The position numbers and the translations under genes were made by a program. Of a stretch of 64,000 bases of DNA, positions 1-64,000 are shown one piece after another; positions within the stretch are counted from its first letter, which is position 1, and every line of letters starts with the position of its first letter. The DNA is from Iphinoe sp. HA4291-MV1. Lineage in GTDB: Bacteria; Cyanobacteriota; Cyanobacteriia; Cyanobacteriales; Nostocaceae. The stretch is from NCBI GenBank assembly GCA_019359415.1, contig JAHHHH010000001.1, forward strand, positions 62,001-126,000. The letters run 5' to 3'. Below the pieces are notes generated by a model, which made no database searches, had not been told where the DNA came from, and saw nothing but the letters and a program-made list of their open reading frames with translations.

Positions 1-306
1 CACCAGTTCGTCTAGATAATCTCTGCGTACTAGATCTGGTCGGGTTGACAGGGCTTGACCAACTTTAATAAAAGTAGGACCAAGACGGGTTAGCAGCTGC
101 CGCAATTGAATAGCTCGTTTGAACTTGTTTTGCTCCTCTTGATTTTGCCATTCATCCCACTTGAGACTAAAAATAAATACCGCAAAGAACCAAATAATTT
201 TTATCGCCCGTGCCCAAACAAGCCAAGGACGGTAGCGACAGTAGCGGGCGATCGCCTTTGAATCGTAGCGTCGATTATTTTGTTGTGTAAGGGTCTGCGA
301 ATTCAC
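1..306 (-). CDS. AarF/UbiB (ABC1) family atypical kinase, N-terminal part
   Basis: The gene is cut by the window edge; only the first 102 codons are present. I chose the GTG at 304-306, preceded by an AAGGGAG-like ribosome site. The reading shows a hydrophobic stretch (residues about 35-50) and then the family's conserved N-terminal block, with RQLLTRLGPTFIKVGQALS followed by TRPDLVR. Members of this ABC1/AarF/UbiB family are membrane-associated atypical kinases or ATPases, several of them tied to quinone biosynthesis. The catalytic domain lies outside the window, so the exact role cannot be judged. Confidence 0.85.
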   Translation of the reverse strand, partial: MNSQTLTQQNNRRYDSKAIARYCRYRPWLVWARAIKIIWFFAVFIFSLKWDEWQNQEEQNKFKRAIQLRQLLTRLGPTFIKVGQALSTRPDLVRRDYLDELV

Positions 307-938
307 TCCCTTATCTTCCTCTTAAACTGAAAAAGGTTTTGACTTTTGAGAGCCGAACAAGGGCATCCTTTGAGCTAAACAAAAGCTTTGTAGGCATTTC
401 CTTTGTTGTTCCCTATCATGAGCGCGAATCTTAACTTAACTTTACTTTATTATCTTTTATTTTATATTAATACATAAAAGTATAAATACTTAATGCTACT
501 TTTTCAAGAAAAGAGTAGGAGCACAGCATACTCATTGGTGTCAACTTAAGCTGAAACCCAAGTAAGCGAGTGTTACATCATGCCTTACTATACTCGCCCA
601 CAATTGTTGCTCTACCCCACCCCGGTTTCGGCGCAAGACAAAACCGGGGTGGGGTTCACCAGGGATTTATAAGCAATTAACCGGACATGATATAAGAGAA
701 CACTGCGCGAATCAGTAGCTGTTTTGAAAGTCAGAAGCAATTTTGCGGCTCAAAAGCTTATCAGTTCTAAGTTTGAGGATTTTGTCGCCTTAACGAGAGC
801 CGCGCACATGCTAAAACCTTTGCCAAAACTAGGTTTGAGGCGATTTTTTCACTTGAACTACTTGACACAGGCTGAATCTGCCTTTTCAAAAAATGGAGAT
901 TAAGTTGAAATTATCTACTTCCCCGCAAGGGGAATTAA
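307..938. other. Intergenic region, no gene recognised
   Basis: AT-rich spacer between a divergent kinase gene and the 3' end of the GH65 gene. It holds one strong hairpin (614-655) and a short CCCC/GGGG hairpin at 921-932. No reading frame in it resembles a known protein. Confidence 0.6.
614..655. repeat. Perfect 15-bp inverted repeat (GC-rich hairpin)
   Basis: The arm ACCCCACCCCGGTTT (614-628) is exactly complementary to 641-655, with a 12-nt loop. No T-run follows on either strand, so this looks more like a dispersed palindromic repeat than a terminator. Confidence 0.7.
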
Positions 939-980
939 AATCCCCCCATTAGCCTCTTTCTTTGGTAAGTTGGGGGGATT
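939..980 (-). terminator. Probable rho-independent terminator of the GH65 gene
   Basis: AATCCCCCCA (939-948) pairs with TGGGGGGATT (971-980). Read on the minus strand the hairpin lies 26 bp past the GH65 stop codon and is followed by TTTAATT, a weak U-tract. Confidence 0.6.
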
Positions 981-1005
981 ATCTGTTCACTTGGCTTTTT
1001 TGCCT

Positions 1006-3954
1006 TCAAGCTGCGACTTCTACAAGTATCGCCTTATCGCTATCTACTATCTGTGAGTGCAAATTGTGCCAGCGAATGCCTTCTAAACTGGGTAAGACAA
1101 CGTGTGCTTTACCAACTCGTTGAGCCGGACCGAGCCCAACAGTCCACATTCCTGCAGCAAGAGCGGCTTCCACACCAGAGCCTGCATCTTCTACAACAAT
1201 ACACTGTGAGGGAGAAAAACCAAGTTGTTGTGCGGCAAATAGGAAGAGGTCTGGTGCTGGTTTTGGTTGAGATACGCTGTAACCATCAGCAATAGCATCG
1301 AAATGTTGGGCAATGCCTAAACGTTCGATGACAGTCTGAGCATTTTTGCTAGATGAACCCAAAGCCACTTTAATACCAGCAGCGCGCAATTCCTGCAACA
1401 AATCCGCAACTCCTGGGAGCAGATGTGCTGGCGTTAGGTTCTGCATCATCTCTACGAAGTAGCGATTTTTACGCTCCATCATTTCCTGAATTTGCTCTTC
1501 AGTTGCAGTGCGAGCTTCTTTCAGAAGAGCTTCGCTAACGCCTAAAATATGCAGTAAAGATTCTCTACGTGGCAGTCCTCGCATTGCCTCATTTGCTTCT
1601 CGGTCAAAGGGGATGCCTTCTTCATCTGCTAATTGCTGCCAAGCCAAATAGTGTAACTCTGAGGTATCGGTTAAAACACCATCCAAGTCAAAGATGACAC
1701 CAGCAATTGTTGAATCTGAAGTTTGCTGAGTATCTGCAAAGGTTTGAATCTTTTCTGGTTGCAAGTCGAACTCATACCACTCGTTGCGCCATTGTAAACG
1801 GAACTTCAAACGTGTCCAGCCAGCGGGAAGATTTGGACAAGCAACAGGACCGAATTGAGTCATCCGTATACCCGCAAACCCAAAGACTATAGCTTGCCAA
1901 ACTCCACCAGCACTAGCAGCGTGAACTCCTTCAGATGCGTTACGCCGCACGTCCTCCAAATCTACTAATGCCGATCGCATAAAGTGGTCATACGCTTCTT
2001 GTGGTTGATTGAGATCACAAGCCAAGATAGCGTGAATGGCTGGACCAAGGGAAGAACCATATGTGTGGTCTGTGCGGGGGTTGTAATAATCCCAGTTGGT
2101 TTGGAGGGTTTTGCGATCGTAGACATCCCGTAGTAAGTAGAAAAGCATTAACACATCTGGCTGCTTGAGAATTTGCTTCTGACTTGTCGCCTCTACTCCC
2201 AAAAGACCCTGCAGTGATGTGGTACGGAATTCATAATCAGCAAAGTTAATATCTTCTAGCTGAAAGAAGCCCTCACACTGCTCCATCAACCCAGTTTCTA
2301 AGTCTTGGTTGACATAAAGATTTTTAGCAATAAACGCCCAGGTTTCAAAGCGTTCAGTGTTTAGATTGAGTTTGATCGCCAGCTGTGCCACCTTGTCAGG
2401 ATAAGCCTGATGCAGCCAGTCCCACAGCATCAATGCCGACTGTAAGTGCCACTGTACCATGAGATTCGTGAAGGCGTTATTGTCTACGCGATCGTGGTTT
2501 TCATCTGGTCCAATGACATCACGGATATCGTAACTGTTGCGCTGTGGGTTCCACTCAACGCGACTTTCCCAGAAAGCAGCAGTATCTAGGATAATTTCAG
2601 CCCCATAGTCACGCATCCACTCATCATCGCTTGTATGCCGCCAGTAATTCCAAGCAGCATAAGCGACATCTGTATTGATATGCACTTCAATGTCACCACA
2701 CCAGATGCGGACTAACTCACCTTTTTCAGTAGGTATCCATCGGGGAGTCACCTCATCACCAGTAGCGGCGCTTTCCCAGGCATACATTGCTCCAGAGTAT
2801 CCCGCTTCTTTGGCTTTTCGCCGCGCTCCATCTAGAGTGTGGTAGCGGTAGGTGAGCAGGTTACGTGCAAGTGCTGGTTGAGTTAAGGTCAACAAAGGAA
2901 GGATAAAAATTTCCGTATCCCAAAAGATGTGTCCGCTATAAGCAAAACCGGAGAGCGTTTTTGGAGGGATGCTGACTCTGTCGTCATGACGTGGTGCAGC
3001 AGCAAGCAATTGGAAGAGGTTGTAACGGACGCTCAACTGCGCTCTAGCGTCGCCTTCAATAACTATGTCACTGTCTTGCCACACCTGTTCCCATGCAGCA
3101 ATGTGAGCAGCGAGCAGAGTAGAGTAGCTTGGTTCATCAGCCAGCCTATTTAAGGCTGCTACCATAGGGGTTTGTGTTTCCCGTGAAGTAAATAAGGTGA
3201 CAATTTTTTCAAAAGTCACCGTTTGTCCGGGTGAGCATTGGAAGGTTTTTGTGAAGCTTGGGGAAGAAGAAGTATTCTGTTCGCGCAATTGTGCAGCATC
3301 TTCATCTTCAACAACAAGCTTAGCTGCCATACCAAGTTGAATTCCGGAATGGAGAGTTTGGCTGTGCAACCAGATAAGATTCCCGGCGCTACCTTGGTTT
3401 AGGGTTTGCCAGTGTTTGACACCGTGGGTATCTTGTTCGGGATTGAACTCAATTTCGACTGAGATATCACCCTCAAAGTCTTGCGAGGTGATTTGACAGC
3501 GGATAGCTAAAACGTGTTGATCAGCGAGACTGGCGAAACGCTCAAAGTGAAAATCCAAAGTATGACCTGATGGAGAACGCCACCGTACCTCACGGTTTAA
3601 AAGACCCAAGCGCATATCGAGCCGACGCTCATAGTATAAGAGTTCGCCAGCGTCCAGACGGAAGCGTTCTTCTCCCACTTTCACTACTAAGGACAGCCAA
3701 CTAGGACAGTTGACAAGTTCTGTAGTAGCGATCGCAACATCATCATATACACCGTGAATGAGTGTTGCTGGGAAATCATTGGGATATCCTTCCTCAAAAG
3801 TTCCCCGTGTCCCCAAGTAGCCGTTACCAAGGGTGAAAACGGTTTCTTTGTGGTGCAAATGACTAGGATTGAACTCAGTTTCAATCACGTTCCAGCCAGT
3901 GGAGTCAAGAAGTTGCTGATTGTTTTGGCAATTGTGAGTTGAGAGGTAGAGCAT
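1006..3954 (-). CDS. GH65 disaccharide phosphorylase fused to beta-phosphoglucomutase
   Basis: 982 residues with two enzymes in one chain. Residues about 20-740 are a glycoside hydrolase family 65 phosphorylase: N-terminal sandwich motif TLGNGYLGTRG, the FWDTE block at 344-348, and GPDENH at 482-487, whose Glu485 sits where the family's general acid is found. Residues about 748-975 are a HAD-type beta-phosphoglucomutase with FDLDGVLTDT (Asp756/Asp758) and the later KPAPD and VVEDAGSG motifs. Family knowledge: GH65 enzymes cleave maltose, trehalose or kojibiose with phosphate to give beta-glucose 1-phosphate, which the mutase converts to glucose 6-phosphate. The fusion would couple both steps in the cytoplasm. 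The disaccharide specificity cannot be read from sequence. Such fusions are known in cyanobacteria. A terminator-like hairpin follows. Confidence 0.92.
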   Translation of the reverse strand: MLYLSTHNCQNNQQLLDSTGWNVIETEFNPSHLHHKETVFTLGNGYLGTRGTFEEGYPNDFPATLIHGVYDDVAIATTELVNCPSWLSLVVKVGEERFRLDAGELLYYERRLDMRLGLLNREVRWRSPSGHTLDFHFERFASLADQHVLAIRCQITSQDFEGDISVEIEFNPEQDTHGVKHWQTLNQGSAGNLIWLHSQTLHSGIQLGMAAKLVVEDEDAAQLREQNTSSSPSFTKTFQCSPGQTVTFEKIVTLFTSRETQTPMVAALNRLADEPSYSTLLAAHIAAWEQVWQDSDIVIEGDARAQLSVRYNLFQLLAAAPRHDDRVSIPPKTLSGFAYSGHIFWDTEIFILPLLTLTQPALARNLLTYRYHTLDGARRKAKEAGYSGAMYAWESAATGDEVTPRWIPTEKGELVRIWCGDIEVHINTDVAYAAWNYWRHTSDDEWMRDYGAEIILDTAAFWESRVEWNPQRNSYDIRDVIGPDENHDRVDNNAFTNLMVQWHLQSALMLWDWLHQAYPDKVAQLAIKLNLNTERFETWAFIAKNLYVNQDLETGLMEQCEGFFQLEDINFADYEFRTTSLQGLLGVEATSQKQILKQPDVLMLFYLLRDVYDRKTLQTNWDYYNPRTDHTYGSSLGPAIHAILACDLNQPQEAYDHFMRSALVDLEDVRRNASEGVHAASAGGVWQAIVFGFAGIRMTQFGPVACPNLPAGWTRLKFRLQWRNEWYEFDLQPEKIQTFADTQQTSDSTIAGVIFDLDGVLTDTSELHYLAWQQLADEEGIPFDREANEAMRGLPRRESLLHILGVSEALLKEARTATEEQIQEMMERKNRYFVEMMQNLTPAHLLPGVADLLQELRAAGIKVALGSSSKNAQTVIERLGIAQHFDAIADGYSVSQPKPAPDLFLFAAQQLGFSPSQCIVVEDAGSGVEAALAAGMWTVGLGPAQRVGKAHVVLPSLEGIRWHNLHSQIVDSDKAILVEVAA

Positions 3955-4613
3955 TACTTTATCAAACCTAATATTTTGGTGCTTTTGTTGGACAGGATGA
4001 GATAGGATTTTGGGATTAAATCAGCGATTTTTTACAGACAGTTCGACGTCACTAACATTAACAAGGACAATCCCTGCAACACTGTGGCTTTTTAGGACTG
4101 TCCTCCCCTTTGCCCCTCTGTATGGGACTCGTATACATCCTCAACGGGAAAGAACGATGCCCTTTTGAAAAGAAAGGTTCCCGTTTTCATCATTCGTTTG
4201 ATAGATTGTATTCAGTTTAGGAGTTAAAAATTGTAAATGTAAAGGTACAAAAAAATAAAATTTACAAATATATTAATCAGGTGACAAAAAATTAAATGGG
4301 AGTTGATTGAAAAGTGTTTTAAGATTTATAGCGATTCTCGTTTGAATCAAACACACAATAGTGTATGAAGACGTTATATGTAACGCCTTGACTGTATTCT
4401 ACGCAATGGAAAATTGCTATATTTTGGTGCGTTGTTTATGGCTATTATCTACTGCCAAGTGAGAGCACTTACCATAGTTTTTATACAAATTATTATTTTT
4501 TAATCTTTTATTTTGAATTAAAAATCATTTGTATATTTTCTGCGTGATGCTTGTCATTTGTTATTAGTCATTTGTTTGACAAAGGACAAAAGGACTAATG
4601 AACGCCACTTGCT
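3955..4613. other. AT-rich intergenic region, no gene recognised
   Basis: About 660 bp upstream of the GH65 gene and downstream of the Uma2 gene. It contains AT-rich tracts and short CATTTGT-type repeats near 4555-4575. No coding frame or RNA gene could be supported. Confidence 0.55.
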
Positions 4614-5339
4614 TCAAAGCTCTGACGGATCAATCCCCATTTCTCGCAACTTTTGTGCCAGTCGTTCAGTTCTTTGCCGTTCTTGATTGAGTTGGGACTC
4701 TACTTGTTCTGCTCGTTGCCGTTCTTGTTCTGCTGCTTCCTCCGGAGTTGATGCCAATTGCTTTTCAACTGTGAAGAAGCGCAGCTTTGAGTCATATATA
4801 CCTAAATATAGACTGAGTTGCTGACTCCACAACCATCCATCAGCATTAGGCTGGAGTTCCTGATATTGCCCTCCTACTAACTGGAATCCCTTAAATTCCA
4901 AGCTGTTGGGGTCAAACCAGAAATAGTCGAGAGTGCGAAAAATATCTTGGTAGATTTGCTTTTTTAAGCCCCGATCAGTTGCAGCGGTTTTGGGCGAGAG
5001 AATTTCTACAATGACATTAGGATACTGACCATTTTCTTCCCATACTACCCAACTTTTGCGCGGTTTGCGCTCAGTGCCCAAGACAACGAAGAAGTCTGGA
5101 CCACGGAACTGTTCAGATTTACGCTGACGTGGGCTATAGTAAATTGTGAGGTTACCACAAGCATAAAAATCTTGGCGCTCACGCCACAACCATTCCAGAC
5201 TTTGTATTAGCAGCATCATTTGCCGCAGATGCAGTTCAGTTTCCAAAGGCGGTTCATCACTCAGTAAATCACCTGGAGGAAATATAACATCTTCTTCCAG
5301 TAAATCTTCTTGGGTGTCTAAATCTTGAGCAAAAGACAT
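4614..5339 (-). CDS. Uma2 family (DUF820) putative restriction-endonuclease-fold protein
   Basis: About 241 residues from the ATG at 5337-5339; a longer reading would start at TTG inside a heptamer repeat and is unlikely. The central segment has the family's PD-(D/E)xK-like core, with GPDFFVVLG and then NVIVEILSPKTAATDRGLKK and YFWFDP. The C-terminus (EEAAEQERQRAEQVESQLNQ onward) is a charged coiled coil, common in these proteins. Uma2 proteins are numerous in cyanobacteria; nuclease activity is predicted from the fold but their biological role is not settled. No partner gene sits next to it. Confidence 0.85.
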   Translation of the reverse strand: MSFAQDLDTQEDLLEEDVIFPPGDLLSDEPPLETELHLRQMMLLIQSLEWLWRERQDFYACGNLTIYYSPRQRKSEQFRGPDFFVVLGTERKPRKSWVVWEENGQYPNVIVEILSPKTAATDRGLKKQIYQDIFRTLDYFWFDPNSLEFKGFQLVGGQYQELQPNADGWLWSQQLSLYLGIYDSKLRFFTVEKQLASTPEEAAEQERQRAEQVESQLNQERQRTERLAQKLREMGIDPSEL

Positions 5340-5345
5340 AAGCAA

Positions 5346-5373
5346 TTCAAAATTCAAAGTTCAAAGTTCAAAA
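5346..5373. repeat. Heptamer tandem repeat (TTCAAAR)x4
   Basis: Four 7-bp units just upstream of the Uma2 start codon. The same unit, also four copies, is found at 18672-18699. This is the STRR type of repeat typical of filamentous cyanobacteria. Confidence 0.8.
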
Positions 5374-5556
5374 AGAAGAAATGAGCGTGCGCTCAAGTAT
5401 TTTGCTTGTTGAGTTTGTATACTCCTAAGACATGACGGCTTAGTAGTTAAGGACTTAATGGTAGTGGAGAAAAGCCATAAATCTAGTTTATAGCAGTATA
5501 GGGGCACAGCATGCTGTGCCCCTACAAACGACATGGCAGTTGAAACTCTGGGTGTG

Positions 5557-7149
5557 CTATTTCAATAACTCCAAACACAACTGCCGAAAATGGTCGCCCC
5601 GTTGTTCAAAATTAGCGTATTGGTCGAAACTTGCACAAGCAGGAGATAGCAGCACTACAGATGCTTGATAGTGTTTTGCTAATTCTGCTGATCTCAGAAC
5701 AGCTTTCTCCATTGTTTCTACAATTTCGTAATCGTTATATCCTTCTTCTTGCAAACGTTGGGCAAATGTAGGTGCAGCAGCGCCAATGAGCAATACTGAA
5801 GTAGCTTTACCTTTAATTTTTGCTATCCAACCAGTGTCATCACCTGCTTTGGCTTCACCACCAGCAATTAAGACAACTGGACTTTTAACGGATATCAAGC
5901 CAACTTCAGCAGCGTCATAGTTAGTGGCTTTGCTGTCATTAATGAAATCAACGCCTTCCCAGGTACAAATGTGTTCCAAACGATGGGGAACACCAGGAAA
6001 TGCGCTTATGGCGCGAGCAATAGCATCTTTATCAATTCCCGCTAAACGCGTTGCTGCAACTGACATCAGCAGATTTTGCTGGTTGTGTTCTCCCACCATT
6101 CGCAAAGCAGAAACTTCCACAATGCGTTCGGGTATTGAGTTTGCATTCAATTTTTCTACAACCCAGCCATCTTCAATGTAATAGCCTTTGGAACTTATTA
6201 ACTCATCTTTACCTTTGACACTTGTCCAATAAGCATCAAACCAATCACTTTCACCGACTTTCCTTAAATAGGGATCATCACCGTTGAATACTTGCAACTG
6301 AGACTGACGCAGCAAACGCGCTTTGATATTGTAGTAGTTCTCTAAAGTTTTATGGCGACTGAGGTGATCTGGCGTGAAAGTCGTCCATACACCGATGCTC
6401 GGCGCAAGAGAAAAAGATGATTCTATCTGATAGCTGCTCACTTCTGCTATCACCCAGTCTAGTTGAGTATCGGGGGATGAGGGGGATGAGGGAGAGACTT
6501 CTAATTTTGAATTTTGAGATTGCGTCGCTGTGCTCGCCCTTCGCGCAGCGTCTCCCTTAGGAGAAGGGGCGACGCCAAAGGCGAACGCAACGCTACGCGA
6601 TTTTGAATTGATTGCTCCTCTGCTCCTCTGCTCCTCTGCTCCTCTGCTTCCTTCCCCTTGTCCCCTTGCCCATTGCCCATTGCCCCTTGTCCCTACAGAC
6701 AGGGCAACTTCGCAAGCAGCGTAACCAATGTTACCACATGCAGGAGCATTTAATCCTGCTTCTTGAAAAATTGCGGCAATTAAGGCTGTGGTAGTGGTTT
6801 TACCGTTTGTACCAGTAATTCCTACCCAAGAAATGGATTGCAAATGTTGCCAAGCGAGTTCCATCTCCCCGATAGTTTTAATGCCTAATTCTCGTGCCTT
6901 AATTAACATAGGGATATCCCAAGGCACGCCAGGACTAACTACTATTAATTGAGGTAAATCGGAATCATTGAGTTCTAGAGAATACCCCAATTTCACAGTA
7001 ATTTGTTCTGCAGCAAGTTCTTTTTGTTGCTTTAGGAGGTTTTCGGAGGTGTTGCGATCGCCGAGTTCCACCTCCCAACCTTCCCGTTTCAACAATCTCG
7101 CCGCAGCAATACCGGACTTTCCTAATCCAACGATGTGAGCTTTGGGCAT
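5557..7149 (-). CDS. murD: UDP-N-acetylmuramoylalanine--D-glutamate ligase, with repeat-derived insert
   Basis: MurD adds D-Glu to UDP-MurNAc-L-Ala in peptidoglycan synthesis. I place the start at the ATG at 7147-7149, because homology begins at [13 protein letters not shown]; an ATG 54 bp upstream would add an unconserved tail. Seen in order: Rossmann-like UDP-binding N-domain, ATP loop [12 protein letters not shown], Glu/His region [16 protein letters not shown] and the C-terminal [11 protein letters not shown] block. Between ACEVALS and [10 protein letters not shown] about 75 residues rich in G, S, R and A are inserted in frame; their DNA (6469-6693) is intergenic-type repeat sequence. Without the insert the length (about 455) is normal. 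The frame is open throughout, so the enzyme may well work if the insert forms a surface loop, but this is inference. Confidence 0.93.
6469..6693. repeat. Repeat-derived insertion inside murD
   Basis: 225 bp made of blocks normally seen between genes in this window: GGGGGATGAG units, a palindromic GCGTCTCCC/GGGGCGACGCC-type element (about 6521-6600), a CTCCTCTG heptamer/octamer run (about 6614-6650) and CCATTGCC-type units (about 6668-6685). The length is a multiple of three and has no stop in the murD frame. Confidence 0.85.
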
Positions 7150-7230
7150 AGACTGTGGCAGAGGTCCCTGGTTAAGCACCATTATCGTAGCGTTTATTTG
7201 CAAAAATCACACAACTTTTTTTTACTTATG

Positions 7231-9381
7231 CTACAAATTTTTTACGATCGCACCAAAATCCGCTAAAACACGAGCATGGTTGCGAAGTAATCCGAGTAAA
7301 TTTAACCGATTGCGTTTAATCTCTGGATTGGCGTCCATAACTAAAACGCTTTCTGCACCGTCAAAAAAGTTGCTCACGGTGGGGGTAATTTGCTCTAATG
7401 CTGTTACTAGCTGTTTATAATCTCGTGATTGTTGTGCTGCTTGAGTTTGTGGCACTAAATCTACAATGGCATTATAAAAAGCTTCCTCAGATGATTTCTG
7501 GAATAGTTCTTTGCGAACTATGGCTTTGGGGTTAAGTTGTTTTGTATCCAAATCGCCTTGAGCGGCTAAACGGGTGGAACGGTTAACTGTTTCATAGATG
7601 TTATCTAGAGTACCATCTTTGCGGATTTGTTGAAGGAAAGTTGCGCGATCGCGCACGTCTAACAAATCTTTTAGCGCTCTTTGTGTATACTCTGGGTCAT
7701 TCTCTCCCAAAACAGCATTCACTAAATCATAGTCTATGTGCTTTTCTTCTAGCAGTAGGGTACGGATGCGTTGCAGGAAAAATTCTTGTAGAGCAACAAC
7801 TAATTGATTCCTATCTTTGTTATGTTCATGAGCAAAATCTGTAGCAATTTGCTCCAGCAACTGATATAAATTGATAGGTAAATGAGCTGCCCATGCAATA
7901 TTCACAACTGCATTTGCTGCTCGTCGCAAGGCAAAGGGGTCAGATGAACCTGTTGGTATCATCCCCAATCCAAAAAGACTGACTAATGTGTCAAGTCTGT
8001 CTGCCAAACCGACAATTTGTCCTGTCAAAGTTTGAGGTAAAACGTCATCTGCTCCACGAGGTAAATAATGTTCAAAAATTGCCGTTGCTACTGCTTCATC
8101 TTCTCCACTGGCTAGAGCGTATTTTTGTCCGATGATTCCCTGTAATTCTGGGAATTCATACACCATTTGAGTGACCAAATCAGCTTTGCATAAAAGAGCT
8201 GCTCTTTGAATATTTTCTCGTTCTTTTTCCCCTAATTGCTGTTGTTCTGTGATTTGTGCGGCGATTTTGCAAATGCGATTGACTTTCTTCAGCAGCGAAC
8301 CTAAACTTTCTTGGAAAGTGACTTTTTCTAACTGAGGTAAAAAGCTTTCCAAGGGTTTTTCTAAATCAGCGTCGTAGAAAAAGCGACCATCAGCTAAACG
8401 TGCGCGGAGAGCTCTTTCATTTCCCACAGCAATGATATCTGATTTCGTGGGGTCACCATTAGAGATTGTGACAAAATTAGGCAGCAATTCTTTGGTATTC
8501 TTAGCTTTGAATACAGGAAAATAACGTTGGTGACTTACCATGACAGTGGTAATAACTTCTGTAGGCAAGTTCAAAAACTCTGATTCAAAATTACCGACAA
8601 CTGCTGAGGGAAATTCTACAAGGTTTGTGACTTCCTCTAAAAAATCTGGGTAGATTTGTGCATAACCGCCTAACTTTTGCACAGACTCTTTGACTTGCTG
8701 CGTGATGGTGTTTGCTCGTTCATCGGGATCAACTACGACATATGCAGAGCGAAGCGCCGTGATATAATCATTAGGCTGGGAAATTGTGACAATTTCTGGA
8801 TGCAAGACACGATGACCAGCAGAAGTGCGATCGCTCTTTATCGTCTCGGAACCATTTTCTAATTTTATTGGCAGCACCGCCTCATCTAACAAAGCAACAA
8901 TCCAACGGATGGGACGGGAAAACGTCTTGTCTCCATCACCCCAACGCATCAACCGCTTTCCTTCGAGTTTGAAAATCCACTGGGGAACAAGTTCTGTTAA
9001 AATGTCGGCAACTGGACGACCAGGGGTGAGTTTCCGGACAAAGACAAAATCTCCTTTCTCAGTAGCGCGAACTTCCAACGCAGCGACTTCCACACCTTGC
9101 TTTTTCGCAAAACCTTGTGCTGCGGGTGTCGGTTTTCCATCTTTAAACGCTGCTTGTGCGGGGGGACCTTTAATTTCCTCCTCGCGATCGCTTTGTTGAG
9201 ATGGTAGACTTTTAATGAGTACCGCTAAGCGGCGGGGAGTTCCGTAAACTTCCACAGCATCGTAAGTGAGGCTGTTTTCTTCCAGAGTTTGGGGAATGCG
9301 GGATTTCCATTGCGCGATCGCGCTACTGAGGAAACTTGCGGGTAGTTCTTCTGTACCAACTTCTAATAAAAACGCAGGCAT
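7231..9381 (-). CDS. glyS: Glycine--tRNA ligase beta subunit
   Basis: About 716 residues from the ATG at 9379-9381 ([18 protein letters not shown]), the family's conserved start; a TTG 15 bp upstream is less likely. The protein forms the tetrameric (alpha2beta2) glycyl-tRNA synthetase with GlyQ and supplies tRNA recognition. Visible are the N-terminal B3/4-like region with [16 protein letters not shown], the HQRYFPVF block, the HD-like region with [19 protein letters not shown], and the C-terminal anticodon-binding-like part with [11 protein letters not shown]. The alpha-subunit gene is not next to it. It lies 81 bp upstream of murD on the same strand, so the two could be co-transcribed. Confidence 0.95.
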
Positions 9382-9453
9382 AGGACTATTTTTCAAGCAA
9401 GTGGCTTAACTATATTAGTCAATTCAACCAGTGAACAGTAAACAGTTATTTAG

Positions 9454-9500
9454 CATTGCCCATTGCCCATTGCCCATTGCCCATTGCCCATTGCCCATTG
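9454..9500. repeat. Heptamer tandem repeat (CATTGCC)x6.7
   Basis: Six perfect CATTGCC units and a partial seventh, upstream of glyS. STRR-type repeat; the same unit is found in the murD insert. Confidence 0.9.
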
Positions 9501-9585
9501 GCAAGAGCTAACCAGAAGCCAGAGTCAGCGATTACCATATTTGGACTGCAATCTAGTGTTTCACCACAGGAACTTCGCCTGGTAG

Positions 9586-9618
9586 AGAAACCCGGTTTCT
9601 CAAAGAAACCGGGTTTCT
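9586..9618. repeat. AGAAACCCGGTTTCT hairpin repeat, copy 1
   Basis: Perfect 15-bp arms (9586-9600 and 9604-9618) with a 3-nt loop. The same hairpin is found at 18784-18816 and a variant at 17015-17047. The copy here provides the last codons of the adjacent antitoxin-like gene. Confidence 0.85.
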
Positions 9619-9890
9619 GTGAGAGCGTTCAGCCTGCAAAGTTGCTTTGGTAGACTACTAGTTTGCAGAACGGATTTGTAATTGACAGAAAGATTTGGCT
9701 CGGCTTCCCCACAGCCAATAAAGCCAGCTTGCTCTAGCAGCACCAGTGGGTTTTTGTGTTGAAGCTGAAGCTGCTGGTAATAAAGGTCTATGGCGTGTTT
9801 AACCACCTCTGTGACATCCTGATTGGTCTGCTGTTGAATGTAAGCCAGCTTGCTAGCATCGTTTTCATTGAGTTGGGTATTAATTTGCAT
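9600..9890 (-). CDS. Ribbon-helix-helix antitoxin-like protein, orphan
   Basis: 96 residues. The N-terminal half (INTQLNENDASKLAYIQQQT, then TEVVKHAIDLYYQQL) has the spacing of a ribbon-helix-helix DNA-binding antitoxin. The C-terminal part normally contacts a toxin. No toxin gene lies downstream: the last codons run into a hairpin repeat (9586-9618) and the reading frame stops there, which suggests the 3' end and any partner were lost by a repeat insertion. A 59-codon frame lies 19 bp upstream. Function is inferred from the fold pattern only. Confidence 0.6.
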   Translation of the reverse strand: MQINTQLNENDASKLAYIQQQTNQDVTEVVKHAIDLYYQQLQLQHKNPLVLLEQAGFIGCGEAEPNLSVNYKSVLQTSSLPKQLCRLNALTETRFL

Positions 9891-9909
9891 AGCTTTTTCT
9901 TTTAAAGAA

Positions 9910-10089
9910 TTATCTAAGATAACCGAGAGGTAACATCCATTTATAGTTGGTAACTAATTTTACTGGCGTTCCACCATTGGCTGTAGCTTGTTCACCCTTG
10001 GCTTGGCATTTCGTATATGCCTCAGTTTCATCTTCTGCCCAGACATAATCTGTCCAAATCTCTGTCTGTGCATCAGGATCATCCATCAT
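9910..10089 (-). CDS. Small hypothetical protein, possibly truncated
   Basis: 59 residues from the ATG at 10087-10089 (MMDDPDAQTEIW...), with several aromatic and acidic residues and the ending NYKWMLPLGYLR. The frame stays open another 17 codons upstream without a start codon, after an in-frame TGA, and that part also looks protein-like. This may be a 5'-damaged gene. It ends 19 bp before the RHH antitoxin-like gene and could share its transcript. Not recognised. Confidence 0.4.
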   Translation of the reverse strand: MMDDPDAQTEIWTDYVWAEDETEAYTKCQAKGEQATANGGTPVKLVTNYKWMLPLGYLR

Positions 10090-10257
10090 TTCTACAGCAT
10101 ACTCCTGATAATAAGAAAGTACAAACGTTCTTATAATGTTTCATATAGGATTCCTATTTGATTTTTGAAATACACGTAGGTGGGCAATGCCCACTATATC
10201 TAGGCTATATTTGGGTTTTGGTGAGCATTGCCCAACGCCAGATACCTCTGTCGGGAA

Positions 10258-10773
10258 CTGACTTTTCACGGCATCTCTGGTTAGGGGCTGGGTGTAGGGT
10301 GTAGGGTGTGGGGTGTAGGGATTTATTTACTTTCAAGCGCACGAATCAAAGCTAGCAGAAGTCTGCCAACTGATTCACATTGATTAAGAATAGGGTTGAT
10401 GCGATCATTTGAAGCTAATTCAACTCTTTGAGAAATTAACAAATGAGTTTCTAATTCTTTAAGAGAACCTTGGGCTATGTATAAAAATTGGATATATTCT
10501 CCCCTGGTTTTACGTCCATACCCCTCGGCAATGTTTGCCGCTATCGACACGGACGCTCGCCGTATCTGAGTTGTCATCCCATAAAGTTCTTCTTTGGGAA
10601 AGGTTTTGGTAAAACGATAACAAATTTCAGCTAAATTTACCGCCTCCTGCCAAACCTTTAAATCTCGATAAGATTGAATTTTTGAGTCTCCCATAGGTTT
10701 TCTCAAGTTATCCCTACACCCTACACCCTACACCCTACACCCGCTGACTTTTCCACATACCGTGAAAAGTTAG
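10258..10773. mobile_element. Non-autonomous element carrying a four-helix-bundle gene
   Basis: The left end CTGACTTTTCACGGCAT and right end (minus strand) CTAACTTTTCACGGTAT match at 15 of 17 positions. Both are followed inward by runs of GGGTGTA heptamers ending in GTAGGGAT. The element is bounded by the 10-bp direct repeat CTGTCGGGAA (10248-10257 and 10774-10783). The only gene inside is the four-helix-bundle protein; no transposase is present. Removing the element restores a repeat seen elsewhere in the window. Confidence 0.7.
10323..10694 (-). CDS. Four-helix bundle protein (23S rRNA intervening-sequence / Avd-like family)
   Basis: 123 residues from the ATG at 10692-10694; a TTG four codons upstream is the alternative. 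The family signature is clear: YRDLKVWQEAVNLAEICY, FPKEELYGMTTQIRRASVSI and ANIAEGYGRKTRGEYIQFLY. These proteins form pentameric helical bundles and bind nucleic acid. Relatives are encoded in 23S rRNA intervening sequences, near diversity-generating retroelements (Avd), and as stand-alone genes. The gene is the only cargo of an element with terminal inverted repeats, which points to a role linked to mobility or to passive carriage. No reverse transcriptase or rRNA lies nearby. Confidence 0.85.
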   Translation of the reverse strand: MGDSKIQSYRDLKVWQEAVNLAEICYRFTKTFPKEELYGMTTQIRRASVSIAANIAEGYGRKTRGEYIQFLYIAQGSLKELETHLLISQRVELASNDRINPILNQCESVGRLLLALIRALESK

Positions 10774-10905
10774 CTGTCGGGAAACCCTCCTGCAGTACTT
10801 GGCTCCCCTACAGATACTTAAATTTTTTCAATAATCAAACCGGATTGCTATAGTATATAAATTTTCCCTATTGAGCCGATAATAGATAGAGAAGAGGTCA
10901 CATTC

Positions 10906-11169
10906 ATGAATTCAATTGTTGAAGTTAACGAAGATGGTGTGCTGCATTTGCCTTCTAAAATTCTTGAGGCGATAAAGCCCAACACACGCTTTGTCGTTGA
11001 AGTAAATAACGGTAGGTTAATTCTATACCCAGAGAGCAACCCTCAACCATTCTGGGTAACTGCAACATCTGAAGAACGGGCTGAACGTTTGATGCAATGG
11101 GTACTAAGCCACAAGGAGGGTTCTAATTTACCTGATGAAGCATTGCGCCGAGAGAATATATACGAATAA
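10906..11169 (+). CDS. AbrB/MazE-like antitoxin of a VapBC-type pair
   Basis: 87 residues. The N-terminal half (VEVNEDGVLHLPSKILEAIK, then RFVVEVNNGRLILYP) is a swapped-hairpin AbrB-like DNA-binding domain. The C-terminal part is acidic/amphipathic, as in toxin-neutralising tails. It overlaps the downstream PIN toxin by one base, the usual antitoxin-first arrangement with translational coupling. Such antitoxins bind their toxin and repress their own promoter. Confidence 0.8.
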   Translation: MNSIVEVNEDGVLHLPSKILEAIKPNTRFVVEVNNGRLILYPESNPQPFWVTATSEERAERLMQWVLSHKEGSNLPDEALRRENIYE

Positions 11170-11621
11170 TGGTTGCTTATCTTCTGGATACGAATATCTT
11201 GTTACGCATGAGTGATGGAAATTCACCTACCCATCTGCTTGCTGGTAAAGCAACTGCAAAACTCCTTATGCAAGGTCATCAAGTTTATATTACTAGTCAA
11301 AATATTGTTGAGTTTTGGGTTGTCGCTACTCGTCCAGTTGAGGTTAATGGTTTGGGGTGGAGTGCTGAACAAACACGTACCGAAGTAGAGCAAATTGTGA
11401 GTCAGTTTCCATTGCTTGAGGAAACTCCGCAAATATTTACCCATTGGTTGAATTATGTGATTACTAACAACGTGATGGGTAAGCGCGTTCATGATGCCAG
11501 GTTCATCGCTGTCATGCTAGCACATGGGGTAACGCATTTATTGACTTTCAACATTGACGATTTTAGGAATAAGCAAGAGATTGTGATTGTGCATCCACAG
11601 ACAGTGATGAAAACTGAGTAA
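11169..11621 (+). CDS. PIN-domain toxin (VapC-like ribonuclease)
   Basis: 150 residues. The PIN acidic residues are visible: Asp7 in LLDTN, Glu48 in NIVEFW, Asp109 in HDARF and Asp130/131 in FNIDDF. VapC toxins are Mg-dependent RNases that usually cut tRNA or rRNA; the target here is unknown. The start codon overlaps the antitoxin stop (TAATG). The length and motifs look intact. Confidence 0.85.
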   Translation: MVAYLLDTNILLRMSDGNSPTHLLAGKATAKLLMQGHQVYITSQNIVEFWVVATRPVEVNGLGWSAEQTRTEVEQIVSQFPLLEETPQIFTHWLNYVITNNVMGKRVHDARFIAVMLAHGVTHLLTFNIDDFRNKQEIVIVHPQTVMKTE

Positions 11622-11690
11622 TACTTACTTGAAGAAGGAGTCAGAAGTCGTGACGTCAGTCGTCAGCAATCTTTTAGTTCACCAAAAACA

Positions 11691-11855
11691 CACGTAGGGT
11701 GGGCACTGCTCATCATATCTTGCCCAGCATATCAGGGTTTTGATAGGCAGTGCCCAACGCCAGATACCTACGGTGAGTCCTGCGGAGGCTTGAGCCAACG
11801 CGTAGCGTCTCCCTTAGGAGAGGGAAACCCTCCTGCAGTACTGGCTCCCCTACAC
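11691..11855. repeat. Dispersed composite repeat, copy 2 (uninterrupted)
   Basis: Begins CACGTAGGGTGGGCACTG and ends CTGGCTCCCCTACAC. It includes an internal GCGTCTCCCTTAGGAGA palindrome that is absent from copy 1. It lies just downstream of the VapC-like gene. Confidence 0.75.
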
Positions 11856-11883
11856 TACTTAAGATTTTTCAGAAATGATTTCT

Positions 11884-12134
11884 AACTCGTTCCTATGCTC
11901 TGTATAGGACAATACGGTTCGGTTAAAGGGGAAAGGGAAAGGGGGAAAGGGTAAGAAAAAACCTTTAACCCTTACCCTTTAACCTTTTCCCAAATCCAAT
12001 TCTGAGTTCAAAATGCTTATCCGAACCGTATTGCTGTATAGGAATGCAGCACAGGAGGGCTGCCGCCTCCCAATAATTATATTGAGGCAGCAGCCCACAG
12101 AAATACATTCCCGCTCAGTACCAGGGAACGAGAA
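11884..12134. repeat. Hairpin-forming dispersed repeat interrupted by a MITE
   Basis: The outer arms ACTCGTTCC (about 11886) and GGAACGAG (about 12125) enclose a second inverted repeat, GGGCTGCCGCCTC/GAGGCAGCAGCCC (about 12058-12096). A 124-bp MITE-like element sits inside the left half. Confidence 0.65.
11910..12033. mobile_element. MITE with CAATAC-type terminal repeats, copy 1
   Basis: 124 bp. The terminal inverted repeat CAATACGGTTCGG (11910-11922) is exactly complementary to 12021-12033. It is flanked by the perfect 10-bp direct repeat CTGTATAGGA (11900-11909 and 12034-12043). The interior is A/G-rich then C/T-rich and non-coding. It shares its end pattern with the element at 18758-18849. 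Confidence 0.8.
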
Positions 12135-12302
12135 ACAGCAACAATTCATTCGGAATCTACCTGAAATAAGATGAAGAATAAGTAAAAGATGAAACTTTTG
12201 CTCTCAAGTGAATATAGTTGTTTCTTTGGAAACATAAGTCATTAAACGACTTAATATGATATCGAGAGCGGTGTCTTTCCCTCTTCCTGGCTGTGTCCCC
12301 CT

Positions 12303-15300
12303 ATGCTGAAAACTCCCCGCAACACCAGAAAGCTGTCTTTCTTTCTCCTTTTCCCTTTCACTCTTTTACTTATTTTCCTCCTCTCCCTCTCCTGGGTGAA
12401 TGCTAAAGAACCAGCCAAACCAAAGCCGCAACCGTGGCATATTAACGGCATAGTCGCTGCTCTCGACGATGGCTATGACAAAGTGAAGCAATATGCTTTG
12501 GAAAAATTAGCAGAATATAAGCCGCAAGACTTGAAAAACGTGGTGAAGAAACCGGAGGATATTGCTCAGAAAGCTGCCAACATCCTCAAAGATGAAAAAG
12601 TTGACTCCTCCGTTCGTTCACGTGCGGCAGTGGCATTGGGCAACCTGGGGCAAGCGGCGGCGAAGTACGTGCCTGACATCCTCAACATCCTCAAAGATGA
12701 AAAAGTTGACTCCAACGTTCGTTATGGTGCGGCAAAAGCATTGGGCAACCTAGGGCAAGCGGCGGCGAAGTACGTGCCTGACATCGCCAACATCCTCAAA
12801 GATGAAAAAGTTGACTCCTACCTTCGTTATGGTGCGGCAAAAGCATTGGGCAACCTGGGGCAAGCGGCGGCGAAGTACGTGCCTGACATCGCCAACATCC
12901 TCAAAGATGAAAAAGTTGACTCCTACCTTCGTTCCGGTGCGGCAGTGGCATTGGGCAACCTGGGGCAAGCGGCGGCGAAGTACGTGCCTGACATCGCCAA
13001 CATCCTCAAAGATGAAAAAGTTGACTCCAACGTTCGTTATGGTGCGGCAAAAGCATTGGGCAACCTGGGGCAAGCGGCGGCGAAGTACGTGCCTGACATC
13101 CTCAACTTCCTCAAAGATGAAAAAGTTAACTACTTCGTTCGTTCACGTGCGGCAGTGGCATTGGGCAACCTGGGGCAAGCAGCGGCGAAGTACGTGCCTG
13201 ACATCCTCAACATCCTCAAAGATGAAAAAGTTGACTCCTCCGTTCGTTCCGGTGCGGCAGAGGCATTGGGCAATCTGGGGGAAGCAGCGGCGAAGTACGT
13301 GCCTGACATCCTCAACATCCTCAAAGATGAAAAAGTTCACTCCTACGTTCGTTCCGGTGCGGCAGAGGCATTGGGCAACCTGGGGGAAGCGGCGGCGAAG
13401 TACGTGCCTGACATCGCCAACATCCTCAAAGATGAAAAAGTTGACTCCTCCGTTCGTTATGGTGCGGCAGTGGCATTGGGCAACCTGGGGCAAGCGGCGG
13501 CGAAGTACGTGCCTGACATCCTCAACTTCCTCAAAGATGAAAAAGTTGACTCCAAGGTTCGTTCCGGTGCGGCAGTGGCATTGGGCAACCTGGGGCAAGC
13601 GGCGGCGAAGTACGTGCCTGACATCCTCAACTTCCTCAAAGATGAAAAAGTTGACTCCAAGGTTCGTTCCGGTGCGGCAGTGGCATTGGGCAACCTGGGG
13701 CAAGCGGCGGCGAAGTACGTGCCTGACATCCTCAACTTCCTCAAAGATGAAAAAGTTGACTCCAAGGTTCGTTCCGGTGCGGCAGAGGCATTGGGCAACC
13801 TGGGGCAAGCGGCGGCGAAGTACGTGCCTGACATCCTCAACTTCCTCAAAGATGAAAAAGTTGACCTCAACGTTCGTTCCGGTGCGGCAGTGGCATTGGG
13901 CAACCTGGGGCAAGCGGCGGCGAAGTACGTGCCTGACATCCTTAACTTCCTCAAAGATGAAAAAGTTAACTACTTCGTTCGTTCCGGTGCGGCAGAAGCA
14001 TTGGGCAATGTTAAACAACTGAAGTTGGAAGAGGTTGTTGTCGTTCTGAATTCTGTCCATGAGCCAAATCAGGAAGAATTTAAACAGTGGCGGTTTCTCA
14101 CCTATTTTCTGAGTGGCGGCACTGATGAGGTGAAAACGCTGCTGACATGGGTTGGCAAACCTGATAAAAAAGCAATTCCCAATCAACTTAAATACGATGA
14201 AGGCAAGAAAACGCTAAAAGTCTTTCTCCAAGTCTGGGAACCTACTAAGGAACTGGGGGAATTAAGAGAAGATTTAGCACAGCAGATTGCATTAGTTGCC
14301 AGAAAAGTTTCCTGGAAACCACAAGACATCACTTTACTTCAAAATCATTACAAAAACCTCAAAGCCATCAACTCCACTCACGCTGATACAGTGAAGTCGG
14401 TGATAGATAATCTAGAATTTTGGAAGTACTTTTTCCAAGCACGAAACACCATCCTCATTCATGCTACCTTTTGGCTTGCCCTCATTTTTGCTTACCCTAA
14501 ATTTCCCCAAGTCCAAGCAATCTTTTTCTGGAACCCGTGGGTACGGCGTATTCTGGGTGTGGGCTACGTCGGCTTTCTCCTCACTTGGGTTCCCTTCCTG
14601 CGGCGCAAACTGTTTGAGCCGTTTAAGTTTTCGCTGCTAGCAGATGCGGGATTAGATAATTTCAACGAAAAAACCTATTTCCCAGAATCTCTTGTGAAGC
14701 TTCCGCCGAGTAGCACCCCACCCCTAGCCCCTCCCCGCAAGCGAGGAGAGGAAGAAAACCAAAATAACATACCACCAGAGATTCAACCAATTACTCAAGC
14801 ACTACCCAATACCAACGGGCAAATTGTCTTAGTAGGAAATTCTGGCTTAGGCAAGTCAATGTTTCTGCGCCATCTGGTGAAAACCTCTCAGCAAATTGTC
14901 GTCTACTTACCCGCCCAAAAATGTGAAAAAGGTGTCATTGAAGCCATTCAAGCAAAGCTGCACGGACAAGCACAAGATGCAGAGTTTTTAAAAAGCCTGA
15001 TTTACAGTGGCGCAATAGATATCTGCATCGATGGACTCAATGAAGTCACGGCTGACACGCGGGCAAAAATCACCCAGTTTGTCGAGTGCTATTTCCGGGG
15101 TAACATCATTATGACTACCCAGCCGTTAGAATGGATACCTCCTTCAACAGCAAAGATGTATGAATTGCAGTCTCTGGAACGCCAGCAAATTGAGCAATTT
15201 CTAATTTCGCGTCAGTTGCGACTCCCCAAAGATGCTAAAGTTCAAGGTGATGAATATCAGCAAGCTTGCAGGAACTACTTAGCAGAAGCTCTCAACACAC

Positions 15301-15890
15301 AGCAATCTCGCGAAGAGTTAGACGCTGCACAGAGAATTCTTTCCAACCCAATGGATTTATCGCTGGTTGCTCTTATGCTATCACAAGGTAAATATCCCAA
15401 TCTGTTTTACCTGCAAGAACAGCAGTATAAATTGATGGCAACAGAATACCTGCGAGAATGGAATCAGGAATTTCCATTAAAGAAATTTTCCGAAGCAGTG
15501 TATGAAATGCGACTGAACGATAAACAAGCGCTCCCGCCGGATGAATTTTATCAAGCTTTAGTCTCTTTAGAAGACGAGAAATATAAAATGGTAGTCAGCC
15601 GTCAATGGCAAGATGAAAAAGGAGAAGCAAAGAAAGAATGGTACTTCCGCCACGACAAAATCATGGATTTCTTCCTTGTACAGAACTTTATTGGCGGAGG
15701 TGAAGACGTAGAAGGACGTTTAATTGACCACATGGGTGACCCGCGTTTTCGCGGAGTTTACTTTTTACTCGCAACCTTGCTTCCTTTGGATGCTGCTAAA
15801 GAACTGCGGGAGAAGTTGATACAATATGCGGCGGATACTAAAGATCATACGGTGAGTGATACGTTCGTGCAGTTGTTGCGGTCTAGATGA
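12303..15890 (+). CDS. Membrane-anchored HEAT-repeat / NACHT-like P-loop NTPase
   Basis: 1195 residues. An N-terminal hydrophobic segment (about 12-34) is a signal peptide or anchor. Residues about 93-570 are 35-residue HEAT repeats, encoded by 14 almost identical 105-bp units. Two further hydrophobic segments (about 717-735 and 750-766) precede a P-loop domain with Walker A GNSGLGKS (845-852) and the NACHT-style Walker B IDICIDGLNE (Asp910-Glu914), then IIMTTQPLEW as a sensor-like strand. The order suggests HEAT repeats outside the cytoplasm, or looped, and a cytoplasmic NTPase. Related STAND/NACHT proteins act as ligand-triggered switches in signalling or immunity. The role of this one is unknown. 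No effector domain was recognised, and the neighbours (DUF4058, VapBC) give no clear partner. Confidence 0.8.
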   Translation: MLKTPRNTRKLSFFLLFPFTLLLIFLLSLSWVNAKEPAKPKPQPWHINGIVAALDDGYDKVKQYALEKLAEYKPQDLKNVVKKPEDIAQKAANILKDEKVDSSVRSRAAVALGNLGQAAAKYVPDILNILKDEKVDSNVRYGAAKALGNLGQAAAKYVPDIANILKDEKVDSYLRYGAAKALGNLGQAAAKYVPDIANILKDEKVDSYLRSGAAVALGNLGQAAAKYVPDIANILKDEKVDSNVRYGAAKALGNLGQAAAKYVPDILNFLKDEKVNYFVRSRAAVALGNLGQAAAKYVPDILNILKDEKVDSSVRSGAAEALGNLGEAAAKYVPDILNILKDEKVHSYVRSGAAEALGNLGEAAAKYVPDIANILKDEKVDSSVRYGAAVALGNLGQAAAKYVPDILNFLKDEKVDSKVRSGAAVALGNLGQAAAKYVPDILNFLKDEKVDSKVRSGAAVALGNLGQAAAKYVPDILNFLKDEKVDSKVRSGAAEALGNLGQAAAKYVPDILNFLKDEKVDLNVRSGAAVALGNLGQAAAKYVPDILNFLKDEKVNYFVRSGAAEALGNVKQLKLEEVVVVLNSVHEPNQEEFKQWRFLTYFLSGGTDEVKTLLTWVGKPDKKAIPNQLKYDEGKKTLKVFLQVWEPTKELGELREDLAQQIALVARKVSWKPQDITLLQNHYKNLKAINSTHADTVKSVIDNLEFWKYFFQARNTILIHATFWLALIFAYPKFPQVQAIFFWNPWVRRILGVGYVGFLLTWVPFLRRKLFEPFKFSLLADAGLDNFNEKTYFPESLVKLPPSSTPPLAPPRKRGEEENQNNIPPEIQPITQALPNTNGQIVLVGNSGLGKSMFLRHLVKTSQQIVVYLPAQKCEKGVIEAIQAKLHGQAQDAEFLKSLIYSGAIDICIDGLNEVTADTRAKITQFVECYFRGNIIMTTQPLEWIPPSTAKMYELQSLERQQIEQFLISRQLRLPKDAKVQGDEYQQACRNYLAEALNTQQSREELDAAQRILSNPMDLSLVALMLSQGKYPNLFYLQEQQYKLMATEYLREWNQEFPLKKFSEAVYEMRLNDKQALPPDEFYQALVSLEDEKYKMVVSRQWQDEKGEAKKEWYFRHDKIMDFFLVQNFIGGGEDVEGRLIDHMGDPRFRGVYFLLATLLPLDAAKELREKLIQYAADTKDHTVSDTFVQLLRSR
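12581..14020. repeat. 105-bp near-identical tandem repeats (14 units, last partial)
   Basis: Units start every 105 bp at 12581, 12686, 12791 and so on to 13946. Changes fall mostly in a short variable window (codons after GTTGAC/GTTAAC) and in a few Ala/Gln/Glu positions. Third-codon positions are also nearly invariant, which points to recent expansion or gene conversion rather than old duplication. Confidence 0.95.
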
Positions 15891-15902
15891 TATCTCGTGA
15901 GC

Positions 15903-16154
15903 GAGTGTTTGATATTCGTGGATGAGTGTTGGATACTCGTGGGAGAGTGTTGGATACTCGTGGATGAGTGTTTGATACTCGTGGGAGAGTGTTTGATATT
16001 CGTGGATGAGTGTTTATAACTCGCCGATGAGTGTTTGATATTCGCGGGAGAGTGTGGGATATTCGTGAGTAAGTGTTTGAGGCTCGTGAATGAGTGTGGG
16101 ATATTCGTGAGTAAGTGTTTGAGGCTCGTGAGCGAGTATGAGAACTTCGTTTTC
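15903..16154. repeat. 21-bp tandem array A (12 units)
   Basis: Units with GAGTGT/AAGTGT at exact 21-bp spacing (15903, 15924 ... 16134), consensus about GAGTGTTTGATATTCGTGGAT. It starts 12 bp after the stop of the HEAT/NTPase gene. Many units hold a small ACTC...GAGT dyad. Because 21 is divisible by three, long spurious frames run through it. Confidence 0.9.
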
Positions 16155-16164
16155 ACCACTGCAT

Positions 16165-16923
16165 CTATTGCTGTCCCAAAATTTCTGTTACCCACGCGAC
16201 CTCTTCTAGTGACAATGGTGGCTTAACAGGTTGTGAATAATCAATTGCCAAGTCGAATCTTGCCCTTTCATACACTTCGTTCAGTAATCTCTGCAAGTCT
16301 ACCACAGGTTCAGGGTCTTGCTGTCGTAAGGGCACCCCAAATGCAGGGATTGGGTCTTTCAGTCCAAAAATGTAGAGATCTGCATCAGGTCTCTTGTCGC
16401 CTCGACTCACCAAGATGCGGTAGCCAGTATCAGCATTCCCCTGAATAGGCATTGGTTGACCTCCCCGGAGCAGGTCAATTTCTACTAAACTGGTAGTTGA
16501 GCCAAGAATTTTTTGCCGTTTACTCTCATACGCCTCTCGACCTTCTTTGGAGCGTTTGTTTTTGGGTGAGAGAACTTCAATGACACAGACGACTACGCCT
16601 GTTTGAGTTGATTTCACCTCTAAAAATCGTTCAATGACTTGTTCGGGTATGGGAACTTTAACTTTGACTGGCTGGACTAGTCTGGAAGCAGTCAATGTCG
16701 TTTCAGTGGTAGAATTCCTGTGGGAGACAGCAACATCCGCAATCCCAACAAGTAACGAGTCTTCTATACTAGAGTACACGCGCTCTTCAATTGAAACTCG
16801 GTATTTAGGAGCAACTTGAGGGGTGATTTCATCAGCGATCGCGACTATCAGTCTATTGTGAACTTGATGCCATAAGTCCGGTTGTTCCAAATATGGATTC
16901 ATCCCTGGAAATAGATTATGCAT
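16165..16923 (-). CDS. DUF4058 family protein
   Basis: About 252 residues from the ATG at 16921-16923, where the family's typical start MHNLFPGMNPYLE lies. A start 69 bp further up would take in unrelated sequence next to a MITE. Conserved pieces seen: SIEERVY, VCVIEVLSPKNKRSKEGREAY and YRILVSRGDKRPDADLY. The IEVLSPKNK segment resembles the E-x-K part of PD-(D/E)xK nuclease-like folds, as in Uma2 proteins; that link is inference. DUF4058 genes are common in cyanobacteria and their function is not known. Confidence 0.8.
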   Translation of the reverse strand: MHNLFPGMNPYLEQPDLWHQVHNRLIVAIADEITPQVAPKYRVSIEERVYSSIEDSLLVGIADVAVSHRNSTTETTLTASRLVQPVKVKVPIPEQVIERFLEVKSTQTGVVVCVIEVLSPKNKRSKEGREAYESKRQKILGSTTSLVEIDLLRGGQPMPIQGNADTGYRILVSRGDKRPDADLYIFGLKDPIPAFGVPLRQQDPEPVVDLQRLLNEVYERARFDLAIDYSQPVKPPLSLEEVAWVTEILGQQ

Positions 16924-16977
16924 TGCTCTGTTCCTTGTTCCTCGTCCCGCCTCAATTTTCTTATAGCGCGTTCTATA

Positions 16978-17073
16978 GCAATCCGGAATCATTTGTAAGA
17001 AAATACTGAGCCTTAGAAACCCGGTATCTCCCAGATACCGGGTTTCTTTATCTCACGAATGATTTAGGATTGC
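16978..17073. mobile_element. MITE with GCAATCC termini and TA-type target, copy 1
   Basis: Ends GCAATCCGGAATCATT (left) and GCAATCCTAAATCATT (right, minus strand), matching at about 19 of 23 positions. TATA lies on both sides, as expected for IS630/mariner-type TA duplication. An internal hairpin, 15-bp arms at 17015-17029 and 17033-17047, is a variant of the AGAAACCCGG hairpin. It lies 55 bp upstream of the DUF4058 start. Confidence 0.65.
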
Positions 17074-17111
17074 TATATCACAACAAAATTTTGCTACAAT
17101 GCATTCAACTC

Positions 17112-17312
17112 ATTGAAGAGGAAAGACCCCTCTGAGAGGTTCACCTGAAAAGGAAATCTGCAATCAGATGATAAACTGATTTGGATAGGCATTAGTAAGG
17201 TGAAACGTATCTGCAACGAAACTGCAGTAATTGAGTGCCACATTCTTGTGCTAACAAGCAAAAAAATCGAGTCTGTGGAAGCTGGATGGCACCGCCGTTG
17301 ATATGGTTCCAG
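17112..17312 (+). promoter_or_regulatory. Candidate T-box leader for the aspartyl-tRNA synthetase gene
   Basis: Immediately upstream of the synthetase gene is a fold with T-box antiterminator layout. Helix A1 is CTGGA (17282-17286) with TCCAG (17308-17312), the 7-nt bulge is TGGCACC (17287-17293), and helix A2 is GCC (17294-17296) with GGT (17305-17307). The bulge fits the T-box consensus TGGNACC. Its variable base C would pair with discriminator G73, the base of tRNA-Asp and tRNA-Asn. Further upstream, GAAGAGGAAAG and CTGAGAGG (17115-17140) resemble stem I landmarks. I could not place a specifier codon with confidence. No terminator T-run follows, so control might be translational. Confidence 0.5.
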
Positions 17313-17349
17313 TATTTGAACAATAGTAGTTGTTTACGAACCGTAGCAT

Positions 17350-18648
17350 ATGGTGAGTCCCACACGTACACTTATCGGCTCCCTTCATTCATCACTTTCA
17401 GAACCAGTTCTCATTCGGGGATGGATATATCGTCTGCGAGAACTCGCTAAAACAACGTTTATTATCGTTAAGGACTGTAGCGGCGAAGTTCAATGTGTTG
17501 CTGATTCAGCTTCAGTTCGAGAAATGTCTCTCAAGCTGGATGAGCCAGTTGAAATCACAGGTAAGGTCAAACCTGACTCTCGCTCACGCAGTGGTTTTGA
17601 GATAGAAGTTATTGATATTTCTATATTAAATCGCGTTACTCATCTTCTTCCTTTTAATTCTTGTTCAGACATTTCAGAAATTGGAATTGACACTATTTTG
17701 GCTTATCGTCCGCTCTCACTTCGTAATGATAGCGTTGGCGATATCTTCAGGATACAAGCTGCAATTCTACATAACTTCCGTCAATTCCTGAGACAGCAAC
17801 ATTTCACCGAGATAGTGACATCCAAAATCGTCTCCAGCGGAACGGAAGGAGGAACAAATCTCTTTGAAATTAAGTACTTTGAACGCTGTGCATACCTTGC
17901 TCAAAGTCCTCAGTTTTATAAAGAGCAAGGCGTAGCGGGATTGGAGAGGGTGTTTGAAACAGGTCACGTTTACCGTGCTGAACCGCACGCGAGCAGTCGT
18001 CACCTCACAGAATATTACTCGCTAGACTTGGAAATAGGATTTATACATGATTCTGAAGAAGTTATTCAGTTGGAGAAAGAACTCCTTTCCTTTGTATTCG
18101 AGCGACTTAACCAAGAGTACGCCGATGTACTCAAAAGGTATCGAAACAAGCCTCTTCCGGAGATAACTAACGCCCCAATATGGGAATTTGAAGAATGTCT
18201 TGAGCGACTGCATCTGCACTTTGGTCGTACTGACCTTGTAGACGACTTAGACCCAGAAGCGGAACGCCAGCTTTGTCAACTCGTAGAATCAGAAACTGGA
18301 ATTCCAGCTGTTTTTGTTATAGGTTACCCACTTTCAGCACGACCCTTCTACACACATCATCGGGGTAACAATGGGGCTTCGCAAAGCTTTGACTTTCTGT
18401 TTGAGGGCGTTGAAATTACGACGGGTGGACAAAGACTCCATAAACGAGAGGATTTAGAACAAGCACTCACAAACCGTGGTATTGCTCCAGCTTCTTTTGA
18501 AAATCATCTTCAGATGTTTGAAATGGGTATGCCTCCACATGGTGGGTTGGCTATTGGTTTGGAAAGACTGACTACACGAATATTGTATCTTCCCAACGTG
18601 AGGCAAGCAACGCTTTACCCACGAGATAGGTATCGGATATCTCCGTAG
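17350..18648 (+). CDS. Aspartyl-tRNA synthetase, archaeal/eukaryotic type
   Basis: 432 residues, a class IIb synthetase of the short archaeal type and not the roughly 590-residue bacterial AspRS with its GAD insertion. The N-terminal OB fold (about 18-95: VLIRGWIYRLREL) binds the anticodon. LAQSPQFYKEQ, motif 2 around FETGHVYRAEPHASSRHLTEY and motif 3 GGLAIGLERLTTRIL complete the catalytic domain. LAQSPQ and DLEIGF favour AspRS over AsnRS. Such enzymes often charge both tRNA-Asp and tRNA-Asn. It is probably a horizontally acquired extra copy beside the housekeeping enzyme. The leader resembles a T-box. No strong Shine-Dalgarno is seen before the ATG. Confidence 0.85.
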   Translation: MVSPTRTLIGSLHSSLSEPVLIRGWIYRLRELAKTTFIIVKDCSGEVQCVADSASVREMSLKLDEPVEITGKVKPDSRSRSGFEIEVIDISILNRVTHLLPFNSCSDISEIGIDTILAYRPLSLRNDSVGDIFRIQAAILHNFRQFLRQQHFTEIVTSKIVSSGTEGGTNLFEIKYFERCAYLAQSPQFYKEQGVAGLERVFETGHVYRAEPHASSRHLTEYYSLDLEIGFIHDSEEVIQLEKELLSFVFERLNQEYADVLKRYRNKPLPEITNAPIWEFEECLERLHLHFGRTDLVDDLDPEAERQLCQLVESETGIPAVFVIGYPLSARPFYTHHRGNNGASQSFDFLFEGVEITTGGQRLHKREDLEQALTNRGIAPASFENHLQMFEMGMPPHGGLAIGLERLTTRILYLPNVRQATLYPRDRYRISP

Positions 18649-18671
18649 ATAGGGAACAGGGAACAAAACAA

Positions 18672-18699
18672 TTCAAAGTTCAAAATTCAAAGTTCAAAA
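18672..18699. repeat. Heptamer tandem repeat (TTCAAAR)x4, second copy
   Basis: Four 7-bp units between the synthetase gene and a MITE, with the same unit as 5346-5373. Confidence 0.8.
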
Positions 18700-18757
18700 A
18701 AAAAGAATAATTCCTGTTCCCTGTCCTTATGAAGCGATTTACAACTCAAATAGGACT

Positions 18758-18849
18758 CAATACTGCTCGGATAAGCAAAAATTAGAAACCCGGTTTCTTT
18801 AAGAAACCGGGTTTCTGGCACCTCAACTATTCTTAACCGAGCAGTATTG
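18758..18849. mobile_element. MITE with CAATAC-type terminal repeats, copy 2
   Basis: 92 bp. Ends CAATACTGCTCGGATAAG (18758-18775) and, on the minus strand, CAATACTGCTCGGTTAAG (18832-18849), 17 of 18 identical. It is flanked by the perfect 10-bp direct repeat AAATAGGACT (18748-18757 and 18850-18859). The interior is dominated by the AGAAACCCGGTTTCT hairpin (18784-18798 and 18802-18816). Confidence 0.85.
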
Positions 18850-18999
18850 AAATAGGACTGCTATATTAAGTTTTATAAAAAAATACATAATGACTGGCTC
18901 AATACGTGGAGTCACAATGACAGGATCATAATTCGAGCTTACAACGTACCTTGGTTCACCAAACAAAATCCGATTATCAAAGGACTGGGAACAAGGAAA

Positions 19000-19941
19000 G
19001 TGTGTAGGACACAAGACGCGCGCAGCAAAGACAGCCACATGGATAAGCGACTCGAACAACTAGTAGCACAGATGCAACAGCACGCTCCCCAAACTGAGGA
19101 GCGACAGTTAGTCTTGGCACAGTTGGTTGATGAAATCCTGCGATCGCGCTCTCTTTGTCGTCCGCTAGGAAATCAACCTCTAGTTGGCGTTTATCAACAA
19201 ATTTACCAGCAAGTGCGACAGCAACTGTTGCTTTATGTTAATGAACAACTCAACCAGTACAATCCAAAACAGATGACTGTGAGGGTATGGACTCATAACC
19301 TACGGAATCAAGCTTTTAGAAAAATTCTAGATGATGTTCAACTGAAAAGTCTAGCACTAGAGGCTCAACGTCACCCACCTCATACTGAGTTGCGTCAGTA
19401 TGCTCTAGGAGAACTGGTTGAGGCAATTCGGCTGTCGCTTAGGCTTTGCCATCCTCATAGAGAAAGCTTTTCTCCTCAGTTTTATGAACTACTTTATGAC
19501 GAAGCAGTTAATAAAACTTTGACTTATGTCTGCCAAAAAATTGACAATTATGACCCAGGAAGAGGTGATGGAAAATTTATGAACTGGGTTAATTTTAGAT
19601 TAGATAGAGTCTTATTACAATCCTATCATGAATTTAAAAAACATAATACTATGAGCTTACCTTCACTTACAAATTTAGAAGCCTTTGCGCAGCCAGAAGA
19701 AACACATTTCATGTTTGAAAATCTTCACGATTATCTAGAGCAAGATTATGACAATGTTTTTAAAAAAGCACATATCAAAAATAGACCAGATGCAAACTTT
19801 TCTACCATAGCATTGGCAAGATTATCTGGAGAAAGTTGGCAAGATATTTCCAGAGATTTGGGAATTCCACTGCCAACTTTGAGTAGTTTCTTTCAACGTT
19901 GCTGCAAAAATTTTCGCCAGAAATTCCGGCAATATATATAG
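19000..19941 (+). CDS. Sigma-70-like regulatory protein, cyanobacterial type (paralog 1)
   Basis: 313 residues from a GTG; an ATG at 19039 is an alternative and would remove 13 residues. The sequence has two related halves (RLEQLVAQMQQHAPQTEERQ and LALEAQRHPPHTELRQYALG). A region recalling sigma region 2 follows (YDEAVNKTLTYVCQKIDNYD, then GKFMNWVNFRLDRVL), and a C-terminal helix-turn-helix (SGESWQDISRDLGIPLPTLS) recalls region 4. A close paralog lies at 35515-36471. It opens a same-strand run with DUF1822, CHAT-CHASE2 and DUF928 genes, so it may direct transcription of this locus. That is inference; it is divergent from classical sigma factors. Confidence 0.7.
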   Translation: MCRTQDARSKDSHMDKRLEQLVAQMQQHAPQTEERQLVLAQLVDEILRSRSLCRPLGNQPLVGVYQQIYQQVRQQLLLYVNEQLNQYNPKQMTVRVWTHNLRNQAFRKILDDVQLKSLALEAQRHPPHTELRQYALGELVEAIRLSLRLCHPHRESFSPQFYELLYDEAVNKTLTYVCQKIDNYDPGRGDGKFMNWVNFRLDRVLLQSYHEFKKHNTMSLPSLTNLEAFAQPEETHFMFENLHDYLEQDYDNVFKKAHIKNRPDANFSTIALARLSGESWQDISRDLGIPLPTLSSFFQRCCKNFRQKFRQYI

Positions 19942-20011
19942 CAATCCTATCTGAATTCTGGGTTCTGTATTCTTCTCAAGAAATTTATCAAATCTATTTG
20001 AGGCAATATAC

Positions 20012-20935
20012 ATGAACGTTGCTCAACCAACCATGAACCATAACATTGAGTGCTGGACTTTCACTATTCCGCTTGCCTTATCAGCGCATTCACGAGCAGA
20101 ACAGTTTCGAGGTTACCAATCCAATCCTCAAAAAGCTAAACAGGTTTATTTAAATACTCTGGCAGTATATGCTGTGAATGTTTACTTACAATGCCGGGGA
20201 TTTGAAACAGATTGGGAGAAAAGCGACAGTTGCAACCCTGCAATGCAGGCGCTGATGGATGTTGCCGATTTGATGGTGGAAAATCGCGGCAAGTTGGAAT
20301 GCAGACCAGTTTTACCTAATGCAGAGATTGTCTGTATTCCGGCAGAAGTATGGGAACAACGGATTGGTTATGTTGCAGTGCAGCTTTCTGAATCTTTGCG
20401 AGAAGCAACATTACTGGGATTTGTGAAAAAGGTGACTTCAGAGGAGTTACCTTTAAACCAGTTGCGATCGCTCGAAGAGTTGCCAAGACACTTGAATCAA
20501 ATTAGAAGCGCGATCGACCTAAGCAAATGGTTTGAGAATATCTTTGCAGCGCCTTGGCAAGCCTTGGATGCCGTTTTAAATCCAAAAGCAACTCAGCTAG
20601 CTTTCAGCTTTAGAAAAGCTCAGGAAGTTAAGCGGTGCAAGCTGATTGAATTGGGAACGCCAAATCAAGCAGTAGCTATGATTGTAGCAATTAGCCAAGC
20701 ATCTGAGGTAGAAATAGATATAAGCGTAGAGGTGCAACCTCCACAAGGTCAAACCTATCTACCCTCGAATTTGCAGCTCATGGTGCTGGATGAGAATGCA
20801 GAAACGGTCATCGATACCCATGCAGGAAGCGACAATCAAAGTATTCAATTAGAGTTTAGTGGAGAGCCAGGAGACCATTTTAGTGTGAAAGTGGTTTTGG
20901 GCAGTTTCAGCATCGCCGAGAATTTTGTCATTTAG
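20012..20935 (+). CDS. DUF1822 family protein
   Basis: 307 residues; an internal ATG at 20033 is an alternative start. The typical DUF1822 pattern is present: WTFTIPLALSAHSRAEQFR near the start, YLNTLAVYAVNVYLQCRGFETDW, then a C-terminal beta-rich part (EVEIDISVEVQPPQGQTYLP). The family is almost limited to cyanobacteria and is typically found between a sigma-like gene and a CHAT-domain gene, as here. No enzymatic motif is visible and its role is unknown. It lies 70 bp after the sigma-like gene and 108 bp before the CHAT-CHASE2 gene. Confidence 0.85.
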   Translation: MNVAQPTMNHNIECWTFTIPLALSAHSRAEQFRGYQSNPQKAKQVYLNTLAVYAVNVYLQCRGFETDWEKSDSCNPAMQALMDVADLMVENRGKLECRPVLPNAEIVCIPAEVWEQRIGYVAVQLSESLREATLLGFVKKVTSEELPLNQLRSLEELPRHLNQIRSAIDLSKWFENIFAAPWQALDAVLNPKATQLAFSFRKAQEVKRCKLIELGTPNQAVAMIVAISQASEVEIDISVEVQPPQGQTYLPSNLQLMVLDENAETVIDTHAGSDNQSIQLEFSGEPGDHFSVKVVLGSFSIAENFVI

Positions 20936-20958
20936 TTCTCTTTTCATTCTTTCTAAAT

Positions 20959-21049
20959 AATGACTAATGACCAATGACTAATGACCAATGACCAATGACC
21001 AATGACTAATGACTAATGACCAATGACCAATGACCAATGACTAATGACT
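20959..21049. repeat. Heptamer tandem repeat (AATGACY)x13 containing a start codon
   Basis: Thirteen uninterrupted 7-bp units fill the spacer between DUF1822 and CHAT-CHASE2. The last unit supplies the ATG (21044-21046) of the downstream gene. Each unit has an ATG, in rotating frames; upstream ones run into stops within the array. Confidence 0.95.
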
Positions 21050-23356
21050 AAGTTAATTGTCCTCAAATTAGATGGTGATTTCCAACAGGGCTTTCGAGTA
21101 ACGTTAGAAATTGGCGCAGAAGGTGAGCGTCCTGAAACAGAAATCACTGGCAAGTTGCCAAGTGCAACCGAACTTGTCAAACAGTATAGTGGTTGGCAGG
21201 AAACCTATCGCAGCTTGGGAAAGGTGACTCGTGAGATGAAAGCTAAACGAGTTAGAATTGATGGTTGCCTAAGAAAGCTGAGGGAGGAGTGTCGCACCCA
21301 AGCTAAGGAGTTAAGCGATCGCCTGAATAGTTGGCTCAAAACTGAGTCTTTTTCTTCCATTCGCGAGAATTGGCTAGAAAAAGTCACCACATCGGACCAG
21401 GTGCGGGTGTTGATTTGTACCGAAGACCATCAGGTATGGAAATTGCCTTGGCATCATTGGGATTTATTAGAGCGCTACAAATTCGCCGAAATTGGACTTG
21501 CTACTCTGGAGTACGCACGACAGAAGCAGAGGTCTGTTCGTGGAGATCAAGTGAGAATCCTAGCAATTCTGGGCAATAGCGAAGGCATTAACGTTGAGGA
21601 AGACAAGCAACAGTTAGAGAATTTACTTGGCGCAGAAACTACCTTTCTGGTAGAACCACAACGCCAAGAGTTCAACGACAAGCTTTGGGAACAACATTGG
21701 GATATTTTATTTTTCGCCGGTCACAGTCGGACTGAAGATAAAGAGGGGCAGATTGATCTTAACCAGACTGATAGCTTATCTCTTGACGAACTCAAATATG
21801 CCTTACAAACATCAGTTGCAGGTGGGTTGCAGTTAGCGATTTTCAATTCCTGTGATGGTTTAGGATTAGCGTGGGAGCTACTACATCTGCACATCCCACA
21901 AATGATAGTCATGCGGGAGCCAGTACCAGACCAGGTAGCACAAGCATTTTTGAAGTATTTTCTGCAAGCATTTGCCAGTGGTAAGCCTCTGTATCAGGCG
22001 GTGCAAGAAGCACGACAACGACTGCAAGGTCTAGAAGATGAATTTCCCTGTGCTAGCTGGTTACCAGTGATTTGCCAATATCCGTCAGCTGTACCTCTGA
22101 CATGGGCAGATTTACGCACATCTAGAACACCAGTTCCCCTGACACAACCCTCTCGCCCAAGAGTGTCCTTGTGGCGTCGTGCTCAAACGGTTTTGGCAAC
22201 AAGTTTGGTTGTTACCAGCTTAGTTATAGGAGCGCGATCGCAGGGGATACTGCAAAATTGGGAGCTAAAAACTTATGACACAGTGATGCAACGACGACCA
22301 GATCTCGGTTTGCAGGACAAGCGTGTTTTGCTCGTCACCGTCAATGATAACGATGTGAAACAATTTGGCAAGCCACTTAGCGATCGCACAGTAGAACGGC
22401 TTTTGACAAAACTTGAGACTTATCAACCAAAAGCGATCGGTCTGGATATTTATCGAGATATCCCTCAGAAAGAAGGTTGGGATGACTTAGTTGAACGTTT
22501 ACGAAAGAGCGATCGCATTATTGCCATATGTAAAGTTGGTGAGTCCAACGGTTCGATTCCAATTGCCCCTCCTCCTCAAGTTCCCCCAGAACGTTTGGGC
22601 TTCAGCGATGCTTTTGTAAGCGATCCAGATGATACTATACGTCGCTATACTTTGGTTATGGATCGAACGGCGGAATCACCTTGCACGACACCCTACGCTT
22701 TCAGCTTTGACCTCATACGCCATTACCTTCCCGCCGATACGCGCTATGAGTTTAACCCAGGTAAAAACCTATGGATTAATTCTGCGGTCTTTGAGGTGTT
22801 GAAACCTAATTCTGGGGGATACCAACTACCCCACACTGATATGTTAGGTTATCAATTACTAATCGATTATCGTCCAGCTGATCGGTTTTCCCAAGTCTCG
22901 CTGACACAAGTTCTGAATGGTCAAGACTCTGATTTGCTCAAATTGGTTAAGGATCGCATTGTCCTAATTGGTTATGTCGGTGCAAGTACCAAAGACCAGC
23001 ACCTGACACCCTTGGGGAAAATGCCAGGAGTCATTGTTCACACTCAAATGGTCAGTCAAATTCTCAGTGTTGTCTTAGATCATAGACCTTTGTTGTCGCC
23101 TTGGTCACCATTGGGTAACATACTGTGGGTTTGGGGCTGGTCGATGATTGGAGGCGTTCTCGCTCTTGCATTCCGTTCACGACGAAATCGGGCAATCTCA
23201 ATCGGAGTTGCACTTGCGGCTAATGGTTGCATTTGCTTTGGCTTTTTTATCCAAGCTGTTTGGGTTCCTTTGATTCCATCAACACTAGCTTTGGTGATAG
23301 CTGGTGTTCTAATGGCTTATATTGTTAGGATTTACGCACGAACAGCGCAACTCTAG
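21044..23356 (+). CDS. CHAT peptidase-like domain fused to membrane CHASE2 sensor
   Basis: 770 residues. The first 370 are a CHAT domain (caspase-like fold): LFFAGHSRTED carries His227 and FNSCDGLGLA carries Cys270, the expected catalytic dyad. A membrane helix (about 384-400) leads into a CHASE2 extracytoplasmic sensor domain (WELKTYDTVMQRRPD, VLLVTVNDNDVKQFG, GLDIYRDIP), closed by three C-terminal hydrophobic segments (about 690-765). The layout predicts an external or periplasmic sensor controlling a cytoplasmic protease-like domain. The start codon lies in a heptamer array with no clear Shine-Dalgarno. Likely co-transcribed with the sigma-like and DUF1822 genes upstream and DUF928 downstream. 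Confidence 0.88.
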   Translation: MTKLIVLKLDGDFQQGFRVTLEIGAEGERPETEITGKLPSATELVKQYSGWQETYRSLGKVTREMKAKRVRIDGCLRKLREECRTQAKELSDRLNSWLKTESFSSIRENWLEKVTTSDQVRVLICTEDHQVWKLPWHHWDLLERYKFAEIGLATLEYARQKQRSVRGDQVRILAILGNSEGINVEEDKQQLENLLGAETTFLVEPQRQEFNDKLWEQHWDILFFAGHSRTEDKEGQIDLNQTDSLSLDELKYALQTSVAGGLQLAIFNSCDGLGLAWELLHLHIPQMIVMREPVPDQVAQAFLKYFLQAFASGKPLYQAVQEARQRLQGLEDEFPCASWLPVICQYPSAVPLTWADLRTSRTPVPLTQPSRPRVSLWRRAQTVLATSLVVTSLVIGARSQGILQNWELKTYDTVMQRRPDLGLQDKRVLLVTVNDNDVKQFGKPLSDRTVERLLTKLETYQPKAIGLDIYRDIPQKEGWDDLVERLRKSDRIIAICKVGESNGSIPIAPPPQVPPERLGFSDAFVSDPDDTIRRYTLVMDRTAESPCTTPYAFSFDLIRHYLPADTRYEFNPGKNLWINSAVFEVLKPNSGGYQLPHTDMLGYQLLIDYRPADRFSQVSLTQVLNGQDSDLLKLVKDRIVLIGYVGASTKDQHLTPLGKMPGVIVHTQMVSQILSVVLDHRPLLSPWSPLGNILWVWGWSMIGGVLALAFRSRRNRAISIGVALAANGCICFGFFIQAVWVPLIPSTLALVIAGVLMAYIVRIYARTAQL

Positions 23357-23448
23357 TCCACAGCGACTGGACGGAAGCGATCGCTGTTTTTAGTAGCGCA
23401 ATTGTGTCAAAAAATCATAAAAATTATTAAAATTCGTTACTTACAACT

Positions 23449-24162
23449 ATGTTTCGACGCATATTTATTTCTTTAACTTGGATACTGATGAGTTTTGCAA
23501 CTGGCTTTTTACCAATCCAAGCTCAAACTCAAAGAAACTCGAATCCACCCAGAAGTGGGAGACCCCCGAACCGTGTAGATGGGGGCGATCGCGGTGGTAT
23601 GTGTTCGGCAACAAAAACATCCGCAAACAAGAATTTAATCGCTTTAGTACCTACTACTGGCGAAGCTTTGAGTACTGCTGAATCTCCCACAATCTTGTTT
23701 TATGTACCCTATGCATCTAATTCATCCCTTGCTGCGAGATTGGCGTTAAAGGACGAAAACGACTATGAGGCGATTGAGCCGATTCAGATGATACTGTCGC
23801 AAACACCGGGGATTGTCAGCTTGCGCTTGCCAAAACAATTAGAGAAAAACAAGCCGTATCACTGGTATTTTACAATTATTTGTGACACAAAAAACGAAAC
23901 TAATAATGCTGTTGTGGATGGATGGATACGACGGGTAGAACCAAGTCCTACTCTTGCACGTCAGTTAAAAGAAAAAAAATCACAACGGGAGCGTGCAGAG
24001 TTATATGTCAAAGAAGGCTTGTGGCTTGATGCTTTGGCGCTGCTGTTGGAGATGCGCTACACCAACTTGCAAGCTAATACTGGCTGGACTCATTTGTTGC
24101 AATCTCTGGATTTGAAAGCGATCGCTCCTGAGAAAATTGTCCCATGCTGCACTCTTAAATAA
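23449..24162 (+). CDS. DUF928 family exported protein
   Basis: 237 residues. It begins with a signal peptide (FISLTWILMSFATGFLPIQAQ). A Pro/Arg/Gly-rich linker is followed by the DUF928 core: ALVPTTGEALSTAESPTILFYVPY, KNKPYHWYFTIICD, WIRRVEPSPTLARQL and the C-terminal LWLDALALLLEMR. The family is cyanobacterial, secreted to the periplasm or beyond, and usually found next to CHAT-CHASE2 and DUF1822 genes. Its biochemical role is unknown. It lies 92 bp after the CHAT-CHASE2 gene on the same strand. Confidence 0.85.
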   Translation: MFRRIFISLTWILMSFATGFLPIQAQTQRNSNPPRSGRPPNRVDGGDRGGMCSATKTSANKNLIALVPTTGEALSTAESPTILFYVPYASNSSLAARLALKDENDYEAIEPIQMILSQTPGIVSLRLPKQLEKNKPYHWYFTIICDTKNETNNAVVDGWIRRVEPSPTLARQLKEKKSQRERAELYVKEGLWLDALALLLEMRYTNLQANTGWTHLLQSLDLKAIAPEKIVPCCTLK

Positions 24163-24397
24163 TAAGTAGTTGGACAAAATTAAATTCATTCGTGGAGACT
24201 CTTAACAGAGAACTTTTAACAGGAAAACAATGTGTGTAATTAATTCTGTTTAAGTATTTAAAAGGGATCATTATTAATTTTTATTGCTTTTTGCGTTAAA
24301 TTCTATTTTCCTAGCTGAGTAGCTGTGAAGTGATGCACTTCTACAAACAAGCGTCCTTTTGTAAATCAACAATCATCAAGAAAACGTGGAGAATTGT

Positions 24398-25453
24398 ATG
24401 CAAAAACTGAAGCAATTTCGCTGGTTTTGGTGGCTCATCTTATTATGTATTACCTTCGCACTTTCCATTACACCACAGATTGGTCTATCTCAAAACACTA
24501 GACCTCATTTCGAGGTTAACAGTACTCTGGATGAACCCGACACCTATGTTGGCGATGGTAACTGTAGTTCCAATCCTTCAGGTCTATGCACACTACGAGC
24601 CGCTGTCCAGGAAGGACAGGCTGTCAACCGCGCTATCACTGTACCAGAGGGTTTGTATGAACTCAGCCTTGGACATCTAGTGGTTTCCAAAAACTTGACT
24701 CTGAGTGGTGCAGGTTCAGGAAAAACGAAACTCGACGGAATGCGGAAAAGTCGGGTGTTCGATATTGCTGATACAGGCTTTGCGTATATTAGCGATGTCA
24801 CAGTGCAGTGGGGCAGAGGAACCCCTGGTTTTGCAAACCACTCTCATGGAGCAGGTATTCACAATCACGGTACATTGATCTTAGTAGACAGTACAGTCAG
24901 AGCTAGTTCGACAGATCGTAACTATGGTGATGGATGGGGTGGTGGCGGAATCACTAATGCTGGTACTGGTAAAGCTACCCTTGTGAACGTCACGATCGCT
25001 GGTAACTCTACATCTGGTGGTGGAGGTGGGATCGAGAATTTGGGGACAATGGATGTATATAATTCTACAGTCATCAACAATCAGTCGTTCAATTCGGAAA
25101 CTAGCGGCGGTGGAATTGCTAACACTGGCACCATCTCGTTAAAGAATACACTTGTAGCAGACAATTTCTACGGGAAAAATTGTGATGGCAACATCATCGA
25201 TCTGGGCTTCAATTTATCAAGCGATACTACCTGTGGCTTTCCTGAAGATAGAAGCAACGTCAATCTCATTTTGGGTGGACGCGACGATAATGATACTTAT
25301 CCCCTTTATGCCGGTAGTCCAGCAATTGATGGGGGTACGAACGATCAATGTCAGAACGTGGATCAGCGGGGCGTGACCAGACCACAAGATGGCAATGGAG
25401 ATGGCATTGCTGTCTGTGATGTGGGGGCATACGAGTTTGTGCCAAGTCCTTAA
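24398..25453 (+). CDS. Exported CSLREA / beta-helix (choice-of-anchor Q) domain protein
   Basis: About 351 residues from the ATG at 24398, which has GGAG six bases upstream; a GTG 12 bp earlier would overlap that site. It starts with a signal peptide (WFWWLILLCITFALSITP...). Next come a CSLREA-type motif (CTLRAAVQEG) and repeated short beta-strand turns (GGGITNAGTGKATLVNVTIAG, GGGIENLGTMDVYNSTV, GGGIANTGTISL), a right-handed beta-helix. The end (SPAIDGGTNDQC...RGVTRPQDG...DVGAYEF) is the choice-of-anchor Q type. Predicted to be a surface or secreted protein. It lies 235 bp after DUF928 and may be part of the same exported set. Confidence 0.82.
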   Translation: MQKLKQFRWFWWLILLCITFALSITPQIGLSQNTRPHFEVNSTLDEPDTYVGDGNCSSNPSGLCTLRAAVQEGQAVNRAITVPEGLYELSLGHLVVSKNLTLSGAGSGKTKLDGMRKSRVFDIADTGFAYISDVTVQWGRGTPGFANHSHGAGIHNHGTLILVDSTVRASSTDRNYGDGWGGGGITNAGTGKATLVNVTIAGNSTSGGGGGIENLGTMDVYNSTVINNQSFNSETSGGGIANTGTISLKNTLVADNFYGKNCDGNIIDLGFNLSSDTTCGFPEDRSNVNLILGGRDDNDTYPLYAGSPAIDGGTNDQCQNVDQRGVTRPQDGNGDGIAVCDVGAYEFVPSP

Positions 25454-25618
25454 GGTCTTGGATTTATACCTTTTCGTCATTAGTAATTGCTGCCCGCGCT
25501 TTGGTAAGCTGGAGAATCCAACGTAGGGTGGGTGGGCACTGTCAGCCCTTTCAACGCGTTCATTTGTACTAGATTTTCTGCTCCTCTATGTGCAACTTAT
25601 AGGTGCGACAGCTTAACA

Positions 25619-28549
25619 TCATAGCCAATCACCTATCAGCACAAAAGGTGACCAATAAAATGGATGCCTATACTCACCTCTTCCATTCTGCAATAGGTCA
25701 AGTTGAGCTTGTCTGAGTGCTTCAGCTTTCGTTACCTGTTGTTTGACAAGATGCTCGTAGAACTGACCCATAAACAAAGCAGTGGATTTATCATTTACTG
25801 ACCACAGCGATGCAAGTGTACTAAATGCTCCTGCTCTTACTGCTACGCCAGCCAGCCCCAAAGCAGCCCGTTTATCCCCTGTGGCTGTCTCGCAAGCACT
25901 GAGGACAAGTAATTGAATCGGGTCAGGTCTACTTTGTTTCCTAGTTTGAAGTAATTCCTGTAACTCATTGACCTTAATAGGAGCATCCGATGCACTGATA
26001 AATGTCTCCTGCGGATTGGAACTGAAGTTACCATGAGTTGCAAGGTGGACTATGGGATAAGGAGACGAGTAGAGCTTACTCTGTAAATTCTTGCTTTTGA
26101 ATTGCTCATCTAAGATTTCTTCAGAATTAGGCAAAATTTGTTTTATTTTCTCTACCTCATTTCTGACATTTGGCAGTGGCTCAAAATTAAAGGTATTCCC
26201 CTCAATAGAAAATGTACTACCTCTGGTCAAGCCTCCAATGAGAGCTTTAAACTGTTTTTTTTCCAAAGGGTTGGGACTTAATAGTTGCAGTGCTGGAGTG
26301 ATGGCGACTGCATATTTCTGCGCAAGGTACTGTTTACCGTCCCACAAAGCTGACATTGGAATATCTCGTAAGGAACCATCCAGTACAAAGACTAAGGTTT
26401 TAATTTGCTCTGAGTTCAAGTATTTCTCGGCTGGTCGAATTAGCCAGTCATAAAGCTGACCAGATAAAGGCTCATATTTGTTGCGACCAGAATCCCTTTG
26501 TGTCAGATATCTTCGCAGTTGATTGAGCGTAAGTTCTAACTGACTCCTGTTGATAGAAGTTGTGTATTTAATCCATTTTTGCTGATTGGGTAACGAGAGT
26601 ATGACTTCTAATCTATCTTCTAGAATGATTGGATAAATAAATGCTGTATTCGGATCTAACTTGTTCAATGTTGCTTTCAGGTCTAACTTGTCATCGTCCA
26701 GCTTCAACTGCACTATTTGGCTCAGGTTACAATTGAGAAAATTTTCCAGCTCAGCTAGCTGGAGGGAGTCAATCGCATTAATGGCATCTTTAAAAATTTC
26801 TGAGTTCAGTTTAGGATTATCCCCAGTCGGCAATAGCAAATCAACTAGCTGGCGGTAAATAGGTTCGACATTTTCCCGAAAGGAGAATTGTACATCTGGA
26901 TCGATGGTGAGCAAATCATTACGAACGAACTTGAGGGAGTTAAACGCATCTTTATAAGCAGCGATCGCTCTTTTTTTATCCCCTTGTTTTTCCCACAAAC
27001 GCCCCAACTGCCATTCCCAACGGTAGCGAACATCAGGAGCTTGGATTTCCTCTGCTAACAAAAGAGCTTGCTGAGTCAGGTTTTGAGCTTTTGACGACTT
27101 TTCGGTTAACTCGTAAAGCTCACCCAGTTGTCCCAAGGCATAGGATTCGGCTTTGCGGTCTTTCAAACTACGAGTCTGTTGAATCGCAGTGGCTATCATC
27201 TGTTCGATTTCCTGCGATGAGGGAGGAGGTGTGATTTCGCTTCGCTCTGAGGGGTGTTTTTTGAGCTGGTTTAGGCGATCACAATTTAACCATAAAGCTT
27301 GTTTTTTGTACCATGAAAATGAACTATTGTCAATATCAGGTAAAAGACAATTCAGACTCCGGGCAAAGTTGAGTCTAGCATAGATATTTGTTGTACTGGC
27401 AGGTAAGCTGGTTAGCGATCGCTGAATTTGAGGTCGCAGTTTGGCAGCTTCTAACCATTCCCCAGTTTCCACCCAGAGGCTAAATAGATTTAGTTGAGCT
27501 TGGAGTTGGAAATGAGGAGATGCGGCAGCCTGTTGATAATAATTGATAGCAGCACGAATATAATTTTTAGCGTCTTCTTGTTTATTAATTGCGATCGCTC
27601 TGTTAGCTAAGGCGCGTTTGGTATTACCCAACTCTAACCGTGCAGAGTTAGCAGCTTTCTTCAGTTGAAATTCTTGAGCCACTTGCAAACTCTTCTGCAA
27701 AGACTTCTCAGACATTGAAAGATTGCCAATGCGTCTAAGAGTTTCACCAAGGCTCTGCCATTGGGATGCTTTGAGGTTGGGATCTGATTCCTGTTGTATA
27801 ATCTGCTCTATCCGCTTTATCACTTGCTCGACGTTTTGGAATTCCACTAGCGACTGATGGCTTAACTCTGCAAGTGTTTGACGGCTTAACCCTAACCATT
27901 GTAGTGCTACGATTTCGTTAATTAAGCTACCAACAACACCCGCATGATTACCAGCTTTTTCGTAGGTAGCCTCTGCTTGCTTCCAGCTTTCTAGAGCAAG
28001 AGACCAATGTCCCCTTGCCCATTGCAAACGACCTTGGGTGTTCCAAGTTTTCGCAAGAACATCTAAGTAAGCCTGGGTATGAGTTGTGTTATTCTGATGT
28101 TCCAGCAACTGACGACTTTGCGCGATCGCCTTCTCTGCTTCTTCCCACCGCCCCAGGTGCTGATAAGCCAAGGAAAGATAGCGCAGCACCAGCGCTTGAT
28201 TGAGATTATCTCCTTGGCTCTTGGCAAATGCTTGCTCAAAGATCCCTATTGCTTCGGAAAACTGTTCGGCATTGTAAAGCTCTATACCCTGTTGTAGTAA
28301 TGTTTGGGTGTTGGAAGTCGGAGCGATCGCCTCAGAGGGACGGGCACTTTGCGCCGTTGCGTAATTATTTCCTGCAACCCCTTGAGCTAGCAGAACTGGG
28401 ACAGATAAAGTTGTAATTAATCCCAAAATTGTTAGAAAGATTAATCTCAGTATCCGGCGGTACACCCTAAGTAGATTATGGTGTGGGAGGATGTCACTGC
28501 AGACTACAGCGACTGTCTTCAGCCACGAGAAAAACTTCCCCTTTTTCAT
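25619..28549 (-). CDS. TPR-repeat protein with C-terminal CHAT domain
   Basis: 976 residues. After a hydrophobic N-terminal segment (about 30-55) come tandem TPR helices to about residue 600 (e.g. ALVLRYLSLAYQHLGRWEEA, WQSLGETLRRIGNLSMSEKS). The C-terminal CHAT domain has VHLATHG (His839) and LLVLSACETATG (Cys886), with the usual end FYWSPFVLIGDWL. It is thus a candidate active protease, on the outside if the segment is a signal peptide. The ATG lies inside the upstream haemagglutinin-like gene (56-bp overlap). A GTG at 28465, after that gene's stop and just before the hydrophobic segment, is a plausible true start. TPR-CHAT genes next to haemagglutinin-like genes are a recurring cyanobacterial arrangement. 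Confidence 0.88.
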   Translation of the reverse strand: MKKGKFFSWLKTVAVVCSDILPHHNLLRVYRRILRLIFLTILGLITTLSVPVLLAQGVAGNNYATAQSARPSEAIAPTSNTQTLLQQGIELYNAEQFSEAIGIFEQAFAKSQGDNLNQALVLRYLSLAYQHLGRWEEAEKAIAQSRQLLEHQNNTTHTQAYLDVLAKTWNTQGRLQWARGHWSLALESWKQAEATYEKAGNHAGVVGSLINEIVALQWLGLSRQTLAELSHQSLVEFQNVEQVIKRIEQIIQQESDPNLKASQWQSLGETLRRIGNLSMSEKSLQKSLQVAQEFQLKKAANSARLELGNTKRALANRAIAINKQEDAKNYIRAAINYYQQAAASPHFQLQAQLNLFSLWVETGEWLEAAKLRPQIQRSLTSLPASTTNIYARLNFARSLNCLLPDIDNSSFSWYKKQALWLNCDRLNQLKKHPSERSEITPPPSSQEIEQMIATAIQQTRSLKDRKAESYALGQLGELYELTEKSSKAQNLTQQALLLAEEIQAPDVRYRWEWQLGRLWEKQGDKKRAIAAYKDAFNSLKFVRNDLLTIDPDVQFSFRENVEPIYRQLVDLLLPTGDNPKLNSEIFKDAINAIDSLQLAELENFLNCNLSQIVQLKLDDDKLDLKATLNKLDPNTAFIYPIILEDRLEVILSLPNQQKWIKYTTSINRSQLELTLNQLRRYLTQRDSGRNKYEPLSGQLYDWLIRPAEKYLNSEQIKTLVFVLDGSLRDIPMSALWDGKQYLAQKYAVAITPALQLLSPNPLEKKQFKALIGGLTRGSTFSIEGNTFNFEPLPNVRNEVEKIKQILPNSEEILDEQFKSKNLQSKLYSSPYPIVHLATHGNFSSNPQETFISASDAPIKVNELQELLQTRKQSRPDPIQLLVLSACETATGDKRAALGLAGVAVRAGAFSTLASLWSVNDKSTALFMGQFYEHLVKQQVTKAEALRQAQLDLLQNGRGEYRHPFYWSPFVLIGDWL

Positions 28550-31500
28550 TTATCACCCACCCTTGCGCCTCTAGAATTTTGTCAGGCACAGTTGCTACGG
28601 TTTTTCTTTGTCTACTTGTCCCCGTCTGTGTTGACGCTGGCACATCTTCCCAAATATTACTGCTGCTCAGCGGTTCGTAAGGATTAACAGCTAATCCCCC
28701 TTTACCAGTAAAAGCCAACGATGACCGTTTTCCAGCCGTTTGTGTTCCAGTTGCTTGACAACCCTGTGCCACTTGCACGTTGACTGGCTCTGCAGGTAAC
28801 TGGACTAACCCTTGACTGGGGTCAACATCTGGTGTGTTAATAGTCACCACACCACTTAAGGAAGGGTTAGTTTGCGAGATGGCAGTGATATCATTAGTTG
28901 TCAGTAGACTGGGTTTGAGTTCAGTTGGATCAGTTGTTCCCAACAGCTGTTGAAGTTCTTCTCGACTGCGTGGTACCATCCCAAAGATACCAGTAGCATT
29001 GATAGTAATCTTACCTCCTTGACCACTGAATGCATTGGCAGTGATATCGCTATTTTCACCAGGGGCAGCAACAATGAAGCCATCTAGGGCGTTAATGGTG
29101 ATGTTGCCGCCATTGCCGCTACCTTCGGCAGTGCCAGCTGAAGTTGAAATTTGACTATTGCGACGCAGAAGCAACAAATCCTTTAGATTTAGAGTAATAT
29201 TGCCACCATCAGACGAGGTGGTTTCACCAAAGAGCTTGCCTTTGTTATCCAATTTGATGGAACGAGCTGTTATTTCCAGGTCACCTGCCTGTCCTGAGCC
29301 TTTACTGCTCACATAGATTCCACTATCACCACCAACAGTACCTAATTTTTCCTGTGCGCTTTGTATACCAGAACGAGAACGAGAACGAGACCTTTTAGCT
29401 ACTTCGTTAAATATTTCATCAAAATTGGGGTTAGTGCCTGAGATGGTGATGCGATCAGAGACGTTGAGGGTGATATTACCTGCATTACCTTTGTCTGAGG
29501 CACTACTGAGTAGTTTGCCGCCACCAGTCAACTCAACGATACGGGCCTTTACAGTAATTTTTCCTCCTGGAAAAGCTCCTTGAGTTTCTGCCTTTAAACT
29601 CCCCCCATCCGCTACACGCAAAATATCAGTATTAACAACGATGTTACCAGCGGGACCTTCGGCTTTTGGAGCAGTAGTCGTCACTAATGTGCTGTATACT
29701 GCCTGGGGACGGATGTTCTTAAATAATGAGTCATTAGAAAATAATGGATTTTTGCCGGAAATTTCAACTATATCTGTAGCGTCGATTTGAATGCTACCGC
29801 CAAAACCGCCACCAAACTTGCCCTCCGGGTCATCGGACGTTTTAGCTGCTATTTCTGAACCATCAGTGATAAAAACTGACCGCCCGAATATAGAGATATT
29901 TCCAACATCGGATTTTGGCTCTTTGGTGCGGATATCAGTTGTGACCAAGCTAGATTGCAATGACACCGGACCATTGGATCGCAATGTGATATTTCCAGGA
30001 TTCCTCTGTTTGTCATAATTTGTGGCAGCGAGTTGACTATTGTTAGCTAAAGACACAGAGGCATCACCTTGTAATAGTATGTCTCCGGCACCACCATTTT
30101 GGGTGATGCTGGTGGTAACAAGATTAGCATTTGATAAAGAGATAGAACCTTTGGCTTTCAGTGAGATATTTCCGCCACCCATTCCCCTACCCCCGCTGTA
30201 CGTGGAGATCACCTTATTGTCACGGTCTACCTCCCCTACTACACCCTCCCCAATTAAAGAGATAGAGCCATTAGCTTCCAATGATATGTTGCCGCTACGT
30301 CCTCGGCCAAAACCATTATCACCACCGTCATATTTATAATTACTAGCATCCAGTGCAGGCTTATCTTCTAGAGTCGGATCACCACCTGGCAGCTTGTAAG
30401 CTGGATTACTAATATAAATATCTCCTGCCTTGATATTAATGTCACCAGCATTACTCGTTGTTCTGCCCAAGGTACGGGTGCGAAGACGTCCGCCACCAGT
30501 CAGTTCAAATCTATTTGCATAAATGTTAATATCACCTCCTTCACCCCTAGCATTAATAGCAACTACATTCTCTACCAAGCTGTTCTGATTGATTGTCATT
30601 AGCCCAGTAGCATTAAGGTTAATATCTCCAGGAACAAAACTGTTGGCTATGGTTATCACGCTCGGTTTGATACCAGCAGAAATGCGACTTTCTCTTTCTA
30701 TCTTTAAGTTCCTGGCGGTAATTCCCACACTACCGCTACCTCTATCAGCTACATCAACCTTAGCTGCATTAGTCAGCAATACATCCGCTCTTTCAACATC
30801 TAGTGGATAACTCAAGGAAAAATTGTTGCCATTAAGCTGAAGCCCCACTGTTCCTGCTCCTGCCAATCCTCCCAACTCAACCCGACCATTTGCAGCCTGC
30901 AAAGAGCCGCCATCTAACCTCACATGACCACCCACGAGCGCTAAAGTTTTACCGGGCTGCACCAGTAAACCAACAACTTGACCACTGCTATTTTTTGCTT
31001 GGGATTGATTTTGGATGCTTCCCGCATTTCCTCCATATTGTAAGCCAATCGGAACGCTGATAGTCAGTAGGGGTGTGGTTTGAGGACTGCTAGCACTAAA
31101 CTCCGTACCATCAGCAAATTTCAGGCTACTCGCCGTACTTGCGAGGAAAGAACCACCGATATTCAGTGAAGCATTGGGACCAAAAATAATGCCATTGGGA
31201 TTGAGTAAAAACAGGTTGGACCGTCCGTTGGCGCGAATTAACCCATCAATATTAGAAATAGACTTACCTGTGACACGGCTGATGATATTCTCAACTGTCA
31301 AAGCATTGTTGAAATAAGCCGTACCGCCTGTAGGAATGGAAAATTGCTTAAAGCTATGAAAAAGATTGTTGCCTACTGTGGTACCACCTGTAATCTCGCA
31401 GTTACTGCAATTGGGTGGAACGATGGAGTTATTGGGTAGGGTAGCATCTGGAACAATCTGTGCCGCACATGGTTTGGTGGTTAACAGATAAACTAAGACG

Positions 31501-31580
31501 CCCCCACTGAGTAGCCAGTATGTGATGGGAAAGCGTTGCATAAAATCGAGGGCTTTTACTTTGGGGTAGCTTACTTTCAT
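28494..31580 (-). CDS. Filamentous haemagglutinin-type TPS exoprotein (paralog 1)
   Basis: 1028 residues, ATG at 31580 after GGAGAG. Signal peptide, then the two-partner-secretion domain of about residues 40-160: NNLFHSFKQFSIP, ALTVENIISRVTG and LFLLNPNGIIFG. The long middle part is beta-helix repeats (GNITLNVSDR, GGNISLKAKGSIS). The C-terminus is conserved with the next paralog (QGWVINEKGEVFLVAEDSRC). Proteins of this type are exported through a TpsB outer-membrane pore and stay on or leave the cell surface as adhesins. No TpsB gene lies in the window. It lies 18 bp downstream of its paralog and runs into the TPR-CHAT gene, so the three are probably one transcript. Confidence 0.9.
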   Translation of the reverse strand: MKVSYPKVKALDFMQRFPITYWLLSGGVLVYLLTTKPCAAQIVPDATLPNNSIVPPNCSNCEITGGTTVGNNLFHSFKQFSIPTGGTAYFNNALTVENIISRVTGKSISNIDGLIRANGRSNLFLLNPNGIIFGPNASLNIGGSFLASTASSLKFADGTEFSASSPQTTPLLTISVPIGLQYGGNAGSIQNQSQAKNSSGQVVGLLVQPGKTLALVGGHVRLDGGSLQAANGRVELGGLAGAGTVGLQLNGNNFSLSYPLDVERADVLLTNAAKVDVADRGSGSVGITARNLKIERESRISAGIKPSVITIANSFVPGDINLNATGLMTINQNSLVENVVAINARGEGGDINIYANRFELTGGGRLRTRTLGRTTSNAGDINIKAGDIYISNPAYKLPGGDPTLEDKPALDASNYKYDGGDNGFGRGRSGNISLEANGSISLIGEGVVGEVDRDNKVISTYSGGRGMGGGNISLKAKGSISLSNANLVTTSITQNGGAGDILLQGDASVSLANNSQLAATNYDKQRNPGNITLRSNGPVSLQSSLVTTDIRTKEPKSDVGNISIFGRSVFITDGSEIAAKTSDDPEGKFGGGFGGSIQIDATDIVEISGKNPLFSNDSLFKNIRPQAVYSTLVTTTAPKAEGPAGNIVVNTDILRVADGGSLKAETQGAFPGGKITVKARIVELTGGGKLLSSASDKGNAGNITLNVSDRITISGTNPNFDEIFNEVAKRSRSRSRSGIQSAQEKLGTVGGDSGIYVSSKGSGQAGDLEITARSIKLDNKGKLFGETTSSDGGNITLNLKDLLLLRRNSQISTSAGTAEGSGNGGNITINALDGFIVAAPGENSDITANAFSGQGGKITINATGIFGMVPRSREELQQLLGTTDPTELKPSLLTTNDITAISQTNPSLSGVVTINTPDVDPSQGLVQLPAEPVNVQVAQGCQATGTQTAGKRSSLAFTGKGGLAVNPYEPLSSSNIWEDVPASTQTGTSRQRKTVATVPDKILEAQGWVINEKGEVFLVAEDSRCSLQ

Positions 31581-31598
31581 ACTACTCTCCGTGAGAAT

Positions 31599-34169
31599 TT
31601 AACGCAGACTACAGCGACTGTCTTCAGCCACGAGAAAAACTTCCCCTTTTTCATTTCTCACCCATCCTTGCGCCTCTACAATCTTGTCAGGCACAGTTGC
31701 TACGGTTTTTATTTGTTTACTTGTCCCCGTCTGTGTTGACGCTGGCACATCTTCCCAGATGTTACTGCTGCTCAGCGGTTCGTAAGGATTAACTGCTAAT
31801 CCCCCTTTGCCAGTGAAAGCTAAAGATGACTGTTTTCTCGCCGTTTGTGTTCCAGTTGCTTGACAGCCTTGTGCTACTTGCACATTGACTGGCTCTGCGG
31901 GTAACTGGACTAACCCTCGGTTGAGATCTACATCTGGTGTGTTAATAGTCACTACGCCATTCAAGGAAGGGTTAGTTTGCGAGATGGCAGTGATATCATT
32001 AGTTGTCAGTCGATTGGGATTGAGTTCAGTTGTTCCCAACAGCTGCTGAAGTTCTTCACGAGTGCGTGGTACCATGCCAAAGATACCAGTAGCGTTGATA
32101 GTAACCTTACCACCTTGACCGCTGAATGCATTGGCAGTGATATCGTTATTTTCACCCGGAGTAGCAACAATGAAGCCATTAGGAGCATTGATGATGATGT
32201 TGCCGCCATTACCGCTACCTTGGGTAATACCAGCCGAAGTAGAAATTTGACTGTTGCGACGCAGAAGCAATAAGTCTTTAAGGTTCAGCGTAATATTGCC
32301 ACCATCAGACGAGGTGGTTTCACCAATGAGCTTACCATTATCCAATTTGATAGAACGAGTTGTCACTTCCAAGTTACCTGCTTGTCCAGAACCTTCAGCG
32401 GAAATAGACAAGGCGCTGGGAAATTCTTCCGAGCCAATGCTTCCTTTTCCACTAACCTCTACAGAATCAGCAGCGTTGACTATCAAATTCCCGCCAGGAC
32501 CAGAAGCAAAAGCTCTAGCCCTAACCTCTCCTCCGTTACGAACAAGCAACTGTCCGACATTTAAGGTTGCAGTTCCTCCCTTACCAGGACCAAAATTGTT
32601 GGCGGAGATTTCAGCCCCATTTTCGACAGTTAGTTTGCCAGTGTTAATTCTTAATTCTCCAGCGTCATTAGTAGATCCCCTTTCGGCTGAAACAAATATA
32701 CCACTTCTACTGTTATCCCGAGTTGCTGCTGGTGCAAAACCACTCAGTTGGATAGAATCTGAGGCATTGATAGTCACAGTTCCGCTTTTGCCTCCTTTAA
32801 AAGTAGCACTAGATATCTGTCCTCCCCCGAAAGCGGTAAGGAATTTAGTTTCGATAGTTATATTGCCTGCATCACCTGCATTGGGTATCGCTCTCTCTGC
32901 AACTTGAGTAAAAATGCCGCTAGTATTCCGACCATTTGGACCTGCTCCCTTGAGTTCTATTAAATCGGAAGCTCTTACTAGTACATTCCCTCCTCGACCA
33001 GCTCCAAATGTAGAAGCGTCTACCCGTGCTCCTTCTGTAATCGAAAGTCGTCTAGTTTCAAGGGTTATATTTCCACCATTGCCCATAGCTGACTCTAGGA
33101 CTTGAGAACCCAGACCACTGGAAATAATCTCACCGCTGGGTATAGACGTTGTTCCCACCAATTCTATAGAATCCAAAGCTTTCACCAAAACATCCCCAGC
33201 TCGACCTGTACCCAGAGCAAAGGTTCCAATGTTTGAACCTCCGCTTAATTTCAGAGACTCAGTAGCATTAATCAACAAATTTTCTCCTGTTCTTGTCCCT
33301 AAAGTGGCAGAAATAATTTGCGAATTATTAGTGAGGGTTATATTTCTGCCCTGTAGTTGAACAGTACCACCGCTAATTCCACTGATATTAATGACCGCCC
33401 CTTGAGACAGTTGAATATCTTGGAACTTTTCAACGCCTCCATAATCCAGAGCGTAGCCTGTTGGAATCTCGCGTAAATTGACCAAGCTATTTCCAGCAAC
33501 GCTACCTAGCTCAATTCTTCCCCCTACTGCTCTCAAATTGCCACCCATAAGGGAAACATTACCCCCCACCAGCGCTAGAGTTTTACTACTGGGAACTTGC
33601 AGACTTGCTTGAGATTGCTTCACAATCTCTCCAGGATTAGCTCCGAATTGCAAACCAATAGGAACACTCACCGTTAAGAGCGGAGAGTTTTGAGGAGTCG
33701 TTGCACTAAACTCTTTGCCATCAGCAAACTTCAGGCTGTTCGCTGTACTTCCTACGAACGAACCCCCAATCTGCAAACTGGCATTTCGTCCAAAAATGAT
33801 GCCATTGGGATTGATAAAAAACAGATTTGCAGTGCCGTTAGCTCGAATAGTGCCATCTATATTAGAGCGTGATCCACCTGTTACACGCGTAATGATATTT
33901 CTCACTGCTAAATCATTATTAAAAAAGGCAGTGTCTCCAGTAGTTCCACGAGTGAGTACAGAAAACGAAAACTCCCGAAAACTATGAAACAAATTGTTAC
34001 CCTGTCGAGAGCCTCCTTCAATGACTCTGGTGTTGCCTTGGGGTGTAACGGTAGAATTGACAGGGAGAGTATTATCTGGGACTATTTGCGCTACAGTTGG
34101 CTTGGAGACTAACAGCCAGAATAAAATACTCCCGCTCAAGAAGCAAAATCGCGAAATAGATGCTTCCAT
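31599..34169 (-). CDS. Filamentous haemagglutinin-type TPS exoprotein (paralog 2)
   Basis: 856 residues, ATG at 34169 after a strong AAAGGAGG. It has the same plan as the neighbouring 1028-residue protein: signal peptide, TPS domain (NNLFHSFREFSF, NIITRVTGGSRSNIDG, NLFFINPNGIIFG), beta-helix repeats, conserved C-terminus. The last roughly 250 codons are almost identical to those of paralog 1 while the middles differ in length and sequence, so the ends were recently duplicated or are homogenised by gene conversion. Expected to be surface-exposed. Upstream is a PEP-CTERM protein gene on the same strand. Confidence 0.9.
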   Translation of the reverse strand: MEASISRFCFLSGSILFWLLVSKPTVAQIVPDNTLPVNSTVTPQGNTRVIEGGSRQGNNLFHSFREFSFSVLTRGTTGDTAFFNNDLAVRNIITRVTGGSRSNIDGTIRANGTANLFFINPNGIIFGRNASLQIGGSFVGSTANSLKFADGKEFSATTPQNSPLLTVSVPIGLQFGANPGEIVKQSQASLQVPSSKTLALVGGNVSLMGGNLRAVGGRIELGSVAGNSLVNLREIPTGYALDYGGVEKFQDIQLSQGAVINISGISGGTVQLQGRNITLTNNSQIISATLGTRTGENLLINATESLKLSGGSNIGTFALGTGRAGDVLVKALDSIELVGTTSIPSGEIISSGLGSQVLESAMGNGGNITLETRRLSITEGARVDASTFGAGRGGNVLVRASDLIELKGAGPNGRNTSGIFTQVAERAIPNAGDAGNITIETKFLTAFGGGQISSATFKGGKSGTVTINASDSIQLSGFAPAATRDNSRSGIFVSAERGSTNDAGELRINTGKLTVENGAEISANNFGPGKGGTATLNVGQLLVRNGGEVRARAFASGPGGNLIVNAADSVEVSGKGSIGSEEFPSALSISAEGSGQAGNLEVTTRSIKLDNGKLIGETTSSDGGNITLNLKDLLLLRRNSQISTSAGITQGSGNGGNIIINAPNGFIVATPGENNDITANAFSGQGGKVTINATGIFGMVPRTREELQQLLGTTELNPNRLTTNDITAISQTNPSLNGVVTINTPDVDLNRGLVQLPAEPVNVQVAQGCQATGTQTARKQSSLAFTGKGGLAVNPYEPLSSSNIWEDVPASTQTGTSKQIKTVATVPDKIVEAQGWVRNEKGEVFLVAEDSRCSLR

Positions 34170-34218
34170 AAGCTGAAGCCTCCTTTGATAAGGATGGTTT
34201 TACATTTCATCGTATCTT

Positions 34219-34971
34219 TTATTCGGAGCGAGTAAGTTTGTTTTCAAAAATTCTTATCGAACGTCTATTGCGTTTGAGGAGTAATAATGCACCTAAAGTG
34301 CCAACACCCAATAGGGGAGTTGTTGCATTAGGTTCGGGAACTTTGATTGCTGTAAAACGGCTAACAACACCAGTAAAAAATCCATTTTGAGAATTCAGAT
34401 CGCGAACTCCTACATAAAATGAAGAGGTATCATCAATAATTACGCTTTTTAAATTTGATAAAGAATTGATGAGATCCAAGTTGCCACTAGGTTTAACTAA
34501 AATGCCAAGCTCAATAAAATCAGGAGAGTTTACGCTGTTCAACCTAGCCTCATACTTCACTCCATCAATAAATCCTTCTCCAGCTAAATAATTTGTAACA
34601 TTATCCGAAGTTATTAGAGAAGCTGTAAGTTCCCCTGGTTCAAACAAAAAAACTTTACCTGCTGTATCGCAGCCGGGAAGAAAATTTTTAGTTATGCATG
34701 TATATTTAGCGTCTCGAATAGCTCCCGGAAATTTTCCTAGATTAGGATCTGTATCTGAATCAGTTACAGAAGTCTTGAGAATAAACTCAAAGTCAGTTGC
34801 TCCTGCATTTGGACTTCCACTATACCTGAAAAGGTTTTCTAGTTGATCTAGATTTACTTCTTCTCCAGCTTGAGCTTGAGCAGACTCTGCAATAAAACAA
34901 GCTGCGACTGTCAAAACTGTGCCTACCGCTAAAACCTTCTTTAAGTTATTTAAACTCATTAAATAACCCAT
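34219..34971 (-). CDS. Exported PEP-CTERM sorting-signal protein
   Basis: 250 residues; the ATG at 34971 is supported by GGAGGT, and a second ATG four codons in is possible. The N-terminal signal peptide (VLAVGTVLTVAACFIAESAQA) is followed by a domain with two Cys residues that I do not recognise. The C-terminal tripartite sorting signal has VPEPNATTP, then a hydrophobic helix (LLGVGTLGALLLL) and a basic KRNRR cluster. PEP-CTERM proteins are processed by an exosortase and retained at or released from the cell envelope. It lies 49 bp upstream of the TPS paralogs on the same strand. Confidence 0.82.
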   Translation of the reverse strand: MGYLMSLNNLKKVLAVGTVLTVAACFIAESAQAQAGEEVNLDQLENLFRYSGSPNAGATDFEFILKTSVTDSDTDPNLGKFPGAIRDAKYTCITKNFLPGCDTAGKVFLFEPGELTASLITSDNVTNYLAGEGFIDGVKYEARLNSVNSPDFIELGILVKPSGNLDLINSLSNLKSVIIDDTSSFYVGVRDLNSQNGFFTGVVSRFTAIKVPEPNATTPLLGVGTLGALLLLKRNRRSIRIFENKLTRSE

Positions 34972-35514
34972 TGCTTTACCTCCAAAATTTCACAATCGAA
35001 TACGCATCTCTCACAAATGACCTAACACGATGTACCTGATGCTGTACCTTCAATCTCATCCAGCAGACTGTTTAGGAGAAAACACTTATTTATATCCCTG
35101 CTTTTCCAGTAGGTGGAGGAATTATTGCCAACGAAAGCACTCCTAGCCAAACCGGACTGTCGGCGTAACTTATTCTCGACCTTAATTTTCTGGTGTATCT
35201 GGGAATAATACATATCATCAAAACACAAATAACCGTAATTTCACTATTGTCTAAATTATTTTCATGAAAAAAATAAGATTTTTCCACAAAAGCTTTACAT
35301 ATTTTCCGTATTCCTGGTTAGACAACGGAGATAAAGTTACTAAAGGCTGTGCTGAATGCTGAGAAAGTGCCGATAGTGCGATGGGCAAAGCCCCGCCTTC
35401 GCCCAAAGGGCAACGCCAGAGGCGTTGGCGCAAGCCTGTCCGCAGGACTTACGCACAGCGTGTCGCAGACAAGAGCGATCGCTCTTAAATTCTCAGCTTT
35501 GTCAAATAGGTAGT
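34972..35514. other. Intergenic region with palindromic repeats
   Basis: 543 bp between the second sigma-like gene and the PEP-CTERM gene. About 35380-35490 is a GC-rich patch of dispersed palindromes (GCCTTCGCCC/GGGC, CGCCAGAGGCGTTGGCG and a HIP1 octamer). No gene could be supported. Confidence 0.6.
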
Positions 35515-36471
35515 TCACTTGCATAATTGTTTAAATTGAGAGCAAAATTTATTACAACAACGCTGATAAAAAACACTTAGAGTTGATATTGAAATTTGAA
35601 ATTCGGCTGAAATCTCGTCCCAGGTTTTTCCAGAGAGTCTCGCTAAAGCTATAGCTTGAAAGTTAGCATCTGGTCGATTTTTGATATGAGCTTGCTGAAA
35701 AAGATGTTCAGTATCTTCTTCTATTTGTTCACGAACCATCTCAAATAATGAAGGTGGTTCTTCTTGTTGTACTATCATCTCTAAATCAGAAAGTGAAGGT
35801 AATTCGCTGAGCCTCGGGTCTCTGAATTCATAATAAGACTCTATAATATACCTATCTAATCGGAAATTTACCCAGTTCATAAATTTTTTTCTTTCACCTC
35901 TATTCGGGTCATAAGTATTAATTTTTCGACAAACATAAGTCAGTGTTTTGTTAATCGCTTCCTCATAAATTAAGTCATAAAACTGAGGCGAGAATCTTTC
36001 TCGATGCGGGTGAGCAAGCTTGCCCGATCGCCGAATCGCTTCAATCAGTTCTCCTAAAGCATACTGCCGTAACTCAGTATTAGGTGGATACTGTTGAGCT
36101 TCTATTGCCAGTTTTTTAAGTTGTTCATCCTTCAGGACTTCTTGATAAGTCCGATTTTGCAAATCGTTGACTAATAACCCTACGGGGGTAAGTGTTGGGT
36201 TGTAATTGTCAAGTTTCTCATCAATGTCATGCAAAAGTTTCTGTCGTACTTGTTCGTAAGTATCCTTATAAATACCAAATAAAGGTTGATATCTAGGTAG
36301 ACGAGCAACTTTGCGCGATCGCAGTATTTCATCAACTAGCCGAGTTAACGCAAACTGCCGTTCTTCAGACTGAGGAACGTGCTGTTGCGCCTGTTGGACT
36401 AGCTGTTTTAGTCGCTCATCTATAGTTGTGAAGGTATCACTTTTGTTGCAACTCGTTACTAAAGCATTCAC
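35515..36471 (-). CDS. Sigma-70-like regulatory protein, cyanobacterial type (paralog 2)
   Basis: 318 residues, starting at a GTG (36471); no in-frame ATG lies nearby. It is collinear with the protein at 19000-19941 (RLKQLVQQAQQHVPQSEERQ, ELRQYALGELIEAIRRSGKL, GERKKFMNWVNFRLDRYI, HIKNRPDANFQAIALARLSG and the C-terminal HTH KTWDEISAEFQISISTLS). The two genes lie at the outer ends of the CHAT/haemagglutinin region and read toward each other. They may control the left and right halves. Their relation to true sigma factors is weak at sequence level. Confidence 0.7.
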   Translation of the reverse strand: MNALVTSCNKSDTFTTIDERLKQLVQQAQQHVPQSEERQFALTRLVDEILRSRKVARLPRYQPLFGIYKDTYEQVRQKLLHDIDEKLDNYNPTLTPVGLLVNDLQNRTYQEVLKDEQLKKLAIEAQQYPPNTELRQYALGELIEAIRRSGKLAHPHRERFSPQFYDLIYEEAINKTLTYVCRKINTYDPNRGERKKFMNWVNFRLDRYIIESYYEFRDPRLSELPSLSDLEMIVQQEEPPSLFEMVREQIEEDTEHLFQQAHIKNRPDANFQAIALARLSGKTWDEISAEFQISISTLSVFYQRCCNKFCSQFKQLCK

Positions 36472-36767
36472 GATTGTTTTTCATTCTCCAAACAACCAGA
36501 TGAAGCACCTATCTGATGCTCCAAATTGATGAACTAAGGGTATTGCGCTGAGTGACTATTCACTGCGCTTTGTATGAGTAATTTCTCAAGTGTTACTTCA
36601 GCTAGACTGCCAGAAATTATTGTTTTTTTTACAGAAATTAATATTTGGAGTTTTGCAGAAAACTATCGCTTTTTACTTGAGTTATAGACAGAAGGAGGGA
36701 AAGGAAGCTTAACCTCACTTCAAACAGTAACGAGAAACATCTTTTTGGAAAATAAGGAGAAACTAAA

Positions 36768-37535
36768 ATGACTACGACTAACTACTCAATAGGTAATTTA
36801 ACAAGCACCCCCGTCAGCAGAAGTACTTTCCTTGATAATTTTTACACTGATGACGTCTATTCTTTCAGTACCAATGCGACTACTAGCATCAATTTGAATC
36901 TGCATAACATTTCAATTGGTGATGATGCTGATCTGTATCTGTATAGGGATAGCAATGGCAATGGTGTGTGGGATTCTGGCGATCAACAGCTTGCCAGCTC
37001 CCGTCGTACCAGTAACAATGATGATTCCATTAACTATCAAACTGGCGCAGGCACTTATTTTGCTCGTGTTGAACGCTATGCTCCCGGTAGCAACGGTCGT
37101 TTAGACTACGCACTGGACTTATCCGCCACCCAAACCAATCCCACCCCTGCTACTACTGCACCCCCGAACCTCATTCCTAACGAGTTCGATGGCGGTGTTT
37201 TGCGCCAAGGGGGAGTTTTTACCCGCTCCGACCGGGTCGGGAACTCTGACACGTCTGATATCTACAGATTAAGTCTTGATCGTGCTAGCAATGTCAATGT
37301 TAGTCTCACGGGACTGAGTAGTGATGCTGATGTTCGACTCATTTCTGATTTAAACAACAATCACATTGTTGACGATGGCGAGGTGCAATCTTTCGGTTTT
37401 TCTAATCGTGGTGGTACCGCAGACGATAGTTTTAGCTTCTTCGCTCACAGTGGTAATCCCTTCTACATCCAGGTCTATCAGTACAGTGGTGATACCAACT
37501 ATCAGTTGCAAGCGAGTGCATCTTCGGCAATTTGA
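36768..37535 (+). CDS. Prepeptidase C-terminal (PPC)-type domain protein
   Basis: 255 residues; AAGGAG lies 11 bases before the ATG. Two tandem beta-sandwich units are seen: DVYSFSTNATTSINLNLHNI with DADLYLYRDSNGNGVWD, and DIYRLSLDRASNVNVSLTGL with DADVRLISDLNNNHIVDDGE. The Asp/Asn-rich loops look Ca-binding. PPC domains are carried by secreted proteases and surface proteins and are usually removed on maturation; here they stand alone with no peptidase and no signal peptide. It lies next to a foldase and exporter set, so it could be a substrate for type I (ABC/HlyD) export. That is inference. Confidence 0.75.
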   Translation: MTTTNYSIGNLTSTPVSRSTFLDNFYTDDVYSFSTNATTSINLNLHNISIGDDADLYLYRDSNGNGVWDSGDQQLASSRRTSNNDDSINYQTGAGTYFARVERYAPGSNGRLDYALDLSATQTNPTPATTAPPNLIPNEFDGGVLRQGGVFTRSDRVGNSDTSDIYRLSLDRASNVNVSLTGLSSDADVRLISDLNNNHIVDDGEVQSFGFSNRGGTADDSFSFFAHSGNPFYIQVYQYSGDTNYQLQASASSAI

Positions 37536-37628
37536 TAGATCAGTTGCGCTTAGAAGTGTGAGCTAATACTAAATCGCGTTCTGCATAATTGCGGAATGAT
37601 TCATCAATATCAGGCATAGAACCTGTAG

Positions 37629-37649
37629 AGACGTTGCATTGCAACGTCT
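37629..37649. repeat. AGACGTTGC/GCAACGTCT palindromic repeat
   Basis: Perfect 9-bp arms with an ATT loop, within GTAGAGACG...CGTCTTTAC, a dispersed repeat form common in cyanobacteria. It lies in the spacer before a foldase gene. Confidence 0.7.
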
Positions 37650-37719
37650 TTACATCATGGGGTTATTAGTCTGGGCATAAGATTATTTTCTGGAAATTTT
37701 TATTAAAAACCACACAGAT

Positions 37720-38427
37720 ATGACAACAATTTTACAATTTGGGAACCGAACAATTACAACTGAGGAAGTTATTCCACTGCTGAGCAGTTACCAAATGCTG
37801 CCCCAATTATTGCGTGAGAGTATTATTGACCAAGCGATCGCATCTATCGAGTGTAGCTCTGAGGAGCTTGCCAATGCTTACCAGCAGTTTTATCAGCAAA
37901 ATCAACTAACCTCAGAAACTCAACAACAAGCTTGGTTGGAGCGTTATTGCAACAGCCAAAATGACTTAGGAGAAGCCTTGATTGTGCGGATGCTGAAAAT
38001 TGAGAAATTTAAGCGCGCGACTTGGGGTAATAAACTAGAATCTTACTTTTTGAAACGCAAAGGGCAATTAGACCAAGTTGTCTATTTTTTGATTCGGACT
38101 AAAGATAAAGGTATTGCTGAAGAAGTTTACTTTCGCCTTCAAGAACGAGAGCAGACGTTTGCCGAACTTGCTTACGAATACTCACAAGGTCCAGAAGCTC
38201 AAACTGGTGGAATTATTGGTCCAGTTGAACTAGGCACTATCCACCCAAATCTGGCTCAATTGCTTTCAATCAGCCAACCAGATCAACTTTGGTCACCCAC
38301 GCCCTTGGGAGAATGGCTGCTGATTGTGCGCCTTGAAAAATTGATTCCAGCACAGTTGAATGACTCTATGCGTCGAAGATTACTTCGTGAACTTTTTGAG
38401 ACTTGGTTACAAGAACAGTTGAGTTAA
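37720..38427 (+). CDS. Parvulin-type peptidylprolyl isomerase / foldase (1)
   Basis: 235 residues. An N-terminal helical chaperone part (to about 110) is followed by a PpiC/parvulin-like domain (QVVYFLIRTKDKGIAEEVYF, FAELAYEYSQGPEAQTGGIIGPVEL, LGEWLLIVRLEKLIPAQL). There is no signal peptide. Cytoplasmic parvulin-like foldases next to C39 exporters and HlyD adaptors are frequent in cyanobacteria and are thought to help the exported peptide. A second foldase lies at 43545-44306. This one reads away from the exporter genes. Confidence 0.82.
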   Translation: MTTILQFGNRTITTEEVIPLLSSYQMLPQLLRESIIDQAIASIECSSEELANAYQQFYQQNQLTSETQQQAWLERYCNSQNDLGEALIVRMLKIEKFKRATWGNKLESYFLKRKGQLDQVVYFLIRTKDKGIAEEVYFRLQEREQTFAELAYEYSQGPEAQTGGIIGPVELGTIHPNLAQLLSISQPDQLWSPTPLGEWLLIVRLEKLIPAQLNDSMRRRLLRELFETWLQEQLS

Positions 38428-38440
38428 TTAAGTAGCTATG

Positions 38441-38559
38441 GCAATTCTAAATCATTCATGTACAATAAGATTCCCGACTTATTGAAGAAGTCGGGAATCT
38501 GAACATGCTCGATTTATGCGCAAAGCGCAGGCACTTTCACACACATCAAATAGGATTGC
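38441..38559. mobile_element. MITE-like element with GCAATYC termini, copy 2
   Basis: The left end GCAATTCTAAATCATTC matches the right end of the element at 16978-17073 closely; its own right end is GGATTGC (38553-38559) with less inner similarity. TA follows outside. The internal hairpin AGATTCCCGACTT/AAGTCGGGAATCT (38468-38480, 38488-38500) replaces the AGAAACCCGG hairpin. A degenerate copy. Confidence 0.5.
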
Positions 38560-38731
38560 TATAAGCGTAAATTAAAATGAATTATTCGGGAGCATCCCAA
38601 TGCATGCAAAAAAACGATAGTGGGAGCCTAGGATTGCTCCCTAGTTTATAACCGAAGCAGGCTTCTAGCCCGCACTACAAAATCAAATAAATTTACACAT
38701 TTGAGATACTCCCAATTATTCTCACTCAACG

Positions 38732-38768
38732 ACAGGATAAATACATTTTTTAAATGTATTTATCCTGT
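38732..38768. terminator. Perfect 17-bp hairpin between convergent genes
   Basis: ACAGGATAAATACATTT (38732-38748) is exactly complementary to 38752-38768 with a TTT loop. It lies 35 bp past the stop of the leftward HlyD gene and downstream of the rightward foldase, so it may end both transcripts. No U-tract follows on either side, so the terminator label is tentative. Confidence 0.5.
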
Positions 38769-38802
38769 TAAACATACTTGCCAAGTACAAATTCCGACAG
38801 AA

Positions 38803-40353
38803 TTATCTTATAGACTTCATATTATCAACTTCTTTCGCAAATAAATCAGTAAAAATGCTAATAACAGTGCGCGATCGCACTTTAATATTCGCGCTGACTG
38901 ACATTCCAGATTGCAAAGGTAATTCCCGATGATTAACTATCAAATATTGGCGTTCTAAACGGATTTTGGCAGGAAAAGTGTAAGTTTTACGGATTTCGTC
39001 TGGTGGTAGCGCATCAGAGCCAATCGAGACTAATTCACCTTTTATATCACCAAATTCACTAAAGGGAAAAGAGTCGATTCTCACATCTACTTTCATCCCC
39101 TCTTTCACAAAACCGATGTCTTTATTGGTAATAAACACCTTTGCCATCAGAGCATCATTCGGCACAATTTTGAGAACTGGTTGATTGGAATTAGCGACAA
39201 AACCCGGAAAACGAGCTTGCAAATCAAAAACAATTCCATCGGCAGGAGAGCGGATTTCTTGATATTGTAAAGTTAACTGTGATTGACTCATCTGACTGTC
39301 AATTTCTGCTATCTTTTTTTCATTTTCGATAATTGCCTTATTCAACTCGCTATCGATTTGGGCAATTTGTTTTTCATTGTCAGCAATATTAGTTAACAAA
39401 TCCTTTTTAGCCGCAACAATTGTATTTTGCAGCTTTTCTTTTGATTGAGCGATCGCAAACCGTAAACGCGCTTGTTCTTGCATTAACCGTTCCACATCTG
39501 CTTGGTGTGTGCGTACTTCTTGTTGTTGCTTAACGAGTTGCACACGGGAAATTGCCCCTTCTTTCACAACAGGTTCAAGATTATTGAGAATAGTCTGATT
39601 CATAGCCCGAATGTCTTTAGCAGAAGATAGCTGAGCTTGATTTTCGCCTAGTTGTTTTTCTGATTGTTCAATTGCTAATTTGTCAGCTGCAATCCGAGAT
39701 TTTAGTTCCGCTTGGCTAAATTGCAAGCGAGCTTGTTCCTCTGGCGTCAGGTTTATGCTTTGAGATATACCATCCAGTTGAAGTCGGTAAAGCCGATTTT
39801 CTGCACTAAGTGCGGCTCGGCTTTTGGCGAGAGATTCTAATCCTAAAGGTAGTTTGAGTTGGGTGAGTGATTGCTCGGTAACAGAAGGAGCATTCTCTCT
39901 ACTTATTTGAGCACGATAAAATTGATTTTCCTGAGTTAATGCAGTCCGAATTTTTTTGAAAGATTTCAGTTGAGCTTGCGCTGCTGTTGGATCTAGCCTC
40001 AAAAGCAAATCGCCACGGCTGACTTTTTGCCCATCCTTGACATAGACTGTTTTGACTACTCCATTTACAGGAGCCTGTACTTCCTTCACAGTTTCTTGCG
40101 GTTCTAGCTTACCTTGGGTAGGAATTGCTTCCTCAATTTTCGCGACATTTGCCCAAATGACTGCAGAGGTTGTCACCGCCATCAGTCCCCAAACAATAGC
40201 TCGTGACCAAAAAGGTGACTGTTGTAAGACAACAGATGAAGTAAATTTGCTACTATCAACAGGGAATTTTATAGATACTTTAACTTCATTTGGAAGCCCT
40301 CTCGGCTCAGATATGGGTTTTTGCTCAAGCTTGGTTCCGTTATATTCACTCAT
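38803..40353 (-). CDS. HlyD-family membrane-fusion (adaptor) protein, export set 1
   Basis: 516 residues. One N-terminal membrane helix (about 50-70), then a biotinyl-lipoyl half-motif (VQAPVNGVVKTVYVKDGQKV), a long coiled coil (about 150-350), the second half-motif (EIRSPADGIVFDLQARFPGF) and a C-terminal beta-barrel region. Such adaptors bridge an inner-membrane ABC exporter to an outer-membrane TolC-like duct in type I secretion. It lies 89 bp downstream of its ABC partner (40443-43421). No TolC homolog is in the window. Confidence 0.9.
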   Translation of the reverse strand: MSEYNGTKLEQKPISEPRGLPNEVKVSIKFPVDSSKFTSSVVLQQSPFWSRAIVWGLMAVTTSAVIWANVAKIEEAIPTQGKLEPQETVKEVQAPVNGVVKTVYVKDGQKVSRGDLLLRLDPTAAQAQLKSFKKIRTALTQENQFYRAQISRENAPSVTEQSLTQLKLPLGLESLAKSRAALSAENRLYRLQLDGISQSINLTPEEQARLQFSQAELKSRIAADKLAIEQSEKQLGENQAQLSSAKDIRAMNQTILNNLEPVVKEGAISRVQLVKQQQEVRTHQADVERLMQEQARLRFAIAQSKEKLQNTIVAAKKDLLTNIADNEKQIAQIDSELNKAIIENEKKIAEIDSQMSQSQLTLQYQEIRSPADGIVFDLQARFPGFVANSNQPVLKIVPNDALMAKVFITNKDIGFVKEGMKVDVRIDSFPFSEFGDIKGELVSIGSDALPPDEIRKTYTFPAKIRLERQYLIVNHRELPLQSGMSVSANIKVRSRTVISIFTDLFAKEVDNMKSIR

Positions 40354-40404
40354 AATTATTGTCCTGTTTGAAATTAGTCATTAGTCAAAAACAAAAAGAA
40401 TTTC

Positions 40405-40439
40405 TTTTGACTTTTGACTTTTAACTTTTAACTTTTAAC
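40405..40439. repeat. Heptamer tandem repeat (TTTTRAC)x5
   Basis: Five 7-bp units in the spacer between the ABC exporter stop and the HlyD start; the last unit almost abuts the ABC stop codon. STRR type. Confidence 0.85.
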
Positions 40440-40442
40440 TTT

Positions 40443-43421
40443 TTAGAGTTGCGTTTCTTGCTGCTGATAAAGGCAGTAATAACGACCTCTTTGAGCCATC
40501 AGTCGTGTGTGGGTTCCTTGTTCCACAGCTGCTCCTTTATCGAGCAGCAAAATGACATCGGCATGTTTGACGGTGCTTAAACGATGGGTAATGAAAAAGA
40601 CTGTACGCCCCCGGAACGCCTCTGCTAGATTCATGCATACCTGCCGTTCAGAATGGTAATCTAAGGCACTGGTGGCTTCGTCGAGAATGAGCAAGTGGGG
40701 GTTTTGTAAAACCGTACGAGCGATCGCAATTCGTTGCCTTTGTCCTCCAGATAAGGCTGAACCTCTCTCTCCAACTCTGGTGTTATAGCCATTCGGCAAA
40801 GACATAATAAAATCATGGGCAGCAGCAATCTTGGCAGCCTCAATAATTTCTTCTATAGTGGCATCTGGATTTGTCAGGGCAATATTCTCCTGCACAGTGC
40901 CATCAAACAAGAGTGAGTCCTGAAGCACCATCCCTATCTGACGGCGCAGGGAATAAAGTTCTACCTTAGCAATGTCATAGTCATCGATGAGAATTCTGCC
41001 GGACTCAATGTCATAAAGTCGAGGTAAAAGCTTTGTCAAGGTGCTTTTACCAGAACCACTCTGTCCAACAATGCCAACAAACTGTCCGGGTGTAAAATCC
41101 AGGTTAACATTCACAAGCTGAAGCGGACCACTGGGATTGAAGCGAAACGAGACATTTTCATACTTGACAGCGCCTTTGATGGTAGGCATAGGAATATTGT
41201 TGCGGTCTGTTTCGTCAGCTTCAATGGGAGTATCCACAATATCCGCAAGGCGTTCTAGAGAGAGAGCAGTTTCTTGGAAGTTCTGCCACAGTTGCGTCAA
41301 TCGTAGTAAAGGAGCAGTGACATAGCTGGCGATAATACGGAAGGCGATGAGCTGTCCTAGGCTTAGTTGTCCCTGAAGTACCAGGTATGAACCCATCCAC
41401 AGAACTAATAAGCCAGAAACTTGGTTGAGAAAATTGCTAGTCGCACTAGCAGTTGTGGAAGTGATAACAGTTTGAAAACCAGCACTCACATAATTACTAT
41501 AGTGCTCTTGCCATTGCCAGCGCGATCGCAACTCAATATTTTGCGCTTTCACGGTTTGGATACCTGAGAGCACCTCCACCAAATAGGACTGAGTTTGGGC
41601 ATTACGCACAGCTTTCTCTCGCAATTGTCGTCGCACAATCGGGGAAACCAACGCCGTGAGCAGTGCAAACAAGGGGACAGTTGCCAAAGCAACCAGAGTC
41701 ATCAGCCAACTGTAAACCATCATCACCAAAATGTAGATGAGGGAAAAAACCGCATCTAACACCACAGTTAAAGCAGTTCCAGTGAGGAAGGAGCGAATAT
41801 TTTCTAGTTCATTCGCTCTGGTTGCTAGTTCTCCTACAGGTCGTCTTTCGAAGTAGCGTAAGGGTAGACGCAACAGATGGTCAATAATTTCTGAGCCTAA
41901 AGTCAGGTCAATTCGGTTAGTCGTATCGACAAATAAATAAGTACGGAGACTTGTTAAAAGCCCTTCAAAAACAGCTAGGATTAACAGCAAAATCCCCATA
42001 ACATGCAAAGTGTCAAAGCTGTTTTGAATAATGACTTTATCAATAATGACCTGGATAACTAAAGGATTCGCCAAGCTAAAGATTTGGACAAAAAATGAAG
42101 CAATCAGAACTTCCAAGAGAACTTTGCGGTATTTAAAAAGAGAAGGGATAAACCAACGTAAACTAAACCGCTGTTGAGGAGTAGATTTGGTAGGTTTAAG
42201 CAGCAATACTTGACCTTCATCACCCCAATTTTCAATAAACTTGGCTGGCTTTTGCTGGACAATGCCAACTTCCGGAACTGCTAGTATCAGCTTTTGTTCA
42301 CTAATTTCGTAAAGAATTGCGAAAGTATCCTGCCAGCGAATTATGGCTGGAGCTTGCAATCTTGTCACAGCTGATGCTCGAATATGGATTAATTGGGCAT
42401 TTAAGCCCATTAATTCAGCCACAGCACCGCAGAGTTGTAATGAAAGGCTCTGAGTACGCTGAATCTGATTGTTGACGACTTTGCGAATCACATCTCGGCG
42501 AAAGGGAATGTGCCAGTACTGGCTCAGCATCTGGAAGCAAGCCAAAGTTGCCTCTACTGGACCTTTGCCATGAATGTAAGGATATTTGTGCGATCGGTAT
42601 TCTGGTTCCAGCTTGGGAGGACGATTAGGTCCATAGGGTATATCTTCCACTGAGAGATTTTTCTCTGTAGATTCTTCTGTACTGGCAGAAGCTTTTGGAG
42701 AAAGGGTTGCCTTTGGGATACCCACCAAGCGAACCGCACTCTTATCAGATACTTCTAATTGGGTTGCTTCATCCCTTAGTTGTAAGCGACTTCCCAAAGG
42801 AAAATTCTTCAGCTTTCCACCGCTGACAAACCAAACTAGATTGGAGTCTAGCTGTTTTAGAAGAGTTTTGCTCTGTGGAAGGGTGAAAACAACTGCTTCC
42901 TTTAAGACTTTCAAAGTCAGTTCTTTAATATCAGACGCACCAGAGGAAAGCAGTACCGCTTTGCTATCAGCTTGCTGCGCTAGTTCAGCACTTAATAGCT
43001 CAAAAATTTCGCTCACACTACAGCGGTTCTCAAAGCCTTTTGCAAAACCAGAGTTATGTTCTAGCAAGTTTAAAAACTCTGTCGCTTCTAGAGTGAAACA
43101 AATTGTTTCCATCGAAGCAATGACTGTCTCACAAGGAATTCCTCGTAGCAAACTAGCCCAACCCAGAATTTCTCCTTTTTTAAGTAATTGCAATGTTACA
43201 GGCATCTGGGTGTGAGAATCGTAACTTAATAGGCGAGCCTGTCCTTCGTAGAGAATGGATATTTGAGCTGGCATGTGTTCCCGCAAGAGAATTGCCTGAC
43301 CCATGCGGTAGCGCACAAGTTGAAGTTTTTCGCCTAATTTTGTCAGTGTTGCTGCTGGCAATTGATTGAATGGGAATGATTCAATCAAAAAATCTTGAAT
43401 ATTAGCTTTGGTATAAGTCAT
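40443..43421 (-). CDS. ABC exporter with cNMP-binding-like and degenerate C39 domains
   Basis: 992 residues. A cyclic-nucleotide-binding-like domain (about 20-150) is followed by a C39-peptidase-like region (about 283-400). All three catalytic positions are changed there: GPVEATLACF has Ala291 where Cys is expected, IIRWQDTFAIL lacks the His, and ILAVPEVG lacks the Asp. The transmembrane domain (about 425-700) and the ATPase follow (VGIVGQSGSGKSTL, ALSGGQRQRIAIAR, LLILDEATSALD). With an inactive peptidase it may export proteins without leader cleavage, as HlyB does. Paired with the HlyD protein downstream; 123 bp after the foldase gene. Confidence 0.88.
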   Translation of the reverse strand: MTYTKANIQDFLIESFPFNQLPAATLTKLGEKLQLVRYRMGQAILLREHMPAQISILYEGQARLLSYDSHTQMPVTLQLLKKGEILGWASLLRGIPCETVIASMETICFTLEATEFLNLLEHNSGFAKGFENRCSVSEIFELLSAELAQQADSKAVLLSSGASDIKELTLKVLKEAVVFTLPQSKTLLKQLDSNLVWFVSGGKLKNFPLGSRLQLRDEATQLEVSDKSAVRLVGIPKATLSPKASASTEESTEKNLSVEDIPYGPNRPPKLEPEYRSHKYPYIHGKGPVEATLACFQMLSQYWHIPFRRDVIRKVVNNQIQRTQSLSLQLCGAVAELMGLNAQLIHIRASAVTRLQAPAIIRWQDTFAILYEISEQKLILAVPEVGIVQQKPAKFIENWGDEGQVLLLKPTKSTPQQRFSLRWFIPSLFKYRKVLLEVLIASFFVQIFSLANPLVIQVIIDKVIIQNSFDTLHVMGILLLILAVFEGLLTSLRTYLFVDTTNRIDLTLGSEIIDHLLRLPLRYFERRPVGELATRANELENIRSFLTGTALTVVLDAVFSLIYILVMMVYSWLMTLVALATVPLFALLTALVSPIVRRQLREKAVRNAQTQSYLVEVLSGIQTVKAQNIELRSRWQWQEHYSNYVSAGFQTVITSTTASATSNFLNQVSGLLVLWMGSYLVLQGQLSLGQLIAFRIIASYVTAPLLRLTQLWQNFQETALSLERLADIVDTPIEADETDRNNIPMPTIKGAVKYENVSFRFNPSGPLQLVNVNLDFTPGQFVGIVGQSGSGKSTLTKLLPRLYDIESGRILIDDYDIAKVELYSLRRQIGMVLQDSLLFDGTVQENIALTNPDATIEEIIEAAKIAAAHDFIMSLPNGYNTRVGERGSALSGGQRQRIAIARTVLQNPHLLILDEATSALDYHSERQVCMNLAEAFRGRTVFFITHRLSTVKHADVILLLDKGAAVEQGTHTRLMAQRGRYYCLYQQQETQL

Positions 43422-43544
43422 ATCATTACCATTAGTAACAAAATTTATTAGCGTATTTTCTACAAAAAATCACGCTGGAAAAGAGTTTTTTTCTGTAAAA
43501 AACAGCAAAAAACAGCTAAATGAGTCTGATGTAGTGCTTTCGTA

Positions 43545-44306
43545 TTAATGACAAACGGTCGTCGTACCAGAATCAAAATTTAGTGTTACTTCCACTTGCT
43601 CAATTTGTTGTTTAAGCCATTTAGAAAATAACTCTGAAAGGATTTGAGCACGCATTTTCTCATCCAATTGTAGTTGAACCAGTTCCTCTACTAAAATCAG
43701 GTGAACTCCTTTAGCAGTGACAATAGGTTTGAGAATTTGTGGCGGCTTAGAAGCAAAGACAGCAGCGGAAATGTCAGGCTTCAAATCCTTACGAAGTACC
43801 ATCCCCCGATATCCTCCAGAACGACGTAATTCTGGTTCTTGGATGTATTGGTGGGCAATTTCAGGAAAGCTAATCTCTCCTTCAGTCAGTGCATAAAAAA
43901 GTTCCATTGCCAAATCTTCATCGTTCAACACGATTTCATAAATAAAAGCACTCAGATAATCTAATTTTTTTTCAATAAAAAAGGGTTCTATTTTATCTGC
44001 GAAAAGATGCTCAGATAACTTGGTAGAAATGATATTTGTACAAATTAATTCCTCAAATTCATCTAGAGACAGACTATGTTTTTGTAGCCAACTCCAGGTT
44101 TGCTCTGCACTTTTAAGTTTGTTTATCAATCGGAAGTTATCTGCTGCCTGTTGAAGTTCTACTGGTTCTACCTTGATATTTAAAATTTCGGCTGTGGACA
44201 CAAGAATTTTACGAGTCATAAACCCCTTTATGACAGAGGGAATTTGGCAAGATAATTTTAATTGATGAAAAATATCTTCACGGGAAATAGAAATTGCTGT
44301 TGACAT
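43545..44306 (-). CDS. Parvulin-type peptidylprolyl isomerase / foldase (2)
   Basis: 253 residues. N-terminal helical part, then a PpiC-like segment (DYLSAFIYEIVLNDEDLAMELFYAL, ISFPEIAHQYIQEPELRRSGGYRG, KGVHLILVEELVQLQLDEKM). No signal peptide. It shares its plan with the protein at 37720-38427. It lies 44 bp after the second HlyD gene and 123 bp before the degenerate-C39 exporter gene, so it can serve both export sets. Sequence identity to known isomerases is modest and catalytic activity is uncertain. Confidence 0.78.
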   Translation of the reverse strand: MSTAISISREDIFHQLKLSCQIPSVIKGFMTRKILVSTAEILNIKVEPVELQQAADNFRLINKLKSAEQTWSWLQKHSLSLDEFEELICTNIISTKLSEHLFADKIEPFFIEKKLDYLSAFIYEIVLNDEDLAMELFYALTEGEISFPEIAHQYIQEPELRRSGGYRGMVLRKDLKPDISAAVFASKPPQILKPIVTAKGVHLILVEELVQLQLDEKMRAQILSELFSKWLKQQIEQVEVTLNFDSGTTTVCH

Positions 44307-44350
44307 GATGGAATTATCACAATTGTGTTAAATTTAAAGTCTTCAAGTGC

Positions 44351-45898
44351 TTAGAGTTGCAAACCACCTTTTTGTAACTTCTTAAAGGGGTCAAGAATCA
44401 AGTCAATCACACGACGCTGCCGAACAATAACCTCTGCGATCGCTGTTTGTCCTGGAGTTAAGGTAATACACTCCTTGGCAGACGGAATACAAGTTTGATT
44501 GAGCATAATTTCCAAGTCATAGGTAGCTATTTGACCCTGAGTTGTGTCTGTTACCTTAGAGCTAGGTGCTATTCTGCTGACATAACCAGTCACTATGCCG
44601 TAATCTTGGAAAGGATAAGCATCAAACTTCATCTTCACAGACATACCCTGATGCAAAGAGCCACTTTCGCTGGTAGCCATTTGTGCCCTAAGTACGAGAG
44701 GTAGCCCCTGCGGTGCAATTTCAGCTACCATCTGACTGGGTTGTACGACAGCTCCAGCCTGTTGGATTGGTAATTGAAAAATAATACCACTTACTGAGGT
44801 ACGAATCACTCGTTGCCTTAACTGCAATTTCAAGGATTGAATCTGACTTTTGCTTTGAAAAATTTCTACTTTTAGAGAACTGATTTGTCCTTCCAAGTCT
44901 TTGAGCTGTTGTTCGCTTTTCAGGACAGCTAGTTTACCAGCTTGCACTAAGCTTTGATAACCGCTCTGCTGTTCTTTTAGCCGAGATTCTGCTTGCTTAA
45001 TGTCAGCTAGGGCTTGATGAATAATTTTCTGATAACTGCCTTGTTGCTCTTTTAAGCGAGATTCAGCTTGGAGAATTTCAGCTTGAGCTGCACTCAGTAA
45101 GCGTTGGCTTTCGTCTGCTAGTTTTTGCTTTTCAACAACTTGAGTTTCTGGAACGACACCTTTTTGCCAAAGTTGACGGTAGCGTTGAACTTCTATCATG
45201 TCTCTGGCAAAACGACTATCTGCTAAGGAATAGGAAGTCTTGCTTGCAGATAGGCTCGCCTTGGCTTGCTCAATTTGGGCTAGTTTGTCTTGTTGTAAGG
45301 TATATGCAGTCTTGCTTGCAGAGAGCACTTGCTGCGCCTGCTGTATTTGAGCTTGTTTTTCCAATTCTTGAGCTTGATTCTGTTGCTGCTGGGCGCGAGT
45401 CGCGATAAGCAGTTGGTTTTTCATCAATTCTTGTTGCGCTAGCCTATTTAATTGACCTTCCAGTTTTGTTTGTACTCCCTGAAGATCCGTGCGAACTAAA
45501 TCAGACTCCAATTCCAACAAAACTTGCCCTGCTTTTACAGTTTGTCCTTCCTTGACACGTACATGAATGACGGTTCCAGAAACAGGAGCATCTAATCTTT
45601 GCGTTGCACCTAAAGGCTCAAGTCGTCCTTTGGCAATACCTGTCTCATCAACCTTAGACAACATAGCCCAAGGGAGGACTGTCGCTGCAAAAGCAACTAA
45701 AAAATAGAGAAATCCTCGCGTCCACACCTGTGGCAAAATATCAAGAAGTTCTTGGGTGGTGTAAGACCAATCTTCACTGGATGCAGCTGATATTGCTACG
45801 GGTGTTTTCCCATTATTAACGTTAGGAAAGTTGTAGTCATGATATTCATCAAAGTTCTGTCGGGACAGAACATGGAAATTATTAGATGTCTGAGGCAT
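44351..45898 (-). CDS. HlyD-family membrane-fusion (adaptor) protein, export set 2
   Basis: 515 residues. One membrane helix (about 60-80), lipoyl half-motif (RLDAPVSGTVIHVRVKEGQT), a very Gln-rich coiled coil (about 150-360, with SASKTAYTLQQDKLAQIEQA repeated as SASKTSYSLADSR), second half-motif (VIRTSVSGIIFQLPIQQAG) and beta domain. It lies 26 bp downstream of the C39 exporter and 44 bp upstream of the foldase, so these form one operon. The internal coiled-coil duplication may set the length of the periplasmic hairpin. Confidence 0.9.
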   Translation of the reverse strand: MPQTSNNFHVLSRQNFDEYHDYNFPNVNNGKTPVAISAASSEDWSYTTQELLDILPQVWTRGFLYFLVAFAATVLPWAMLSKVDETGIAKGRLEPLGATQRLDAPVSGTVIHVRVKEGQTVKAGQVLLELESDLVRTDLQGVQTKLEGQLNRLAQQELMKNQLLIATRAQQQQNQAQELEKQAQIQQAQQVLSASKTAYTLQQDKLAQIEQAKASLSASKTSYSLADSRFARDMIEVQRYRQLWQKGVVPETQVVEKQKLADESQRLLSAAQAEILQAESRLKEQQGSYQKIIHQALADIKQAESRLKEQQSGYQSLVQAGKLAVLKSEQQLKDLEGQISSLKVEIFQSKSQIQSLKLQLRQRVIRTSVSGIIFQLPIQQAGAVVQPSQMVAEIAPQGLPLVLRAQMATSESGSLHQGMSVKMKFDAYPFQDYGIVTGYVSRIAPSSKVTDTTQGQIATYDLEIMLNQTCIPSAKECITLTPGQTAIAEVIVRQRRVIDLILDPFKKLQKGGLQL

Positions 45899-45924
45899 GA
45901 TTTCCCAGTTATTAAAGTCAAAAT

Positions 45925-48669
45925 TCAGCTAGTAACTTGTAACTGTTGTTGATTAAGATAGAAATAATGTCCGCGCTTTGCCATTAATTGGTGGTGAGTC
46001 CCACTTTCGACCAAAACACCTTTGTCTAACACTAAAATTAGGTCTGCATTGCGGATTGTTGAAAGGCGATGGGCAATGATGAATGTCGTGCGACCATTGA
46101 GAATTGTGTTCAAATTAGTCTGAATAATTCGCTCAGATTCAGCATCTAAATGACTAGTGGCTTCATCTAAAATTAGTAAGCGAGGATTTCCCAAGAGTGC
46201 ACGAGCAATGGCTAAACGCTGTCTTTGTCCACCAGATAGCATTCCTCCACCTTCACCAATTTGAGTTTCATACCCCATTGGTAGTTTCTGAATAAATTCA
46301 TCTGCGCCTGCGAGTTGAGCTGCTTCCGTAATTTCTTCTAGGCTTGCTGATGGGTAAGCAATGCTGATGTTTTCGCGAATGGTACCGCCAAAAAGAAAGG
46401 TATCTTGGTCAACAACGCCAATCTGAGAACGGAGCGATCGCAATAACAAACTGGTGACATCATAACCATCAATTAAAATTCTCCCTTCTGTGGGTGGATA
46501 AAGTCCCAAAATCAGCTTGGAAATCGTCGTCTTCCCAGAACCACTGCGTCCCACTAGCGCCACCATTTGCCCTGGCTGCACTTCAAAACTGATATTTTCT
46601 AAAACGTTAGTATCGCTTTCTGGGTGGTAACGAAAAGTCACTTGTTCAAAACAAATGTGACCACGAATGAATGATAGAAATTGGCGATTTTGATATTGTA
46701 AGTTTTCTTCTGGCTCAGTGTCAATCACGTCATTGATGCGCTCAACAGAAATCATCACTTCCTGCAACTGATTCCACAATACTGTCAATCTTTGGAAAGG
46801 ACTAATGACGTTGCCCAGCAACATATTAAAAGCAACTAATTGCCCAATTGTGAGTTCATTTTGAATCACTTGCCACGCTCCAAACCATAGCAGTGCCGTT
46901 GTCATCACAGCTTGAATAGTTGAGCTAAATATTTGGAGATTGTTGCCAATTAACTGTCCAGAAAAAGTCTTTTTAATCTCCTTGCCAAAGAGTTCTTCCC
47001 AATGCCAGCGTACTGTTTGCTCAACTGCCATTGATTTGATAGTGCGGATGCCAGTGAGGGATTGGATTAAGTATCCATTTTCTTCATTAGCAGCAGCAAA
47101 TATTTCCCGTGAAACTCGCTTCAAAAAAGGTGTCGCAATTAATGCTAATAATATGAATGGTGGTACAATTATTAACACAAGCAGTGCCATTTTCCAACTG
47201 TACCAAAACATCAATCCGAGGTAAATAAACACTGTCAATAAATCCAGGACAATTGACAGTGCATCACCCGTAAGGAAGCGTTGAATTTTGCGATTTTCCT
47301 GCACACGGGAGATAATGTCTCCCACAAAACGAGACTCGAAGAACGAGAGTGGCAACTGGAAAGTATGGCTAATAAAACCGATAATGAGCGCTAAATCAAT
47401 TTTGTTAGCAGTATGGCTCAGAAGGTATTGCCGCAGTCCGCTCATTGCGACTCGAAATAGACTAAAGATGAGCAGTCCTAACCCTACAGCATTTAAAGTC
47501 AAACTGCTGCGCTGCACAACCACTTTGTCTAACAGCACCTGGGTAAACAGAGGCGTTATCAATCCAAAAATCTGAATCAGAACTGAAGCGACAAATACCT
47601 CTAATAGTACCAGCCAGTGAGGTTTCACTAACTCCAAAAACTGCCAGAAAGGAATACTGGCTTCCTCTGCCTCTTTGAGTAGAGCAGTGGGTTGCAATAA
47701 CAAGGTATAACCAGTCCAACCCGCTTTAAATTCTGTATAGGAAAGGGTCAGTTGTCCTTTCGCAGGATCTGCCACAACAACATGCTTGCGTGTTACTTCG
47801 TAAACAACAATGTAGTGTTTCCCTTTCCAATGGACAATGGCTGGCAGGGTTTGTTGTGCAAGTTTATCCAAGCTGGCTTTTACAGGACGAGTTGCAAACC
47901 CAATGCTTTCTGCTGCTGCTGCTAAACCTCGCAACGATGACCCATTGCGGTCAACATTGGCAATATCTCGCAGCCTATTGACACTAAAATGCTTACCCCA
48001 GTAGCGACCAACCATCACTAAGCAAGCTGCACCACAGTCAGAAGCACTATGCTGTTGAAAGAATGGATAGCGCTTGGTTAGACGCCGCCACCAGTGACCG
48101 ATTTTTAGAGTAGGACTAGGGAAGTAAGCTTTACTGATTTTTTTCTGATGTTCTCGGGATGGTAAATAATGAACTGTAAGTTTTGAATGGTCAATTTGTT
48201 CCCCATCTCTCCCTTTCTCCTCTACAGGAGTACCAGGCAAAATGGAAATCTTGCCAGATACTTGCGCATTCCAAGTAACTGCTTGATGATAAAGGTGCTC
48301 CAGGACGACAGGATATTTGCGCATGAGAGCGTGTACAACCTCCCCTCTGAGATAGCCAACTTGGAGATTGACTGAAGCTCTGGCAGAGTAAGGCTGAAAC
48401 TGCTCCTCTGGAAACAGAGTTAGCTCACCGAATGTCGCTCCCACTCCCACTGAAGCAATTAAAGTATCCGTGCGATTAAGCAGTCTGACTTTACCAGCCA
48501 ATACTATATAAATACCAGCATTCTCTTCTGCTGCTTGCCAGAATCGCTTTCCTGGGGTCGGCTCTAGAATCTCTAGGTGTTTACAGCAGTTTAAAAGTTC
48601 CTGCTCTGAAAGAGACTGTCCTAAAGCTTGGGCGAGTTGTTGATTGAGATTTTGCGTGGAGACAACCAT
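45925..48669 (-). CDS. C39 peptidase-containing ABC exporter (bacteriocin-type)
   Basis: 914 residues from the ATG at 48667-48669; a TTG 30 bp upstream is unlikely. A cNMP-binding-like domain (about 30-140) is followed by an intact C39 peptidase: Cys212 in ASDCGAACL, His285 in GKHYIVV, Asp301 in VADPAKG. Then a six-helix transmembrane domain and the ATPase (MVALVGRSGSGKTTI, LSGGQRQRLAIARALL, LLILDEATSHLD). The family cuts double-glycine leaders and exports the mature peptide. Two glycine-zipper peptides with suitable leaders lie nearby (50123-50404 and 53139-53384). Its HlyD partner follows after 26 bp. Confidence 0.93.
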   Translation of the reverse strand: MVVSTQNLNQQLAQALGQSLSEQELLNCCKHLEILEPTPGKRFWQAAEENAGIYIVLAGKVRLLNRTDTLIASVGVGATFGELTLFPEEQFQPYSARASVNLQVGYLRGEVVHALMRKYPVVLEHLYHQAVTWNAQVSGKISILPGTPVEEKGRDGEQIDHSKLTVHYLPSREHQKKISKAYFPSPTLKIGHWWRRLTKRYPFFQQHSASDCGAACLVMVGRYWGKHFSVNRLRDIANVDRNGSSLRGLAAAAESIGFATRPVKASLDKLAQQTLPAIVHWKGKHYIVVYEVTRKHVVVADPAKGQLTLSYTEFKAGWTGYTLLLQPTALLKEAEEASIPFWQFLELVKPHWLVLLEVFVASVLIQIFGLITPLFTQVLLDKVVVQRSSLTLNAVGLGLLIFSLFRVAMSGLRQYLLSHTANKIDLALIIGFISHTFQLPLSFFESRFVGDIISRVQENRKIQRFLTGDALSIVLDLLTVFIYLGLMFWYSWKMALLVLIIVPPFILLALIATPFLKRVSREIFAAANEENGYLIQSLTGIRTIKSMAVEQTVRWHWEELFGKEIKKTFSGQLIGNNLQIFSSTIQAVMTTALLWFGAWQVIQNELTIGQLVAFNMLLGNVISPFQRLTVLWNQLQEVMISVERINDVIDTEPEENLQYQNRQFLSFIRGHICFEQVTFRYHPESDTNVLENISFEVQPGQMVALVGRSGSGKTTISKLILGLYPPTEGRILIDGYDVTSLLLRSLRSQIGVVDQDTFLFGGTIRENISIAYPSASLEEITEAAQLAGADEFIQKLPMGYETQIGEGGGMLSGGQRQRLAIARALLGNPRLLILDEATSHLDAESERIIQTNLNTILNGRTTFIIAHRLSTIRNADLILVLDKGVLVESGTHHQLMAKRGHYFYLNQQQLQVTS

Positions 48670-48704
48670 TTTACAAGTTAAAAGTAAGCACAGATTCAAA
48701 ATTT

Positions 48705-48995
48705 TTAGGTGTGGATTGGGTCATTGATAATGACCATTTCTTCGTATTCATTTGCCAAATAGCACAGTGCTCGGAAGCGCAAACCAACTAATTGCTCATA
48801 GAGTGGATTCAGCTTGCATAAAGGTGGCAGATGAAAGAAGGTATGACCAAAGAGTTTAATGTCGCGCTCAAATGGACATTGGGCTGGAATCAATTTGCAG
48901 AGGAAGTGAGCAATTTTTGGATGGCGCACTTCGATTGAGTCCAGCGATCGACGTATTCTGTTTAGTGAAACAATTCCCGCAAGAGTGGTTTTCAT
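48705..48995 (-). CDS. Mo-dependent nitrogenase C-terminus-like protein
   Basis: About 96 residues from the ATG at 48993-48995, which overlaps the stop of the upstream HTH gene as ATGA; a start 48 bp further up would lie within that gene. The sequence VRHPKIAHFLCKLIPAQCPF, then FGHTFFHLPPLCKLNPLYEQ and LVGLRFRALCYLANE, is typical of the cyanobacterial family named 'Mo-dependent nitrogenase, C-terminal'. Despite the name these are stand-alone small proteins without nitrogenase domains, with unknown function. Translational coupling to the HTH protein and position before the C39 exporter suggest a role in this export operon. Confidence 0.8.
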   Translation of the reverse strand: MKTTLAGIVSLNRIRRSLDSIEVRHPKIAHFLCKLIPAQCPFERDIKLFGHTFFHLPPLCKLNPLYEQLVGLRFRALCYLANEYEEMVIINDPIHT

Positions 48996-49630
48996 TGTTG
49001 GTTTACCTCCTGGTGACTCAACTGGATAAGATTGAAATGCCAAAGGAAATCAGGTGATAACTCAGATTGCAAGTCATGAATAGTAATGCCAGAGTTCTCT
49101 GTGCTCATCTGTTCAGCTGCTGTTGGTGCTGCATCGCCTCTGTGACGGGTAGAAAGTCCCATTGACTTAAGCAGACGGGTGATGTGAAAATTGCTCACCT
49201 TAATTCCGAATTCTTTTGCTAGATGCTTGCTTAGCCATTGCGCTGTCCAACGTTGGAAAGGATAGCCGTATTCGCGAGGGCTATGACTTGCCAATTCTTT
49301 CAAACGCTCAAGATATTGCTCGTTCACAAGTTTGGGGCGTCCCATCGGGCGATCACACCAGTGGTGCGCCTCACCTGACTTTGCCATACCAATCCAATAT
49401 CGCGCTGTTTCTTGAGAACACCCCAGCGCTTCACAGATTTGGGTCTGAGACTGACCTGCATCTGCAAGCAGCATAATTTCAATGCGACGGCGGTATTCTG
49501 AACGCAAGTCGGTTTCTAGGTTCTTTAACAGCAACTTGCGTTGAAAAGGTGTTAAGTAAAGATCCTGCTTTGCGTTCACTTCTGTATGTAGAAGTTTATG
49601 TTCGTTGTTTTCCAAAGCCTTACTCTGCAT
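48992..49630 (-). CDS. Transposase-derived helix-turn-helix protein (IS630-type N-terminus)
   Basis: 212 residues. The core RRRIEIMLLADAGQSQTQIC, then EALGCSQETARYWIGMAK, is the N-terminal HTH of IS630-family transposases, followed by a second winged-helix-like part (YPFQRWTAQWLSKHLAKEFG, then VSNFHITRLLKSMGLS). The DDE catalytic domain is missing and about 50 unrelated residues end the protein. The gene is intact and coupled by ATGA to the next gene, so it is probably a domesticated regulator of the export operon. An inverted repeat (49627-49738) overlaps its start codon and might be its own binding site. Confidence 0.75.
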   Translation of the reverse strand: MQSKALENNEHKLLHTEVNAKQDLYLTPFQRKLLLKNLETDLRSEYRRRIEIMLLADAGQSQTQICEALGCSQETARYWIGMAKSGEAHHWCDRPMGRPKLVNEQYLERLKELASHSPREYGYPFQRWTAQWLSKHLAKEFGIKVSNFHITRLLKSMGLSTRHRGDAAPTAAEQMSTENSGITIHDLQSELSPDFLWHFNLIQLSHQEVNQQ

Positions 49631-49738
49631 AATTTTCAGTACCTCAGCTTAAGTTCGTGTTGGGTAAATTGGGTTCAACTGCAAAAGGAAACTTGTAAAC
49701 CTTTGCTATTACTCCGAACCTAAGTCGAGGAATTATGC
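49627..49738. promoter_or_regulatory. Inverted repeat spanning the HTH gene start
   Basis: GCATAATT (49627-49634) plus CCTCAGCTTAAGTTCG (49642-49657) face CGAACCTAAGTCGAGG (49715-49730) plus AATTATGC (49731-49738). Arms match at 8/8 and 12/16. The pair covers the start codon and 5' leader of the HTH gene. It could be an operator or a remnant of transposon ends. Confidence 0.45.
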
Positions 49739-50122
49739 AAAATTACAAAACTTTACACTAGCAGGCGAACTTTAGAAGTGTCGTTATGGAGGTATGGTGC
49801 CGTGACAAGGTAGAAACAGCACTATCTGTGATTATGAGTTTTGTTTACAGTATTTCAGTACATTACTGCACTTTTATATGGTAGACAAAAGTATTTTTTT
49901 GAATATGAAAGATTTGATTCATGACAACATAACTCATTGATATATGTAGCAAAAATAAACTTTAAAACCTTGAAATTATCAATTTAATTTCAGAGAATTG
50001 AATCAGGATAACTTAATCCAAAAAAAGAATTTGCAAACAAATAGCATTAAAAATTAGCAAATTCACAATTTAATTGCCACAGAAAAAGGTTGAATTGGAA
50101 GAAATCCAAAAAGGGGAAAATA
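49739..50122. other. Intergenic region before the first peptide gene
   Basis: AT-rich, divergent spacer holding the dyad at 49926-49955 and probably the promoters of both the HTH operon and the peptide gene. No further gene is supported. Confidence 0.5.
49926..49955. promoter_or_regulatory. Dyad motif AACATAAYT-N5-ATATGT, copy 1
   Basis: AACATAACT, five bases, ATATATGT, then AGCAAAAA. Two close relatives lie at 53483-53512 and 53722-53751 beside the second peptide gene. It lies 167 bp upstream of the first peptide gene. Candidate operator. Confidence 0.4.
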
Positions 50123-50404
50123 ATGCTCAAGATTATCGATATTGAAGAAAACTCGCTGTTCACTGAACTTACTCCCGAAGAAGCTGCTTATATCAATGGA
50201 GAGGGTCTATTTGGGAGAATTATTGGAACAGTTGTAGGAGCCGCCGTAGGAGGTTATGTAGGAGCCACTGCGGGTGTCAGTGTAGGAATTTTAGGAGGTC
50301 CTTCAGCGGTCGTTACCGGTATTGTTGGAGGTGTGGTTGGAGCTGCCGCTGGAGGTTACATTGGAGGTGAATTAGGAGATGACCTTGGAGATACACTGGG
50401 GTAG
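50123..50404 (+). CDS. Glycine-zipper bacteriocin-like peptide with double-Gly-type leader (1)
   Basis: 93 residues from the ATG at 50123, which follows AAAGGGGA; a start 33 bp upstream is not supported. The acidic leader (MLKIIDIEENSLFTELTPEE, then AAYINGEG) ends in a Gly-x-Gly-like site at residue 28. The remainder is a glycine zipper (RIIGTVVGAAVGGYVGATAG, GIVGGVVGAAAGGYIGGELG), which can form membrane helices. This is the pattern of class II bacteriocin-like peptides exported by C39 ABC transporters; an active one is encoded on the other strand 1.5 kb away. No Cys is present. A bacteriocin activity is inferred; self-assembly or signalling is also possible. Confidence 0.75.
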   Translation: MLKIIDIEENSLFTELTPEEAAYINGEGLFGRIIGTVVGAAVGGYVGATAGVSVGILGGPSAVVTGIVGGVVGAAAGGYIGGELGDDLGDTLG

Positions 50405-50835
50405 TTTTGGGATTGGTTGTGAGATACAGATCTTAAAGAGTGACGTGGAATAAGGCAGAAAGCAACTCACTCAATCCCACTCCAGTAACTTCATCTAAAA
50501 GGAAAACCAAAATAACAATTGAATAGCCTTGAAGAAGGATTACGTAATCGAAACTCTAATCTCATTCAGGGCTATTTCAACTCTAATTAGATAGCTAAAA
50601 CCGCTAATCTAGATCCAGTCCAATCCTTGAATGCAAGAGTATGGCGGGCGCTACTATAGCTTACGCTGTTGCAAAATCTGTGGTTAATCGGCAGGAGTTT
50701 TTGAAATGGAAAGGGAAAATTTGCTTGTTTACAACAATACAAAGATTCCTTTATATGTTATTTGTAAATGTTTTTTACATAACTGTAATTACCAAAATTT
50801 TTCAAGGTGATAACTTTGATAGTTGCTTCTTCCTA
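50405..50835. other. Intergenic region with an inverted repeat
   Basis: TTGAATAGCCTTGAA (about 50519-50533) faces TTCAGGGCTATTTCAA (about 50566-50581), a hairpin downstream of the peptide gene that may end its transcript, though no clear U-run follows. The remaining frames look random. Confidence 0.5.
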
Positions 50836-51798
50836 TTATTCTCGCAGTCTAGATGCATGTTCATGAATGAATTCTATTGCTGCATCTAGTTGTTGCTGAT
50901 GATGTGCTGCTGCAAGAATCTTCTGTGCACAACACAAGTAAGCCTGCTGAGTTTTTGGGTCTATGATGCGATGGTTACGAGGATACGCGATGGAATGGAG
51001 AAGTCGTTTTGCAAAGAAAAAGGGTAATAGTTTCGCGTTATCATTTTTCTCTAATGCAAGAATGAGCCGCTTTGCCTCAACATAATAACCATAAATCAAT
51101 AATGAGTGAATCCAAGCACTCCAATCAACAAATGGGTGATTATATCCGCTAGCCTCCCAGTCGATTAACCTTATATTATTGGTATCTATAATTAAATGCT
51201 CTAAAATGCATTCACCATGACAAAACGAGAACTGCTCAATATGAGCTAACCGTGTTAGCCATACACTTATAGCTTTATCTTCAAGAACAATCCCTACTCT
51301 CTTGAGCACCCCCAAAAGCTGATTTACTTCAAAACTGCTATATGAGTGGCGGCATTTTCCAAAAGGACCCCAGTCAGTTGAAAAGTGAGAATGCAAAGTT
51401 TGCACAGCTTGCTCGACCATAAGTAACTGCCCTAAGCTCAAATTGAGTAAATTTCCTTGACAACCATTCATCCTTTGGGTGACAAGATAGAAATAGTTAC
51501 GCGAGTCGAAACAAAGAACTTTAGGAGCCAGTGAAAAACCACCTTGGCTATGTCGAAAAGTGTTCACAATTTCGCCAGGATTGGAAACTAATTTACCCTT
51601 TCGTAAAAAGATTTTCAGGTATGCTTCAGGTTTAAGATTGTCATGCGGATAGAATTCTATGACTTGATTGTTATAAGTTTTCTGTTGAACATGTAGCGTA
51701 ATGTAGTTGCTATAGGGGTACAGTGTCTTAATGATATCGTTGAGATCTGAGTTAGGGAGAACACATTCCCGTTGTCCTATAAATAGAATCTTTGGCAT
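50836..51798 (-). CDS. APH-like phosphotransferase with altered catalytic loop
   Basis: 320 residues. Weak aminoglycoside-phosphotransferase/choline-kinase pattern: N-lobe strand PEAYLKIFLRKG, hinge FYLVTQRMNG, then FCHGECILEHLIID and NIRLIDWEASGYNHPFVDWS. In the family the catalytic loop is HGDxxxxN and the metal Asp is in the IDW/IDF motif; here Asp becomes Glu196 and Asn becomes His201, while Asp213 stays. It may have reduced or changed activity. It lies between two bacteriocin-like peptide genes and 306 bp from a GT2 gene on the same strand, which hints at peptide modification or immunity, but no direct evidence exists. Confidence 0.7.
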   Translation of the reverse strand: MPKILFIGQRECVLPNSDLNDIIKTLYPYSNYITLHVQQKTYNNQVIEFYPHDNLKPEAYLKIFLRKGKLVSNPGEIVNTFRHSQGGFSLAPKVLCFDSRNYFYLVTQRMNGCQGNLLNLSLGQLLMVEQAVQTLHSHFSTDWGPFGKCRHSYSSFEVNQLLGVLKRVGIVLEDKAISVWLTRLAHIEQFSFCHGECILEHLIIDTNNIRLIDWEASGYNHPFVDWSAWIHSLLIYGYYVEAKRLILALEKNDNAKLLPFFFAKRLLHSIAYPRNHRIIDPKTQQAYLCCAQKILAAAHHQQQLDAAIEFIHEHASRLRE

Positions 51799-51919
51799 AT
51801 TTAGGATTAATTATTGAGAGGGTAAAAATGCCATTTTTAGTTGCAAATTCTTGGTATCTATAGCTTGAAATTGTGGTATTCAAGAGTAAGGTTAAGTGGG
51901 TGGACAAAATTAAATTCAT

Positions 51920-52060
51920 GGTGGGCATTGCATATCAAAAGATTGTAATCTTTGCAGAGCAACTGTTTTAAGCAATGCCCAACGCCAGATGCTTCTCCCA
52001 AGGGGAGACGCAATCATGCGAACAAGTCGGGGAACCCGCCCAACGCACTGGCTCCCCTAC
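51920..52060. repeat. Dispersed composite repeat, copy 3 (diverged)
   Basis: Shares GTGGGCATTG, GCCCAACGCCAGAT and CTGGCTCCCCTAC with the repeats at 10173-10812 and 11691-11855. It fills most of the 306-bp spacer between the GT2 and kinase-like genes. Confidence 0.65.
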
Positions 52061-52104
52061 TGGCATATTGCATTTATTTATGTCCATCTACTTAGCTAAA
52101 AATT

Positions 52105-52875
52105 TCACTGACTCTGGAGTATCTTTTTGCGTCGTAAAATAAATTTGCTCACATCCTCCAAGTCGAGCTGATAGAACTTATCCAAGCCACGACGCTTTAG
52201 AGCTTGCAAACTAGCTTTGTAAGCCCATTGGGCTATTTCTTGCTGCTGGTTGGTCATGTTCGTTGTATGCCGACGGTAGTAATAGAGCGGCTTTTGCAGG
52301 TGCTGCACAGTTGTTACTTCTGAAAGTTTCAAACAAAGGTCGTAGTCCACAACTCCTTCGAGAGACTCGTCGATGCCACCAACTTGGTCATAGACACTGC
52401 GGCGAAGCAGCCGAAAATGGAAAGTCATAAAGTCAACCAGCAGGCGGTTTTTAGAATATGGGATGCGGCAGCGACTTCCAAGTCCTTTATCTTGTCCATT
52501 CTCGTCAATCACTCGATGGTCAGTGTAGACCATACCAACTTCTGGATGTGCATCCAAAATAGCTGCTGTCTCCTCAACAGCTGTAGGTGCAAGTAAGTCA
52601 TCACTGTCTATCGTGCCAATGTATTTTCCTGTTGTAGCGGCAAACGCTGCTTTTAGAGAGAGTGCAAATCCTTGATGCTCTGCTGCAATTACATGCACCC
52701 GTTGGTCAAGTTTGGCGTAGTGAGAAGCAATATCTAGCGAACGATCAGTAGAACCGTCATCCCAAACTAGAAGTTCAAAGTCGGCCATTGTCTGGTTCAA
52801 GATGCTCTTGATCGCACTATCAATATAGTGCTCCCGATTGTAAACTGGTATAACGATAGAAATCATGGATGTCAT
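52105..52875 (-). CDS. Family 2 glycosyltransferase
   Basis: About 256 residues from the ATG at 52873-52875; an upstream GTG and a later ATG at 52866 are alternatives. A typical GT-A fold: ISIVIPVYNREHYIDSAIKS, WDDGSTDRS and the metal-binding DxD region GTIDSDDLL, followed by the acceptor-side region with YDLCLKLSE. GT2 enzymes transfer sugars from nucleotide donors to glycans, lipids or peptides. Near GG-leader peptides and a C39 exporter it could be a peptide glycosyltransferase, as in glycocins. Neither peptide has Cys, so any such link would be to Ser/Thr. An ordinary envelope-sugar role is equally possible. Confidence 0.85.
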   Translation of the reverse strand: MTSMISIVIPVYNREHYIDSAIKSILNQTMADFELLVWDDGSTDRSLDIASHYAKLDQRVHVIAAEHQGFALSLKAAFAATTGKYIGTIDSDDLLAPTAVEETAAILDAHPEVGMVYTDHRVIDENGQDKGLGSRCRIPYSKNRLLVDFMTFHFRLLRRSVYDQVGGIDESLEGVVDYDLCLKLSEVTTVQHLQKPLYYYRRHTTNMTNQQQEIAQWAYKASLQALKRRGLDKFYQLDLEDVSKFILRRKKILQSQ

Positions 52876-53138
52876 ATTACTTTCAAGAAACACAGGGGTG
52901 TAGACAGGGGTGTAGGGGTGTAAGGGAAAGAGGTGTTTCTTTCATTCATAACGGGTGGTGCGCCGTCCGTGGGGTTGCTCCTAGCAAACTAATGGACAAA
53001 TAGAGCGATCGCCATAGGAGCGACGATCGCCTTTTACCCACATTTTTCTCAAACAATACGATTGCCTAAGAATGGGATTCTAAATCTGTGATTCTTCCGT
53101 TGTGATTCTCAATAATTTTCCTTTAATGAGAAGCAAAA

Positions 53139-53384
53139 TCAAAGTTTATCCCACCATTCAGAAATCCCGTCCCCAATCCAATCCCCTGCAACAGCTCCAA
53201 CAACAGCACCTTCAACATTGCCGACGAGGAACCCTATTATTGCTCCAATAGCTGCCCCAAAATAGCCACTTCCAACAGCTACCACTTCAGGATCATCAAG
53301 GTCAAGCAGTTCCATTTCAAGCTCTAGATCAGATGGCTGCATCTCTACACCTTCTTTTAAGTTATAAATTGAGATAGAAGTCAT
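53139..53384 (-). CDS. Glycine-zipper bacteriocin-like peptide with double-Gly-type leader (2)
   Basis: 81 residues from the ATG at 53382-53384, with AAGGAG eight bases upstream; a TTG two codons earlier overlaps that spacing. A long acidic leader (EMQPSDLELEMELLDLDDPE) ends in VAVGSG at residue 40, a Gly-x-Gly site. The core is YFGAAIGAIIGFLVG, then GAVVGAVAGDWIGDGISEWW, a hydrophobic glycine zipper with Trp at the end. It resembles leader/core peptides of C39-exported bacteriocins (Nif11-like leader style). The dyad motif at 53483-53512 lies about 100 bp upstream. Confidence 0.75.
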   Translation of the reverse strand: MTSISIYNLKEGVEMQPSDLELEMELLDLDDPEVVAVGSGYFGAAIGAIIGFLVGNVEGAVVGAVAGDWIGDGISEWWDKL

Positions 53385-53482
53385 TTGCAAATCTCCTTTT
53401 GAATTTCTAATTGTTCAGTATTATCTGTGTAAACCTAATTCTATATATTCATAGGAATTATTTAATTTCAAGCTATTCCTCG

Positions 53483-53512
53483 AACATAATTCTCTGAATT
53501 ATGTGTCAAAAA
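53483..53512. promoter_or_regulatory. Dyad motif copy 2 (ACATAATTC-TCT-GAATTATGT)
   Basis: Perfect 9-bp dyad with a 3-bp centre followed by GTCAAAAA; same plan as 49926-49955 and 53722-53751. It is 98 bp upstream of the second peptide start. Candidate operator. Confidence 0.5.
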
Positions 53513-53721
53513 TTTTTGATATTCAATTTCAAAATTATAAAACTCTTTTTATCGATTTATTAATGTTGATATAACTATAGCCAAAGCTTGTATCCGAAGA
53601 AAAATATTAGTATTTGCACCCTCTTCCAAAGTAACGTCTATACTTCAGGAGCTTTATACTGTGATAACTGAGAGCTAAATGAGTACTTCTATTGCCCATC
53701 TTTATACTTGCTTATTATACG

Positions 53722-53751
53722 AACATAATTGCTGGAGTTATGTGTTAAAAA
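53722..53751. promoter_or_regulatory. Dyad motif copy 3
   Basis: AACATAATT, GCTGG, AGTTATGT, GTTAAAAA; 26 of 30 positions match copy 2 outside the centre region by eye. It lies 18 bp before the DUF433 start. Confidence 0.45.
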
Positions 53752-53769
53752 CAATCAGTTAAAATTATT

Positions 53770-54090
53770 ATGAAAGCAAAATTCAGCAAACGAACTATGC
53801 AGACTATTACCGACATTGGTACGCTGATTGTCCGCACGCCAGGAACTTGCGGTGGTCGTCCCCGCATCGCCGAAACTCGCATTACGGTTCAGTACATCAT
53901 AAATGAGATTAAAGCCGGTGTTACGCCTGAAGAAATTTTGGAAGATAAAACGCACTTGACACTTGCAGGGATTTATAGCGCTTTGGCATACTATTATGCC
54001 AACAAAGAATCGTTGGATGCCGAATTTGCTGCCTATGATGAAGAATGCTGTCGCCTTGAAGCCAAATATAAAGCAGGAAATCTGTCGTGA
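53770..54090 (+). CDS. DUF433 antitoxin-like protein
   Basis: 106 residues (an ATG at 53797 would remove nine). DUF433 signature: LIVRTPGTCGGRPRIAETRI, then VQYIINEIKAGVTPEEIL and YYANKESLDAEF. It is a small winged-helix-like DNA-binding family that pairs with DUF5615 PIN-like toxins. The downstream gene starts at a GTG overlapping this stop by four bases (GTGA), the classical toxin-antitoxin coupling. Confidence 0.85.
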   Translation: MKAKFSKRTMQTITDIGTLIVRTPGTCGGRPRIAETRITVQYIINEIKAGVTPEEILEDKTHLTLAGIYSALAYYYANKESLDAEFAAYDEECCRLEAKYKAGNLS

Positions 54091-54338
54091 GCCGAATTCG
54101 CTTGTACTTGGATGAAGACACGATGAAAGGGGCGCTGATCCAAGCACTACGAAATGCAGATTTGGATGTCGTTACAGTCGCAGATGTTGGTAGATTAGGA
54201 TACTCCGATGAAGAACAACTGATTTGGGCAGCAGAACAAGAGCGAGTCATTTATAGCTTCAACATTGGTGACTTTTGCCGATTGCATGGTGACTTTATAG
54301 CTATAGTCAACCTCCTTCACAGGGCAAACGCATCTTAA
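54087..54338 (+). CDS. DUF5615 PIN-like toxin, C-terminally shortened
   Basis: 83 residues from a GTG overlapping the DUF433 stop. IRLYLDEDTMKGALIQALRN carries the first Asp pair, and VIYSFNIGDFCRLHGDF the second Asp. Family members usually run to about 110-120 residues with a conserved ending; here the frame ends soon after HGDF in unrelated residues, and another frame continues with SQPPSQGKRILI. A frameshift or deletion has probably removed the C-terminus, so the toxin may be weak or dead. Confidence 0.7.
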   Translation: MSRIRLYLDEDTMKGALIQALRNADLDVVTVADVGRLGYSDEEQLIWAAEQERVIYSFNIGDFCRLHGDFIAIVNLLHRANAS

Positions 54339-54525
54339 TTTAAGGTGATGACGATTGAGGCTTGGTAGTATCAGTAAATTCGAGGTATTTTAATAGGAAA
54401 GATGTCTGCCCAATTGTCAGTAGACCGAAAAGTTTTGTCAGTTAACGTAAGAATCAGGGTTTGAGCCTAAGTTTGGTGAAACTGACCAGAGCGATCGCCC
54501 CAGAGATGATTCATAATTCTATAGT
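54339..54525. other. Spacer without recognised gene
   Basis: Contains a HIP1-like GCGATCGCC and no coding frame. Structured elements follow at 54526-54564 and 54683-54707. Confidence 0.5.
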
Positions 54526-54564
54526 CAGTAGATCACAAAGTTTCTGAAACTTTGTGATCTACTG
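54526..54564. repeat. Perfect 39-bp palindrome (19-bp arms, 1-nt centre)
   Basis: CAGTAGATCACAAAGTTTC (54526-54544), T, then the exact reverse complement (54546-54564). One of the longest perfect palindromes in the window. No U-tract follows. Confidence 0.85.
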
Positions 54565-54578
54565 ATAGTTAATACTTG

Positions 54579-54716
54579 ATGGATGAGATGAAAAAGAAAA
54601 CTGACAAATTTACTGCTAAACGTAACGTTCGTTCAGCTAACCATCCTTATAAAAATCTTCTTTGTACTTTACCCGATAAAGAATCGGTGCAGATTGACTG
54701 CACCGATCGCATTTAA
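54579..54716 (+). CDS. Possible small basic protein (45 aa)
   Basis: MDEMKKKTDKFTAKRNVRSA, then HPYKNLLCTLPDKESVQIDC and TDRI. Lys/Arg-rich N-terminal half. No Shine-Dalgarno is evident, and its 3' end overlaps the hairpin that probably ends the opposing gene. It could be real or chance; not recognised. Confidence 0.25.
   Translation: MDEMKKKTDKFTAKRNVRSANHPYKNLLCTLPDKESVQIDCTDRI
54683..54707 (-). terminator. Probable terminator hairpin of the PIN/TRAM gene
   Basis: ATCGGTGCAG (54683-54692) pairs exactly with CTGCACCGAT (54698-54707), loop of five. On the minus strand it lies 34 bp past the stop codon and is followed by a short TTCTTTAT stretch. Confidence 0.55.
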
Positions 54717-54740
54717 CCCGAATTGAACGTGCCATTGCTT

Positions 54741-55817
54741 TCATGCAAATGCCGAAGCTTGAGGTTTAGCAAAAATCATCCTTCCTGCGGAAGTTTGCAA
54801 AGCACTGGTGACGACTACCCGGAGTTCACCTCCTACATATTTGCGACCTTCCTCAACGACAACCATTGTGCCATCATCTAAATAGCCAATGCCTTGACTA
54901 GGTTCTTTACCCTCTTTAAGAATCTTGAGGTCAATGTTGTCGCCAGGTAGATAGGTAGGACGAACTGCGTGAACTAAATCGTTAACATTCAATACAGGCA
55001 CTTTTTGAACGCTAGCAACTTTGGATAAGTTGTAGTCGTTGGTTAGCAATGTAGCGTTGATTTCTTGAGCGAAACGCACTAATTTAGCGTCAACTGTGGT
55101 AATATCCTCATAATCAACTGAATTGATCAGGATACGCTCAGGATATGCTGCTTTAATCCGATTGAGAATCTCTAGTCCTCGCCTTCCTCGAACCCGCTTT
55201 TGGTCTTTGCTAGCATCAGCGACTTGCTGCAACTCTTGTAAGATAAACTGTGGTATGATAATCTGTCCTTCCAGAAACCCCGTTTCTAACAGTGTTTCAA
55301 TACGACCATCGATAATGCAGCTGGTGTCTACAACTTTGGTGCTGGCGGGTTTGAGAGTCCCTTCCACGACCATTGTTTCCACGGTGTTTGGATTAATAAG
55401 TCTTAATAATCCGCGTCCGTGGGCATCTGCTAAATTCATACCAGTGTAGGACAGTATTATGCTACCAACAACAGCTACCAGTGGTTTTATAAAGCTAAAA
55501 TCTGCTGGAATTGGTAGCAAAAATAGAGGAGCAAGCATTAAGTTTGCTATCAATAGTCCAATGACCAATCCGATCGCACGAGTTAAGATAACTTCAAGTG
55601 GTAGTTCTCTGACTTGAGCCTCCAAGCGACGATATCCTGTTTGGAAACTCAATCCAAGAACACCTCCAAACAGAGCAGCAAAAACAGCGACAACCATGCG
55701 TAAAGCTTCCAGGTTAGAAACTCTAGCTAGTGCCCCTGTTGGTAACAGATCCGTGCTGTAGTAACCTATCCCCGCTCCTGCCAGGACGAATGAGAAAATA
55801 ATAATGGCGTCAAGCAT
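54741..55817 (-). CDS. Membrane PIN/TRAM-domain protein (YacL type)
   Basis: About 358 residues from the ATG at 55815-55817 (MLDAIIIFSFVLAGAGIG); a start seven codons upstream is less likely. Four hydrophobic segments in the first 140 residues anchor it. A PIN domain with VVDTSCIIDGRIETL and DAKLVRFAQEINATLLTNDYNL (conserved Asp residues) and a C-terminal TRAM-like RNA-binding domain (PGDNIDLKILKEG, GIGYLDDGTMVVVEEGRKYVG) follow. Predicted membrane-bound ribonuclease, widely conserved in cyanobacteria and Firmicutes; its substrate is unknown. Monocistronic, with its own hairpin terminator. Confidence 0.9.
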   Translation of the reverse strand: MLDAIIIFSFVLAGAGIGYYSTDLLPTGALARVSNLEALRMVVAVFAALFGGVLGLSFQTGYRRLEAQVRELPLEVILTRAIGLVIGLLIANLMLAPLFLLPIPADFSFIKPLVAVVGSIILSYTGMNLADAHGRGLLRLINPNTVETMVVEGTLKPASTKVVDTSCIIDGRIETLLETGFLEGQIIIPQFILQELQQVADASKDQKRVRGRRGLEILNRIKAAYPERILINSVDYEDITTVDAKLVRFAQEINATLLTNDYNLSKVASVQKVPVLNVNDLVHAVRPTYLPGDNIDLKILKEGKEPSQGIGYLDDGTMVVVEEGRKYVGGELRVVVTSALQTSAGRMIFAKPQASAFA

Positions 55818-56073
55818 TGTTGTATGATTTCCCTGCAACTGTGTTACCCGAGAAAGTAAAGTATTTTTTATTTCCTCGGCAAGATAGATTTAAAAACATT
55901 TATGATCATACTAAGAGGCTTAGTGTGATAACATCTGCAATCATTATAACCAAAGAGTTTTATGCTTTATCTTTTTCATGTTTTTATTGTAAAACGCTCA
56001 AAAAATCTAAATAACACAGTCTTTTCATAAGTTTGTAATTATGTAAATGATAATTTGAATTTTTATCAACAAA

Positions 56074-57258
56074 ATGATTCAAAGAGTTTCTGCTTGCAAT
56101 ATTCCAAATTCCGCTTATATTCATATTCCCTTTTGCAGAAGGCGATGCTTTTACTGTGATTTTCCTGTATCAGTTGTGGGGGAGCGCTTGCGGGGTGAAA
56201 CATCTGGCACTATCTCCCAATACGTTAATATGCTATGTCAAGAAATTGCCATCACGCCAGCCCTCGGTCAACCATTGATAACAATTTTCCTTGGTGGCGG
56301 GACTCCTTCTCTTGTGTCTACAGAACAGTTACAACGGATATTGGAAGCACTTGACAAACGCTTTTGTGTATCTCCTGGGGTAGAAATTTCCATGGAAATA
56401 GACCCAGGTACGTTTGATTTGGTACATTTACAAGGTTACTGTAGTGCAGGTGTGAATCGGATAAGCTTAGGTATACAAGCGTTTCAAGAAGATTTATTGC
56501 AAGTTTGCGGGCGATCGCACTCTGTCTGTGATATAATTACAGCCGTAGACCTGATTCGACAAGTTAGGATTCCCGAATTCAGCATAGACTTAATTTCAGG
56601 ATTACCGCATCAGACTTTAGATAGGTGGCAAGAGTCTTTAGAAAAAGCGGTTGCTATAGCACCCACACATATCTCAATTTACGACCTTACCATTGAGCCT
56701 GGAACTGCTTTTGGTCGTTACTATAAACCTGGGGATCAACCTTTGCCGACGGATGAAACCACAGTCAAAATGTACCGCATGGCACAGGAAATTTTGACGG
56801 GTGCAGGTTATGAGCATTATGAAATCTCCAACTACGCACAGCCAGGACATCAGTGTCGCCATAATCGAGTTTATTGGGAAAATCGCCCATATTATGGCTT
56901 TGGTATGGGTGCGGCGAGTTACGTAGAAGGGAAACGGTTCACTCGTCCGCGTAAAACGAAGGAGTACTATCAGTGGGTGCAAGATGGTGGTGTGATTGAT
57001 TGCGAAGTGACATCACCAGATGAAGTTTTGTTAGAAACTTTAATGCTGGGGTTGCGTTTAGCAGAGGGTGTGAGTTTGGTGGTATTGGTGGAACGGTTTG
57101 GGGAAGAGAAGGTAGAGAAGATTCATGAGTGTTTGCAACCGTACTTTGAGAAAGGTTGGGTGGAAGTTGTGCAAGGAAAGTTGCGGTTGAGCGATCCCGA
57201 TGGGTTTTTGTTTTCTAATGTGGTGTTGGCGGGATTGTTTCAGGAGTTGGGGGAATGA
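56074..57258 (+). CDS. hemW: HemW-like radical SAM protein (heme chaperone type)
   Basis: 394 residues. The radical SAM cluster motif CRRRCFYC places the 4Fe-4S ligands at Cys21, Cys25 and Cys28. The SAM-binding glycines follow in IFLGGGTPSL, then EIDPGTF, RISLGIQAFQ and the HemW C-terminal domain (YGFGMGAASYVEGKRF, LETLMLGLRLAEGV). Once annotated as oxygen-independent coproporphyrinogen oxidase; proteins of this length and motif are now taken as HemW, which binds and transfers heme. A roughly 230-bp AT-rich spacer precedes the ATG. Strandwise alone. Confidence 0.88.
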   Translation: MIQRVSACNIPNSAYIHIPFCRRRCFYCDFPVSVVGERLRGETSGTISQYVNMLCQEIAITPALGQPLITIFLGGGTPSLVSTEQLQRILEALDKRFCVSPGVEISMEIDPGTFDLVHLQGYCSAGVNRISLGIQAFQEDLLQVCGRSHSVCDIITAVDLIRQVRIPEFSIDLISGLPHQTLDRWQESLEKAVAIAPTHISIYDLTIEPGTAFGRYYKPGDQPLPTDETTVKMYRMAQEILTGAGYEHYEISNYAQPGHQCRHNRVYWENRPYYGFGMGAASYVEGKRFTRPRKTKEYYQWVQDGGVIDCEVTSPDEVLLETLMLGLRLAEGVSLVVLVERFGEEKVEKIHECLQPYFEKGWVEVVQGKLRLSDPDGFLFSNVVLAGLFQELGE

Positions 57259-57585
57259 ACCGCAAAGGCGCACCAGGACGCAGAGGAAAGAGTTACGCAC
57301 TTTACAAAGATGCAGCTATATGCATTAACAACACGGTGCACTCGCAATGCAATTGTGTAGACGATGCACGCTGTTTGTGTAGTCTAACCGTCTAGTCTGT
57401 GGGCGATCATGAAGCGGATGTTTTCCCATATCGAGCAGCAATTGTGCATAAGTTGATTTTACTTACATATATAAGATACCAGAGCGAAAGCAAACAAGAT
57501 TATCTGAGATGAGAGCAAACTGCTAGGGTTGTGCGTATCACACAATCATCTTTTTGTCAATGCGTAAGTCCTAAAGGAGAATTTC
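57259..57585. other. Intergenic region, nothing recognised
   Basis: 327 bp before the GMC oxidoreductase; likely holds its promoter. No gene or clear repeat seen. Confidence 0.5.
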
Positions 57586-59145
57586 ATGACGAAATATGAC
57601 TACATTGTGATTGGTGCAGGTTCGGCAGGCTGCGTTGTCACTAACCGTCTGACACAAGACACTAAAACAACAGTGTTATTACTCGAAGCTGGCAACCCAG
57701 ATACTAAACCGGAGATTCAAATCCCAGCGGAATGCGTAAACCTACCAGGCTCCGAGGTGGACTGGGAATATTTTTCGGAACCAGAACCGTACCTCAATAA
57801 TCGCAAAATCTTTTGTCCCCGTGGTAAAGTCTTGGGTGGTTGCAGTTCAATTAATTTCCTGCTTTATGTCCGAGGTAATCATCACGATTATGACCACTGG
57901 CAGGAATTGGGGAATCCCGGTTGGAGTTACCAAGATGTACTGCCCTATTTCAAGAAATCTGAGAACCAGCAACGCGGTGCCTCCCAATACCATAGTATTG
58001 ATGGTGAGTTGAGCGTTACCGATCTCCAAGCCCCGACTGTGGCATCTCAACGATTTGTAGACGCATGTGTGGCAATGGGATATGACTACAATCCTGATTT
58101 CAACGGAATGCAGCAGGAAGGTGCCGGACCTTATCAGTTTACAATTAAAGATGGTAAACGGCACAGTGCAGCTGCTGCATTCCTCCTACCAATTCTCAAG
58201 CGTCCCAATTTGACAACGATGACAGGAGCGCTGGTAACTCGATTGTTGTTTGAGGGAACTCGCACTGTTGGGGTGGAATATATGCACCATGGTCAGCTGC
58301 ACCAAGCCAGAGTCAACCAGGAAGTGATTTTAAGTGCTGGCGCGTTCGATTCGCCCAAGCTGCTGATGCTTTCCGGCATTGGTGATGCAGAACAATTACA
58401 AGCATTGGGGATTCCTGTAGTTGTTGATTTGCCTAGTGTCGGTCAAAACCTCCAAGACCACGTTTTGGTTCCTGTGCCATATGAGGCAACTGGTGATTTA
58501 CAACCTGCAATCACCAGTACTGGTATAAGTGAAACCGGATTGTTTTTGCATAGCGAGGGTAATCTGGATGTTGCGCCAGATTTACAGTTTTTCTTCGGTC
58601 CCATTCTGTGGACACCTCCTGGTTATGCTCGTTCTGGTCCAGGATTCATTGGTACAGTCAGTTTGACTCATCCCCAAAACATTGGGAGTGTCAGTTTGCG
58701 TTCGCCTGACCCCAAAGACGCACCAATCCTTCGGATGAACTTTCTCCAAAGTCAATCCGATGTGCAAAAGCTAGTTGCCGGGATTAAATTAATGCGTAAA
58801 TTGTTTCATACAAGTGCCTTTGATGAATTTCGAGGCGAGGAAGTCGCTCCTGGTGCTGAGGTTCAAAGTGATGAAGCACTCGAAGCGTACATCCGGGAAA
58901 CTTGTGGTACTGTGTTTCATCCTGTCGGTACCTGCAAAATGGGAACTGACCCAATGGCGGTTGTAGACCCCAAACTACGGGTATATGGGGTTGAGGGCTT
59001 GCGTATAGTCGATGCATCAATTATGCCAACTCTGACCACGGGAAATACTAACGCACCCACAATTATGATCGGCGAAAAAGCAGCCGATTTAATTAAAGCC
59101 GCAGGTTGCGTTTCACAGCAAGCACTTTCAGCAATTGCAAACTAA
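57586..59145 (+). CDS. GMC family FAD-dependent oxidoreductase (choline/alcohol dehydrogenase-like)
   Basis: 519 residues; GGAG lies six bases before the ATG. The N-terminal FAD-binding dinucleotide fold is YDYIVIGAGSAGCVVTNRL. GMC signatures follow: GKVLGGCSSINFLLYVRG and EVILSAGAFDSPKLLMLSGIG. The active-site His is in CGTVFHPVGTCKMG and the C-terminal part is VDASIMPTLTTGNTNAPTIM. The family oxidises alcohols such as choline, glucose or others; choline dehydrogenase (BetA) is the common annotation but the substrate cannot be fixed here. No betaine-aldehyde dehydrogenase gene lies nearby. Confidence 0.9.
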   Translation: MTKYDYIVIGAGSAGCVVTNRLTQDTKTTVLLLEAGNPDTKPEIQIPAECVNLPGSEVDWEYFSEPEPYLNNRKIFCPRGKVLGGCSSINFLLYVRGNHHDYDHWQELGNPGWSYQDVLPYFKKSENQQRGASQYHSIDGELSVTDLQAPTVASQRFVDACVAMGYDYNPDFNGMQQEGAGPYQFTIKDGKRHSAAAAFLLPILKRPNLTTMTGALVTRLLFEGTRTVGVEYMHHGQLHQARVNQEVILSAGAFDSPKLLMLSGIGDAEQLQALGIPVVVDLPSVGQNLQDHVLVPVPYEATGDLQPAITSTGISETGLFLHSEGNLDVAPDLQFFFGPILWTPPGYARSGPGFIGTVSLTHPQNIGSVSLRSPDPKDAPILRMNFLQSQSDVQKLVAGIKLMRKLFHTSAFDEFRGEEVAPGAEVQSDEALEAYIRETCGTVFHPVGTCKMGTDPMAVVDPKLRVYGVEGLRIVDASIMPTLTTGNTNAPTIMIGEKAADLIKAAGCVSQQALSAIAN

Positions 59146-59282
59146 CTCGCTCAAGCGATCGCCTTTGGCAGCGCCAAAGGCAATCACCATGAAAGCAAAC
59201 CCTTGGGATAGACGCTCCCATGCTCCCGATGAAGTAAGAAGTAAATGTCTAATTTGTCGAGATTTTATATAGCAGTTAAACT

Positions 59283-59918
59283 ATGGTAAGGTCAGTTGCT
59301 ATTGGGGAAAATATCACCAGTCTCAATGAAGTACACGCTAGGTTCAATCTGAGAACTGTGGATGATGAGCAGTTCTTTGGGGAATGGTTAGATGAGTTAC
59401 CTGAAATCAGTGATCAGGAAAAGAATTCGCTGGATAAGGTAAAAGAGAGATATCTCTACCATAGAGCTGCTGGTCCAGTGGCGGAAGGTGCAGTTAAGAT
59501 GATTGTCGTCTCCCCGTTGTTGGAATTGGCGGGTTTTTATGACTCTCCCTTTCGCATTCGCGCCGAGGAGTCTGTACAAATAGCTGTTGAAGATAGGGAC
59601 GAAGTTTTACGTGGGCGTATTGATGCTTTGATTGTACAAGATAGGTTTTGGGTGTTAGTTGTTGAGTCGAAGCGGACAACTTTCAATATGGATATTGCAA
59701 TTCCCCAAGCTCTGACTTACATGATGGCAAATCCCTATCCCGATAAAGCTGTTTTTGGGTTAGCTACCAATGGAAGCAATTTCATGTTTATCAAGCTGGT
59801 GAAAGACGACTCACCACAATATGCTTTGTCAGATGAGTTTTCGGTTTATCGTCGTCGTAATGAACTTTATGATGTGTTACGGGTATTGAAGCGAATTGCA
59901 GGAGCGATCGCACCTTAA
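59283..59918 (+). CDS. Type I restriction HsdR-N-like nuclease-fold protein
   Basis: 211 residues. After a helical N-terminal part, VKMIVVSPLLELAGFYDSPF and then GRIDALIVQDRFWVLVVESK have the PD-(D/E)xK order (D in GRIDALI, ExK in VVESK). The ending with PYPDKAVFGLATNGSNFMFI is typical of stand-alone HsdR_N-like cyanobacterial proteins. No HsdM/HsdS or helicase genes are present, so it is not a restriction system by itself. Nuclease activity is predicted from the motif; the role is unknown. Confidence 0.78.
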   Translation: MVRSVAIGENITSLNEVHARFNLRTVDDEQFFGEWLDELPEISDQEKNSLDKVKERYLYHRAAGPVAEGAVKMIVVSPLLELAGFYDSPFRIRAEESVQIAVEDRDEVLRGRIDALIVQDRFWVLVVESKRTTFNMDIAIPQALTYMMANPYPDKAVFGLATNGSNFMFIKLVKDDSPQYALSDEFSVYRRRNELYDVLRVLKRIAGAIAP

Positions 59919-60088
59919 AGCACTGCGCTCTGGGGAATCGCTCTAGCAAGGAGCCGCGCAGGAGCATTGCTCTATGAGACTTTCCACCAACGCGTATTAA
60001 AAATTATAGTAATTCTCAGAAAATCTGGAAAATGCGTTGTAGAAACTGTATGAAGGGTTAATGCAATCTTCTTATTTATATAATTATT

Positions 60089-62203
60089 ATGCCGCCAGAC
60101 TTCTCCGATCAAAATCTTAGAGGGCGTTCGTTCAAAGGTCGAGATTTGACAGGGGCGAACTTTAGCTCTGCAAATATTCGAGGTTGCGATTTTACTGGTG
60201 CAAATCTTATCGGTGCAAACTTCAGCCATGCGAAGGCGGGACTGCGAAAGCGCTGGGCTATTTTCCTGGTTGTTGTTTCGTGGTTACTGTCGGGAGTATC
60301 AGGAATTCTCTCTGCTTTTGCTGGCTATTTGGTGGCGTTCCTACTATTTTATTCAAGTAAAGACCTTCAAGAGCAAATAGCTTATCAAATTGCGGGCTGC
60401 ATTATTATAGTTACACTTGCTATTTTCATTTTCATCACAATTCGCCAAGGAATACAAGCAGGTTTAGGAGCCATCGCCTTCGCCGGAGTCATCGCCGTCG
60501 CCGTCGCCGTCGCCGGAGCCTTCGCCTTCGCCGTCGCCTTCGCCGTCGCCGGAGTCGTCGCCGGAGCCGTCGCCTTCGCCGTCGCCATCGCCATCGCCAT
60601 CGCCATCGCCATCGCCGTCGCCGGAGCCGGAGCCGGAGCCGGAGCCGTCGCCGTCGCCGTCGCCTTCGCCGGAGCCGTCGCCTTCGCCGGAGCCGTCGCC
60701 TTCGCCGGAGCCGTCGCCTTCGCCGTCGTCGTCGCCGTCGCCATCGCCATCGCCGTCGCCGTCGTATTATTAAGTATTTATATTAGTTGGCGAGCAATAA
60801 AGGGAGACGAAAAGCACGCCGTGATTCGGAACACCGCTGTTGCTTTTGCCGCTTTTCTTGCCGCTTTTCGCGGTACAAGTTTTCGCAAAGCTAACTTAAC
60901 TGATGCTAATTTTACAGGAGCGACACTCAAAAGTACAGATTTTAGAGAAGCGATTCTGACTCGTACCTGCTTCCGCAAAACTAAAAAGCTTGACTTTGCT
61001 CGTGCTGGTGTAACATATCTTCAAAAAGCCCAAGTGCGTCAGGTACTGGTAACAGGACAAGGAGCGGACATAAATTTCGACCGTCAAAACTTGCGGGGGA
61101 TTAACTTGCATGGAGCTTACTTAATAGATGCAAGTTTTGTGAGCACAGATTTAAGTGAGGCGAATTTGCAAGATGCTGATTTATCGAGAGCCAAGTTAGT
61201 ACAAGCACAGTTAGACAGAACTGATTTTACAGGTGCGACTCTCACCGGAGCATATATTAAAAATTGGGGTATTACCAGCGACACGAAATTTGATGGGGTG
61301 CGATGCTCTTACGTTTATATGCGCCTCCCCACAAAAGAAAATCCTGACCCCTTGCGTAAACCGGATAACAGGGAAGAGGTTTTTGCTGATGGGGAGTTTG
61401 GTGATTTTATTAAACCGATTGTTGATACTCTTGACCTTTATCATAACCAAGGCGTTGACCCGAGAGCGATCGCTATTTCTTTTAAGCAGTTAGCAGAGAA
61501 TCACCCAGAAGCAGAATTAGAAATTGTAGCAATGGAAAAACGGGGTAGAGATAAGTTTTTGCTTCGTGCTAAAACTGCAGAGAATATTGATAAATCTCAA
61601 CTCAGTGCCGAATATTTTGATACTTATAATCAGATTAAAGGTTTGCCAGAACGTGAAACAAAGTTACTTTTGGCGGAAAAAGAAAACCAAATACGTAGAT
61701 TAGAAAATATGGTAATGACGGCGCTAGAGCGTCCTGGCTTTTATTCAAATGTTGAACAGGTAGGTTCTATGACTAACAATCCAGGTGGAATTTCTCAAAA
61801 TATGAGCGGTGGTACAATGCATGGTGGGATGCAAGCTGTACAGGGCAATCAAAATCAGCAAAGTATGGAGACTAGTGTAACTGCATCAGGTGAAAAACAA
61901 CTCACCCAAGAAGATGTCATCCGGATGCTAGCACAGATTCAGCAAATGGTTGAGGAATTCCCAGAACTTCCAGAAGCTACAAAAGAGAAGTCACTGAAGT
62001 ATCTGGGAGCAGCCAAAGAAGAAGCTCAAGCAACAGAACCTGATAAACAGCTAGCTGCTGGAAATTTAAAACGTATGGCTGAAACGTTGAAGACGACAGG
62101 CGAAACTGTAGCGACAACTAAAACGCTTTGGCAAAATGTCAAACCTGTTTTAGAACAACTCCCAACCTGGTTTGGCGTTGCTAAACATTTCTTTGGTATC
62201 TAG
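60089..62203 (+). CDS. Pentapeptide-repeat membrane protein with low-complexity A/V/G segment
   Basis: 704 residues. N-terminal pentapeptide repeats ([20 protein letters not shown]...) are followed by two membrane helices (about 56-80 and 96-120) and a roughly 100-residue stretch of only A, V, I, F and G (about 128-229). Next are a charged loop, more pentapeptides ([40 protein letters not shown]), then a domain shared by cyanobacterial NTPase-linked proteins ([20 protein letters not shown]). The C-terminal part is helical, [20 protein letters not shown], ending [11 protein letters not shown]. Pentapeptide repeats fold into a quadrilateral beta-helix for protein contacts. Function unknown. A 21-bp array follows 23 bp after the stop. 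Confidence 0.8.
60471..60775. repeat. Hexanucleotide low-complexity tract (GCCnTC / GCCGGA)
   Basis: About 300 bp built almost wholly of GCCGTC, GCCTTC, GCCATC and GCCGGA hexamers within the pentapeptide gene, coding for alternating Ala with Val, Phe, Ile and Gly. GC content is far above the surroundings. The opposite strand is also open, a by-product of the repeat. Confidence 0.92.
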
Positions 62204-62225
62204 TAGAAAGGTAAGAGATCAAAAG

Positions 62226-62472
62226 TCGAAACTTCGAGCTTGGAACTCGGAACTTCGAGCTTGGAACTCGGAACTTCGAGCTTGGAACTCGGAACTTCGA
62301 GCTTGGAACTCAGAATGTCGAGTTCGGAACTCGGAACTTCAAGCTTGGAACTCGGAATGTCGAGCTTGGAACTCGGAACGTCGAGCTTGGAACTCGGAAC
62401 TTCGAGCTTGGAACTCGGAACTTCAAGCTTGGAACTCGGAACTTCGAGCTTGGAACTCGGAATGTCGAGTTC
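62226..62472. repeat. 21-bp tandem array B (12 units)
   Basis: Units at exact 21-bp spacing from 62235 to 62466, consensus CGAGCTTGGAACTCGGAACTT, each with a CGAG...CTCG dyad. It starts about 23 bp after the pentapeptide gene's stop. The same unit length and copy number as the array at 15903-16154, with a partly similar core (GAG..TTGGA.ACTCG). Confidence 0.92.
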
Positions 62473-62535
62473 TACACTTAAACATCCAAGCTCAAAGCTT
62501 TAATTGTCATACCGTCTCACTTTAATTTTGATACA

Positions 62536-62625
62536 AATGGAAATTGGGAATTGGGCATGGGGCATTGAGAATTGGGAATTGGGCATTGGATTCTTAATTT
62601 TGACTTTTGACTTTTGACTTGTTTT
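62536..62625. repeat. STRR-type heptamers (GGGAATT, GGGCATT; TTTTGAC)
   Basis: Mixed 7-bp units GGGAATT/GGGCATT at about 62545-62590 and TTTTGAC at about 62600-62622, between array B and the next gene. Confidence 0.7.
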
Positions 62626-62636
62626 GCCCATTTTTT

Positions 62637-63110
62637 CTACACCTGTGACTTCTGAGTCTCCACCTTCCGAGATTTACGAGTAAACCTGCGTCCCATGTCA
62701 TCAACCACTGCATCTAAACCCGTACCTTTACCATTTGCTTTCGCGTAGTTGTAAACCATCAACCCCGCCGCATAAGCTTCACTACCAACTGCCATAACAG
62801 TATCATTCACAAGTTCTTGCAGTTGAGTTAATGACAGCAAAACTGGGTACAACGCTTCAAAGAGTTCCACATCTCGACGCATTTCAGACAAATCGAACGA
62901 GCGAGGTAGAAAGTCTGGATTCTGTGTCGCCACCTCCAACGCCTTAGCCACAAACGCCCGACTCTTGTCACCCAACTTTGGCAAGGATTTACGCTCCTCA
63001 ATTGTCAAACCGATTAAAAACGGTAACTTTTCACGAATACTTGCGATCGCTTGCATGACTGCTTGTCGATCAGTTTGGGAAAGACTAGCACTGATTCGAT
63101 TTTCTGCCAT
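62637..63110 (-). CDS. Conserved hypothetical protein
   Basis: 157 residues, ATG at 63110. An all-helical, soluble protein: ISASLSQTDRQAVMQAIASI, REKLPFLIGLTIEERKSLPK, LGDKSRAFVAKALEVATQNP and YPVLLSLTQLQELVNDTVMA are regular amphipathic helices. I recall closely similar proteins of unknown function in cyanobacteria and other bacteria. No domain with a known activity is visible. It is divergent from the relic on its right; no operon partner. Confidence 0.75.
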   Translation of the reverse strand: MAENRISASLSQTDRQAVMQAIASIREKLPFLIGLTIEERKSLPKLGDKSRAFVAKALEVATQNPDFLPRSFDLSEMRRDVELFEALYPVLLSLTQLQELVNDTVMAVGSEAYAAGLMVYNYAKANGKGTGLDAVVDDMGRRFTRKSRKVETQKSQV

Positions 63111-63185
63111 TTTTTATACTCCTGGTGGAACATTTAGAATCAGTGTTCCCCAAAGAAGAAAGGATGACTAGAACACCGATTCAGT

Positions 63186-63413
63186 ATTCATACCCCAGTG
63201 CATGGTAGTTGGCTAAATATGGCAGAGACTGAACTCAGTGTCTTAGCACGGCAATGTCTCGATTGTCGTATTCCCGATCAACCTTCATTACAACGAGAAA
63301 CGATGGCTTGGGAACAACGTAGAAATGCTCAATCGCGAACAATCGATTGGCGCTTTACCACTGAAGATGCACGCATTAAGCTTAAACGACTCTATCCCTC
63401 ATTTCAACCCTGA
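63186..63413 (+). pseudogene. IS630-family transposase, C-terminal remnant
   Basis: The frame reads HTPVHGSWLNMAETELSVLA, then RQCLDCRIPDQPSLQRET and WRFTTEDARIKLKRLYPSFQ, the last part of an IS630-type DDE transposase including its final Glu (MAETE). The rest of the gene is missing upstream. The stop (63411-63413) is followed at once by an ftsW fragment in another frame. Confidence 0.85.
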
Positions 63414-63672
63414 CAGACTACTAGTGGCGATCGGCGTAACAATTCTGATGGTAGGACAATCATTACTCCACATTGGTGTTACCACTGGTGCCCTGCCAAC
63501 AACTGGTTTGCCATTGCCTATGTTTAGTTATGGCGGGAATTCGATGATTGCCAGTTTGATGGCAGCTGGGTTGCTCATTCGGGTTGCACGCCAGAGTAGC
63601 GAAGCTGAAGTGGTACCGTTGCAACAGGAGGGTGAGAAGAGGCGCAAACGGCGTCTTTTTCAAAAGAAATAA
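63412..63672 (+). pseudogene. FtsW/RodA-family C-terminal fragment
   Basis: The last 86 codons of an FtsW-like lipid-II polymerase/shape protein: LLHIGVTTGALPTTGLPLPM, then FSYGGNSMIASLMAAGLLIRV and a basic tail. All earlier transmembrane segments are gone. The frame stays open into the upstream transposase relic in another register, with an ATG at 63325, so a hybrid product of about 115 residues is possible but unlikely to work. The coding part looks little decayed, which suggests a fairly recent truncation. Confidence 0.8.
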
Positions 63673-63894
63673 GGCTCATCTCACCAAAGAAGGCAAAAGT
63701 TAAAAGGCAAAAGGCAAAAGAAAGAGGATTTCTTTCTTTTTACTTTTTCATTGTGCATAAGTTAATTTTGGTTTCATCTATAGAATGCTATATAAGTATC
63801 AGCAAAAAATTTCACTGTGCTGACTTGGTGCATAAACCACAGATTATTCAATTTGTCAATTAGCAAGCTCTAATACTCTCTCTGTACTCGCACT

Positions 63895-64000
63895 ATGAGT
63901 GAAAACACCCGTGTCAAAACAATTTTGCTCTTGGCGGCGAATCCAAGAAAGACTTCTGCGTTGCGACTGGATGAAGAGGTACGGGAAATTGATGAGGGAT
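63895..64000 (+). CDS. CHAT-type domain protein, N-terminal fragment (window edge)
   Basis: Only 35 codons are present, from the ATG at 63895. RVKTILLLAANPRKTSALRL followed by DEEVREIDEG is the usual beginning of cyanobacterial CHAT-domain proteins (often followed by an IVHFSGHG motif and repeats). The catalytic residues lie outside the window, so the assignment rests on the start motif only. Confidence 0.6.
   Translation, partial: MSENTRVKTILLLAANPRKTSALRLDEEVREIDEG

Follow-up and report, generated by a model that had tools for sequence, protein, structure and literature searches.

Is the leader that precedes an aspartyl-tRNA synthetase gene, aspS2, in the cyanobacterium Iphinoe sp. HA4291-MV1 a T-box, and if so, which tRNA would it sense and at what level would it act? 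The gene lies in a stretch of 64,000 nucleotides, analysed here as a whole (the window). As far as the available parts of two surveys extend, T-boxes were found in none of 13 cyanobacterial genomes (PMC2494555) and were confined to four phyla plus Geobacter (PMC3766115), and neither reports an ultrashort aspartate T-box in cyanobacteria. The word 'Cyanobacteria' does not occur in the accessible portion of the main text of PMC7778990, and we found no report of a cyanobacterial T-box in the open literature, Brasilonema and the Nostocales included; a report that we have not seen may exist. By computation we established the family resemblance of the leader, its anatomy, conservation and covariation, its match to a host tRNA and the redundancy of aspS2. 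We judge the leader to be a genuine T-box. We assign a probability of about 0.72 to the fuller reading, in which a T-box with an ultrashort Stem I senses tRNA-Asp and acts as a translational switch on a spare aspS2.

The Rfam T-box model RF00230 aligns end to end (model positions 1-219) with the leader, scoring 48.7 bits with an E of 1.2e-9 in a search of 601 bases against 4227 families, well above background but under the curated gathering score of 93 bits. The leader is therefore overlooked in a routine scan, and the gathering-level Rfam scan of the window reported zero T-boxes. Within the 7.36-Mb host genome, 17104-17314 is the sole RF00230 match at E <= 0.001, with 150 of the 282 first-look candidates scored. 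This extent somewhat exceeds the 17112-17312 of the preliminary description, which had proposed a T-box-like fold upstream of an AspRS gene in a cyanobacterial host. All three parts of that proposal are borne out, the fold being present at 17282-17312 as CUGGA, the bulge UGGCACC, and GCCGU ... AUGGU followed by UCCAG. When folding energy is the sole measure, Stem II (17138-17207) stands out with a z of -2.43; Stem I (z -1.26, with 25 of 200 shuffles equally good) and the segment 17205-17275 (z +0.52) do not. The coordinates of the features are collected in the table.

Table. Features of the aspS2 locus, in positions of the window.
Feature	Position	Strand	Parts and basis
Conserved cassette comprising the -10 region of the promoter, the T-box leader and aspS2	17080..18652	+	found likewise in Brasilonema sp. 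UFV-L1, between unrelated flanks
Putative extended -10 promoter TGCTACAAT	17092..17100	+	inferred from sequence; TAAAAT in nearest relative
T-box aptamer and discriminator, full extent	17104..17314	+	RF00230 48.7 bits, E 1.2e-9
Ultrashort Stem I	17109..17138	+	base 17109-17111/17136-17138, kink-turn 17112-17117/17133-17135, helix 17118-17121/17129-17132; RF00230 alignment
Specifier GAC (Asp)	17125..17127	+	in terminal loop AAAGACC 17122-17128; standard specifier frame
Stem II	17140..17204	+	17140-17146/17198-17204; S-turn GAA 17147-17149 and AGUA 17194-17197
Stem IIA/B pseudoknot	17206..17227	+	IIA 17206-17208/17216-17218; IIB 17211-17215/17223-17227
GAGUG (RRRNG), Stem III, AA	17233..17280	+	Stem III 17238-17242/17274-17278; AA 17279-17280
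Antisequestrator	17281..17313	+	A1 17281-17286/17308-17313; T-box bulge UGGCACC 17287-17293; A2 17294-17298/17303-17307
Predicted start-codon sequestrator (OFF)	17287..17362	+	17287-17300/17347-17362, 17302-17309/17338-17345, inner hairpin 17317-17324/17329-17336; prediction
aspS2, archaeal-type aspartyl-tRNA synthetase, 432 aa	17350..18648	+	NF003483 469.4 bits (cut-off 353); PF00152, PF01336

Stem I is reduced to a kink-turn, the four-base-pair helix GAGG/CCUC and the loop AAAGACC, and only five bases span the 74 positions that the RF00230 model devotes to the middle of this stem. The same ultrashort form, with the specifier in the terminal loop and without the distal part that binds the tRNA elbow, was found in all 13 homologous leaders of the family. 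In the part of PMC7583486 available to us, short Stem I elements likewise carry the specifier in the apical loop, and most translational T-boxes have an intermediate or ultrashort Stem I. The GAC triplet, the specifier that the preliminary description had left unassigned, occupies positions 2-4 counted from the 3' end of the loop, which is the frame of first choice in the accessible text of PMC7778990, where GAC has a share of 0.94 among aspartate specifiers. With this spacing, six isoleucine T-boxes of the same cyanobacterial family read AUC, and four aspartate T-boxes of other phyla read GAC. Across the 13 leaders the loop reads AAAGACC in 11 and ACAGACC in two. On its 3' side the specifier is followed by C, which counts against the proposed T-box reading, as this base is a purine in the structures covered by the available part of the review PMC7583486. 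The RRRNG-Stem III-AA motif, as defined in the seen portion of PMC7778990, follows the pseudoknot. The putative promoter upstream of the leader was not reported by a simple -35/-10 scan.

Of the 39 matches in the host tRNA inventory, 30 were read as loci with ARAGORN. The tRNA-Asp among them has the anticodon GTC, the discriminator G and no encoded CCA, so that the specifier GAC agrees with both this tRNA and the downstream AspRS gene. The bulge UGGC (17287-17290) is complementary to a GCCA end carrying G73, in keeping with the match to a G73 tRNA suggested by the preliminary description. Nine of the 13 leaders have UGGU instead, with which G73 could pair only as G-U, and G73 itself was verified in the window's genome alone.

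Within the family, 13 of the 218 genomes carry aspS2; they represent six of the 56 genera, with 75-93% identity for those other than the window itself. Of the eight genomes of the window's genus, two carry the gene. Among 386 genomes sampled from the phylum it was found in two, the second at 42% identity (L003 in genome G044); at the latter locus neither Rfam nor R1, a model built from the 13 leaders, reported a T-box, and a TGGNAC core is absent within 500 bases. An alignment was possible for each of the 13 family leaders, and the counts that follow rest on these 13; of the 11 new leaders, five were reported by Rfam at E <= 1 and the remaining six were included by alignment. R1 recovered the same 13 of the 218 family genomes, as it must by construction, together with one partial match in G501 (22.9 bits) that is probably due to chance, and among the 386 phylum genomes, under strict filters, it recovered the window's genome only. 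Scanning of 386 and of 41 cyanobacterial genomes with Rfam cannot be counted as negative evidence, as the stricter filters used there missed the window's own element; the same holds for a further Rfam scan that missed L004, the leader of which is nearly identical to that of the window.

Comparison of the 13 leaders reveals conservation of the T-box parts and double-sided change in the helices. The GAC specifier, the G-A letters of the kink-turn, the S-turn, the RRRNG-Stem III-AA motif and UGGYACC are each present in 13 of 13. In 494 pair cells (38 pairs in 13 leaders), 98.2% hold standard pairs, compared with 38-48% when the partners are slid. Double-sided changes affect seven of the 38 pairs (a number reached by 3 of 500 shuffles) and 18 cells (0 of 500); the count of further pair types shows no excess over shuffles (166 of 500). 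The seven pairs fall in Stem I (two of its four helix pairs), Stem II (three of seven), IIB and A2. The IIA pairs are invariant; in IIB one pair is changed on both sides in three leaders, and the first pair is unpaired in six. A1 and A2 are paired in 100% of cells. Homologous leaders lacking the bulge or the paired stems, which would have spoken against a T-box, were not encountered among the 13.

The leader could switch through its strand 17287-17309, which forms either the A1/A2 antisequestrator or a duplex with 17338-17362 that includes the AUG. For the window, the OFF fold is computed at -27.3 kcal/mol versus -18.7 for the ON fold (sequence ending 15 bases beyond the AUG), or -22.9 when more is included, and the folding of 17283-17365 has a z of -2.61, with 3 of 200 shuffles as good. 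A sequestrator over the start codon is predicted in seven of the 13 leaders, the seven outside the genus labelled g168, without a Shine-Dalgarno sequence read. In all seven, OFF is more stable than ON by 1.7 to 16.1 kcal/mol, and the antisequestrator strand is the partner of the arm 5' of the AUG, with the register unchanged. Of 1000 shuffles each, 28, 44, 31, 508, 6, 12 and 136 did as well as the duplex; L072 (508) is thus no better than shuffles, and L075 (136) is weak. The helix is absent from the six g168 leaders, for which 561 to 712 of 1000 shuffles are as good; here no fold betters ON in four, and in the other two ON trails the best fold by 0.3 and 0.9 kcal/mol. The g168 start AUGGUAC is able to pair with UGGUACC. 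More generally, in the 10 of 13 leaders with an AUGGUR start, the third letter of the valine codon matches the bulge letter as C-G (two), U-A (seven) or U-G (one), although these matches represent few independent events, and the pairing of the T-box with AUGGU is unavailable in L071, L074 and L075, which have different starts. It counts against the sequestration model that, in the isolated ON fold, the AUG is still in a small hairpin or otherwise paired. No Shine-Dalgarno sequence was read 5' of 17350, and such a sequence was rejected as the sequestered target; an intrinsic terminator was likewise rejected, as the + strand holds no terminator-like site in 16950-17500. Modelled folds of this kind make control of aspS2 at the translational level most likely.

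The same tRNA-Asp sensor might instead govern transcription, through a terminator, possibly Rho-dependent, or through a hairpin with a U-run of the type seen in g168. In the six leaders of that genus (L076-L081), where the expression platform is a different one, a hairpin AACCC/GGGUU of 5 bp (-4.9 to -5.3 kcal/mol) stands just 5' of the AUG and is followed by UUUU. However, this weak hairpin lies clear of the antiterminator strand, no terminator-like site was seen on the + strand of the window's own leader, and the partial text of PMC7583486 links an ultrashort Stem I to translational T-boxes; we therefore regard transcriptional control as unlikely. A different ligand has also to be considered, because G73 is common to the tRNA-Asp and tRNA-Asn of the host, so that the specifier alone distinguishes the two. 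A T-box answering tRNA-Asn, or both tRNAs, would suit a gene annotated as aspartate--tRNA(Asn) ligase, a function that the NCBIfam name of NF003483 fits. With GAC in 13 of 13 leaders, AAC absent from the loop and an AsnRS encoded in the window's genome, this reading is very improbable; the expected ligand is tRNA-Asp, and tRNA-Asn was set aside on the specifier. Finally, the patchy occurrence of aspS2, in the family as in the genus, and the low RF00230 score would suit a leader acquired by transfer that has since become a relic with no regulatory role. Against this stand the paired cells and double-sided changes, Stem I included, across leaders from six genera, and the invariance of GAC and the S-turn, and we give the relic almost no credence.

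Under the translational reading with tRNA-Asp as the ligand, we infer tRNA binding, switching and a physiological role for the leader as follows. GAC would pair with the anticodon GUC of tRNA-Asp, and the Stem I kink-turn, the Stem II S-turn and the IIA/B pseudoknot would hold this pairing. Charging would be tested by pairing of UGGC with the free GCCA end, such that bound uncharged tRNA-Asp keeps the A1/A2 antisequestrator in place. When tRNA-Asp is charged or absent, the strand would pair with 17338 to 17362, the AUG would be buried and aspS2 would go untranslated. Control of translation by uncharged tRNA-Asp would thus make AspRS2 a spare synthetase, produced when the housekeeping AspRS charges too little tRNA-Asp.

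The gene content of the host fits a spare enzyme. The product of aspS2 is identified by NF003483, in agreement with the AspRS named in the preliminary description, and scores under the cut-off of TIGR00458; its closest solved relative is 1n9w, aspartyl-tRNA synthetase 2, presumably from Thermus thermophilus. Since the host genome also encodes a bacterial AspRS (862.4 bits against a cut-off of 443) and an AsnRS (689.9 bits against 414), aspS2 is an extra copy. In all 12 other carriers there is a PF00152 gene of 595-616 aa, and also one of 469-529 aa, both named by length only. Comparison with the nearest relative (dN 0.041, dS 0.324) indicates purifying selection on aspS2. As microcin C-like compounds inhibit AspRS (PMC9239234, in the part available), it is reasonable to hypothesise that AspRS2 may serve as a backup against inhibitors. 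In its full form this hypothesis is tentative: aspS2 and its leader would be a portable single-gene inducible backup, in which failure of the housekeeping AspRS, through starvation or an AspRS inhibitor such as a microcin C-like compound, is registered by the T-box and translation of a divergent AspRS2, possibly insensitive to the inhibitor, is released, with one strand both reading the tRNA end and covering the start codon.

The window and its nearest relative are similar from near 17080 to directly past the stop codon, with 235 of 246 leader positions identical. Neighbourhoods were compared in 20-kb stretches from 13 genomes, using ORFs of at least 80 aa (those of more than 100 aa were printed) and BLASTP at E <= 1e-10. 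Neighbours are common in place solely within a genus (g168; L090 and L091); between genera only a few scattered matches were found, the strongest (76%) joining different places in L088 and L093 and the others at 25-43%. A conserved gene neighbourhood was accordingly rejected as an explanation of aspS2. The conserved block amid differing neighbours means that leader and gene stay together while their context changes. To this extent the earlier suggestion that the leader travelled with the gene holds, together with the unrelated flanks; transfer itself is unproven. In the protein tree, the 13 family AspRS2 proteins stand apart from 10 homologues of other origin with a support of 1.000, and this small outgroup sample identifies no donor. 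We also observed palindromic MITE-like elements with the core AGAAACCCGGTTTCT flanking the cassette at 16974-17077 and 18757-18850, and present at 9586-9618; half-site matches number seven in the window versus 0.16 expected. Elsewhere in the window, 12303-15890 encodes a 1195-aa protein that consists largely of HEAT repeats very like one another and includes an AAA-like part.

Other T-boxes provide points of comparison. A related IleRS is encoded in six of the 218 family genomes, each time behind a full-length AUC T-box (97.6-106.3 bits). These isoleucine T-boxes, a second T-box class in cyanobacteria (L006:1501-1800 and L083-L087), precede a MupA-related IleRS; a 472-aa IleRS fragment in G404 matches the models of ileS and of the mupirocin-resistant MupA and MupB, each under its cut-off. 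They share with the window's leader the host family and the position before a synthetase gene, and differ from it in their full Stem I, their specifier and their scores, all six above the Rfam cut-off. Among plasmid records with aspS2 homologues, 20 were found and 11 examined, nine with Rfam (L060-L068) and two with R1 only (L069, L070); the R1 search of these loci also failed to report the four T-boxes known there. Those four, revealed by Rfam in the nine loci searched, belong to Paraclostridium, Acetoanaerobium, Nonomuraea and Streptantibioticus (Clostridia and Actinomycetota), and in L063 an unconfirmed TGGCACCG lies 68 bases ahead of the match. Like the window's leader, the four stand before a homologous synthetase gene, have GAC with the same spacing and carry a UGGNAC bulge; unlike it, they have a full-length Stem I, and their genes are 37.8-45.0% identical to that of the window. 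The strong T-box of the Paraclostridium plasmid (L060:3594-3819, 119.5 bits, GAC) stands before such an aspS2 homologue.

In architecture, the window's leader resembles the class II ileS T-boxes of Actinobacteria, known from Nocardia and Mycobacterium structures (PMC7583486 and PMC10651847, in the parts available), which have a short Stem I with an apical-loop specifier, a kink-turn, an S-turn, a IIA/B pseudoknot and an antisequestrator. It differs from them in its aspartate specifier, its cyanobacterial host and the lack of a Shine-Dalgarno sequence read, and in its predicted target, the start codon itself, with which the T-box strand would pair. The genome search of TBDB for class II elements was confined to Actinobacteria, according to the accessible part of PMC7778990, and the Rfam cut-off excludes this leader, so more such elements may be overlooked.

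Two T-box classes occur here within one cyanobacterial family, and the aspartate element suggests that a minimal Stem I is special neither to isoleucine nor to Actinobacteria. The 13 naturally covarying leaders form a set for structure work, and the leader makes a T-box-driven, inducible backup synthetase in a photosynthetic bacterium a testable idea.
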